From: Clostridia bacterium
GTDB lineage: Bacteria > Bacillota > Clostridia > Oscillospirales > Butyricicoccaceae
NCBI GenBank assembly: GCA_017453985.1
Contig: JAFTDT010000076.1
Location: forward strand, 1 to 39,049
Length of the DNA stretch: 39,049 bases
Direction of reading: 5' to 3'
Part shown: one piece after another, positions 1 to 39,049 of the stretch
Layout of the letters: each line of letters opens with the position of its first letter
How positions within the stretch are numbered: position 1 is the first letter of the stretch
The notes under the pieces: model-generated
The model's database searches: none
What the model saw: only the letters and a program-made list of their open reading frames with translations
Told to the model about the DNA's origin: nothing
Program-made: the position numbers and the translations under genes

Positions 1-88
1 AATAGCGTCTTGAAATTCAAATCCGCTTGTGATATCGTTTACATTGTTTAAAAGATAATCTCACGGTTTACGGGGAGAAAGCTGGCAT

Positions 89-303
89 ATGGAACGCATA
101 GACAGCCGTGAAAATCCGAAAATAAAGGCGTTGTGCAGGCTTCTGCGCGACCGTGGAGCGCGCCGCGAGGCGGGCTTGTTCGTGTGCGAGGGCGCGGTCA
201 TGCTGGAGGAGGCGCGGCGGTGACCTCGCCCACAGTGCTGTGGCTGCGGCGCGTGTTATCCCGCTCAAGGAAGAGCATCTTACGCAAAAACATTGACAAT
301 TAG
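89..303 (+). pseudogene. Remnant of a TrmH/SpoU-family rRNA 2'-O-methyltransferase (N-terminus only)
   Basis: An ATG at 89 with an upstream GGGGAG opens 44 codons that stop at 221-223. The peptide (start MERIDSRENPKIKAL, then EGLFVCEGA-like AGLFVCEGAVMLEEA) matches the start of TrmH/SpoU-type rRNA methyltransferases, where the substrate-binding N-domain has SxxNPxIK and LFVcEGxxxleEA motifs. The expected continuation reads on in the next frame from about 220 (VTSPTVLW), so a small indel broke the frame, and that frame ends at 303. The SAM-binding SPOUT knot domain is missing, so no enzyme can be made. The family assignment rests on short motifs; pseudogene status is clear from the length. Confidence 0.6.
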
Positions 304-321
304 AAAGAAAAATGATATCAT
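293..321 (+). promoter_or_regulatory. Sigma-A type promoter for the MFS transporter
   Basis: TTGACA at 293-298 and TATCAT at 316-321 are separated by exactly 17 nt, in an AT-rich stretch about 45 nt upstream of the transporter start. The -35 box lies inside the last codons of the decayed methyltransferase frame. Confidence 0.7.
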
Positions 322-367
322 AAAATTGAAAATATACTGACTACCATGGTAGAGAGAAGGGATAGCC

Positions 368-1588
368 TTGAGCCGCAGCAATTCCCGCGCATCGGGCGCA
401 CGGAGCCTGATGCTTATATTTTTTGCCATCAACGCCGTGCTCAGTACCGGCGCCTGCTTTGTGCATCCGGTCACGCCGCGGCTGCTCATGGAGCTTGAAA
501 TGCCGGACTATATGTTCGGAGTGCTTAACGCCTGCACCAATCTGATGGTGTTTTTGCTTTCCCCGATGGTGGGCAAGCTCAACAGCGTCTTTTCCAGCAA
601 AAACGTGCTGGCTGTCGGCTGCTTCGGCTATTCGCTGTCGCAGCTCTGGTTCTGCAACGCCACCACCGAGCTGACGCTGATACTGGCGCGCCTGTGCGCG
701 GGCTGCATGTACGTTACGGTGCAGGTCTGTGCGCTGACCTACGTGGTCAACACCTCTGCGGAGGGCGAGCGCTCCGGCAATCTCTCCGTCCGCGCGGCGA
801 TCCAGAGCGCCTCCACGGCGTTCGGCTATTTCATCGGCGGGCTGCTGGGCGAGCTGGCGCTGCGCTATGCCTTTTACGCGCAGATCGCGGTGATGAGCAT
901 CGGCGGGCTGCTGGCGTTCCTGCTGCTGAAGCGCGACGCGGCGCCCGGCGGCATGCCGCTCGGCACGCTGCTGAAGCAGGCAAATCCCTTCGCCGTGTTC
1001 AGGCAGTGCGGCAGCTTTCTCGACCGCCGCATGGTGATCCTCTTTCTGGCGCTGACCTTCTCCAATCTGGCGGCGTCCATCTTCGACCAGAGCTTCAATT
1101 ATTATATAGCCAACGTGTTCCGGCTCGGCAGCTCGTGGAACGGCACGCTGCGCGCCATCACCGGCGTGACGGGGCTGGTGATGAACAGCACGCTGTGCCT
1201 GTGGATCGTGAAAAAGACCGATGTAAAGCGTTCTCTCACCATCGTCATGGGCGTGGGCTGCGGCGTGATGCTGGCGATGATCCTGATCGGCGCGCAAATA
1301 CCGCTGATGGCGCTGGACATAATGCTCAAGACCGTCGTCGCCATCAAGCTGCCGCTGGTGCAGGGCATTGTCGCCGACAGCGCCGACTCCTCGAACAGCA
1401 ATCTGGTGATGGGCTTTTACAATTCGGTCAACGCCTTCGGGCTGGCGCTCGGCTCGCTGATCGCGGGCTTTGCCTATAATATCTTCCCAAAGCTGGCGTT
1501 CATCGTCGGACTGTGCATATATCTGCCGGCGGTGGCGGGCATAGTGCTGTACCGCCGCGAGCTGGCGCGCCCGCAGGCGGATAAATAA
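368..1588 (+). CDS. Major facilitator superfamily (MFS) transporter
   Basis: This 406-residue, very hydrophobic protein has about 12 predicted membrane segments, the usual size and topology of an MFS permease. The first segment starts near residue 14 (LMLIFFAINAVLS). The loop between helices 2 and 3 (GKLNSVFSSKNVL) sits where MFS motif A is expected but is degenerate, and a longer cytoplasmic loop near residues 190-220 separates the two six-helix halves. Translation probably starts at TTG 368, since AGAAGGGAT lies 6 nt upstream and no earlier ATG fits. The substrate cannot be read from sequence; drug, sugar or metabolite efflux or uptake are all possible. It has its own promoter and appears monocistronic, with no clear terminator behind it. 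Confidence 0.85.
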   Translation: MSRSNSRASGARSLMLIFFAINAVLSTGACFVHPVTPRLLMELEMPDYMFGVLNACTNLMVFLLSPMVGKLNSVFSSKNVLAVGCFGYSLSQLWFCNATTELTLILARLCAGCMYVTVQVCALTYVVNTSAEGERSGNLSVRAAIQSASTAFGYFIGGLLGELALRYAFYAQIAVMSIGGLLAFLLLKRDAAPGGMPLGTLLKQANPFAVFRQCGSFLDRRMVILFLALTFSNLAASIFDQSFNYYIANVFRLGSSWNGTLRAITGVTGLVMNSTLCLWIVKKTDVKRSLTIVMGVGCGVMLAMILIGAQIPLMALDIMLKTVVAIKLPLVQGIVADSADSSNSNLVMGFYNSVNAFGLALGSLIAGFAYNIFPKLAFIVGLCIYLPAVAGIVLYRRELARPQADK

Positions 1589-1602
1589 GGAGCGCCCCGC
1601 AA

Positions 1603-1672
1603 GCCTTCCTCCTTGGCTCTCCCTCTGGGAGAACTGGCGTGCAGCGCCTGAGAGGGCAGCAACAGCGCCCTT
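1603..1672. repeat. Degenerate palindromic intergenic repeat (tentative)
   Basis: A stretch with CTCCCTCTGGGAG and a downstream GCCTGAGAGGGCAGC resembles the short REP-like palindromes scattered through genomes of gut Clostridia (a small-palindrome arm, then a CTGAGAGGG-type arm). Only one copy is visible here, so repeat status is inferred from memory of the pattern. The remainder of the 1589-1856 gap holds no convincing gene; a small GCCG/CGGC hairpin lies near 1783-1797. Confidence 0.3.
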
Positions 1673-1856
1673 CCCGCCGCACCGAGCCTCCGCCCGGACA
1701 CGGTTGACCGAAATCCAGCCCGGCTTGATCCTTTATTTTCCATGATTTTCCCCTTTCCGCCTTGCAAATCAGCCGAAATTTGCCGGCCGCAAAGCGGCAT
1801 GTAAATGTCTCCATGGATTTGGCAATAAATTTTTTAATAAAATTGCGAAAAAAATA

Positions 1857-1885
1857 TTGATTTATTTTGCAGAATGTGTTACAAA
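1857..1885 (+). promoter_or_regulatory. Candidate promoter for the dockerin/SLH gene pair
   Basis: TTGATT (1857-1862), a 17-nt spacer and TACAAA (1880-1885) lie in the AT-rich DNA just upstream of the structured leader. Transcription from here would give a 5' untranslated region of about 190 nt. The -10 box matches consensus at only 4 of 6 positions. Confidence 0.45.
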
Positions 1886-1908
1886 TAGATATGAACTACA
1901 ATAATGCC

Positions 1909-2046
1909 GATAACTGTGTTGGGGGTGCACGGCAGGCAGAAATTATGGCTCCGGCGGAGTGGGTGACACGCTTCCGGGGCGACAGTTGTCTTATTTGGGT
2001 GAGATCGACCGTCTCGGCGGTGATCGGCTTCGCGGGCTTGCCCGCG
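1909..2046 (+). promoter_or_regulatory. Structured 5' leader RNA upstream of the dockerin-like protein gene
   Basis: Three nested or consecutive stems can be read directly. An outer 9-bp stem pairs GATAACTGT (1909-1917) with ACAGTTGTC (1982-1990). It encloses a hairpin pairing GCTCCGG (1948-1954) with CCGGGGC (1974-1980), capped by GTG/CAC around a GGTGA loop. A second hairpin pairs GATC-ACCG (2003-2011) with CGGT-GATC (2018-2025). A third pairs CGCGGG (2031-2036) with CCCGCG (2041-2046) around CTTG, about 24 nt before the ribosome binding site, and lacks a U-tract. I do not recognise it as a known riboswitch class. A cis-regulatory role is inferred from structure and position. Confidence 0.5.
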
Positions 2047-2083
2047 GCAGAAAGAAAATAAATAATATGAAAGGATGGAAACT

Positions 2084-5000
2084 ATGAAAAAATTACTCAG
2101 CATGCTGCTGGCAGTAGCAATGGTACTGTCGCTGTGCGTGAACGTATTCGCTGTTAAGCAGAGCGAATACACTGAGACGGATGTTCTTGATATCAACGGC
2201 ATGAATACCGACGTCAAGGTCGTCCTCTTCGATTCCGACCAGAAGAGTCAGGATTACAGGGTCGAAAAGCTCTCCCGCGACCCCAGAGGCTTTCCGACCT
2301 TGACCCAGGCGCAGAAGGACGCCGGCTATGCCTACTATACGGCCTACCTCGCCGGCAGGATTGCTTGGTCGAGCAAGACCCCGACCCGCCGCATTGCGGG
2401 CGGCGGCTTGGTCGTTACGGTAAAGCCGTCGGTGGTGACCGGCTTGGCTCCCTACAATGCCTATGGAACCCAGACTGCTCAGCAAGTCATGGCGGCTAAC
2501 GTAAAGACAACCTCGTTCAGTCAAATAGCACTTAACACTGCGAATCAGGTGTATCAGTATACTCCCGGCAGCAACATGGAGAATGAAGAGACGCAGAAGA
2601 TTTACAAATTCCGCAATGGCTTTTTTGTTGCTGCGAATGAGGTCAATAATTACATGACCGACGAGGCGGGCAACTATTATTATGAGATAGAGCTTGAGGT
2701 GGCGAACCTGCTGGGCAAGCCCGGCGATCAGTTCCAGATAGTGGTTGATCTGTTTGTGGATACTGACGGAAAAGCAAGTGCAAGCTTTGTTCCGACGGAT
2801 GTGGCAACAGAAGTCAACCGTTATTGGGGAACGACTCCCGCCACCGTCACAATCCCCACGAAGGTCAGCTTTGACCTCAACGGCGGTACCGGCACCGTGC
2901 CTGCCGACGTCGATGATCTCGGCAAGGGCGACAAGATTGCGATGCCTCCGGTCGGCGACCGCACCAAGCCGAATGCCGTGCTGGTCGGCTGGAGCAAGGA
3001 GCAGAAGACCTCGCTGATCACCGACAGGAGCCAGCTCCCCGCCGACATGGGACCAGTAGGCGGCGAATACACCCTCACCGATCCGACCGTGCAGAAGCTC
3101 TATGCGGTCTGGGCGGAGCATAAGCTTCCCGATCCCGTGGACGACGAGGGCGATCCCATCCCCACCCCCGACTATGCCAAGGTCATTGTCAACTTCGAGC
3201 TGGACGGCGGCGAAGGCGGCAAGTGGAAGGTTCCGGATGGCACCACCAAGCAGGTCGTGCTTGTCTCTGACGACAGCGGAAACGCCAAGCTCCAGAGCAC
3301 CGACATCCCCAGCGTTGCTGAGAGCAACATCGTGCGCGGCTTGAAGAGGCTGACGACAGGTAAGTGGTCTCTGTCCCCCGCCACGGCGACTCCGCAGACA
3401 CCCAACACCACCGATAACCTCACCACGACCGTCAAGACCTATAATTATAAGTATACTCTTGACGCCAAGGGCGTGACCTACGGTTACTATAACGGAGAGA
3501 CCGGAGCGCGCATCGAGCTCGACCCGAACAATCCCAGCAACCCGGATCCGAGCACGGCTCCGACGCTCAACACGCCTGTCTACGGAACCGACGGCAAGAC
3601 CTACATAGTCACGGATATCGCTTCGACTCCCGATGATGATAACGAGGTCAAGGTCACGACATATCCGTCCACCGACGGCAAATATCCCGATTTCTTCCTC
3701 AAAGAGGTTACCTTTAAGATCAGAAACGGCTACTGGAACGGCAGCAATGACGCTGACAAGACGGAAAAGGTTCCTGTCATGCAGGGCGGTAAGTATGTCG
3801 TGGGCACCGACGGCAAGCCGGCGGGCACGATCGACTGGAATGAGTTCAGCACCAAGATTCCGAGCACTACCGGCGCAGCGCCCAAGAAGGGCTCCAAGGC
3901 AGGCACCGGCGTGTGGATCGATCCCAAGCCGATCCAGAGCGTTGTCACCACCTACGGATATAACGACGAAGCCGTGTTCACCTTCTCCTTCAGCAATTAC
4001 GTGTATATCGACGGCGATACCGGCAACGAGATCCCCGTAAATCCCAACGATCCGCGCAACCCCTCCGATCCCAAGCCGGGCGACAAGATCATTGACCTCG
4101 GAGGCAACAACTACATCGTTGGTGAGGTGCCGACCGATCCCACGACTCCGGGCGGTCCCATCGAGGTCATTTCTTATCTTGATGACGACAAGGATGGCGT
4201 TCCGGATCAGTTCGAGGTCAACATCACCTTCCATATCGATAACGGCTACTGGTCCGGCACCGATGCCGCCGACAAGAAGCTTCCTGTTATCGGCATCAAG
4301 TACAATGATGGCTACAAGTGGGACGAGGTGAACAATCGCCCCATGGGTCAGGCGACCTACACCGTGCAGGATACGACCAATGTGCGTCCGGACAGCGCGC
4401 ATGACCTGCCCGGCGACTGGGTTTCCTCCGATCCCGCCTCTTTCGGCAAGCCCACCGGCACGATCCTCGGCTCTGACGTGACTGGCAAGGGACCATACGA
4501 CGTCACCTTCTTCTTTGACTTCGAGAGCAAGGACATCAAGCTCACCGACGAAGGAGGTCTTGATATCAGCGTTCTCAAGGTCCTGCGTCCGGTCGGCAAT
4601 AGTCATGCTGATACCAATGAGCCTCTGACCGAGGGTTACGATCCGCGCATCACCAGCCGTACTGTTTATGTCAAGCTGGGCGATGATTATGCTGCGGGCG
4701 ATGCGGCTAACGTGACCAGAGTCAACGGCATACTCGAAAAGGCGACCTACCAGCGCTACACCAGAAACGGCTGGGAGGATGTCAGCAAGACCGATATCAC
4801 CAAGTACATGGATAAGCTCGAGGCAAAGATCGACAGCGGCAAGATCGGCGTCACCTTCACCTCCAAGGCTGTTGGCGTCATCAAGGTCACCTTCGAAAAC
4901 GGATCCGAGTTTGCCTTTGTCACCCCCGGTGATATCAATCTCGACGGCTTCATGAATGACAACGACTGGATCAACATCATGCGTTGGAGGCTGATAGGCA

Positions 5001-5185
5001 CTACTGCTGATGATGTGTTGCCCACGGACAGCATGTTCACCAACTTTAAGGTCAATAATGAGAGCTACAATCTGTGGATGCTGATGGGCGATATGAAGAC
5101 CACCGACGTTGTCGGCGAAAATACCAAGGTCAACGACAACGACTGGATCATCATCATGAGGCTGAGGCTGCAGGCGTGGAAATAA
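2084..5185 (+). CDS. Large secreted multidomain protein with dockerin-like C-terminus
   Basis: The predicted 1033-residue protein has a signal peptide (MKKLL, hydrophobic core, cleavage after VFA at about 23). Residues about 29-240 form an unrecognised domain shared with the next gene (GYAYY.AY...RIAW, GGGLV.T.KPS, NMENEE, NLL.K.GDQF). Residues 260-343 resemble an InlB-type/Listeria-Bacteroides repeat (FDLNGGTG ... KLYAVWA). Residues about 367-815 hold tandem modules of roughly 175 residues (FKIRNGYW / FHIDNGYW; DGDTGNEIPVNPNDP / NGETGARIELDPNNP), including an acidic DDDKDGVPD loop. The C-terminus carries a dockerin-like EF-hand loop at 950-961 (D,N,D,G,N,D at loop positions 1,3,5,6,9,12) and a degenerate second copy ending in DWIIIMRLRLQAWK. 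ATG 2084 is preferred over ATG 2075, which overlaps the AAAGGA ribosome binding site. No catalytic domain is recognisable, so an adhesion or scaffold role is only inferred. Confidence 0.85.
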   Translation: MKKLLSMLLAVAMVLSLCVNVFAVKQSEYTETDVLDINGMNTDVKVVLFDSDQKSQDYRVEKLSRDPRGFPTLTQAQKDAGYAYYTAYLAGRIAWSSKTPTRRIAGGGLVVTVKPSVVTGLAPYNAYGTQTAQQVMAANVKTTSFSQIALNTANQVYQYTPGSNMENEETQKIYKFRNGFFVAANEVNNYMTDEAGNYYYEIELEVANLLGKPGDQFQIVVDLFVDTDGKASASFVPTDVATEVNRYWGTTPATVTIPTKVSFDLNGGTGTVPADVDDLGKGDKIAMPPVGDRTKPNAVLVGWSKEQKTSLITDRSQLPADMGPVGGEYTLTDPTVQKLYAVWAEHKLPDPVDDEGDPIPTPDYAKVIVNFELDGGEGGKWKVPDGTTKQVVLVSDDSGNAKLQSTDIPSVAESNIVRGLKRLTTGKWSLSPATATPQTPNTTDNLTTTVKTYNYKYTLDAKGVTYGYYNGETGARIELDPNNPSNPDPSTAPTLNTPVYGTDGKTYIVTDIASTPDDDNEVKVTTYPSTDGKYPDFFLKEVTFKIRNGYWNGSNDADKTEKVPVMQGGKYVVGTDGKPAGTIDWNEFSTKIPSTTGAAPKKGSKAGTGVWIDPKPIQSVVTTYGYNDEAVFTFSFSNYVYIDGDTGNEIPVNPNDPRNPSDPKPGDKIIDLGGNNYIVGEVPTDPTTPGGPIEVISYLDDDKDGVPDQFEVNITFHIDNGYWSGTDAADKKLPVIGIKYNDGYKWDEVNNRPMGQATYTVQDTTNVRPDSAHDLPGDWVSSDPASFGKPTGTILGSDVTGKGPYDVTFFFDFESKDIKLTDEGGLDISVLKVLRPVGNSHADTNEPLTEGYDPRITSRTVYVKLGDDYAAGDAANVTRVNGILEKATYQRYTRNGWEDVSKTDITKYMDKLEAKIDSGKIGVTFTSKAVGVIKVTFENGSEFAFVTPGDINLDGFMNDNDWINIMRWRLIGTTADDVLPTDSMFTNFKVNNESYNLWMLMGDMKTTDVVGENTKVNDNDWIIIMRLRLQAWK

Positions 5186-5218
5186 GCGTGCAGAAGCTCC
5201 TATAAACTTTGGCAGTAT

Positions 5219-5247
5219 GTCATCCGCGGATGTCCTCCGCGGATGAC
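5219..5247 (+). other. Perfect 12-bp intercistronic hairpin
   Basis: GTCATCCGCGGA (5219-5230) pairs perfectly with TCCGCGGATGAC (5236-5247) around a 5-nt loop, between the dockerin-like gene and the SLH gene. No U-tract follows, so it is a poor intrinsic terminator; an mRNA-stability or partial-termination element between the two cistrons is plausible. Confidence 0.6.
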
Positions 5248-5298
5248 GTAAAGCAAATAAATTATTCAAATCTATGGAACAATGAAAGGAATGGTACG

Positions 5299-8040
5299 AT
5301 GAAGAAAAAACTCAGTTTGCTTCTTGCGTTTGTCATGGTGCTTTCGCTTTCCCTCACCTCCGTTTTTGCGGATGCGAGCCTGAAAGATGATTACACGGAA
5401 ACGCAGGAACTCGGCACGGCAGAAATCAAAGTTATTACCTTCAAGACAAATGTAGAAACGGATGTTGAGAAGGGGAGCAAGCCGAGAGGCTGGGCGGATC
5501 CTGCTGAAGGATATGCGTATTATAATGCGTATGTTGGTATCCGCATAGCCTGGGATGGCAAGACTGCGGACCGGAGATGGGGTGGAGGCGGACTGGTCTT
5601 CACGATCAAGCCCTCGCTCAAAAATGATAAGACTCCGGCATACATTAGTCAGGATAATATGGTAAACAGTGTGTCTGTTGTGGCTGGCGGAGATGCTTCT
5701 ATTCTTACGGGAAGTAATGCTGTTAAGAACTATGTCGCAAAGACCAACATGGAGAATGAAGAGGCGAACAATATCTTCAAGTTCCGATCTGGCGCGATGG
5801 CTGAGGCCGGAGCTGTTGTCAAGACGGATGAGAAGGGGAATAAGTATTACCATTTTGAGCTGCAATTCTCAAATCTGCTTGCAAAGGAAGGCGATCAGTT
5901 CCCCCTCCTTGTTGAGGCGTTTATCGACGACAAGGGCGATGTTGGCGCCAGTTGGCTCCCCACCACCCTCACCGATCCGGCAGTGCAGGTAGCTGCTGTC
6001 GAGGGTCTCATCGTTATCCCGGGTGAGGCTTCGGGTGGAGATACTTCTGCCGATTCCGTCAGCGCCGGTCCCATCACCGCCAAGAAGGACGAGGCGATCA
6101 CTCCGATCACTGCCACTCAGACCGGCGGCACCGAGGGCGGCGAATGGTCTGCGACCGGTCTGCCCGAGGGCGTAACGATCGATCCGGTTAGCGGCGTGAT
6201 TTCCGGTACTCCCACCGGCACGACCCCCAGCGGAACGTATAAAGTTACTTACACCGTAGGCGGTATGGCGACTCAGTCCCCGGCATACAACTGGACTGTT
6301 GAGCAGCCCACCTCCGTAAAGCCGGTCATCAAGCCGGTTGGCAAGATAGAGCAGACCACGGAAGATGAAGTCAACGTTCAGCTTGAGCTGGAAGAAGGCA
6401 AGACGGGCGGCACATGGGGATTCGATGGTCTCCCCGGCGGACTGGTTATTGACACCACCAAAGGCACGATCACCGGCAAGCCGAATGCTGCGGGCGACGG
6501 CAAGATCACTGTCAGATACACCGATCCGGACGGCAATGCGGCTGATCCGATAGAGATCGAGTATTCGATCACCGTTCCCGCCACCGATCCCACCCTCGCT
6601 TATGATGCGAAGGATGTCAAGCTCGGCGAGGCTGTCACGCTCACTCCGACCACGACGAACCTTGGCGACAGCCTCACTTACACGGCGGAAGGTCTTCCCA
6701 CGTGGCTGACGCTGAATGCGGACGGCACCATCACCGGCACCGCTCCCGACGCTGAGGAGAATGTCAGCTTCACCGTGACTGTTACGGATCAGGTTGGCGA
6801 GTCTGCTACGACTACCGTCACCTTCAAGGTATACGATCCTGACAAGGAGACCGAGCCGACCTCCGTCACCGCCGGCAACATCACCGGTTATGTCGGTGAG
6901 AACATCACGCCTGTCACTGCGAGTCAGCAGGGCGGCACTTCGGGCGGTAAGTACAAGATCGAGGGCACTCTGCCTGTGGGTCTGACCCTCAATGAGGATA
7001 CCGGCGTTATCAGCGGCAAGGTCGATGCTCCTTACGAGGGCACCTACAAGGTGAGCTACACGACTCACAAGGGCACCTACACCAAGGAGTCTGTCGAGTA
7101 CACCATCAAGATCACCGAGAGACCTGTCAATCCGTACGGACCGGATGACAACTTCTCCAGTACCTACACGCTGACCTATGAGACCAACGGCGGCAACAAC
7201 ATCGGCAGCGAGAGATTTAAGAGGGGCAGCGTTGTTACCCTGACTAAGATCCCGGTACGCGCCGGCTACACCTTCGACGGCTGGTACAGCGATGCTGATC
7301 TGAAGAACAAGATCGAGAAGATCGAGATGGACGGCAACAAGACCGTTTACGCCGGCTGGAAGAAGACCGAGACCCCCGATGTGTTTGATGCTGAGCACTT
7401 TGCTTACATCCTCGGTTATCCGGATGGCACTGTTCGTCCGAAGAACAACATCACCCGCGCCGAGGTTGCGACCATCTTCTACCGTCTGCTGAGCGAGCAG
7501 GTCCGCAATGAGAATACGACTGCGACCAACAGCTTCAGCGATGTAAATAACGGCGATTGGTTCAACGTGGCTGTCTCCACCATGGCTAAGATGGGCATCA
7601 TCAACGGCTATGAGGATGGCACCTTCCGTCCGCAGGAGAACATCACCAGAGCTGAGTTTGCGGCTATCGCTTCTCGCTTTGACACCAAGAATACTGCCGT
7701 ACCGAATGCTGACTTTGCCGATATCGAAGGCCACTGGGGCAAGATCGAGATCAGCAAGGCTGCTATGAACGGCTGGATCACCGGCGATCCCACCGGCAAC
7801 TTCCGTCCGAATGACAAGCTGACCCGCGCTGAGGCGATGGCTATCATCAACCGCGTCCTCAACCGCGTCGTTGAGTCCGAGGAAGCTTTCCTGCCGGGCA
7901 TGAAGACTTGGTCTGACAATGCTGACAAGACTATGTGGTACTATCTGGATGTCCAGGAAGCGACCAACGGCCACAAGCACGAGGTCGATGAGAACGGCGT
8001 CGAGAAGTGGATCGAGCTGCTCCCGAACCGCACCTGGTAA
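5299..8040 (+). CDS. Cell-surface protein with Ig-like repeats and three SLH domains
   Basis: The predicted 913-residue protein has a signal peptide (MKKKLSLLLAFVMV, cleavage after VFA at 24). Residues about 30-225 are the domain shared with the upstream protein. Four Ig/cadherin-like 'He_PIG' repeats lie at about 250-335, 340-426, 430-512 and 520-607, recognisable by GLP.G(V/L).(I/L)....G.I(S/T)G.P. An InlB-type repeat is at 621-688 (YETNGGN, AGYTFDGWYSD, VYAGW). Three SLH repeats at about 695-735, 745-793 and 805-855 carry the ITRAE/LTRAE signatures and should bind pyruvylated secondary cell-wall polymer. ATG 5299 follows GAAAGGAATGG and gives a proper signal peptide, unlike a start 90 nt upstream. 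SLH anchoring is established for the family; the ligand of the shared N-terminal domain is unknown. Confidence 0.9.
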   Translation: MKKKLSLLLAFVMVLSLSLTSVFADASLKDDYTETQELGTAEIKVITFKTNVETDVEKGSKPRGWADPAEGYAYYNAYVGIRIAWDGKTADRRWGGGGLVFTIKPSLKNDKTPAYISQDNMVNSVSVVAGGDASILTGSNAVKNYVAKTNMENEEANNIFKFRSGAMAEAGAVVKTDEKGNKYYHFELQFSNLLAKEGDQFPLLVEAFIDDKGDVGASWLPTTLTDPAVQVAAVEGLIVIPGEASGGDTSADSVSAGPITAKKDEAITPITATQTGGTEGGEWSATGLPEGVTIDPVSGVISGTPTGTTPSGTYKVTYTVGGMATQSPAYNWTVEQPTSVKPVIKPVGKIEQTTEDEVNVQLELEEGKTGGTWGFDGLPGGLVIDTTKGTITGKPNAAGDGKITVRYTDPDGNAADPIEIEYSITVPATDPTLAYDAKDVKLGEAVTLTPTTTNLGDSLTYTAEGLPTWLTLNADGTITGTAPDAEENVSFTVTVTDQVGESATTTVTFKVYDPDKETEPTSVTAGNITGYVGENITPVTASQQGGTSGGKYKIEGTLPVGLTLNEDTGVISGKVDAPYEGTYKVSYTTHKGTYTKESVEYTIKITERPVNPYGPDDNFSSTYTLTYETNGGNNIGSERFKRGSVVTLTKIPVRAGYTFDGWYSDADLKNKIEKIEMDGNKTVYAGWKKTETPDVFDAEHFAYILGYPDGTVRPKNNITRAEVATIFYRLLSEQVRNENTTATNSFSDVNNGDWFNVAVSTMAKMGIINGYEDGTFRPQENITRAEFAAIASRFDTKNTAVPNADFADIEGHWGKIEISKAAMNGWITGDPTGNFRPNDKLTRAEAMAIINRVLNRVVESEEAFLPGMKTWSDNADKTMWYYLDVQEATNGHKHEVDENGVEKWIELLPNRTW

Positions 8041-8105
8041 GAACTGATTTATCTCAGTTACTGATCAAAGCGGCTGAAAAGCAGCACAAAAGCTGAATAA
8101 GCACT

Positions 8106-8141
8106 GCGAGCCTGACGGGTTTCCCGTCAGGCTCGCTTTTT
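8106..8141 (+). terminator. Rho-independent terminator of the dockerin/SLH unit
   Basis: A perfect 14-bp stem, GCGAGCCTGACGGG (8106-8119) with CCCGTCAGGCTCGC (8123-8136), has a TTT loop and is followed by TTTTT. Confidence 0.95.
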
Positions 8142-8166
8142 ATGCTCAGGGCTTGCATCTCGCAGC

Positions 8167-8207
8167 AAAAAAAGCCTCGGCGCGAATTTCTCATTCGCGC
8201 CGAGGCT
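8167..8207 (-). terminator. Rho-independent terminator of the hisS-aspS unit
   Basis: A perfect 15-bp stem pairs AGCCTCGGCGCGAAT (8173-8187) with its complement at 8193-8207. On the minus strand the stem is followed by seven T residues, 19 nt beyond the aspS stop. It faces the plus-strand terminator of the surface-protein unit. Confidence 0.95.
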
Positions 8208-8225
8208 GCGCATCAAAGCTGCCGC

Positions 8226-10019
8226 TTATTTCTTCTCCAGCTCCACGCGGATGCTCAGCTCGCGGAGCTGCTTTTCGTCCACGGGCGAAGGGCAGTCCAT
8301 CATCAGGTCAGAGGCGTTCTGCACCTTGGGGAAGGCGATGACGTCGCGGATATTCTCCGTGCCCGCCATATGCATGATGATGCGGTCCAGCCCGTAGGCA
8401 AGCCCGCCGTGCGGCGGCGCGCCGTACTTGAAGGCGTTTATCAGATGCCCGAAGCGCTCGTTTGCCGCCTCGTGGCTGAAGCCCAGCGCCGCGAACATCT
8501 TCTCCTGCACCACGGGGTCGTGTATGCGTATCGAGCCGCCGCCCAGCTCCGTACCGTTCAGCACGATGTCATACGCCTTGGCGCGCATCTTCTCCGGCGC
8601 AGTCTCGAACAGCGCCAGATCCTCGTCCATCGGCGCGGTGAAGGGGTGATGCTTGGCATAGAGCCTGCCCACGCCGTCGTCGTCCTCGCCGTACTCGAAC
8701 ATCGGGAACTCCGTTATCCACAGCAGCTCCCAGCGCCCCTCCGGTATCATATCCAGCCGCCGCGCCACCTCGCAGCGCAGCGCGCCCAGCGCGTTCTGCG
8801 CCAGCTCGGTATCGGTATCGGAGACGCAGAGCAGCAAATCGCCCGGCTCTGTGCCGGTGCGCTTCAGCACCGCGTCCAGCGCCTCCGGCGTCATGAACTT
8901 GGCAAAGGACGAGCTGTGCTCGCCGTTTTTCGCCGACTTGTACCACGCCAGTCCCTTGGCGCGATAGGTCTTGACGTACTCGCCCAACGAGTCTATCTCC
9001 TTGCGGCTGAGGCGCTCGCCGCCCTCCGGCACGCGGATGGCGATGGCGCTGCCGCCGCCGGCAACGGCGTTTTCAAACACGCCGAAGCCGCAGCCCGCGC
9101 AGAGGTCGCTGATATCGCACAGCTCCAGCCCAAAGCGCAAATCCGGCTTGTCAGAGCCGAAGCGGCGCATAGCCTCCGCATAGGTCATGCGGCGCAGGGG
9201 CAGCTCCACCTCCACGCCCTTTATCTCGCGCATGAGCAGCTGAATAAAGCCCTCGTTGACGGCGATGACGTCGTCCACGCCGGCAAAGCTCATCTCCAAA
9301 TCTATCTGCGTGAACTCCGGCTGACGGTCATAGCGCAAATCCTCGTCGCGGAAGCAGCGGGCTATCTGGATATAACGGTCGAAGCCCGCCAGCATGAGAA
9401 GCTGCTTGTACTGCTGCGGCGACTGCGGCAGGGCATAGAACTCGCCCGGATGCACGCGCGACGGCACCAGATAGTCCCTCGCGCCCTCGGGCGTGGACTT
9501 GGTCAGCACGGGCGTCTCTATCTCGAAAAAGCCCTGCTCATCAAAATAACGGCGCGCAAGCTGCGTCACGCGGTGGCGCAGAGCCAGATTGCGCTGCAAA
9601 GACGGACGGCGCAGGTCGAGATAGCGGTACTTGAGCCGCAGGGCGTCGTTGACGCTTATCTCGTCGCTTATCTCAAAGGGCGTCGTCTGCGCGGCGGCGA
9701 ATATCTCCAGCTCGTCCGCAAGTATCTCCACCCTGCCGGTGGGTATTTTCTCGTTTATCGACGAGCGCAGGCGCACCGTGCCGCTTATCCGCACGGTGAA
9801 CTCGGTGCGCAGGGCGAAGGCACGGTCGAAAAGCTCCGCGTTCTCCGTCTGGTCGAACACGCACTGGGCGATGCCCTCGCGGTCGCGCACGTCGGTGAAT
9901 ATCAGCCCGCCGAGGTTGCGGCTCTTGGCTACCCAGCCGCAGACCGTCACGCGCTTTCCTATGTCCTCATCTCTCAGGCTGCCGCAGTATACTCTGCCGC
10001 CGCTGAACGGATTTTTCAT
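8226..10019 (-). CDS. aspS: Aspartyl-tRNA synthetase
   Basis: This class IIb synthetase charges tRNA-Asp in the cytosol. The 597 residues match the long bacterial form. The N-terminal OB-fold anticodon-binding domain is at about 1-110 (WVAKSRNLGGLIFTDVRDREG region), followed by the catalytic core with class II motif 1 (GFFEIETPVLTKSTPEGARD, from 163), motif 2 (FRDEDLRYDRQPEFTQ, from 223) and motif 3 (GLAYGLDRIIM, near the C-terminus), with a bacterial GAD insertion between motifs 2 and 3. The ATG overlaps the hisS stop by one base (TAATG), implying translational coupling. No T-box leader is visible. Whether it also charges tRNA-Asn cannot be told from this window. Confidence 0.97.
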   Translation of the reverse strand: MKNPFSGGRVYCGSLRDEDIGKRVTVCGWVAKSRNLGGLIFTDVRDREGIAQCVFDQTENAELFDRAFALRTEFTVRISGTVRLRSSINEKIPTGRVEILADELEIFAAAQTTPFEISDEISVNDALRLKYRYLDLRRPSLQRNLALRHRVTQLARRYFDEQGFFEIETPVLTKSTPEGARDYLVPSRVHPGEFYALPQSPQQYKQLLMLAGFDRYIQIARCFRDEDLRYDRQPEFTQIDLEMSFAGVDDVIAVNEGFIQLLMREIKGVEVELPLRRMTYAEAMRRFGSDKPDLRFGLELCDISDLCAGCGFGVFENAVAGGGSAIAIRVPEGGERLSRKEIDSLGEYVKTYRAKGLAWYKSAKNGEHSSSFAKFMTPEALDAVLKRTGTEPGDLLLCVSDTDTELAQNALGALRCEVARRLDMIPEGRWELLWITEFPMFEYGEDDDGVGRLYAKHHPFTAPMDEDLALFETAPEKMRAKAYDIVLNGTELGGGSIRIHDPVVQEKMFAALGFSHEAANERFGHLINAFKYGAPPHGGLAYGLDRIIMHMAGTENIRDVIAFPKVQNASDLMMDCPSPVDEKQLRELSIRVELEKK

Positions 10020-11290
10020 TATTTTCCATTCCCCTCTATGTGTTTTATTATTTCATCTGCCGTTATCGCGCACGGCGTCTGCTCGCCGGAGCGCATGTCC
10101 TTGAGCAGCAGCGTGCCGGCATCCAGCTCGCTCTGCCCGATCACCGCGGAAAAACGCGCGCCCGTGCGGTCGGCGTGCTTGAGCTGCGCCTTCAGCCCGC
10201 GCCCGCATACGTCCGCCTCGGCTGCCGCGCCGAGCCCGCGCAGCTCCTGCGTGAGCCGCGAGGCGAGCGCCTGACCCGGCTCGTCCGCGCCGGCAAGAAA
10301 GATATCCGGTACGGGCGCGGGCGGGAACTCAAAGCCGCAAGCCTGCGCCACGGCGATGAGGCGCTCCAGCCCGCAGCCGAAGCCGACCGCCGGCATGCTG
10401 CCGCCGCCGAGCTGCTCTATCAGCCCGTCGTAGCGTCCGCCGCCCAGCACCGTGCCCTGCGCGCCGATGTCGGTGGACACGAACTCGAACACCGAGCGCG
10501 TGTAATAGTCCAGCCCGCGCACGATGCGGGAATCTATCTCATAGCCGATGCCCATTCCGTCCAGCGTGCTGCGAAGCACGCCGAAGTGCGTCTTGCACTC
10601 CTCGCAAAGATAATCGATGCTGCGCGGAGCGTCCGCCGCGATTTTTTTGCAGCCGTCCTCCTTGCAGTCCAGCACGCGCATGGGGTTGCGCTCCATGCGC
10701 TCAAGGCAGGTCTTGCACAGCCCGCCGCGGTGCTTTTCCAGATAAGCCAGCAGCGCCTCGTAATATTTCGGGCGGCACTTGGGGCAGCCGATGGAGTTTA
10801 TCCGCAGCTCCGTCTTGATGCCCAGCCTGTCCATCATATGCTTGCCGAGAGCGATGACCTCCGCGTCCGCGTGGGCGTCCGGCGAGCCGAAGCACTCCAC
10901 CCCGAACTGATGATGCTCGCGCAGACGCAGAGACTGCGGCTGCTCGTAGCGGAACATGGGGGCGATATAATACGCCTTGTAGGGCGTGCCGAGCTGATTT
11001 TCCCCGTTTTCTATATAAGCGCGCACGGCGGAAGCCGTCCCCTCCGGCCGCAGGGTGATGGAGCGTCCGCCCTTGTCCTCAAAGGTGTACATCTCCTTCT
11101 GCACCACGTCGGTGGTGTCGCCGATGCCGCGCAGGACAAGCTCCGTATGCTCAAAGGCGGGGAAGCGTATCTCGCGAAAGCCGTAGCGCCGCGCCGCGTC
11201 CCGCACCGTCCCCTCGACAAAGTGCCAGAGGTGGCTCTCCCTCACGGTGACGTCCGCCGTCCCCTTGGGGCGCTGAATTTTCTGTCCCAT
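10019..11290 (-). CDS. hisS: Histidyl-tRNA synthetase
   Basis: The 423-residue class IIa synthetase charges tRNA-His. It begins with the usual RPKGTAD motif. The ATP-site motif 2 region contains FRYEQPQSLRLREHHQFGVE (113-132), and the HisA signature is GLDYYTRSVFEF (259-270). The core is followed by motif 3 (GFGCGLERL) and a C-terminal anticodon-binding domain (about 330-420). Between motif 2 and HisA lie eight cysteines in four pairs (C169/C172, C192/C195, C209/C214, C229/C232), a likely zinc-binding insertion of the kind seen in clostridial HisRS. It starts 13 nt after the MgsA-like gene and is coupled to aspS. Confidence 0.97.
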   Translation of the reverse strand: MGQKIQRPKGTADVTVRESHLWHFVEGTVRDAARRYGFREIRFPAFEHTELVLRGIGDTTDVVQKEMYTFEDKGGRSITLRPEGTASAVRAYIENGENQLGTPYKAYYIAPMFRYEQPQSLRLREHHQFGVECFGSPDAHADAEVIALGKHMMDRLGIKTELRINSIGCPKCRPKYYEALLAYLEKHRGGLCKTCLERMERNPMRVLDCKEDGCKKIAADAPRSIDYLCEECKTHFGVLRSTLDGMGIGYEIDSRIVRGLDYYTRSVFEFVSTDIGAQGTVLGGGRYDGLIEQLGGGSMPAVGFGCGLERLIAVAQACGFEFPPAPVPDIFLAGADEPGQALASRLTQELRGLGAAAEADVCGRGLKAQLKHADRTGARFSAVIGQSELDAGTLLLKDMRSGEQTPCAITADEIIKHIEGNGK

Positions 11291-11303
11291 ATAAACTCTC
11301 TCC

Positions 11304-11708
11304 TTATCTTGTGCCGCGCACTATCTCGCGCCAATCCATATCGCCGCGCGCAAGTCCCTGTATCAGCACCTCCGCCGTGGCGACATTGGTCGCGGCGGGG
11401 ATGCTGTTCACGTCGCAGGCGTGCAGTATCTCGTTTATCTCCGTCTCGCCGGAATATTTCTCCTGCGGGTCGCGGAAGATGAGCACCAAATCTATCTCGT
11501 TATAAGCGACGCGGGCGGCTATCTGCTGCTCGCCGCCGATCTCGCCGGGCAGAAGGCAGTCCACCTTCAGCCCCGTCGCCTCCGTTATCATCTTGCCGGT
11601 GGTTGCCGTCGCGCAGATGTAATGCTTGGAGAGTATGCCGCAATAAGCGATGCACATCTGTATCGCCAGCTCTTTCTTTCTGTCCTGCGCTATGATGGCT
11701 ATGTTCAA
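11304..11708 (-). CDS. mgsA: Methylglyoxal synthase-like protein with altered active site
   Basis: The 134-residue protein aligns without gaps to methylglyoxal synthase, which converts dihydroxyacetone phosphate to methylglyoxal and phosphate. Family landmarks kept are IAYxGILSKH, TGKMITEATGLKV, the FRDP loop (D80) and ATNVATAEVLI. Several residues known to matter in E. coli MgsA are changed at the matching positions: His19 is Q8, Ser65 is P54, the catalytic base Asp71 is E60 (GGEQQ instead of GGDQQ), His98 is G87 and Asp101 is E90. Lys23 (K12) and the phosphate-binding threonines (T34, T36, T37) remain. Ligand binding may therefore persist while catalysis is reduced or changed. It lies between minD and hisS; the symbol reflects homology, not proven activity. 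Confidence 0.8.
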   Translation of the reverse strand: MNIAIIAQDRKKELAIQMCIAYCGILSKHYICATATTGKMITEATGLKVDCLLPGEIGGEQQIAARVAYNEIDLVLIFRDPQEKYSGETEINEILHACDVNSIPAATNVATAEVLIQGLARGDMDWREIVRGTR

Positions 11709-11735
11709 TCATGCCGCCTCCTTCTGTATTTAAAA

Positions 11736-12494
11736 TCAAAATCTGCCCTTCACGCCCTCAAGGAGCTGCACGCGCTCGCCGCGCAGCCGCCGCGCGATGT
11801 TCATATACGCCGTGCGCGCCCGGCAGGGGTGCATTATCAGCAGCTCGCCGCGGTTGCCGCAGGCTATCACGCGGTCGTCCTCCGGCACGGCGCCCAGCAG
11901 CGCAATGCCCGAGGCGTCCATGGCGCGGTCGATGTTCGTCTGGTCGCCGCGGCGGATCATATTCAGCCGCAGGCGATTGACCACTATCTTTATGTCCTCC
12001 TGTCCCTCCGCCGCCAGCTCCGCAGCCATGCGCTGCGCGCTGCGCAGCGAGGTCTGGTCGCCGGTGGCGACGATCACGGCGCGGTCTGCCAGCGAGCAGA
12101 AGTCCGTGATGTCCGAGCCGACGCCCGCCGAGCAGTCCACCAACGCGAAGGTAAAATGCTCGCGTGCGCGCCGCAGCAGCTCCGCCGTGCGCTCTCCGCC
12201 GAGGGCAGTCTGCTCCGCCGCCTGTGCCGGCGCGGTCAGCACGCGCATATTCTTCACCACCGGATGCTGCACCGCCGCCTCCTTGAGCGAGGCTCTGCCC
12301 TCCATCACGTCCGCCCAGGAGAACAGCAGCCTGTCCGTCATGCCGAGCACGAGGTCGAGGCTGCGCAGTCCGGCGTCCGCGTCGATGAGCAGCACCTTTT
12401 CCCCCAGCGCGCACAGCGCGACGCCTACGTTCGCGCAGAAGGAAGTCTTGCCCGTGCCGCCCTTTCCGGACGCGGCGGCGATAACGATGCCCAT
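11736..12494 (-). CDS. minD: MinD/ParA-family ATPase (septum site-determining protein MinD)
   Basis: The 252-residue deviant-Walker-A ATPase starts MGIVIAAASGKGGTGKTS, with the signature lysine K11 and the P-loop lysine K16. Later come LLIDADAGLRSLDL (switch I region) and FALVDCSAGVG (Walker B). ATG 12494 is chosen because AGGGAGGG sits 6 nt upstream; an upstream ATG at 12518 would add eight residues and put that site inside the gene. MinD normally recruits MinC to membranes to block polar division. No minC or minE is adjacent, and the C-terminus (LLEGVKGRF) is short, without the clear amphipathic membrane-targeting helix usual in MinD. The position after mreCD-mrdA supports MinD over ParA or FlhG. 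Confidence 0.8.
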   Translation of the reverse strand: MGIVIAAASGKGGTGKTSFCANVGVALCALGEKVLLIDADAGLRSLDLVLGMTDRLLFSWADVMEGRASLKEAAVQHPVVKNMRVLTAPAQAAEQTALGGERTAELLRRAREHFTFALVDCSAGVGSDITDFCSLADRAVIVATGDQTSLRSAQRMAAELAAEGQEDIKIVVNRLRLNMIRRGDQTNIDRAMDASGIALLGAVPEDDRVIACGNRGELLIMHPCRARTAYMNIARRLRGERVQLLEGVKGRF

Positions 12495-12545
12495 ATGCAG
12501 CCCTCCCTTTCTCAGCATAGCTCACGCATTTGATAGTTAAATTTT

Positions 12546-12574
12546 ATTATACTACCGGCGGAATAAAATTTCAA
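12546..12574 (-). promoter_or_regulatory. Internal promoter in front of minD
   Basis: On the minus strand TTGAAA (12569-12574) and TATAAT (12546-12551) are spaced by 17 nt, in the AT-rich 103-nt gap between mrdA and minD. It would drive minD, the MgsA-like gene, hisS and aspS independently of the mre genes. Confidence 0.75.
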
Positions 12575-12597
12575 TTATTTCCGCGGATTTTCCGCAT

Positions 12598-14697
12598 TTA
12601 TTCCACGGGAGTCTCCGCCGCGCCCGCCGGGACGGTCGGTTCAGCCGGCTCCTCCGGCTGTGCATTCAGCCCCAGCCCGAAATAATAATCGTAGATGTCG
12701 ATGCAGACCGGCGCCATGCTGCCGCCGCTGCCTGCGTACTCGCCCACCACACAGACGGCGATCTCCGGATCGTCGTAAGGGGCAAAGGAAACGAACACGC
12801 CGTGGGCGCTGCGGTCTGCCGTGGTCTGCGCCGAGCCGGTCTTGCCGCCCACCTCCATGGGAAAGTCCCTGAACACGGAGGATGCGGTGCCGTCCTCGGT
12901 GACGACGCCGCGCATGCCGCGCTTTATCGCCTGCACGGTGGAGGCGGTGATATTGAGCTGCTCCACCACCTCCGGCGTGTTTTCAAACACCGTTTCGCCG
13001 TCCAGATAGCCGGTCACGCGGCGCAGCAGATGGGGGCGGTAGCGGGTGCCGCCGTTGACGATGGAGGCGACGTAATTGGCAAGCTGGAGCGGCGTGAACT
13101 GCTGCTCCGACTGTCCTATCGCGGCGGAGAGCGTTTCGCCCTCGAACCAGAGCAAGCCGCTGGCGGAGCGGCTCTCCGGTCCCGCGAGGTTGCCCGCGCG
13201 CTCGCCCGCCAGCTCGATGCCGGTGCGCTGCCCCAGACCCAGCGCCTTGGCGTAGCGGTTGAGCGTTTCGATGCCCATTTCGTGTGCCACGTCGTAGAAA
13301 AAGTAGTTGCAGGAATATTTGATCGCGTCGCTGACGTCGATATTGCCGTGCGTGCGTCCGTATTGACGGTATATCCAGCAGCGCGGCTGATAGTCCTCGT
13401 AAGCCGTGTATATGCCGAGGTCGCGTATCTTGGTGGAGGGGGAGATTGTCCCCGTTTCCAGCGCGGCGACCGCCGTCGCCATCTTGAAGGTAGAGCCGGG
13501 CGGATACGCCGACGCCACGGCGCGGTTTTGGAAGGGCTTGAGCGGGTCCTCGTTGTTCGCCGCAAAATCGGCGCGGTAGCTTTCCAGACTGTACGTCGGC
13601 CAGCTTACCAGCGCCAGCACCTCGCCGCTGCGGATGTCTATAACCACCGCCGCGCCGCCCTCCGCATCGGCGCCGCTGCCGTCGCGTGAGCGCGCGCCGT
13701 TTTCGCGTATGCCGTTCAGCGTGCGCTCCAGCGAGCGCAGCGCGACCTCCTGCAGCCCGACATCCAGCGTCAGCTCGCAGTTGTCTCCCGGCTCCGGCTC
13801 GTCTATCATGTATTCGCTCAAAAGCTCGCCGGTGGAGCGCGAGACGACCTGCGCGCGCTTGCCGTCCACACCGCGCAGCCATTTCTCCAGTGCGCGCTCC
13901 ATGCCGTTTTTGCCCAGCGTGTCGTTGATGGCATAGCCCTCGTCCTTCAGCTCGGCATACTCCTCCGGCGAGATGGCGGCGACGCGCCCCAGCACATGCG
14001 AGGCATATTCCGTTTCGTAATGGCGGATATCGTCCACCTGCACGGTCACGCCCGGCAGCTCGTCCGAAAGCTCCGCCAGCCGCGCCACGGTGTCCATATC
14101 CGCGTCCTCGGCTATCGTGACCGGCGTATTGTAGGCGGAGAATTCGCAGCTTTCAAGATAATACCGCATGCCGACCACGGTGCGCTTGTCATATATCCCC
14201 AGCTCCTCGTCCACGCCGTATTTATCGCACAGCAGTCCGAAAAGCTCCGCCGGCGGCGCAAGGGCGTCGCCCTCCTCCAGTCCGACGATCCTGCGCAGAC
14301 GGCGATATGCCGCGCTTTCCGTGCTTTCATAGGTGTAGCCGAAGGGCACGCGCGGCGTCAGCGGCAGATTGTCCTCATATTCCACTCCCGCCTCGCGCAG
14401 CACCTCGCACAGCCGCAGGATCACTTCATTCTGCCGTGAGCGGTCCCAGCCGTACCAGTCCAGCTCCAATACAAAGCCGAGCGAGTTCGATACGAGCTGC
14501 ACGCCGTTGCGGTCGTATATCTGCCCGCGGGCGGCGATCTCCGTATAGACGCGGGTGACGCGGTCCTCGCGCTGCTCCGGCTCCTGCGTGCCCTGCACGA
14601 GCTGGAGATATGCCAATCTGGTGCCGAGCGTCACCGTCAGCAGCGCCGTCAGCACATACAGCGCCGCCGTGCGCCATGCAAGCCTGTTCTTCTTCAT
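12598..14697 (-). CDS. mrdA: Penicillin-binding protein 2, class B transpeptidase for cell elongation
   Basis: The 699-residue class B PBP crosslinks peptidoglycan as part of the elongasome. It has an N-terminal membrane anchor (about 8-28), a dimerisation/pedestal domain beginning at ARGQIYDRNG, and a transpeptidase domain with the three active-site motifs: SxxK as STFK (S402-K405), SxN as SCN (462-464) and KTG (619-621, in GGKTGSAQT). The start at ATG 14697 overlaps the mreD stop (ATGA), and starting further upstream would add 32 arginine-rich residues read inside mreD. The acidic, proline-rich tail (about 670-699) is probably disordered. PBP2 rather than PBP3 is inferred from the mreCD neighbours. 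Confidence 0.93.
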   Translation of the reverse strand: MKKNRLAWRTAALYVLTALLTVTLGTRLAYLQLVQGTQEPEQREDRVTRVYTEIAARGQIYDRNGVQLVSNSLGFVLELDWYGWDRSRQNEVILRLCEVLREAGVEYEDNLPLTPRVPFGYTYESTESAAYRRLRRIVGLEEGDALAPPAELFGLLCDKYGVDEELGIYDKRTVVGMRYYLESCEFSAYNTPVTIAEDADMDTVARLAELSDELPGVTVQVDDIRHYETEYASHVLGRVAAISPEEYAELKDEGYAINDTLGKNGMERALEKWLRGVDGKRAQVVSRSTGELLSEYMIDEPEPGDNCELTLDVGLQEVALRSLERTLNGIRENGARSRDGSGADAEGGAAVVIDIRSGEVLALVSWPTYSLESYRADFAANNEDPLKPFQNRAVASAYPPGSTFKMATAVAALETGTISPSTKIRDLGIYTAYEDYQPRCWIYRQYGRTHGNIDVSDAIKYSCNYFFYDVAHEMGIETLNRYAKALGLGQRTGIELAGERAGNLAGPESRSASGLLWFEGETLSAAIGQSEQQFTPLQLANYVASIVNGGTRYRPHLLRRVTGYLDGETVFENTPEVVEQLNITASTVQAIKRGMRGVVTEDGTASSVFRDFPMEVGGKTGSAQTTADRSAHGVFVSFAPYDDPEIAVCVVGEYAGSGGSMAPVCIDIYDYYFGLGLNAQPEEPAEPTVPAGAAETPVE

Positions 14698-15209
14698 TCC
14701 TCGCCCTCCGCAAAATGCCGTGTCAGCGCGCGGACGGCAAAGAACAGCGCCGCGCCGACGGGCGCGGACAGCAGCAGCTCGCCCAGCAGCCATTTCAGCC
14801 CCTCTGCCGCGGGCACACCGTATACCAGCGCATAGTAAAAGATGAATTTAAAAAGCCAGCCTCCCACGAGGCAGACCGTGCCGCCCAGAAAGGCGGAGGG
14901 CAGCACGCGGCGGAGCTGCAGCGAGCCGAACCAGCCGAAGGCGACGCCGAAAAGCCCGAAATACAGTGCGCTCAGCCCCTCCAGCACCGACGAATGTATC
15001 GAGACGAGCAGCCCGGCGAAAAAGCCCAGCGCCCCCGCGGGATACGGTCCGTCCATCAGCGCGACGGCAGCGATAAAAAACGGGATGGCGTTCACCGTCC
15101 CGCCCAGCAGCGTTATCCGCGTGCCGCGTGCGCTCTGCAGCACGAATATCGCCAGCAGCAGCAGCGCATAGGCGCTGTATTTTACCGTTGCCTTTTTCCT
15201 GTATGACAT
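14694..15209 (-). CDS. mreD: Rod shape-determining protein MreD
   Basis: The 171-residue integral membrane protein has five or six hydrophobic segments, the usual MreD size. MreD works with MreC, RodA and PBP2 to guide lateral-wall synthesis. GGAGGCGGGCA lies directly before the ATG. Sequence conservation in MreD is low, so the call depends largely on its topology and its place between mreC and mrdA, whose start codon it overlaps by four bases. Confidence 0.85.
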   Translation of the reverse strand: MSYRKKATVKYSAYALLLLAIFVLQSARGTRITLLGGTVNAIPFFIAAVALMDGPYPAGALGFFAGLLVSIHSSVLEGLSALYFGLFGVAFGWFGSLQLRRVLPSAFLGGTVCLVGGWLFKFIFYYALVYGVPAAEGLKWLLGELLLSAPVGAALFFAVRALTRHFAEGEE

Positions 15210-15222
15210 TGCCCGCCTCCGT

Positions 15223-16047
15223 TTATTCCGCCGGCAGCTTGGCGATAAATACGCTCTTGAGCCTTGTTATATCCGCCAGCGGTTCGACCGCCGCATAGCT
15301 GGATATGCCGTGCGTCTCCATTTCCACATAGGCGATGCGTCCGATCAGTATCCCTTCGGGATATTTCTCAGCGCCGCTGGTCTCCACCAGATCGCCCGCG
15401 CGCACGTCCGCGCCGTTTTTGAGATAGGAGAGCTTGAGCTGTCCCTTTCCGGCAAGGCGAAAGTCGCCCTCCGCCACTACGACCTCCCGCGTGCGGGAAA
15501 CGCGCGCCGAAATATGCGAGTCCATATTGATGATCGTCACCACCTGCGAATAGTTCAGCCCCACCTCGGAAACATAGCCCACCAGCCCATCCTCGGTCAT
15601 CACACAGTCGCCCGCCTCCACGCCGTGCGCGGAGCCGAGATTGACCGTCACGGCGCTCTGAAAGCCCTCGGCGTCCACCGATACCACCTCCGCAAGCTGC
15701 CACGAAAGCTCCTTATAGCGGCTGCTCAGTCCGGAAAGAGCACGCAGGCTCTCGTTCTCCTCCACGGCGGCGTAATACATCGCCTCCGTTTTTTCATATT
15801 CCGCAATGCGCGAGCGCAGCTCGGCATTTTCCGCCTCCAGCTCGCGGTAACGGTGAAAATATCCCGTTACGCCGCCGAGCCAGTCCGTCACCGCCGTGAC
15901 TCCGCGCTCCAGCGGCGTCACCACCGCGCCCAGCATGTCGGTGACGATGGTGGGGCGCCCCGTGCCATAGGCAAAAATCATGATGACGCAGGCGATCAGC
16001 ACCAGCGCCAAGGCAAACAAAAACAGTTTTGAACGAAAAAGCTTCAT
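15223..16047 (-). CDS. mreC: Rod shape-determining protein MreC
   Basis: The 274-residue protein has a single N-terminal transmembrane helix (about 8-27), a coiled coil at about 64-105 (RELEAENAELRSRIAEYEK) and a C-terminal beta-domain containing VNLGSAHGVEAGD and the DMDSHISARVSRT-like segment typical of MreC. The coiled coil mediates dimerisation, and the extracellular domain organises PBP2 and its partners. It begins 6 nt after maf. The gene that usually precedes mreC in this order, mreB, is not in the cluster; maf adjoins mreC directly. Confidence 0.95.
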   Translation of the reverse strand: MKLFRSKLFLFALALVLIACVIMIFAYGTGRPTIVTDMLGAVVTPLERGVTAVTDWLGGVTGYFHRYRELEAENAELRSRIAEYEKTEAMYYAAVEENESLRALSGLSSRYKELSWQLAEVVSVDAEGFQSAVTVNLGSAHGVEAGDCVMTEDGLVGYVSEVGLNYSQVVTIINMDSHISARVSRTREVVVAEGDFRLAGKGQLKLSYLKNGADVRAGDLVETSGAEKYPEGILIGRIAYVEMETHGISSYAAVEPLADITRLKSVFIAKLPAE

Positions 16048-16053
16048 ATCAGC

Positions 16054-16617
16054 TCAGCCTCCCAGCGCGCCGACGTCCCACAACAGCCTGTTCAGCGCGC
16101 AGACCGGCAGCCCGATCACGTTGTAGGGGTCGCCCTCGACGCGCTCGACCATGAACGAGCCGGCGCCCTGCATGCCGTAGGCGCCCGCCTTGTCCATCGG
16201 CTCGCCGCTGTCCACGTAGGCTACAAGCTGCTCCTCGCGCAGACGGCAGAAGGTGACCCGTGTCTTTTCGCAAAAGCTGTAGGTCTTGCCGCGAAAGCAC
16301 ATCGCCACGCCGGTGCAGACCGTGTGCGTGCGTCCGGACAGCGCATGCAGCATGCGCAGCGCGTCCTCGCGGTCACGCGGCTTTTCCAATATCTCGCCGT
16401 CCAGCTCCACCACCGTGTCGGCGGCGATGACGGCGTCGCCCGCCGCGGCATGCTCCCGCGCGGCGAGCGCCTTGCGCATGCTCAGCTCCAGCACGCGTCC
16501 CTCGCCGTCCGTGCGCCCGCAGCTCTCGTCGCAGCCGGTGGGGCGCACCTCAAACTCCGGCGCGATATAGCCCAGCAGCTCCCGGCGGCGCGGGGAAGCC
16601 GACGCAAGTATTATCAT
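16054..16617 (-). CDS. maf: Maf-family nucleoside triphosphate pyrophosphatase
   Basis: Maf proteins hydrolyse non-canonical or pyrimidine nucleoside triphosphates (dTTP/UTP, m5UTP and similar) to monophosphates, limiting misincorporation; some affect septation. The 187 residues show the family motifs ILASASPRRRELL (3-15), AADTVVELDGEILEKPRD (metal and substrate site, from about 65) and the C-terminal VERVEGDPYNVIGLP. The start overlaps the dut stop as ATGA, so two nucleotide-sanitising enzymes are translationally coupled. The exact substrate subgroup is not assigned. Confidence 0.93.
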   Translation of the reverse strand: MIILASASPRRRELLGYIAPEFEVRPTGCDESCGRTDGEGRVLELSMRKALAAREHAAAGDAVIAADTVVELDGEILEKPRDREDALRMLHALSGRTHTVCTGVAMCFRGKTYSFCEKTRVTFCRLREEQLVAYVDSGEPMDKAGAYGMQGAGSFMVERVEGDPYNVIGLPVCALNRLLWDVGALGG

Positions 16618-17084
16618 ACTCCCGCCTCTTTTCCGTAGCCCGTGCTGCCGAAGCCGCCCTCGCCCCGCGCCGTGTCATCCAGCGTCTCGCACCGCGCAAA
16701 AACGGCGCGGGCGGCGCGCACGGGCATGATCTGCGCGATGCGGTCGCCGTCACGCACGGTATAAGCATCCGCCGAGGTGTTGAGCAGCCCGACCATTATC
16801 TCGCCGCGAAAGTCCGAATCTATCAGACCCACGCCGTTGGCAAGGCATATCCCGCGCTTCATCGCCAGCCCCGAACGCGCCAGCACCAGCGCCGCCGTGC
16901 CCTCCGGCAGGGCGGCGCACAGCCCCGTGGGTATCATGCGTATGCCGCCGGGCGGAATAACCGCGTCCGCCTCAAGGAAGGCGTATATGTCAGCCGCAGC
17001 CGCGCCCGCGGTCTGGTAGACGGGCGCTTGCGCCCGTCGGCCGCCGCGCTCGAGCAAGCGGATATTTATCCTGCATTCTTCCAT
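16614..17084 (-). CDS. dut: dUTP diphosphatase (dUTPase)
   Basis: The trimeric dUTPase converts dUTP to dUMP and pyrophosphate, preventing uracil incorporation and supplying dTMP synthesis. All five motifs are visible in the 156 residues: motif 1 AAAADIYAF, motif 2 RSGLAMKRGI, motif 3 NGVGLIDSDFRGEI (catalytic Asp in LIDSD), motif 4 GDRIAQIMPV and the P-loop-like motif 5 RGEGGFGSTGY. In motif 3 the usual uracil-stacking Tyr (DSDY) is Phe. ATG 17084 is preferred because AGAGGAG precedes it and the reading begins MEECRINI; it overlaps the U32 gene stop by one base. Confidence 0.93.
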   Translation of the reverse strand: MEECRINIRLLERGGRRAQAPVYQTAGAAAADIYAFLEADAVIPPGGIRMIPTGLCAALPEGTAALVLARSGLAMKRGICLANGVGLIDSDFRGEIMVGLLNTSADAYTVRDGDRIAQIMPVRAARAVFARCETLDDTARGEGGFGSTGYGKEAGV

Positions 17085-19180
17085 CACTGCACTCCTCTGT
17101 AATACAGTCCGCGCGTCATGTTCTCCGGGCGGGATGTCCCCTTTCCCGCATATGCGCGCGCCATGCTCAGACATTCCTGCCGGTTTTCGGTGGTAAAGCT
17201 CAGCCGCAGCCAGCGCATATGCACAGCGCCGAGATCCTCCATCTTGTCCGCCAGATAAAGCTTTTCCGAATTATAGACCGTGTTGCGGCAGCCGTGCTCC
17301 CGCATGAGCGGGAACGAACGCCCAGTGCGGTCGGTTATGGCGGCGGTGCCGGTCCCGCAGGAGCAGGTGCCGCGCCGCCTTATCACACAGTTTTCCGTTA
17401 TCATCAGCGGCAGCCGCCCGTAAGCAAGCAGCTCGCAGTCCATCACCTGCGACAGGTCGCGTATCTGCGCAAGCTGCAGCTCCGGCGAAACTGTGCAGCT
17501 TGTCAGCCCCAGCGTTTTCAGCTCGCGCATGGTCTGCGAATTGAAAACGTTCAGCCCGAAGTCGCCCCGCAGATCAAAGCCGAGGCTCTCCAGCACGAAT
17601 ATCTGTCCCAGATTGGTGCAGACAAGGCTCTCTATGCCCATGTCCCGCATTCCGCGCAGCAGCTCCAGCGTTTCCGCCCATTCGCTGTCGCGGATCACGC
17701 GGTCCATCACCGGCGCGACGGCAAAGCCCTTTTGCATCAGGCGGCGTATCTCCGCATCCTTTGCCGCCGCCTCGCGCAGCGGCAGGTATATATATTCCGG
17801 CGCAAGCGCCAGTATATCATCGGTTATCTGCTCCGTGCTGAGGAAGGAGAATATCAGCCCCGGACGCCCCTCATAGGGCAGACGCTGCAAGCCCGGCTGC
17901 CAGCTCCCGACGGCGCGGCGCGGCGGCTGACGGCGCTGTGCCGTCAGGCTGTCCGTGCATTGCCGCCGCATGGCGCTCAGCGCCGAGGCGGGTATCCGCA
18001 GCCCCTCATCCAGCTCCACCTTTATGTCGCGCGGGTAAAACACTGTCCCGCCCGTCTTGCCGATGATGCGGCGTACGTCGTCGCGTCCGGTGGGCGCCTT
18101 GACTGCGCGCTCCGCCGGCGGCGCCGTGCAGGAATAGGTGTTGCCCTGCTCGTCCATGCAGGACAGCGCCATATTTTCCCCCGTGCGGGCAGAAAAGAAA
18201 AAGTCCGCCGCCACCCGCGGCTCCTCCGGCTCCGATTCGTATATCTGCCGCGCCTCGCGGTAAGTCTCGCGCGAGGCGCGCACGTCCTCCTCGCGCCGCG
18301 CGCCGAACATATGCTCGCCGGTCTTGCCGGTGATATATCCGTCGGTAAAGCCGCTGCGCGAAAACACCGCCTGCAGCTTTTCCATATCATTGCGGGACGG
18401 CGGAGCGCCGGACTCCAGAGCGCGGCGGTAGATGCTCGTCACCAGCGCGGTATATTCCGGTCGCTTCATGCGCCCCTCGATCTTCACACAGGTCACGCCT
18501 GCGTCCTCCAGCTCATTCAGATGCTTTGCCAAGCTCTGATCCTTGAGGCTCAGGAGCTGATCCGGCGCCGAGCCGAGGAATGAATACACCATACGGCAGG
18601 GCTGCGCGCACATGCCGCGGTTGCCGCTGCGCCCGCCGATCGCCGAGGACATATAGCACTGTCCGGAATGGCACATGCACAGCGCCCCGTGGCAGAAAAC
18701 CTCGATCTCGATCGGAGCTTTGCGGCAGATGAAGCGGATATCCTCCATCGAAAGCTCGCGCGCCAGCACCACGCGGGAAAAGCCCAGCCGCTGCGCCGCC
18801 AGCACGCCGCCGAGATTGTGCACGGACATCTGCGTCGAGGCGTGCAGCGGCAGCTCCGGCGCCAGCGCCCGCGCGGCGCGGGCGATCCCCATGTCCTGCA
18901 CGATCAGCGCGTCCGCGCCCCATGCGTTGAGTTTTTTTATCATTTCCGCGGCGCGTGAAAGCTCGCGGTCGGTCACCAGCGTGTTGAGCGTGATATAAGT
19001 TTTTACTCCGCGCAGACGGCAATATCTCAGCGCCTCGGCGATCTCCTCGTCGCTGAGATTTTTCGCCCCTCTGCGGGCGTTGAAGTCGCCCCCGCCGAAA
19101 TACACGGCATCCGCTCCGCCGCGCACGGCAGCGACGACGCCCTCGTAAGACCCGGCGGGGCTCATGAGTTCAAGCGACAA
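17084..19180 (-). CDS. Peptidase U32 family protein (RlhA/TrhP-like RNA hydroxylation type)
   Basis: The 698-residue protein begins ELMSPAGSYEGVVAAVRGGADAVYFGG-like (TIM-barrel U32 core). It carries the family cysteine cluster at 163-195 (C163, C168, C170, C175, C191, C195), including GGRSGNRGMCAQPCR. The second half (about 370-698) fits the DUF3656-containing long form, as in E. coli RlhA (about 650 residues), which hydroxylates 23S rRNA C2501 and needs an iron-sulfur cluster; other members act on tRNA U34 or were annotated as collagenases. I therefore infer RNA hydroxylation rather than proteolysis, without choosing a target. The start is TTG 19180, 7 nt after GGGAGATG; an ATG lies five codons downstream. 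Confidence 0.85.
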   Translation of the reverse strand: MSLELMSPAGSYEGVVAAVRGGADAVYFGGGDFNARRGAKNLSDEEIAEALRYCRLRGVKTYITLNTLVTDRELSRAAEMIKKLNAWGADALIVQDMGIARAARALAPELPLHASTQMSVHNLGGVLAAQRLGFSRVVLARELSMEDIRFICRKAPIEIEVFCHGALCMCHSGQCYMSSAIGGRSGNRGMCAQPCRMVYSFLGSAPDQLLSLKDQSLAKHLNELEDAGVTCVKIEGRMKRPEYTALVTSIYRRALESGAPPSRNDMEKLQAVFSRSGFTDGYITGKTGEHMFGARREEDVRASRETYREARQIYESEPEEPRVAADFFFSARTGENMALSCMDEQGNTYSCTAPPAERAVKAPTGRDDVRRIIGKTGGTVFYPRDIKVELDEGLRIPASALSAMRRQCTDSLTAQRRQPPRRAVGSWQPGLQRLPYEGRPGLIFSFLSTEQITDDILALAPEYIYLPLREAAAKDAEIRRLMQKGFAVAPVMDRVIRDSEWAETLELLRGMRDMGIESLVCTNLGQIFVLESLGFDLRGDFGLNVFNSQTMRELKTLGLTSCTVSPELQLAQIRDLSQVMDCELLAYGRLPLMITENCVIRRRGTCSCGTGTAAITDRTGRSFPLMREHGCRNTVYNSEKLYLADKMEDLGAVHMRWLRLSFTTENRQECLSMARAYAGKGTSRPENMTRGLYYRGVQ

Positions 19181-19196
19181 CTCGGATCATCTCCCG

Positions 19197-19487
19197 TCAG
19201 TTTCTTTTCAGCCGCGCAAGCTCCGCGCGCAGCCGCGCGCATTCCTCGGCGTAGTCCTTGATCTGGGCGCGCAGACCGTCGCCGCTGTCCACCACACGGT
19301 AGTATTTATCCGCGATGTTCATCGCCGCCAGCACCGCCGCCGGCAGCGACGCCAGCGTGCTGCTGCGCTTGATCTCCTGTATGCTCTGGTCTACCAGCTC
19401 CGCGCTGCGGCGGATATGCGCCTCCTCGTCCTCGGAAATGACGGTGTAATCAAAGCCGTCGATGGTAACGATCACTCTGTTGAGCAT
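19197..19487 (-). CDS. zapA: Cell division protein ZapA
   Basis: The 96-residue protein begins with a beta-strand motif (NRVIVTIDGFDYTVISEDEE) followed by a long charged coiled coil (about 55-95), the ZapA layout. ZapA binds and bundles FtsZ filaments at the division site. GGAGG lies 7 nt before the ATG. Its stop is 16 nt before the U32 start, with the U32 ribosome binding site in that gap, so the two are likely co-transcribed. Confidence 0.9.
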   Translation of the reverse strand: MLNRVIVTIDGFDYTVISEDEEAHIRRSAELVDQSIQEIKRSSTLASLPAAVLAAMNIADKYYRVVDSGDGLRAQIKDYAEECARLRAELARLKRN

Positions 19488-19586
19488 GTCCGAGCCTCCT
19501 TTATCCCGAAAATCACATTATATATAGGTATAAGCCGTTCCGCGGCTCCGCCGCGCGGCGATGGCGGAACATAATTATTCAAGATA

Positions 19587-19615
19587 ATTATAGCATGCCG
19601 CACGGTTTTTTAAAA
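19587..19615 (-). promoter_or_regulatory. Candidate promoter for the zapA operon
   Basis: On the minus strand a perfect TATAAT (19587-19592) lies 100 nt upstream of zapA, with TTTTAA (19610-19615) 17 nt before it as a weak -35 box. The 19616-19888 stretch behind it holds no convincing gene; it has short inverted repeats only. Confidence 0.5.
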
Positions 19616-19888
19616 GAGGCGAAGGCAAAGTTAATAAATATTTTAAGATAAAATACGCAAGACTCACGGAGTATCGTAAAAAAGCACTCCGCATAACACG
19701 GGCGCCTTAAAAAAGGGTATAAAAAATATTTTTGCGGCTTTGGCAGAAAAAGCCGTTTTCATGCAGACCGCAAAAAGTTGGCAGCGACAGCGAGGGGTCG
19801 CGAGGTCGCTTGCAAGCGAGCAGACGAGCGGAGCGAGACTGCTGCGGAGAGGAGGGGCAGCGGAGTGAGCGCACCGGCTATTTTGTGT

Positions 19889-19925
19889 AAACAAAATCGC
19901 CGCAAGCGAAAGCAGCTTGCGACGA
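19889..19925 (-). terminator. Intrinsic terminator after tRNA-Leu
   Basis: On the minus strand an 11-bp stem (19915-19925 with 19897-19907, one G-T pair) has a 7-nt loop and is followed by TTTTGTTT. It starts 3 nt past the tRNA CCA end. Confidence 0.8.
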
Positions 19926-19927
19926 CG

Positions 19928-20014
19928 TGGTGCCGGTGACCGGGATCGAACCGGTACGAGTGTTACCTCACGGGATTTTAAGTCCCGGGCGTCTGCCAGT
20001 TCCGCCACACCGGC
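19928..20014 (-). tRNA. tRNA-Leu (anticodon UAA)
   Basis: The minus strand folds as a class II tRNA of 87 nt. The acceptor stem pairs GCCGGTG with CACCGGC, the anticodon loop is CTTAAAA (anticodon TAA), and a long variable arm (TGAGGTAACACTCG) is present, as expected for leucine. The T-loop is GTTCGATCC, and the 3' CCA is encoded at 19928-19930. It begins 32 nt after the stop of the phosphoribosyltransferase gene and may be processed from that transcript. A 7-bp hairpin (20019-20037) lies between them. Confidence 0.97.
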
Positions 20015-20046
20015 GTGTCGGCGGGGTGCGCCCGCCGGGAGCTATC

Positions 20047-20604
20047 TTATTCCTTTACCGTACCGTCGGCATTGAATACCGGCAGCGGCTCGAGGTAGAT
20101 TATATCGCTGCGCTGCTGCGCTGCGCCCTCCGCCAAAATCGCCATTTTTCCGACGATGATGCCGCCCGCCTCCTCAACGAGCTTTTCAACCGCGCGAATG
20201 GACTCGCCGGTGGAGATCACGTCATCCACGATCAGTATGCGCTTGCCGCGCATCAGCTCGGCGTCGGCGGCATCCAGATACAGATGCTGGACGCGGTCGG
20301 TGGTGATGCTGCGGACGCTGACCTCGAAAACGCCGGTCATATAGAGCTTCGACGCCTTGCGCGCGACGAAATAATTGTCGTCGCCATGCTGCTGCGCCAT
20401 CTCATGTGCAAGGGGGATGCCCTTTGCCTCGGCGGTGATGATATAATCATATTCCGGCGCCTTGTCGAGCAGCGCCCCGGCGCAGGCGACGGTGAGCGGC
20501 GCATCGCCGAAGATGACGAAAGCGCCGATGTACAGATCGTCTGTCACGCGGCATATGGGCAGGCTGCGCTTGTGTCCGGCTATCGTGATGTCATAATGGT
20601 TCAT
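20047..20604 (-). CDS. Purine-type phosphoribosyltransferase (Apt/Xpt-like)
   Basis: The 185-residue protein has the type I phosphoribosyltransferase PRPP-binding motif ILIVDDVISTGES (123-135) and an upstream TAEAKGIPLAHEMA segment like the one in adenine and xanthine phosphoribosyltransferases. It should salvage a purine base to its nucleotide using PRPP. The N-terminal hood that fixes base specificity does not match either enzyme closely to my eye, so the base is left open. GAAAGGGG precedes the ATG. It has its own promoter and reads towards tRNA-Leu. Confidence 0.8.
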   Translation of the reverse strand: MNHYDITIAGHKRSLPICRVTDDLYIGAFVIFGDAPLTVACAGALLDKAPEYDYIITAEAKGIPLAHEMAQQHGDDNYFVARKASKLYMTGVFEVSVRSITTDRVQHLYLDAADAELMRGKRILIVDDVISTGESIRAVEKLVEEAGGIIVGKMAILAEGAAQQRSDIIYLEPLPVFNADGTVKE

Positions 20605-20646
20605 TTTTTCGCCCCTTTCACATAAATAAAAAGAAGACCACTAAAT

Positions 20647-20674
20647 ATTATACATAAAATAATGCAAAAGTCAA
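20647..20674 (-). promoter_or_regulatory. Promoter for the phosphoribosyltransferase/tRNA-Leu unit
   Basis: On the minus strand TTGACT (20669-20674) and TATAAT (20647-20652) are spaced by 16 nt, 43 nt upstream of the start codon. It is divergent from the prfB promoter. Confidence 0.8.
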
Positions 20675-20695
20675 TTTGCCGGCGCACGGTTTTTC

Positions 20696-20724
20696 TTTAC
20701 TAAAGCGTAAAAATCAAGTATAAT
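20696..20724 (+). promoter_or_regulatory. Promoter for prfB
   Basis: TTTACT (20696-20701) and a perfect TATAAT (20719-20724) are spaced by 17 nt, 54 nt upstream of the prfB ATG. Confidence 0.7.
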
Positions 20725-20778
20725 AATAAATCATATATACGCGCTCCGCGTGCGGAGCGCAGCTTCGGAGGAAAAACG

Positions 20779-21897
<1,119 letters not shown>

Positions 21898-21909
21898 GGA
21901 GGCAGGGAC

Positions 21910-22671
21910 ATGAACAGAGCATTTCTCAAGCAGCAGGCAAAAACGGTCATCAGAAATTCCCCGCGCATATATCTGATAACGCTGCTGTTTATGCTGCTGA
22001 CCGCCTCGCTGAGCCTGTATATCCAGCTTCGCGGCGGCGGGCGGACATTCGGCATACCGGCGGAGGCGCTGAACGGCTCGCTGGATCTGCCGCGGTATCT
22101 CGCCGGACAGCTTGCGGAATATTTTTCCAGCACCCGCTTCATACTGCTGAGCGGCTTTGTCCTGCTGTTCAATCTTTTCAGCGCGGTGCTCAGCTTCGGT
22201 TACAGCAAATACTGCCTGCATCTGCAGCGCGGGCTGCCGGTCAGCGCCGCCACGCTGTTTGACGGATTTCAGCAGTTTCTGCGCATCATCTGGCTGAACG
22301 TGCTCGTTTCGCTGCTTGTTTTCCTGTGGTCGCTGCTGTTTCTAATCCCCGGCATTATCGCCATATATTCTTACAGTCAGGCACAGCGCATCCTGATAGA
22401 CAATCCCGACATGACCGCGCTGGAGGCGATACGCGCCAGCAAGGAGCTTATGCGCGGCAATCGCTGGGAGCTTTTCGTGCTGGAGCTGAGCTTCATCGGC
22501 TGGATGCTGCTGGCAAGCTTTACCTTTGGCATCCTCATGATATGGCTCGTGCCGTATATGGAAATAACCATAGCGGAGTTTTACGACGTGCTTGCCCATG
22601 GCGGCGTCGCCGTGGAAACGCCGCCGGAGCAGATAGACGAGCCGGAGGAGTGGACGGATAACGGCTTCTGA
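21910..22671 (+). CDS. DUF975-family integral membrane protein
   Basis: The 253-residue protein has about five or six hydrophobic segments. Its central stretch LIPGIIAIYSYSQAQRIL and the ASKELMRGNRWELFVLELSFIGW segment are typical of DUF975 membrane proteins of Firmicutes, whose function is unknown. The acidic tail after the last helix (ETPPEQIDEPEEW) should be cytoplasmic. It begins 12 nt after prfB with a GGAGG ribosome binding site, so it is probably co-transcribed with prfB and ends at the terminator 25 nt downstream. Confidence 0.8.
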   Translation: MNRAFLKQQAKTVIRNSPRIYLITLLFMLLTASLSLYIQLRGGGRTFGIPAEALNGSLDLPRYLAGQLAEYFSSTRFILLSGFVLLFNLFSAVLSFGYSKYCLHLQRGLPVSAATLFDGFQQFLRIIWLNVLVSLLVFLWSLLFLIPGIIAIYSYSQAQRILIDNPDMTALEAIRASKELMRGNRWELFVLELSFIGWMLLASFTFGILMIWLVPYMEITIAEFYDVLAHGGVAVETPPEQIDEPEEWTDNGF

Positions 22672-22695
22672 GATAAAATTCGGCAAAAACATGAA

Positions 22696-22740
22696 AAAAA
22701 GCGGGAAGTCAAGCAAAAAAAGCTTGACAACCCGCTTTTT
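22696..22740 (+). terminator. Rho-independent terminator of the prfB unit
   Basis: The stem AAAAAGCGGG/CCCGCTTTTT (22696-22705 with 22731-22740) continues past a symmetric AA/AA internal loop into GTCAAGC/GCTTGAC (22708-22714 with 22722-22728). The A- and T-runs make it potentially bidirectional. Confidence 0.93.
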
Positions 22741-22752
22741 ACATGATACATT
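22724..22752 (+). promoter_or_regulatory. Candidate S10-operon promoter embedded in the preceding terminator
   Basis: A perfect TTGACA at 22724-22729, inside the descending arm of the terminator, is followed after 17 nt by TACATT (22747-22752). It would give a leader of about 410 nt ahead of rpsJ. An alternative TATATA-type -10 box near 23070 lacks a good -35 box. Confidence 0.45.
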
Positions 22753-22777
22753 ATAAAAGCGCCTTTGTGGGCGAGCT

Positions 22778-23017
22778 GTGCCTGTGCGCAGGCACGGAAA
22801 ACGCGATGAAGGCCGAGATTGCCGCCGCGAGGCGGGTAACTCGGCTGGAGCAGGTCCGACAATCGGGCGGCAGAGAGCAGCATAAGCGCCAGCGTACCCC
22901 AAAGCACGCGGAACTGCCTGCAAATTGCAGGCAAGCCCGTCGGGAGACCAACAGGTGCGTTTATACCGGAACCTCTGTGTATCTCCGGTTAAATTTATGC
23001 CCAAAGGAAGATACACA
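22778..23017 (+). promoter_or_regulatory. Structured leader of the S10 ribosomal operon
   Basis: The 430-nt gap before rpsJ (22741-23171) has no convincing gene but clear RNA structure. GTGCCTG/CAGGCAC forms a hairpin (22778-22784 with 22789-22795). TGCCTG/CAGGCA forms a second one (22915-22920 with 22928-22933). A third stem, ACCGGA/TCCGGT (22965-22970 with 22984-22989), has a 13-nt loop whose TGTGTATC (22976-22983) is perfectly complementary to GATACACA at 23010-23017, which would make an H-type pseudoknot. S10-operon leaders are L4-controlled in E. coli; regulation here is inferred. Confidence 0.5.
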
Positions 23018-23171
23018 CGGAACCGTGGCAAACTTTCCGCCGTACAATGGACCCTCGGAGCAGTACATTATATATAAGCTGCGCCGAAAGGGAGGCGGCG
23101 AGCAGATCCGCAGCAGCGGCATTTGCTCGGCGGCGACCCAAGAAAACATTGTATAAACAGGAGGAAAAACT

Positions 23172-23483
23172 ATGGCAGAGATGAAAACCATGCGAATCCG
23201 CCTCAAGGCTTATGACCACAGGCTCATAGACCAGGCGGCGGAGAAGATCGTGGAGACGGCGAAGCGCGCCGGCGCGGAGATATCCGGACCGATCCCGCTT
23301 CCCACGGAAAAGAAGGTCGTGACGATTCTGCGCGCCGTCCATAAGTACAAGGACAGCCGCGAGCAGTTCGAGCGCCGCACGCACAAGAGGCTCATCGACA
23401 TAAAGCAGCCCTCGCAGAAGATCGTCGAGGCGCTGACGAACCTCAACCTGCCGGCGGGCGTGGAGATCGAGATCAAGTTTTAA
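23172..23483 (+). CDS. rpsJ: 30S ribosomal protein S10
   Basis: First gene of the S10 operon. S10 (103 residues) sits in the head of the 30S subunit and, as NusE, takes part in transcription antitermination. Family landmarks are [15 protein letters not shown] at the start, GPIPLPT in the loop and the ending VEIEIKF. AGGAGG lies 7 nt before the ATG. The following 93-nt gap contains the hairpin CCCGCA/TGCGGG and a possible longer-range AGGCA/TGCCT pairing. Confidence 0.98.
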
Positions 23484-23576
23484 AGCAAGCAAACAACCCT
23501 GTCCCGCAAATATGCTGCGGGCGGGTCATGTTGGGAGGCAGAGCCGCTCAACCAATGCCTGTAAGGAGGAAATACA

Positions 23577-24275
23577 GTGAAGAAGGCTATCATCGGAAAG
23601 AAGGTCGGCATGACTCAGATCTTTGACGAGAGCGGGAAAGTGATCCCCGTCACCGTCATCGAGGCCGGCCCCTGCACAGTGGTGCAGAAGAAGACGGCGG
23701 AAACGGACGGCTACGATTCCGTACAGCTCGGCTTTGAGGACGTCGGAGAGAAGAAGGTCACAAAGCCCATGCGCGGACATTTTGCCAAGTCCGGCGTTTC
23801 TGCGAAGAAGTATCTGAAGGAGTTCCGTTTTGAGGATTGCTCCGCCTTCAACGTGGGCGACGTGATTTTGGCGGACACCTTTGCCGAGGGCGACAAGGTA
23901 GACGTAGTGGGCATCAGCAAGGGCAAGGGCTACGCCGGCGTCGTCAAGCGCTGGAACGCGCATTCCCAGCAGCACACCCACGGCGTCGGCCCCGTACACC
24001 GCAGCGTCGGCTCCATGGGCGCCAATACCGATCCCTCCCGCGTGCTCCCCGGCAAGAAGATGGCGGGACATCTGGGCGCCGAGCAGGTGACGGTGCAGAA
24101 CCTCGTGGTGGTCAAGGTCGATGCGGAGAACAACATGATCGCCATCAAGGGCGCCATTCCCGGACCTAAGGGCGGACTGGTCTGCGTAAAGAGCACGGTC
24201 AAGTTCAACCGCGTCAAGAACACGCAGGCGCAGCACGTCAGCAGCAACCCGCAGAAGGCGTCTGCAAGAAGATAA
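23577..24275 (+). CDS. rplC: 50S ribosomal protein L3
   Basis: L3 initiates 50S assembly and reaches towards the peptidyl-transferase centre. The 232 residues start with [17 protein letters not shown] and contain the conserved [17 protein letters not shown]-like extension near residue 140 and [17 protein letters not shown]. The start codon is GTG 23577, preceded by GGAGG. The length exceeds the usual 205-215 because of a lysine/glutamine-rich tail ending in QKASARR. Confidence 0.98.
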
Positions 24276-24293
24276 CGGGGAGGAGGAAAGAGA

Positions 24294-24920
24294 ATGGCTA
24301 AGACCAACGTAGTCGATATGACCGGCAAGGTAGTCGGAGAGATAGAGCTTAACGACAGCGTTTTCGGCATCGAGCCGAATATGGCGGTTCTGCATCAGGA
24401 CATCAAGAACTATCTGGCGAATCAGCGTCAGGGCACGCAGAGCACGCTGACCCGCGCCGAGGTGCGCGGCGGCGGCAAGAAGCCGTGGCGTCAGAAGGGC
24501 ACCGGCAGAGCGCGTCAGGGCAGCACCCGCGCCCCGCAGTGGGTACACGGCGGCATCGCGCTGGGACCCAAGCCCCGTTCATACAGATTCAGCGTCAATA
24601 AGAAGGCGAAGAGCCTTGCGATCCGCAGCGCCCTCTCGGCAAAGCTTGCCGCGGGCGAGCTGATCGTGGTGGACAATATAAACGTCGGAGAGATCAGGAC
24701 GAAAAACGTCGTAAAGTTCCTCAGCGCCGTCGGCAGCGAGGGCAAGGCGCTCATCGTGACCCCCGAGGTCAATAAAAACGTCGTGCTTTCCGCACGCAAC
24801 ATACCCGGCGTCAAGACCACGTTTTCCGGCGTCATCTGCGCATATGATATCCTGAACGCCGGCAAGTTCATCGTCGATCAGGCGGCGGTAAAGAAGATCG
24901 AGGAGGTATACGCGAAATGA
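24294..24920 (+). CDS. rplD: 50S ribosomal protein L4
   Basis: L4 (208 residues) lines the nascent-peptide exit tunnel and in E. coli represses its own operon. The tunnel loop [20 protein letters not shown] is visible at about 59-78, followed by [12 protein letters not shown]. Its stop overlaps the rplW start by four bases (ATGA), so L23 is translationally coupled. It is the natural candidate regulator for the structured leader upstream of rpsJ. Confidence 0.98.
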
Positions 24921-25210
24921 AAACGGCATATGACGTCATTTTGCGCCCCATAATCACCGAGAAGTCCATGGAGGCGGTCGCTGACAAGAAGTATGTTTTC
25001 GAGGTCGCGCGCAGCGCCAACAAGATAGAGATACGTCAGGCGATCGAGGAGATCTTCGGCGTCAAGGTGATGAGCGTAAATACCATCAACGTAAAGGGCA
25101 AGGAAAAGCGTATGGGCGCCAACAGCGGCTATACCTCCGCCCGCAAGAAGGCGATAGTCCGCCTGACCGAGGACTCCAAGCCCATCGAGGTATTCGAGTC
25201 CATGATCTAA
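24917..25210 (+). CDS. rplW: 50S ribosomal protein L23
   Basis: L23 (97 residues) lies at the tunnel exit and docks trigger factor and the signal recognition particle. It shows [13 protein letters not shown] at the start and [17 protein letters not shown]. The 88-nt gap that follows contains GTGAGC/GCTCAC and a GCCGC-GGAGC/GCTCC-GCGGC hairpin without a U-tract, possibly an mRNA processing or stability element. Confidence 0.98.
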
Positions 25211-25298
25211 AAGGTGAGCGATAAGGCTCACGCGAATGTATGCCGCGTGGAGCATGCTCCGCGGCGCAAAACGAAATAAAGAACAGGAGTGAAAACCT

Positions 25299-26132
25299 AT
25301 GGCCATAAAGAGCTATAAGCCCACTACTCCCTCCCGCCGTCAGATGACGGTCACGGACTACGGGGAGCTGAGCAGGGTCAAGCCGGAAAAGAGCCTTCTG
25401 GAAAAGGTCAAGAAGCATGCCGGCAGAAACAGCTATGGCAGAATAACCGTCCGTCATCAGGGCGGCGGCAACAAGAAAAAGTACCGCATCATCGACTTTA
25501 GGCGCGACAAGCTTGACATGCCGGCGGAGGTCATGACGCTGGAGTACGATCCCAACCGCACGGCGCACATCGCCCTGCTGAGATATGAGGACGGCGAGAA
25601 GAGATATATCCTCGCCCCCAACGGACTCAAGGTCGGGGACAAGGTAATCTCCAGCGACAGCGCGGATATCAAGCCGGGCAACTGCCTGCCCATCGCCAAT
25701 ATCCCGCTCGGCACCGTGATCCACAACATCGAGCTGTATCCCGGCAGAGGCGCGCAGATGGTGCGCTCCGCCGGCACCGCGGCTCAGCTGATGGCTAAGG
25801 AGGGCGCCGCTGCGCAGGTGCGCCTGCCCTCCGGCGAGGTCAGATACATCAAGATGGGCTGCCGCGCCACCATCGGTCAGGTCGGCAACATCGACAAGGA
25901 AAACGTCAACATCGGCAAGGCGGGCAAGAAGCGCCACATGGGTATCCGCCCGACGGTGCGCGGCTCGGTCATGAACCCGGTCGATCACCCGCACGGCGGC
26001 GGTGAGGGCAAGAGCCCGATAGGCCGCCCGGGACCTGTCACCCCGTGGGGCAAGCCCACTCTGGGGTACAAGACCCGCAAGCACAACCACCGCACCGATA
26101 AGCAGATAGTAAGACGCCGCAACGGCAAATAA
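25299..26132 (+). CDS. rplB: 50S ribosomal protein L2
   Basis: L2 (277 residues) is needed for subunit association and peptidyl transfer. It starts with [17 protein letters not shown] and contains [16 protein letters not shown], an SH3-like/OB core, and the conserved C-terminal segment [13 protein letters not shown] with the histidine near the peptidyl-transferase centre, then [17 protein letters not shown] lies before the ATG. Confidence 0.99.
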
Positions 26133-26151
26133 AGAAAGGAGACACAGATAA

Positions 26152-26427
26152 ATGGGCAGAAGCATAAAGAAGGGCCCCTTTGTGGCTCCCGAGCTGCTGA
26201 AAAGGGTCAACGAGCTGAACAGCTCCAATGAAAAGAAGGTCCTCAGGACCTGGTCGAGAGCCTCGACCATCTTTCCGGAGTTCGTCGGACACACCATCGC
26301 GGTGCACGACGGCAGGAAGCACGTTCCGGTGTACATCACCGAGGATATGGTAGGACACAAGCTTGGCGAGTTTGCGCCCACGCGCACCTTCAGAGGTCAT
26401 GCGGGCAGCAAGAATGCCTCTAAGTAA
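26152..26427 (+). CDS. rpsS: 30S ribosomal protein S19
   Basis: S19 (91 residues) sits in the 30S head near the A-site finger. Landmarks are [10 protein letters not shown] at the start, [22 protein letters not shown] in the middle and the basic tail [16 protein letters not shown] precedes the ATG, 19 nt after rplB. Confidence 0.99.
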
Positions 26428-26441
26428 GGGGAGGAAGCACG

Positions 26442-26777
26442 ATGGAAGCAAAAGCACATGTGAAATATCTGCGCATCTCTCCCCGCAAGGTGCAGATCGT
26501 CTGCGATCTGATCCGCGGCAAGAGCGCGGACGAGGCGGCGGCGATCCTCATGCACACGCATAAGGCGGCGTCCGAGCATCTGCTCAAGCTGCTCAAGAGC
26601 TGCCGGGCAAATGCGGAGAACAATTTTGAAATGGACCCGGAGAAGCTGTATGTGGCGCAGGTCTACACCTGCCCCGGCCCCATTCTCAAGAGAATGATGC
26701 CCCGCGCACGCGGCGGCGCAGCCCGTATCAAAAAGAGGACCTCGCACATCACCATGGTCCTCGCGGAAAAAGAATGA
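26442..26777 (+). CDS. rplV: 50S ribosomal protein L22
   Basis: L22 (111 residues) has a beta-hairpin that forms part of the exit-tunnel constriction. It shows [20 protein letters not shown], the hairpin segment [21 protein letters not shown] (split around residues 84-104) and the family ending ITMVLAEKE. The gene is separated from rpsS by 14 nt carrying GGGGAGG. Confidence 0.99.
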
Positions 26778-26793
26778 GGCAAGGAGGTAAGTT

Positions 26794-27720
26794 ATGGGCC
26801 AGAAAGTAAATCCCCACGGTCTTCGCGTGGGCGTCATCAAGGGTTGGGATTCCCGCTGGTTCGCCAAGGACGAGCAGGTGGGCGACCTCCTTGTTGAGGA
26901 TCACAAGATCCGCACTTATATCAAGAAAAAGTACAATCAGGCCGGCATACCCAAGATAGAGATCGAGCGTGTCGCCGGCAAGGTACGCATCTTCGTGCAC
27001 TGCGCGCGTCCCGGCATCATCGTCGGCAAGGCGGGCGCGGACATCGAGAAGATGCAGGCTGAGGTTTCCAAGCTCATCGGCAAGACCGTGAGCGTCAGCA
27101 TCGTCGAGGTGCGCTCCCCCGATCTCAACGCGCAGCTCGTCGCGGAGAACATCGCGCAGCAGCTTGAGAAGAGGACTTCCTTCCGCCGCGCCATGAAGCA
27201 GGCGATGGGCAGAGCAATGAAGCTGGGCGCCAAGGGCATCAAGACCTCCGTTTCCGGCCGTCTGGGCGGCGCGGAGATCGCCCGTACCGAGCATTATCAC
27301 GAGGGCACCATTCCCCTGCAGACCCTCAGAGCGGATATAGACTACGGCTTTGCCGAGGCTCACACCACCTACGGACGCATCGGCGTCAAGGTGTGGCTGT
27401 ACAAGGGCGAGGTGCTGACGGGCGGACCGCGCACCACCGCGGTCGAGGCTCCGCGCCGTGACCGCCGTGACCGCCGCGATCGCCGCGACGGAGACAGGCA
27501 GGGCGACAGGAGACCGCGCCGCGACGGTGACCGCGCACCGCGCCGCGACGGAGACAGACAGGGCGGCAGCCGCTTTGGCGGCGAGCGCAAGCAGTTCTCC
27601 GCGGGACCGAGAGGTCCGCAGGGCAAGCCGTACAGGCGTCCGGAGCCTCCCGCACCGGCAGCTCCGGCGGCGGAGGCGGCTGAGCCGCAGGCTCCCGCAA
27701 CGGAAGGAGGAGCAGAATAA
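26794..27720 (+). CDS. rpsC: 30S ribosomal protein S3 with long charged C-terminal extension
   Basis: S3 lies at the mRNA entry channel. Residues 1-212 are the normal S3 core: [17 protein letters not shown], a KH domain with [12 protein letters not shown] (74-85), and the C-domain ending [13 protein letters not shown]. Most S3 proteins end here at about 210-230 residues. This one continues to 308 with an arginine/aspartate repeat tail (219-265, RRDRRDR-type and RRDGDR-type units) and a proline/alanine/glutamate end. The tail is in frame and followed by the normal coupled rplP, so it is real and not a frameshift artefact; it is probably disordered. Confidence 0.98.
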
Positions 27721-28157
27721 TGTTAATGCCGAAAAGAGTAAAGTACCGCAGGGTACACAGAGGCCGCATGAAGGGCAAGGCGACCCGCGGAAACTTTGTT
27801 TCCAACGGTGAGTTTGGTCTGATGGCGACTGAGCCGGCATGGGTCACGAGCAACCAGATCGAGGCGGCGCGTGTCGCCATGACCAGATATACCAAGCGCG
27901 GCGGTCAGGTGTGGATAAAGATCTTCCCCGACAAGCCCGTTACGGCAAAGCCCGCCGAGACCCGCATGGGCTCCGGTAAAGGCTCGCCCGAATACTGGGT
28001 CGCGGTGGTAAAGCCGGGCAGGATCCTGTTCGAGATCGCCGGCGTTCCCGAGGAGGTCGCCAGAGAGGCTATGCGTCTGGCGGGCTACAAGCTCCCGCTC
28101 AAGACGAAGTTCGTAAAGCGTGAGGACACCGTGAAGGAAGCAGGTGACGAAGCATGA
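27720..28157 (+). CDS. rplP: 50S ribosomal protein L16
   Basis: L16 (145 residues) contacts tRNA at the A and P sites. It begins with the canonical [19 protein letters not shown] and contains [22 protein letters not shown]. The ATG overlaps the rpsC stop (TAATG) and its own stop overlaps rpmC (ATGA), linking three genes by translational coupling. Confidence 0.99.
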
Positions 28158-28357
28158 TGAAGGCAAAAGAGGTACGCGAGCTGAACGATACGCAGCTTGG
28201 AGAAAAACTGGTAGAACTGAAGAAGGACCTTTTCAACCTCAGACTTCAGCACGCTACCAACCAGCTCGACAACCCGATCAAGATCAGGGAAGTCAAGCGC
28301 GATATAGCGAAGGTCAAGACCGTGATCCGCGAGCGCGAGCTTGCGGCAAGGTCCTGA
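28154..28357 (+). CDS. rpmC: 50S ribosomal protein L29
   Basis: L29 (67 residues, two alpha helices) lies beside L23 at the tunnel exit. The characteristic KELFNLRLQ-like stretch is present as [18 protein letters not shown], with [15 protein letters not shown] in the second helix. The start is within the rplP stop. Confidence 0.98.
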
Positions 28358-28379
28358 GCGGTAAAGGAGGAAAAGGTTT

Positions 28380-28637
28380 ATGAATGACAGAGCTTTCCGC
28401 AAAACCAGGACCGGAGTGGTCGTTTCCGACAAGATGGACAAAACCATCGTCGTCGCGATAAAGGAGAGAAAAGCGCATCCCCTGTACAAGAAGATAGTCA
28501 ACACCACCTACAAGCTCAAGGCCCACGACGAGAAGAACGAAGCGGGCGTAGGCGACAAGGTGCGCGTGATGGAGACCCGTCCGCTGTCCCGTGATAAGAG
28601 ATGGCGTCTGGTCGAGATCGTAGAGAAAGCAAAGTAA
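28380..28637 (+). CDS. rpsQ: 30S ribosomal protein S17
   Basis: S17 (85 residues, OB fold) binds the 5' domain of 16S rRNA early in assembly. It shows [20 protein letters not shown] and the ending [27 protein letters not shown] lies 7 nt before ATG 28380. Confidence 0.99.
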
Positions 28638-28649
28638 GGAGGGATCATC

Positions 28650-29018
28650 GTGGTACAACAGGAAACATATCTGCGCGTTGCTGACAATACCGGCGCCAAG
28701 GAGCTGAAGTGCATCCGCGTCCTCGGTGGTTCCACCCGCAGATACGGCAACATCGGCGACGTGATCGTCGCCTCCGTCCGCAAGGCCGCCCCCGGCGGAC
28801 AGGTCAAGAAGGGCGAGGTAGTCCGCGCCGTCATCGTGCGCACCCGCAAGGGTCTGCGCCGTGCGGACGGCTCCTATGTCCGCTTTGACGAGAATGCGGC
28901 GGTCATCATCAGAGAAGACAAGACCCCGAGGGGCACCCGCATCTTCGGACCGGTCGCCCGCGAGCTGCGAGAGAGAGATTATATGAAGATCCTGTCGCTG
29001 GCTCCCGAGGTACTGTAA
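28650..29018 (+). CDS. rplN: 50S ribosomal protein L14
   Basis: L14 (122 residues, the standard length) forms an inter-subunit bridge. It begins [20 protein letters not shown] and ends [24 protein letters not shown]. Translation starts at GTG 28650, since the product length is canonical from there and GGAGG lies upstream. Confidence 0.99.
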
Positions 29019-29029
29019 GGAGGGAAAGT

Positions 29030-29344
29030 ATGAACAAGCTTAATTTCAAGACGGGCGATACCGTCATCGTGCTTTCCGGCAGAGACAAGGGCAAGCAGGG
29101 CAAGATCCTGTCCGCGCAGCCCGACAAGGGCACCGTCATCGTGGAGGGCGTTTCCGTGGCGACTGTCCACACCAAGCCGCGCCGTCAGGGCGAGAGCGGC
29201 GGCATCATCGAGAAATCGACGCCGATCCGTGCCTGCAAGGTCATGCGCGTCTGCCCGAAATGCGGCAAGCCCACAAGACCCGCGCACAAGCTGGACGGCG
29301 GCAAAAAGACCACCGTCTGCAAAAAGTGCGGCGCGGAAATATAA
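29030..29344 (+). CDS. rplX: 50S ribosomal protein L24
   Basis: L24 (104 residues) starts 50S assembly. A KOW motif is visible near the N-terminus (GDTVIVLSGRDKGKQGKIL). The C-terminus has a zinc-ribbon-like pair of cysteine motifs (CPKCGKP and CKKCGAE), as in many Firmicutes L24 proteins. Confidence 0.98.
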   Translation: MNKLNFKTGDTVIVLSGRDKGKQGKILSAQPDKGTVIVEGVSVATVHTKPRRQGESGGIIEKSTPIRACKVMRVCPKCGKPTRPAHKLDGGKKTTVCKKCGAEI

Positions 29345-29365
29345 AAGGCAGGAGGAGACAGTATT

Positions 29366-29959
29366 ATGGCTGAGAAAAAGGCAGCGCCCGCGGCTGAGAA
29401 CGCGGCTGAGGAAAAATACGTCCCCCGCCTGAGGACGAAATACGCGGAGGAGATAGCTCCCGCGCTGATGAAGAAGTTCGAGTACAAGAGCGTGATGGAG
29501 ATACCCAAGCTGGATAAGATCACCGTAAACGTCGGCTGCGGCGAGGCGCGCGACAACACGAAGGTGCTGGACGCGGTGGTGGCAGACCTGACCAAGATCT
29601 GCGGACAGAAGCCCGTCGTGACCAAGGCGAAGAAGAGCGTCGCCAACTTCAAGCTCAGAGAGGGCATGAACATCGGCGTCAAGGTGACTCTTCGCGGCAA
29701 CCGCATGTGGGACTTTCTCGACAGGCTGTTCAGCATCGCGCTCCCGCGCGTGCGTGACTTCCGCGGGATCAATCCCAACGGCTTTGACGGCCGCGGCAAC
29801 TATGCCATGGGCGTCCGTGAGCAGCTCATCTTCCCGGAGATCGACTATGATAAGATAGACAAGATCCGCGGCATGGATATCGTGTTCACGACCACTGCGA
29901 AGACCGACGAAGAGGGCAGAGAGCTTCTGTCGCTCCTCGGCGCTCCGTTCACAAGGTAA
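29366..29959 (+). CDS. rplE: 50S ribosomal protein L5
   Basis: L5 binds 5S rRNA in the central protuberance. The core ([17 protein letters not shown], then [16 protein letters not shown], and [19 protein letters not shown]) is standard. The protein has 197 residues instead of about 180 because of an alanine/lysine/glutamate-rich leader of some 18 residues before the usual start; ATG 29366 is kept because GGAGGAG precedes it and no internal ATG has a ribosome binding site. Confidence 0.98.
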
Positions 29960-29974
29960 GGGGAGGAAAAGATT

Positions 29975-30160
29975 ATGGCGAAAAAGGCAATGATTTTAAA
30001 GCAGCAGAAGGGCAGCAAGTTCTCCAGCAGGAACTATAACCGCTGCAAGATCTGCGGCCGTCCCCATGCTTATCTGCGCGATTTCGGCATCTGCCGTATC
30101 TGCTTCAGGAATCTGGCGTACAAGGGCGAGATCCCCGGCGTGCGCAAGGCTTCCTGGTAA
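29975..30160 (+). CDS. rpsN: 30S ribosomal protein S14, zinc-binding (type Z)
   Basis: This short S14 (61 residues) has two CxxC pairs (C24/C27 and C40/C43) that bind zinc, the C+ form also called rpsZ. It contains [23 protein letters not shown] and ends GVRKASW. Unlike the tightly packed genes around it, it is followed by a 162-nt structured gap before rpsH. Confidence 0.98.
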
Positions 30161-30322
30161 GATAAATCGTTCCGGTGCGCCGAGGGCGCACAAGAGAAAA
30201 GTAGCGGGGGCTGCCGCGAGCCCGCCCGGCAACCTGCCAGTCCACAGTGATGAGCAGGCTCCCGGAGGGAGAAAACCGGCAAATAACCGCTGCCCGCTAA
30301 CTTCTGTAAGGAGGAAGAAAAC
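30161..30322 (+). promoter_or_regulatory. Structured 162-nt gap between rpsN and rpsH
   Basis: No gene is visible. GTGCGCC/GGCGCAC (30175-30181 with 30185-30191) forms a hairpin with a GAG loop. GGGCT/AGCCC can pair near 30209-30224. CTCCC/GGGAG (30259-30263 with 30267-30271) forms another, and alternatively CCGG-CCTGC can pair with GCAGG-CCGG across 30228-30267 around a 3x3 internal loop. None has a U-tract. A protein-binding (S8-type) or processing element is a possibility, not shown. Confidence 0.4.
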
Positions 30323-30721
30323 ATGCATATCACAGACCCCATCGCCGATATGCTCACGCGTATCCGCAACGCCGGCGCTGCCGGTCACAAGACTGTTGAT
30401 GTGCCCGCCTCCGGAGTCAAAAAGGCTATCGCCAAGATACTCCTTGAGGAAGGCTACATCAAAGAGTACGAGGTGCTCCCCGAGAACGTGCAGGGAGTCA
30501 TCCGCATCACCCTCAAGTACACGTCCGGCAGAGAAAAGGCAATTTCCGGTCTCCGCCGCGTCAGCAAGCCCGGTCTGCGCGTATACGCCGGCGCCGAGGA
30601 GTTGCCGAGAGTGCTGAAGGGTCTCGGAATAGCGATCATCTCCACATCCAAGGGCATCATGACCGACAAAAAGGCGAGAGAGCTTGGCGTCGGCGGCGAA
30701 GTCCTTGCGTTCGTATGGTAA
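30323..30721 (+). CDS. rpsH: 30S ribosomal protein S8
   Basis: S8 (132 residues) binds the central domain of 16S rRNA and in E. coli represses the spc operon. It begins [16 protein letters not shown] and contains [13 protein letters not shown] and the C-terminal [28 protein letters not shown] lies before ATG 30323. Confidence 0.99.
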
Positions 30722-30733
30722 GGGGGTGCGCTT

Positions 30734-31282
30734 ATGTCGAGAATAGGTAAAATGCCCATCACCGTCCCCGCGGGCGTTGATGTCAAGATCGGCGAGGGAA
30801 ACGTCGTCACCGTCAAGGGACCCAAGGGCGAGCTGACGCAGGCGCTGCACCCCGCAATGAAGATCGAGCAGGACGCAGGCGTGATCCACGTCACCCGTCC
30901 CACCGATGAAAAAGAGCACCGCGCGCTCCACGGGCTTACCCGCACGCTGCTGAACAACATGGTCGTCGGCGTCAGCGAGGGATATAAAAAGGAGCTTGAG
31001 ATCCAGGGCGTCGGTTACCGCGCCGCCAAGGAGGGCAACAAGGTCACGCTGACGGTCGGATATTCGCATCCGGTCATCGTGGAGGAGAAGCCCGGGCTGA
31101 CGCTGGACGTGCCCGCTCCCAACAGGATCGTCGTCTCCGGCATCGACAAGCAGGCGGTAGGTCAGTTTGCCGCGGAGATCAGAGGCAAAAGGCCGCCCGA
31201 GCCGTACAAGGGCAAGGGCATCCGCTATCTCGGTGAGTTTGTCCGTCATAAAGAGGGCAAGACCGGCGCTAAGAAGAAATAA
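30734..31282 (+). CDS. rplF: 50S ribosomal protein L6
   Basis: L6 (182 residues) has two similar alpha/beta domains near the factor-binding site. It starts [16 protein letters not shown] and contains [20 protein letters not shown] and the C-terminal [18 protein letters not shown] signature. It begins 12 nt after rpsH. Confidence 0.99.
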
Positions 31283-31297
31283 GGGAGGTGCGCATAA

Positions 31298-31657
31298 ATG
31301 GTTAAGAAGTTTGATTCAAACGCTCAGAGACTCAGGAGACACAAGAGAGTGCGCGCCCACATTTCCGGCACGCCGGAGAGACCCCGTCTCAACGTATTCC
31401 GCAGCTCCAAGAACATCTATGCTCAGCTTATCGACGACATAAACGGCGTCACGCTGGCGTCGGCGGCGAGCAATGAGAAGGATTTCGGCATGTACGGCGG
31501 AAATCAGGAGGCGGCGAAAAAGGTCGGCGAGCTGATCGCAGGCCGCGCCAAGGACAAGGGCATCGAAAACGTAGTGTTCGACCGCGGCGGATATCTGTAT
31601 CACGGCAGAGTCAAGGCTCTGGCGGACGCCGCCCGCGAGAGCGGACTGAAGTTTTAA
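31298..31657 (+). CDS. rplR: 50S ribosomal protein L18
   Basis: L18 (119 residues) binds 5S rRNA together with L5. Landmarks are [35 protein letters not shown] and the ending [26 protein letters not shown] precedes the ATG. Confidence 0.99.
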
Positions 31658-31672
31658 GGGAGGACTGTTAAT

Positions 31673-32173
31673 ATGGCTAAGATAATTGACGCCGGCGCCC
31701 TTGAGCTGCAGGAAAAGGTAGTCGCCCTCAACCGCGTATCCAAGACGGTCAAGGGCGGACGTATCTTCAAGTTTTCGGCTTTGGTGGTAGTAGGCGACGG
31801 AAACGGGACCGTAGGCTTCGGTCTCGGCAAGTCCTCCGAAGTTCCCGACGCTATCCGCAAGGGTATCGAGGACGCTAAGAAAAATCTGGTGAAGATATCG
31901 CTGGTCGGGACCACGATCCCGCACGAGGTCATCGGCAAGTTCGGCGCCGCGCGCGTGCTGCTCAAGCCCGCCGCCCCCGGTACCGGCGTTATCGCCGGCG
32001 GTCCGGTGCGCGCCGTCATGGAGATGAGCGGCATCAGGGATATCCGTACCAAGTGTCTGCGCTCCAACAATCCCCAGAACGTCGTGACCGCGACGATGCA
32101 GGGACTCATGTCCCTCCGCGACGCCGCTCAGGTCGCCGCCGTCAGGGGCAAGACCGCGGAAGAGCTGAGATAA
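31673..32173 (+). CDS. rpsE: 30S ribosomal protein S5
   Basis: S5 (166 residues) supports decoding accuracy and mRNA helicase function. It shows [19 protein letters not shown], the loop [20 protein letters not shown] and the C-terminal [19 protein letters not shown] segment. It starts 15 nt after rplR. Confidence 0.99.
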
Positions 32174-32186
32174 GGGGGATGCGATC

Positions 32187-32366
32187 ATGAAATATAAAAT
32201 AACCCTTATAAAGAGTCTGGCGGGTCGCTTTAAGAAGCATATCGCCACCGCCAATTCTCTCGGACTCCGGAGGATCGGCGACGAGACCGTTCAGCCGGAC
32301 AACGAGCAGACCCGCGGCAAGATCAGACAGATCAGCTATCTCATCCGCGTGGAAGAGACGAAGTAA
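32187..32366 (+). CDS. rpmD: 50S ribosomal protein L30
   Basis: This small gene (59 residues) lies exactly where L30 belongs between rpsE and rplO. The product begins [18 protein letters not shown] and contains [13 protein letters not shown], with the ending [14 protein letters not shown], the standard L30 pattern. GGGGGAT lies 7 nt before the ATG. Confidence 0.97.
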
Positions 32367-32380
32367 GGAGGGCAGGGATA

Positions 32381-32821
32381 ATGAAACTTCATGAATTACA
32401 GCCGGCCCCCGGAAGCACAGCGGTCGCCAAGCGCAAGGGTCGCGGCATCGGTACCGGCAACGGCAAGACCGCAGGACGCGGACATAAAGGACAGTGGGCG
32501 CGCAGCGGCGGCGGAGTACGTCCCGGCTTTGAGGGCGGACAGATGCCTCTGACCCGCCGCCTGCCGAAACGCGGCTTCAACAACGTGTTTGCCAAGCATT
32601 ATGCAGAGCTCAACGTGAGCGATCTGAACGGCTTCAAGGCGGGCAGCGAGATCACCTTCGAGCTGCTGGCGGAGAAGGGCATGGTGAGCAAGCGCCTCGA
32701 CGGCGTGCGCATCCTCGGCGGCGGCGAGCTGAAAAAGGCTCTCACCGTCAAGGCGAGCGGCATCACCGCCTCGGCAAAGGCGAAGATAGAGGCGGCGGGA
32801 GGAAAGGCGGAGGTGATCTGA
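32381..32821 (+). CDS. rplO: 50S ribosomal protein L15
   Basis: L15 (146 residues) is a late-assembly protein. The N-terminal glycine/arginine-rich extension ([18 protein letters not shown], then [19 protein letters not shown]) penetrates the rRNA; the C-terminal globular domain contains [20 protein letters not shown]. It ends 4 nt before secY. Confidence 0.99.
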
Positions 32822-32825
32822 CTCC

Positions 32826-34109
32826 ATGATCGAGACTATCAGAAACGCATGGAAGATACCTGAGCTGCGCAAGCGCCTGCTCTTTCTTCTGCTGGCGGTC
32901 ATCGTGTTCCGCCTCGGGCATGCGATCTACGTGCCTTATGTCAACACAGGGCTGCTCGCCGATCAGTTTCAGGTAAACAGCAACAACCTTTTGGGTTATT
33001 TCAATATCCTCTCCGGCGGCGGTCTTGCCACCGCGTCGATATTGGCGCTCGGCGTGTATCCGAGCATAAACGCGTCCATCATCATGCAGCTTCTGCAGAT
33101 AGCCATTCCCGCTCTCGAGCGCATGGCTAAGGATGAGGGCGAGGCAGGACGCAAAAAGCTGTCCGCGATAACCCGCTATGTCACGCTGGCGCTGTCCTTC
33201 GTCATGGGCTACAGCTATTATATAATGCTCAAGTCCTATGACAACGTGCTTATCAGGACTGACTGGTGGAGCGCGATCGTCATTGTCATGACCTTCACCG
33301 CCGGCTCCATGTTCGTCATGTGGCTGGGCGAGCGCATCACGGAGAAGGGCGTCGGCAACGGCATCTCCATCATCCTCTTCATCGGCATCGTCAGCCGCGG
33401 ACCGCAGGCGGTAATGTCCATCTACAACGGTCTGGTGAGCGGCACGATGAAGTGGTGGCAGGCGCTGATAATCGTCGTAATGGCGATAGGCATCATCGCA
33501 TTCATCATCTATATCACAAACGCAGAGCGCCGCATTCCGGTGCAGTACGCCAAGCGCGTCGTGGGACGCAAGCAGTACGGCGGACAGAGCAGCAATCTGC
33601 CGATGAAGGTGAATATGTCCGGCGTCATGCCCGTCATCTTCGCTTCCACCATCGTGTCCGTTCCGGCGACGATAGCGCAGTTCTTCACTCCGCGTGAGGG
33701 CAGCTTCTGGGCGGGGTTTGTCAACACCTTCCAGCAGGGCAGACCGGTGTACATCATCGTTTACGTGCTTCTGATCTTTGCCTTCGCGTATTTCTACGCG
33801 ACGATACAGTTCAACCCCATCGAGGTCGCAAACAACCTGAAGAAAAACGGCGGCTTTATTCCGGGCTTCCGTCCCGGCAAGCCCACCAGCGACTTCATCG
33901 CCAAGGTGCTCAATAAGATAACCCTGATGGGCGCCATCTTCCTTGCGATCATCGCCGCTCTGCCCCTGATAATGAGTAATGTCGAGGGTCTCAGCGGACT
34001 GGCTATCGGCGGAACGTCCGTGCTGATCATGGTCGGCGTCGCGCTCGAGACGGTCAAGGCGATCGAGGGTCAGATGCTCATGCGTCACTACAAGGGCTTC
34101 CTTGAATAA
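32826..34109 (+). CDS. secY: Preprotein translocase subunit SecY
   Basis: SecY (427 residues, ten transmembrane helices) forms the protein-conducting channel with SecE and SecG. It begins ETIRNAWKIPELRKRLLF and contains the plug region ILSGGGLATASILALGVYPSINASIIMQ (about 55-85), the cytosolic loop RRIPVQYAKRVVGRKQYGG and the C-terminal loop with FRPGKPTSDFI. The exported dockerin/SLH proteins with signal peptides in this window would pass through it. Confidence 0.99.
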   Translation: MIETIRNAWKIPELRKRLLFLLLAVIVFRLGHAIYVPYVNTGLLADQFQVNSNNLLGYFNILSGGGLATASILALGVYPSINASIIMQLLQIAIPALERMAKDEGEAGRKKLSAITRYVTLALSFVMGYSYYIMLKSYDNVLIRTDWWSAIVIVMTFTAGSMFVMWLGERITEKGVGNGISIILFIGIVSRGPQAVMSIYNGLVSGTMKWWQALIIVVMAIGIIAFIIYITNAERRIPVQYAKRVVGRKQYGGQSSNLPMKVNMSGVMPVIFASTIVSVPATIAQFFTPREGSFWAGFVNTFQQGRPVYIIVYVLLIFAFAYFYATIQFNPIEVANNLKKNGGFIPGFRPGKPTSDFIAKVLNKITLMGAIFLAIIAALPLIMSNVEGLSGLAIGGTSVLIMVGVALETVKAIEGQMLMRHYKGFLE

Positions 34110-34122
34110 GAGAGGCGCGGCA

Positions 34123-34758
34123 ATGAAGCTGATCCTTCTCGGAGCCCCCGGTGCGGGCAAGGGAACGCAGGCAGAGCTGCTGCAAAAGGCGTTGCAGGCG
34201 CCGGTGATCTCCACCGGCAACCTGCTTCGCGCCGCGATAGCGGAGGGCAGCAAGCTGGGGCTGGCAGCAAAAGAATATATGGACGGCGGCAGGCTGGTGC
34301 CGGACGAGCTGATAATCTCGCTCGTGCAGGAAAAGCTGGCGGCGCCGGAATGCGCACACGGAGCCATCTTTGACGGCTTTCCGCGCACGGTGGCGCAGGC
34401 GGAGGCGCTTGACGGCATCGGCGGCGCGGACGCGGCGCTCTCCATCGAGGTGAGCGACGCGGAGATCGAGGAGCGCATGTGCGGACGCCGCACCTGTCCA
34501 AATTGTCAGACCACTTATCACATCACGCACAACCCGCCCCGCAGGGAGGGCGTGTGCGACAAATGCGGCGCGGCGCTCGGGATCCGCAAGGACGACGAGC
34601 CCGGCGTCGTGAAAGAAAGACTCAGGATATATCATGAGCAGACCGAACCGCTGATAGAATACTATCGCGCGCAGGGCAAGCTCAGAGAGGTGCCGGGACA
34701 GGGCACTGTCACGGAAACGACCGCCTTGATCTTCAAGGCATTGAGTATCTGCTCATGA
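34123..34758 (+). CDS. adk: Adenylate kinase
   Basis: Adenylate kinase interconverts ATP + AMP and 2 ADP. The 211 residues show the P-loop GAPGAGKGT (7-15), the AMP-binding FDGFPRT (83-89) and a zinc-type LID with four cysteines (C125, C128, C145, C148). ATG 34123 is preferred over TTG 34102 inside secY because it yields the canonical MKLILLGAPGAGKG start and has AGAGG upstream. The stop overlaps the map start (ATGA). Confidence 0.98.
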   Translation: MKLILLGAPGAGKGTQAELLQKALQAPVISTGNLLRAAIAEGSKLGLAAKEYMDGGRLVPDELIISLVQEKLAAPECAHGAIFDGFPRTVAQAEALDGIGGADAALSIEVSDAEIEERMCGRRTCPNCQTTYHITHNPPRREGVCDKCGAALGIRKDDEPGVVKERLRIYHEQTEPLIEYYRAQGKLREVPGQGTVTETTALIFKALSICS

Positions 34759-35519
34759 TAAAGCTGAGATCGGAGCATGAGATAAAGCTCATGGCTCAGG
34801 CGGGAGAGATCGCCGAGCTTGCCCGCAGGGCAGCCGGCGAGATCATCGCGCCGGGCGTCACCACAGCGGAGATAAATGCCGCCGCGCACAAGGTGATCAC
34901 CGCGGCGGGCGCAAAGCCTTCATTTCTGGGCTATGCGGGATTTCCTGCCAGCATATGCTGCAGCATAAACGACGAGGTTATCCACGGCATACCCGGAAAG
35001 CGAAAGGTGCGCGAGGGCGACATCGTCAAGATCGACGTAGGCGCCTTCTACATGGGATATCACGGGGACTGCGCAGCCACATTCACGGCGGGCAGCGTCC
35101 CGGAGGAGACCCAAAGGCTGATAGAGGTGACCAGGCAGAGCTTCTATGAGGGTATCAAGTATGCCCGTGAAGGATACAGGATCTCCGACATTTCGCACGC
35201 CATACAGGAGTATAATGAAAGGCATGGCTTTTCGGTGGTGCGCGAATATGTGGGACACGGCATAGGCACAGAGCTGCACGAGGAGCCGGAGGTGCCGAAC
35301 TTCGGCCCGCCGGGACGCGGCATGAGGCTGTTCGCCGGAATGACGATAGCCATAGAGCCGATGGTAAACGCGGGCGGCTGGGGAGTAAAGCTGTTATCCG
35401 ACGGTTGGACGGTCAAGACAGCGGACGGCAGTATGTCGTCGCATTACGAAAATACGATCCTGATAACCAAGGATGAGCCGATCATTTTGACTGCTGACGC
35501 AAGCGGCAGACATGTTTAA
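34755..35519 (+). CDS. map: Type I methionine aminopeptidase
   Basis: Removes the initiator methionine from nascent proteins. The 254 residues contain the substrate histidine H77 and the five metal ligands D94, D105, H168, E201 and E232 (motifs [33 protein letters not shown] and IAIEPM). It is coupled to adk by a four-base overlap. No KOW-domain gene lies between map and infA as it does in many Clostridia. Confidence 0.98.
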
Positions 35520-35538
35520 GCTGGGAGGTAAGTTCAGT

Positions 35539-35757
35539 TTGGCAAAAGAAGATATGATCGAAGTCGAAGGTACCGTTATAGAGGCGCTGCCAAATGCAAA
35601 GTTCACCGTCGAGCTGCCGGGGGGGCACCGGATACTGGCGCACATATCCGGCAAGCTGCGTGTGAATTACATCAAAATATTGCCCGGAGACAAGGTGACG
35701 ATGGAGATGTCGCCCTACGATCTCACTCAGGGCAGGATAACCTGGCGCTCCAAATAA
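35539..35757 (+). CDS. infA: Translation initiation factor IF-1
   Basis: IF-1 blocks the 30S A site during initiation. From TTG 35539 the product has exactly 72 residues with the canonical [21 protein letters not shown] start, [20 protein letters not shown] and the ending [16 protein letters not shown] lies 10 nt upstream of the TTG. An ATG at 35512 would add nine residues and overlap map, and is less likely. Confidence 0.96.
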
Positions 35758-35787
35758 AGGACGCCGCATAACAGGGAGGAACTTTAT

Positions 35788-35901
35788 ATGAAAGTGAAAC
35801 CGTCCGTTAAGCCCATCTGTGAAAAGTGCAAGATAATCCGCAGAAAAGGCCGCGTCATGGTCATCTGCGACAACCCGAAGCACAAGCAGAAGCAGGGTTA
35901 A
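35788..35901 (+). CDS. rpmJ: 50S ribosomal protein L36
   Basis: A 37-residue gene between infA and rpsM. The product [19 protein letters not shown] continues with [18 protein letters not shown]11, C14, C27 and H32 are the zinc ligands of the C+ form of L36. GGGAGGA lies 9 nt upstream. Confidence 0.98.
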
Positions 35902-35921
35902 AAGAAACAGGAGGTAATTAA

Positions 35922-36290
35922 ATGGCTCGTATTGCCGGTGTAGACCTTCCCCGCGAAAAGCGCGTGGAGATCGGCCTTACCTATATTTACGGTATCGGCC
36001 GCAAGCTTTCCAATGACATACTCAAGAAGACGGGCGTCAATCCCGACACCCGCGTAAAGGATCTTACAGAGGACGAGGCCGCCCGCCTGCGCGAAGCTAT
36101 CGAGCACGAGTACCGCGTGGAAGGCGACCTGCGCCGCGAGGTGGCGCTGAATATCAAGCGTCTGGTTGAGATCGGTTCCTACCGCGGTCTGCGTCACCGC
36201 AAGGGGCTGCCGGTCAGAGGTCAGCGCACCAAGACCAACGCAAGAACGCGCAAGGGTCCGAAGAAGACCATCGCCAACAAGAAGAAGTAA
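35922..36290 (+). CDS. rpsM: 30S ribosomal protein S13
   Basis: S13 (122 residues) contacts the P-site tRNA and the 50S central protuberance. It starts [20 protein letters not shown] and contains [11 protein letters not shown] (helix-two-turn-helix) and the basic tail [25 protein letters not shown] precedes the ATG. Confidence 0.99.
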
Positions 36291-36306
36291 GGGAGGGACG
36301 TAATAA

Positions 36307-36711
36307 ATGGCTAAGGCACAAGCGAAAAAGGGCGCAGCCCGTACCAAGCGCCGCGACCGCAAGAATATTGAAAAGGGTCAGGTGCATATCCGTTCTTCCT
36401 TCAACAACACTCTGGTGACAGTGACCGACATGCAGGGCAACGCCATTTCGTGGGCGTCCGCCGGCGGACTCGGCTTCCGCGGCAGCAGAAAGTCCACTCC
36501 GTTCGCGGCGCAGTCCGCGGCGGAGACCGCCTCCAAGGCGGCTATGGAGCACGGACTCAAGAGCGTGGAGGTCTACGTAAGAGGTCCCGGCTCGGGACGC
36601 GAGGCGGCTATCCGCGCGCTGCAGGCAGTCGGACTTGAGGTAACGATGATCAAGGACGTTACCCCGATCCCGCACAACGGCTGCCGTCCGCCCAAGAGAA
36701 GAAGAGTGTAA
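36307..36711 (+). CDS. rpsK: 30S ribosomal protein S11
   Basis: S11 (134 residues) lies on the 30S platform near the mRNA exit. It shows [39 protein letters not shown] and the ending [18 protein letters not shown]. It starts 16 nt after rpsM with GGGAGG upstream. Confidence 0.99.
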
Positions 36712-36728
36712 CAGGAGGTATACTGGAT

Positions 36729-37355
36729 ATGGCAAGATATACGGATGCGGTATGCCGCATTTGCCGCAGAGAAGGCGACAAGCTCTTTCTGAAGGGTGAC
36801 AGATGCTATACCGACAAGTGCGCCATCGTGCGCCGCAGCTATGCTCCCGGTCAGCACGGTCAGGGACGCAAGAAGAACAGCGAGTACGGACTTCAGCTCC
36901 GCGAGAAGCAGAAGACCAAGAGATATTACGGTCTGCTGGAAAACCAGTTCCACCATTATTTCGAGATGGCGGAAAAGATGCCCGGCGTCACCGGTGAAAA
37001 CCTGCTCAAGCTGCTGGAGAGCAGACTGGACAACGTGGTGTACCGCGCCGGCTTTGCGATGAGCAGACCGGAGGCGAGACAGCTCGTATCTCATGCTCAC
37101 TTCACCGTCAACGGCAAGAAGGTGAATATCCCGTCGTACATGGTCAAGCCGGGCGACGTTATCGCGGTCCGCAGCGGCAGCATGGATTCGGATAAGATCA
37201 AGGGCGTCATCGAGGCGAACGCTTCCCGTCCCGCCCTTAACTGGCTGAGCGTTGACCGCGCCAAGGCGCAGGCAACGGTAGTCAATCTTCCGAACCGCAA
37301 CGAGGTAGACCTGCAGGTAGAGGAACACCTCATAGTAGAGCTTTATTCCAAGTAA
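36729..37355 (+). CDS. rpsD: 30S ribosomal protein S4 (zinc-type)
   Basis: S4 (208 residues) nucleates 30S assembly. Four N-terminal cysteines (C9, C12, C26, C31) mark the C+ form, followed by [18 protein letters not shown] and an S4 RNA-binding domain at about 98-160 ([20 protein letters not shown]). The 110-nt gap to rpoA contains GCGC/GCGC and CCGGCA/TGCCGG pairing potential but no promoter I can support. Confidence 0.98.
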
Positions 37356-37465
37356 TAGAGCCGCTTTTTCCTGCCGGCATACCGACGGGGCAGCCGCCCG
37401 AGCGCTTTTGCGCACACGGCGCGCTGCCGGAGAAGCAGCGACAAATACACATAGGAGGGTAACGA

Positions 37466-38419
37466 ATGATAGCTATTGAAAAACCCAGCATTGAATGTGT
37501 CGAAACCCTTGAAGACGGCTCCTACGGCAAGTTCGTTGTAGAGCCTCTGGAGCGTGGCTATGGCACTACCCTCGGCAATTCTCTGCGCCGAATCCTGCTT
37601 TCTTCGCTTCCGGGCACCGCTGTGACTGCAATAAAGATAGAGGGCGTCCAGCATGAGTTTTCCACCGTTCCCGGAGTCAAGGAAGATGTCACCGAGATAG
37701 TTCTTAACGTGAAGGGGATAATAGCAAAGCTTTACAGTCAGGGTGAAAAGACCGTGACGATAGAAGCCAGCGGCGCCGGAGAGGTCACTGCGGGAGATAT
37801 CCGCTGCGATAGTGAGATCGAGATACTCAATCCGGAGCATCATATTGCGACTCTTATGGAGGACGCGAAGTTCAACATGGAGCTTGTCTTCGATCACGGA
37901 CGCGGCTACGTGTCCAGCGAGAGGAACAAGCCGGCGCAGGCAGTCATCGGGCTGATCCCGGTGGACTCCATCTACACGCCGATCTATAAGGTAAACTACA
38001 CGGTCGAGGATACCCGTGTGGGCAATATGACGGATTTCAACAAGCTTACATTGGAAGTATTCACCGACAAGACCATTTCCGCGCGCGACGCTATCAGCCT
38101 CGCGGCGAAGATAATGACCGATCACCTGAGCCTCTTTGTAGAGCTTTCCGACGAGATAGGCTCACGCACGACGGTAGTGGAAAAGAGCGAAACCGCTCAG
38201 GACAAGGTGCTGGAGATGACCATCGAGGAGCTGGATCTCTCCGTGCGTTCGTTCAACTGCCTCAAGCGCGCCGGCATCAACACAGTGGCAGATCTGGTCA
38301 ACACGACCGAGGAGGACATGATGAAGGTACGCAACCTCGGACGCAAGTCCTATGAGGAGGTCGTGAAAAAGATGGCGGATATGGGACTTGTTTTGGCAAA
38401 AGAAAGCGATAATAACTGA
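37466..38419 (+). CDS. rpoA: RNA polymerase alpha subunit
   Basis: The 317-residue subunit has the dimerising N-terminal domain (1-230, with [20 protein letters not shown] at about 24-43) and, after a linker, the C-terminal domain (about 250-310, with the [19 protein letters not shown] and [11 protein letters not shown] helices) that binds UP elements and regulators. GGAGGGT lies 6 nt before ATG 37466. Confidence 0.99.
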
Positions 38420-38490
38420 TAAAAATACGCGGCGGCGCGGCGCCCGAGGGCGCCGGCGCCATGCTGCTGACCTGTAAGGAGGTAACACAC

Positions 38491-38832
38491 ATGCCCGGAA
38501 CACGCAAGCTCGGCAGACCTACGGATCATCGCCGCGCGATGCTTCGCGCGATGGTGACTTATCTGCTGGAAAACGGCAGGATAGAAACTACCGTGACCCG
38601 CGCCAAGGAGGTGCGGCCTCTGGCTGAGAAGATGATCACTCTCGGCAAGAGAGGCGATCTCAATGCCAAGCGTCAGGCGATGGCGTTCATCACCAAGGAG
38701 GGCGTCGTCAAAAAGACTTTTGACGAGATCGCGCCTAAGTACGCTTCCCGCAACGGCGGCTATACCCGCATTGTCCGCATCGGTCCCCGCAGGGGCGACG
38801 GCGCGGAGATGGCAATCATCGAGCTGGTATAA
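38491..38832 (+). CDS. rplQ: 50S ribosomal protein L17
   Basis: L17 (113 residues) is the last gene of the alpha operon. ATG 38491 gives the canonical [20 protein letters not shown] start, with GGAGG 9 nt upstream; a start 30 nt earlier would swallow the ribosome binding site. The ending [22 protein letters not shown] is typical. The short form without a C-terminal extension matches Firmicutes L17. Confidence 0.98.
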
Positions 38833-38842
38833 GCGATGCGGC

Positions 38843-38886
38843 AAAGACCTTGTTACGGAACGATGCCTCCGTAACAAGGTCTTTTT
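38843..38886 (+). terminator. Rho-independent terminator of the S10-spc-alpha operon
   Basis: A perfect 16-17-bp stem pairs AAAGACCTTGTTACGG (38843-38858) with its complement at 38869-38884, followed by T residues, 10 nt after the rplQ stop. Confidence 0.95.
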
Positions 38887-38890
38887 AAAT

Positions 38891-38930
38891 GCCGCCAGCG
38901 TGCGGGAGAAATCGCCCCCCGCAGGGCGGC
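38891..38930. other. Two-part GC-rich hairpin between two terminators
   Basis: GCCGCC (38891-38896) pairs with GGCGGC (38925-38930), and inside it TGCGGG (38901-38906) pairs with CCCGCA (38918-38923). No U-tract follows on either strand. It could be a degenerate intergenic palindrome. Confidence 0.4.
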
Positions 38931-38937
38931 ACATACG

Positions 38938-38971
38938 AAAAAGCCGGGAGAACCGTAGGTTCTCCCGGCTT
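38938..38971 (-). terminator. Rho-independent terminator of the minus-strand gene at the right edge
   Basis: A perfect 14-bp stem pairs AAGCCGGGAGAACC (38941-38954) with its complement (38958-38971). On the minus strand it ends in TTTTT and lies 22 nt past the stop of the partial gene. Confidence 0.92.
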
Positions 38972-38992
38972 GATTTATATGCTGATAGCTCA

Positions 38993-39049
38993 CTATTTCC
39001 ACGCCTGCAGAGTAAGCTGCATGATGGTGATCCAGTCAACGGCATTGAC
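38993..39049 (-). CDS. C-terminus of a dockerin-like secreted protein (partial)
   Basis: The minus strand encodes 18 codons and a TAG stop, reading VNAVDWITIMQLTLQAWK; the rest lies beyond the window edge. This ending is almost the same as the C-terminus of the secreted protein at 2084-5185 (VNDNDWIIIMRLRLQAWK), both in residues and in DNA (CTGCAGGCGTGGAAATA). It is therefore most likely the last helix of the same dockerin-like module in a third family member. A matching terminator follows directly, which supports a real gene end. Confidence 0.75.
   Translation of the reverse strand, partial: VNAVDWITIMQLTLQAWK

Follow-up and report, generated by a model that had tools for sequence, protein, structure and literature searches.

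A head domain shared by an SLH-anchored and a dockerin-tailed exported protein in a Clostridia genome

Two adjacent genes of a Clostridia bacterium, referred to here as A and B, encode proteins that start alike and end differently. In protein A, a signal peptide is followed by a domain called the head, an InlB-like segment, two internal repeats, an X-like segment and a dockerin-like tail; in protein B, the signal peptide and head are followed by He_PIG repeats, an InlB-type repeat and three SLH modules. This arrangement raises the question of what the head is, i.e., whether it belongs to a known family, and what it does when joined to two different tails. A first-pass annotation of the same 39,049-bp stretch of DNA (the whole stretch is denoted the window) had offered one answer, marked as speculation, in which a cohesin-like head would make the pair an adaptor scaffoldin and its anchor.

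Both reading frames have a ribosome-binding site and a Sec signal peptide, which identifies them as genuine genes (Table 1). They are separated by 113 bp. The hairpin found in this gap was not counted as a terminator and no terminator-like site was called there; on the + strand, terminator-like sites with T runs come after B, from position 8106 on. Because the gap lacks a called terminator and the first ones are located downstream of B, co-transcription of A and B is plausible.

Table 1. Sequence features of genes A and B and of the DNA between and after them (aa, residues of the encoded protein)
Feature	Position	Strand	Remarks
Gene A	2084..5185	+	1033 aa; ATG with AAAGGATGG ribosome-binding site
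Head of A	2153..2863	+	aa 24-260
Post-head patch of A	2846..3196	+	351 bp; DNA 93% identical to C45:10893-11240
Stalk-like repeats of A	3485..4303	+	two related blocks of ~100 residues, aa 468-571 and 641-740
X-module-like segment of A	4607..4921	+	precedes dockerin; common to the genome's dockerin proteins; 20 complete modules aligned
Divergent dockerin of A	4922..5182	+	first loop canonical, DINLDGFMNDND; second loop broken by an insertion
Hairpin in A-B gap	5216..5250	+	perfect, 15 bp; z -4.3; without T run
Gene B	5299..8040	+	913 aa
Head of B	5371..6027	+	aa 25-243
InlB-type (Flg_new) repeat of B	7165..7353	+	aa 623-685
SLH modules of B	7408..7836	+	three; cell-wall anchor; best E 2.9e-17
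Terminator-like hairpin	8106..8136		14 bp with T run; closes the A-B unit

The two heads are homologous. BLASTP aligns them over 213 aa with 42% identity and 56% similarity (E 5e-44), and all motifs by which the first-pass annotation had recognized one domain on both proteins (YTET, PRG, GYAYY, RIAW, GGGLV, NMENEE and GDQF) are present. A full-length comparison yields a single aligned stretch, residues 1-238 of A with 1-222 of B, signal peptides included, and no further common stretch downstream of the heads, in agreement with the earlier view that the proteins are unrelated beyond this point. The domain terminates in an 'IxIP' strand, which is included in the refined limits given in Table 1.

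The pair represents part of a larger set. The assembly (2.06 Mb, 97.7% complete) holds nine head copies in seven proteins: one each in A and B, one and two in two proteins on contig C45, two in a protein on C88, one in a protein on C73 and one in a protein on C6 that is cut at the contig end. The head is thus a domain family that extends beyond the gene pair. The earlier description of a pair encoding wall-anchored and dockerin-bearing versions of one head is accurate for A and B, but these are two of the seven proteins that carry it. All seven are modular exported proteins, of which five end in an X-dockerin, one in SLH modules and one at a contig end. In four proteins and the incomplete C6 frame, no other domain lies between the signal peptide and the head; elsewhere the head can be internal, such that the label "N-terminal" suits A and B but not every copy.

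The head had been reported as unrecognized, and family searches bear this out. No copy matches a Pfam or NCBIfam model above cut-off, a Pfam scan of eight heads gave neither a cohesin nor a carbohydrate-binding module (CBM), and a sequence search of the PDB returned weak local matches with no convincing relative; one of these, to a BAR protein (E 0.003), was judged to be a non-homologous coiled-coil alignment. Profile searches covered 99 relatives (60 of the same family) and 394, 391 and 399 genomes drawn from the order, class and phylum, respectively, the draws partly overlapping, and this genome alone gave a convincing match. In the class draw, four other genomes matched at E 0.003-0.04; on inspection, two of these matches seem to be a frame resembling an ATPase and a protein of the aspergillopepsin type, both having the same local motif. 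Pattern scans, two over 84,980 species genomes and one over viral contigs, and a tblastn search of plasmids and phages revealed no convincing head. Among the genomes searched, the head is therefore restricted to this bacterium, i.e., to one genus represented by a single genome. Judged from its sequence, it is a real, previously undescribed domain.

Structure prediction suggests a strand-rich fold. With the two window heads as input, AlphaFold returned low-confidence models: eight strands for the B head (pLDDT 54, pTM 0.57) and a model with pLDDT 43 for the A head; the main strands agree between the two models. The low-confidence B model retrieved generic beta-sandwiches in Foldseek, including pilins, adhesins and one cohesin, all with low TM-scores. 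From these models the head is likely a beta-sandwich; the strand-rich pattern noted earlier is thus plausible, but weakly modelled.

An alignment of eight head copies displays invariant G, Y, M, R, D-x-x-G-N-x-Y, D-x-F, G and P positions, most of which seem to serve the structure, being turn glycines, prolines or parts of GN and GD motifs; the aligned copies show neither an aromatic nor a catalytic signature that is conserved. The structural look of these residues would also suit a stalk, a spacer or a self-association domain that binds no external ligand, as would the pilin and adhesin sandwiches among the weak Foldseek matches and the finding that the head can be repeated in one chain or reside internally beside Ig-like repeats (C45, C88). 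However, with ~200 aa and long variable loops the head is larger than typical spacer repeats, and its place directly after the signal peptide in four proteins and the C6 frame is the usual position of a distal binding head, which makes such a purely structural role unlikely. Protein A contains stalk-like repeats in the form of two related blocks, which are 37% identical over 106 columns (E 4e-13).

The possibility that the head is a cohesin was addressed by comparing profiles. In a class draw of 291 genomes, 124 contain a Pfam cohesin match at E <= 0.001; this genome has none above the Pfam cut-off. Against a cohesin profile built from 72 domains of the class-draw genomes, three head alignments reached hhalign probabilities of 0.7-5.5% over 17-24 non-collinear columns, in which the C-terminal part of the head is paired with the N-terminal strand of cohesin. 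In contrast, two cohesin-like domains encoded elsewhere in the genome, used as the positive control, gave 95.8% (E 7e-9) over 80 collinear columns. When its columns are shuffled, the head profile scores no more than 14.7 bits, compared to 19.8 for the real one, so a 'KPGDxF' motif is common to head and cohesin beyond noise, yet is local and out of register. The likeness to cohesin (PF00963) consists of this local 'aKpGDxFxVxV' motif and, possibly, of a beta-sandwich fold; the differences are the lack of collinearity and the length, about 205 residues for the head and 140 for cohesin. Given this comparison and its positive control, the heads are not cohesins by sequence, and the cohesin-like head suggested earlier is not supported. 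Nor is there evidence that A and B are an adaptor scaffoldin and its anchor, because the heads fail a collinear match to the cohesin profile while the two other domains pass.

Because cohesin sequences diverge strongly, a weaker form of the idea retains a low probability: the head could be a highly divergent cohesin, in which case B would serve as the anchoring scaffoldin and dockerin proteins would be captured by adaptor scaffoldins, namely A and its paralogues. At least 22 dockerin-type proteins of this genome need a partner; the placement of heads on an SLH protein (B) and on dockerin-bearing chains with one or two copies apiece resembles a scaffoldin architecture; head and X-dockerin are both lineage-restricted; and the cohesin entry 5lxv is among the weak matches (sequence search E 0.009; Foldseek E 0.004, prob 0.8). 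Yet superposition on 5lxv is poor (TM 0.28-0.35, rmsd 12, with a low-confidence model), other beta-sandwiches rank equally high in Foldseek, none of the eight heads has a Pfam cohesin match, and hhalign values of 2.8-5.5% with 23-24 out-of-register columns stand against the 95.8% of the control. We regard a divergent cohesin as very unlikely.

The dockerin-like nature of the A tail, in contrast, stood up. The last ~190 residues of A are common to at least 22 open frames of the genome, in addition to contig-end fragments, and a profile of the 20 complete modules retrieves only dockerins from the PDB (13 of 13 matches at E <= 0.1, best 3.7e-4). Pfam Dockerin_1 weakly matches 17 of the 20 (best E 9e-4) and does not match A taken alone. 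As in the type I dockerins of Clostridium thermocellum (4fl4, 1ohz, 1daq), a first Ca2+-binding loop of the type DxNxDGxxNxxD is followed by a helix; unlike in these, the second loop of the aligned members contains an insertion that breaks it up, so that they lack a second canonical loop, and a lineage-specific X-like segment precedes the dockerin. Type III dockerins and X-dockerins of Ruminococcus flavefaciens show comparable kinds of deviation. The preceding segment, ~105 aa and conserved in all 20 complete modules, is reminiscent of an X module, but at E <= 0.1 no known X module in the PDB matches it in sequence. In a draw of 295 genomes of the order, this one included, weak dockerin-loop matches were the only trace of the X-dockerin module elsewhere.

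Among the other proteins ending in this module are a subtilase, papain-like peptidases that also have a lectin-like domain, a GH5 cellulase and proteins with a CAP domain, leucine-rich repeats or InlB-type repeats. One of them, a CAP-domain protein (C111:2-3165, minus strand), adjoins the gene for CsaB. Another runs off the right end of the window, where its last 18 residues are encoded on the minus strand (38996-39049), and contigs C68, C70, C111 and C112 likewise start or end within X-dockerin tails; these repeats probably broke the assembly.

The tail of B is a cell-wall anchor of the SLH type, preceded by four He_PIG Ig-like repeats and one InlB-type repeat, as the first-pass annotation had described in outline. 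SLH anchoring requires the pyruvyltransferase CsaB, which the genome encodes (247.8 bits, curated cut-off 213.1); this supports SLH-type anchoring of B. In SLH-anchored cellulosome proteins such as OlpA and SdbA of C. thermocellum, an N-terminal module is followed by linker or Ig repeats and a C-terminal SLH triplet. Protein B has the same layout, except that its N-terminal module is not a recognizable cohesin.

If the A tail docks, it needs a receptor. The two cohesin-like domains of the genome are found in subtilases on contigs C100 and C55, as weak sites below the Pfam cut-off; neither a further cohesin-like domain nor a multi-cohesin scaffoldin was found in the genome. The C100 subtilase (C100:254-8593, minus strand) has an internal canonical dockerin (aa 1372-1427), the cohesin-like domain (about aa 2350-2475) and a C-terminal X-dockerin. 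Its counterpart on C55 is SLH-anchored and combines a subtilase with a cohesin-like domain related to that of C100; on sequence grounds, this C55 domain is a better candidate dockerin partner than the heads. A genome of 2 Mb thus devotes at least 22 proteins to a lineage-specific X-dockerin tail without a Pfam-recognizable scaffoldin, and the two subtilase domains render the question of the dockerin partner directly testable.

From the above discussion, we favor a reading, with a probability of about 0.55, in which A and B are secreted surface proteins assembled from a lineage-specific set of interchangeable modules, and the shared head binds an external ligand. The head (~220 residues, probably beta-rich) would bind a polysaccharide, a glycoprotein or another surface polymer and would be presented by the repeat stalks. 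The SLH modules of B would attach directly to the secondary cell-wall polymer, while A, like no fewer than 21 further proteins, would use its C-terminal X-dockerin dyad to dock to a cohesin-like receptor on the cell surface. This reading draws on the homology of the heads, their nine exported copies, the dockerin tail, the SLH modules with CsaB and the low-confidence strand-rich model; the structural-looking invariants, the pLDDT values of 54 and 43, the missing multi-cohesin scaffoldin and the non-canonical second loop count against it.

Accessory binding modules are often joined to catalytic domains. No catalytic Pfam domain occurs in A, in B or in the two C45 proteins, while two other head proteins have one next to the head (papain-like in one, of CHAP type and weakly matching in the other), which favors an accessory binding role. 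R. flavefaciens offers a precedent: ScaB, CttA and a cysteine peptidase have in common an insertion-containing X-dockerin by which they bind ScaE, a wall-anchored protein (PMC5301203). By analogy, the dockerin version would work like CttA, which binds without being catalytic and is attached to the wall by its X-dockerin. The systems are alike in that a non-catalytic binding protein or enzymes end in an X module and dockerin, the dockerins have insertions, cysteine peptidases are among the tagged proteins, and anchoring to the wall would, in the present case too, proceed via one receptor. They differ in that no sequence match of the head or the X segment was found, no ScaE-like sortase-anchored cohesin was identified in this genome, and the anchor of B is SLH rather than LPXTG.

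A narrower form of the binding-head reading, in which the head is a CBM that founds a new family and directs enzymes and cells to one polysaccharide, gains from CttA as a precedent (PMC5301203), from a GH5 domain in one X-dockerin protein (without a head) and from the peptidase- or amidase-like domains of two head proteins. However, there is no Pfam CBM match, the head sits with protease or CHAP-like modules and not on the GH5 protein, and conserved surface aromatics are not evident; we consider this form rather unlikely. Highly improbable, in our judgment, is a cohesin-unrelated dockerin receptor that co-evolved with the X-dockerin, in which case B would provide the anchor, and A with its paralogues the branches, of a private and mostly non-cellulolytic surface assembly of at least 22 proteins.

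Returning to a ligand-binding head displayed by either tail, the genome places peptidases, leucine-rich repeat proteins and the orphan head on one of two attachments, the X-dockerin tail or SLH modules. If the docking is true, this would be a cohesin-dockerin-type surface display that serves largely non-cellulase proteins, and the head would represent a new binding family.

Gene A has a full-length paralogue at C45:10149-13430. The third-codon-position identity between them is about 0.45 across head, middle and tail alike, indicating that these parts diverged together, and rapid evolution of the head between the paralogues is thereby ruled out. The post-head patch (Table 1) alone is recent, the two genes being far more diverged outside it, and is a probable case of gene conversion as judged from the DNA. 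An MFS transporter gene upstream of A (368-1588) also has a paralogue on this contig (C45:207-1261, 70% DNA identity), and the presence of both paralogues on one contig suggests an old segmental duplication. The region from 8226 to 38419 looks housekeeping (AspS, HisS, PBP, MreC, U32 peptidase, tRNA-Leu, SecY, RpoA). A palindrome-containing element, GGCTCTCCCTCTGGGAGA, is located at 1615-1632, in the interval that separates the MFS gene from A; a weaker second match is found at 11233 (0.04 matches expected by chance).
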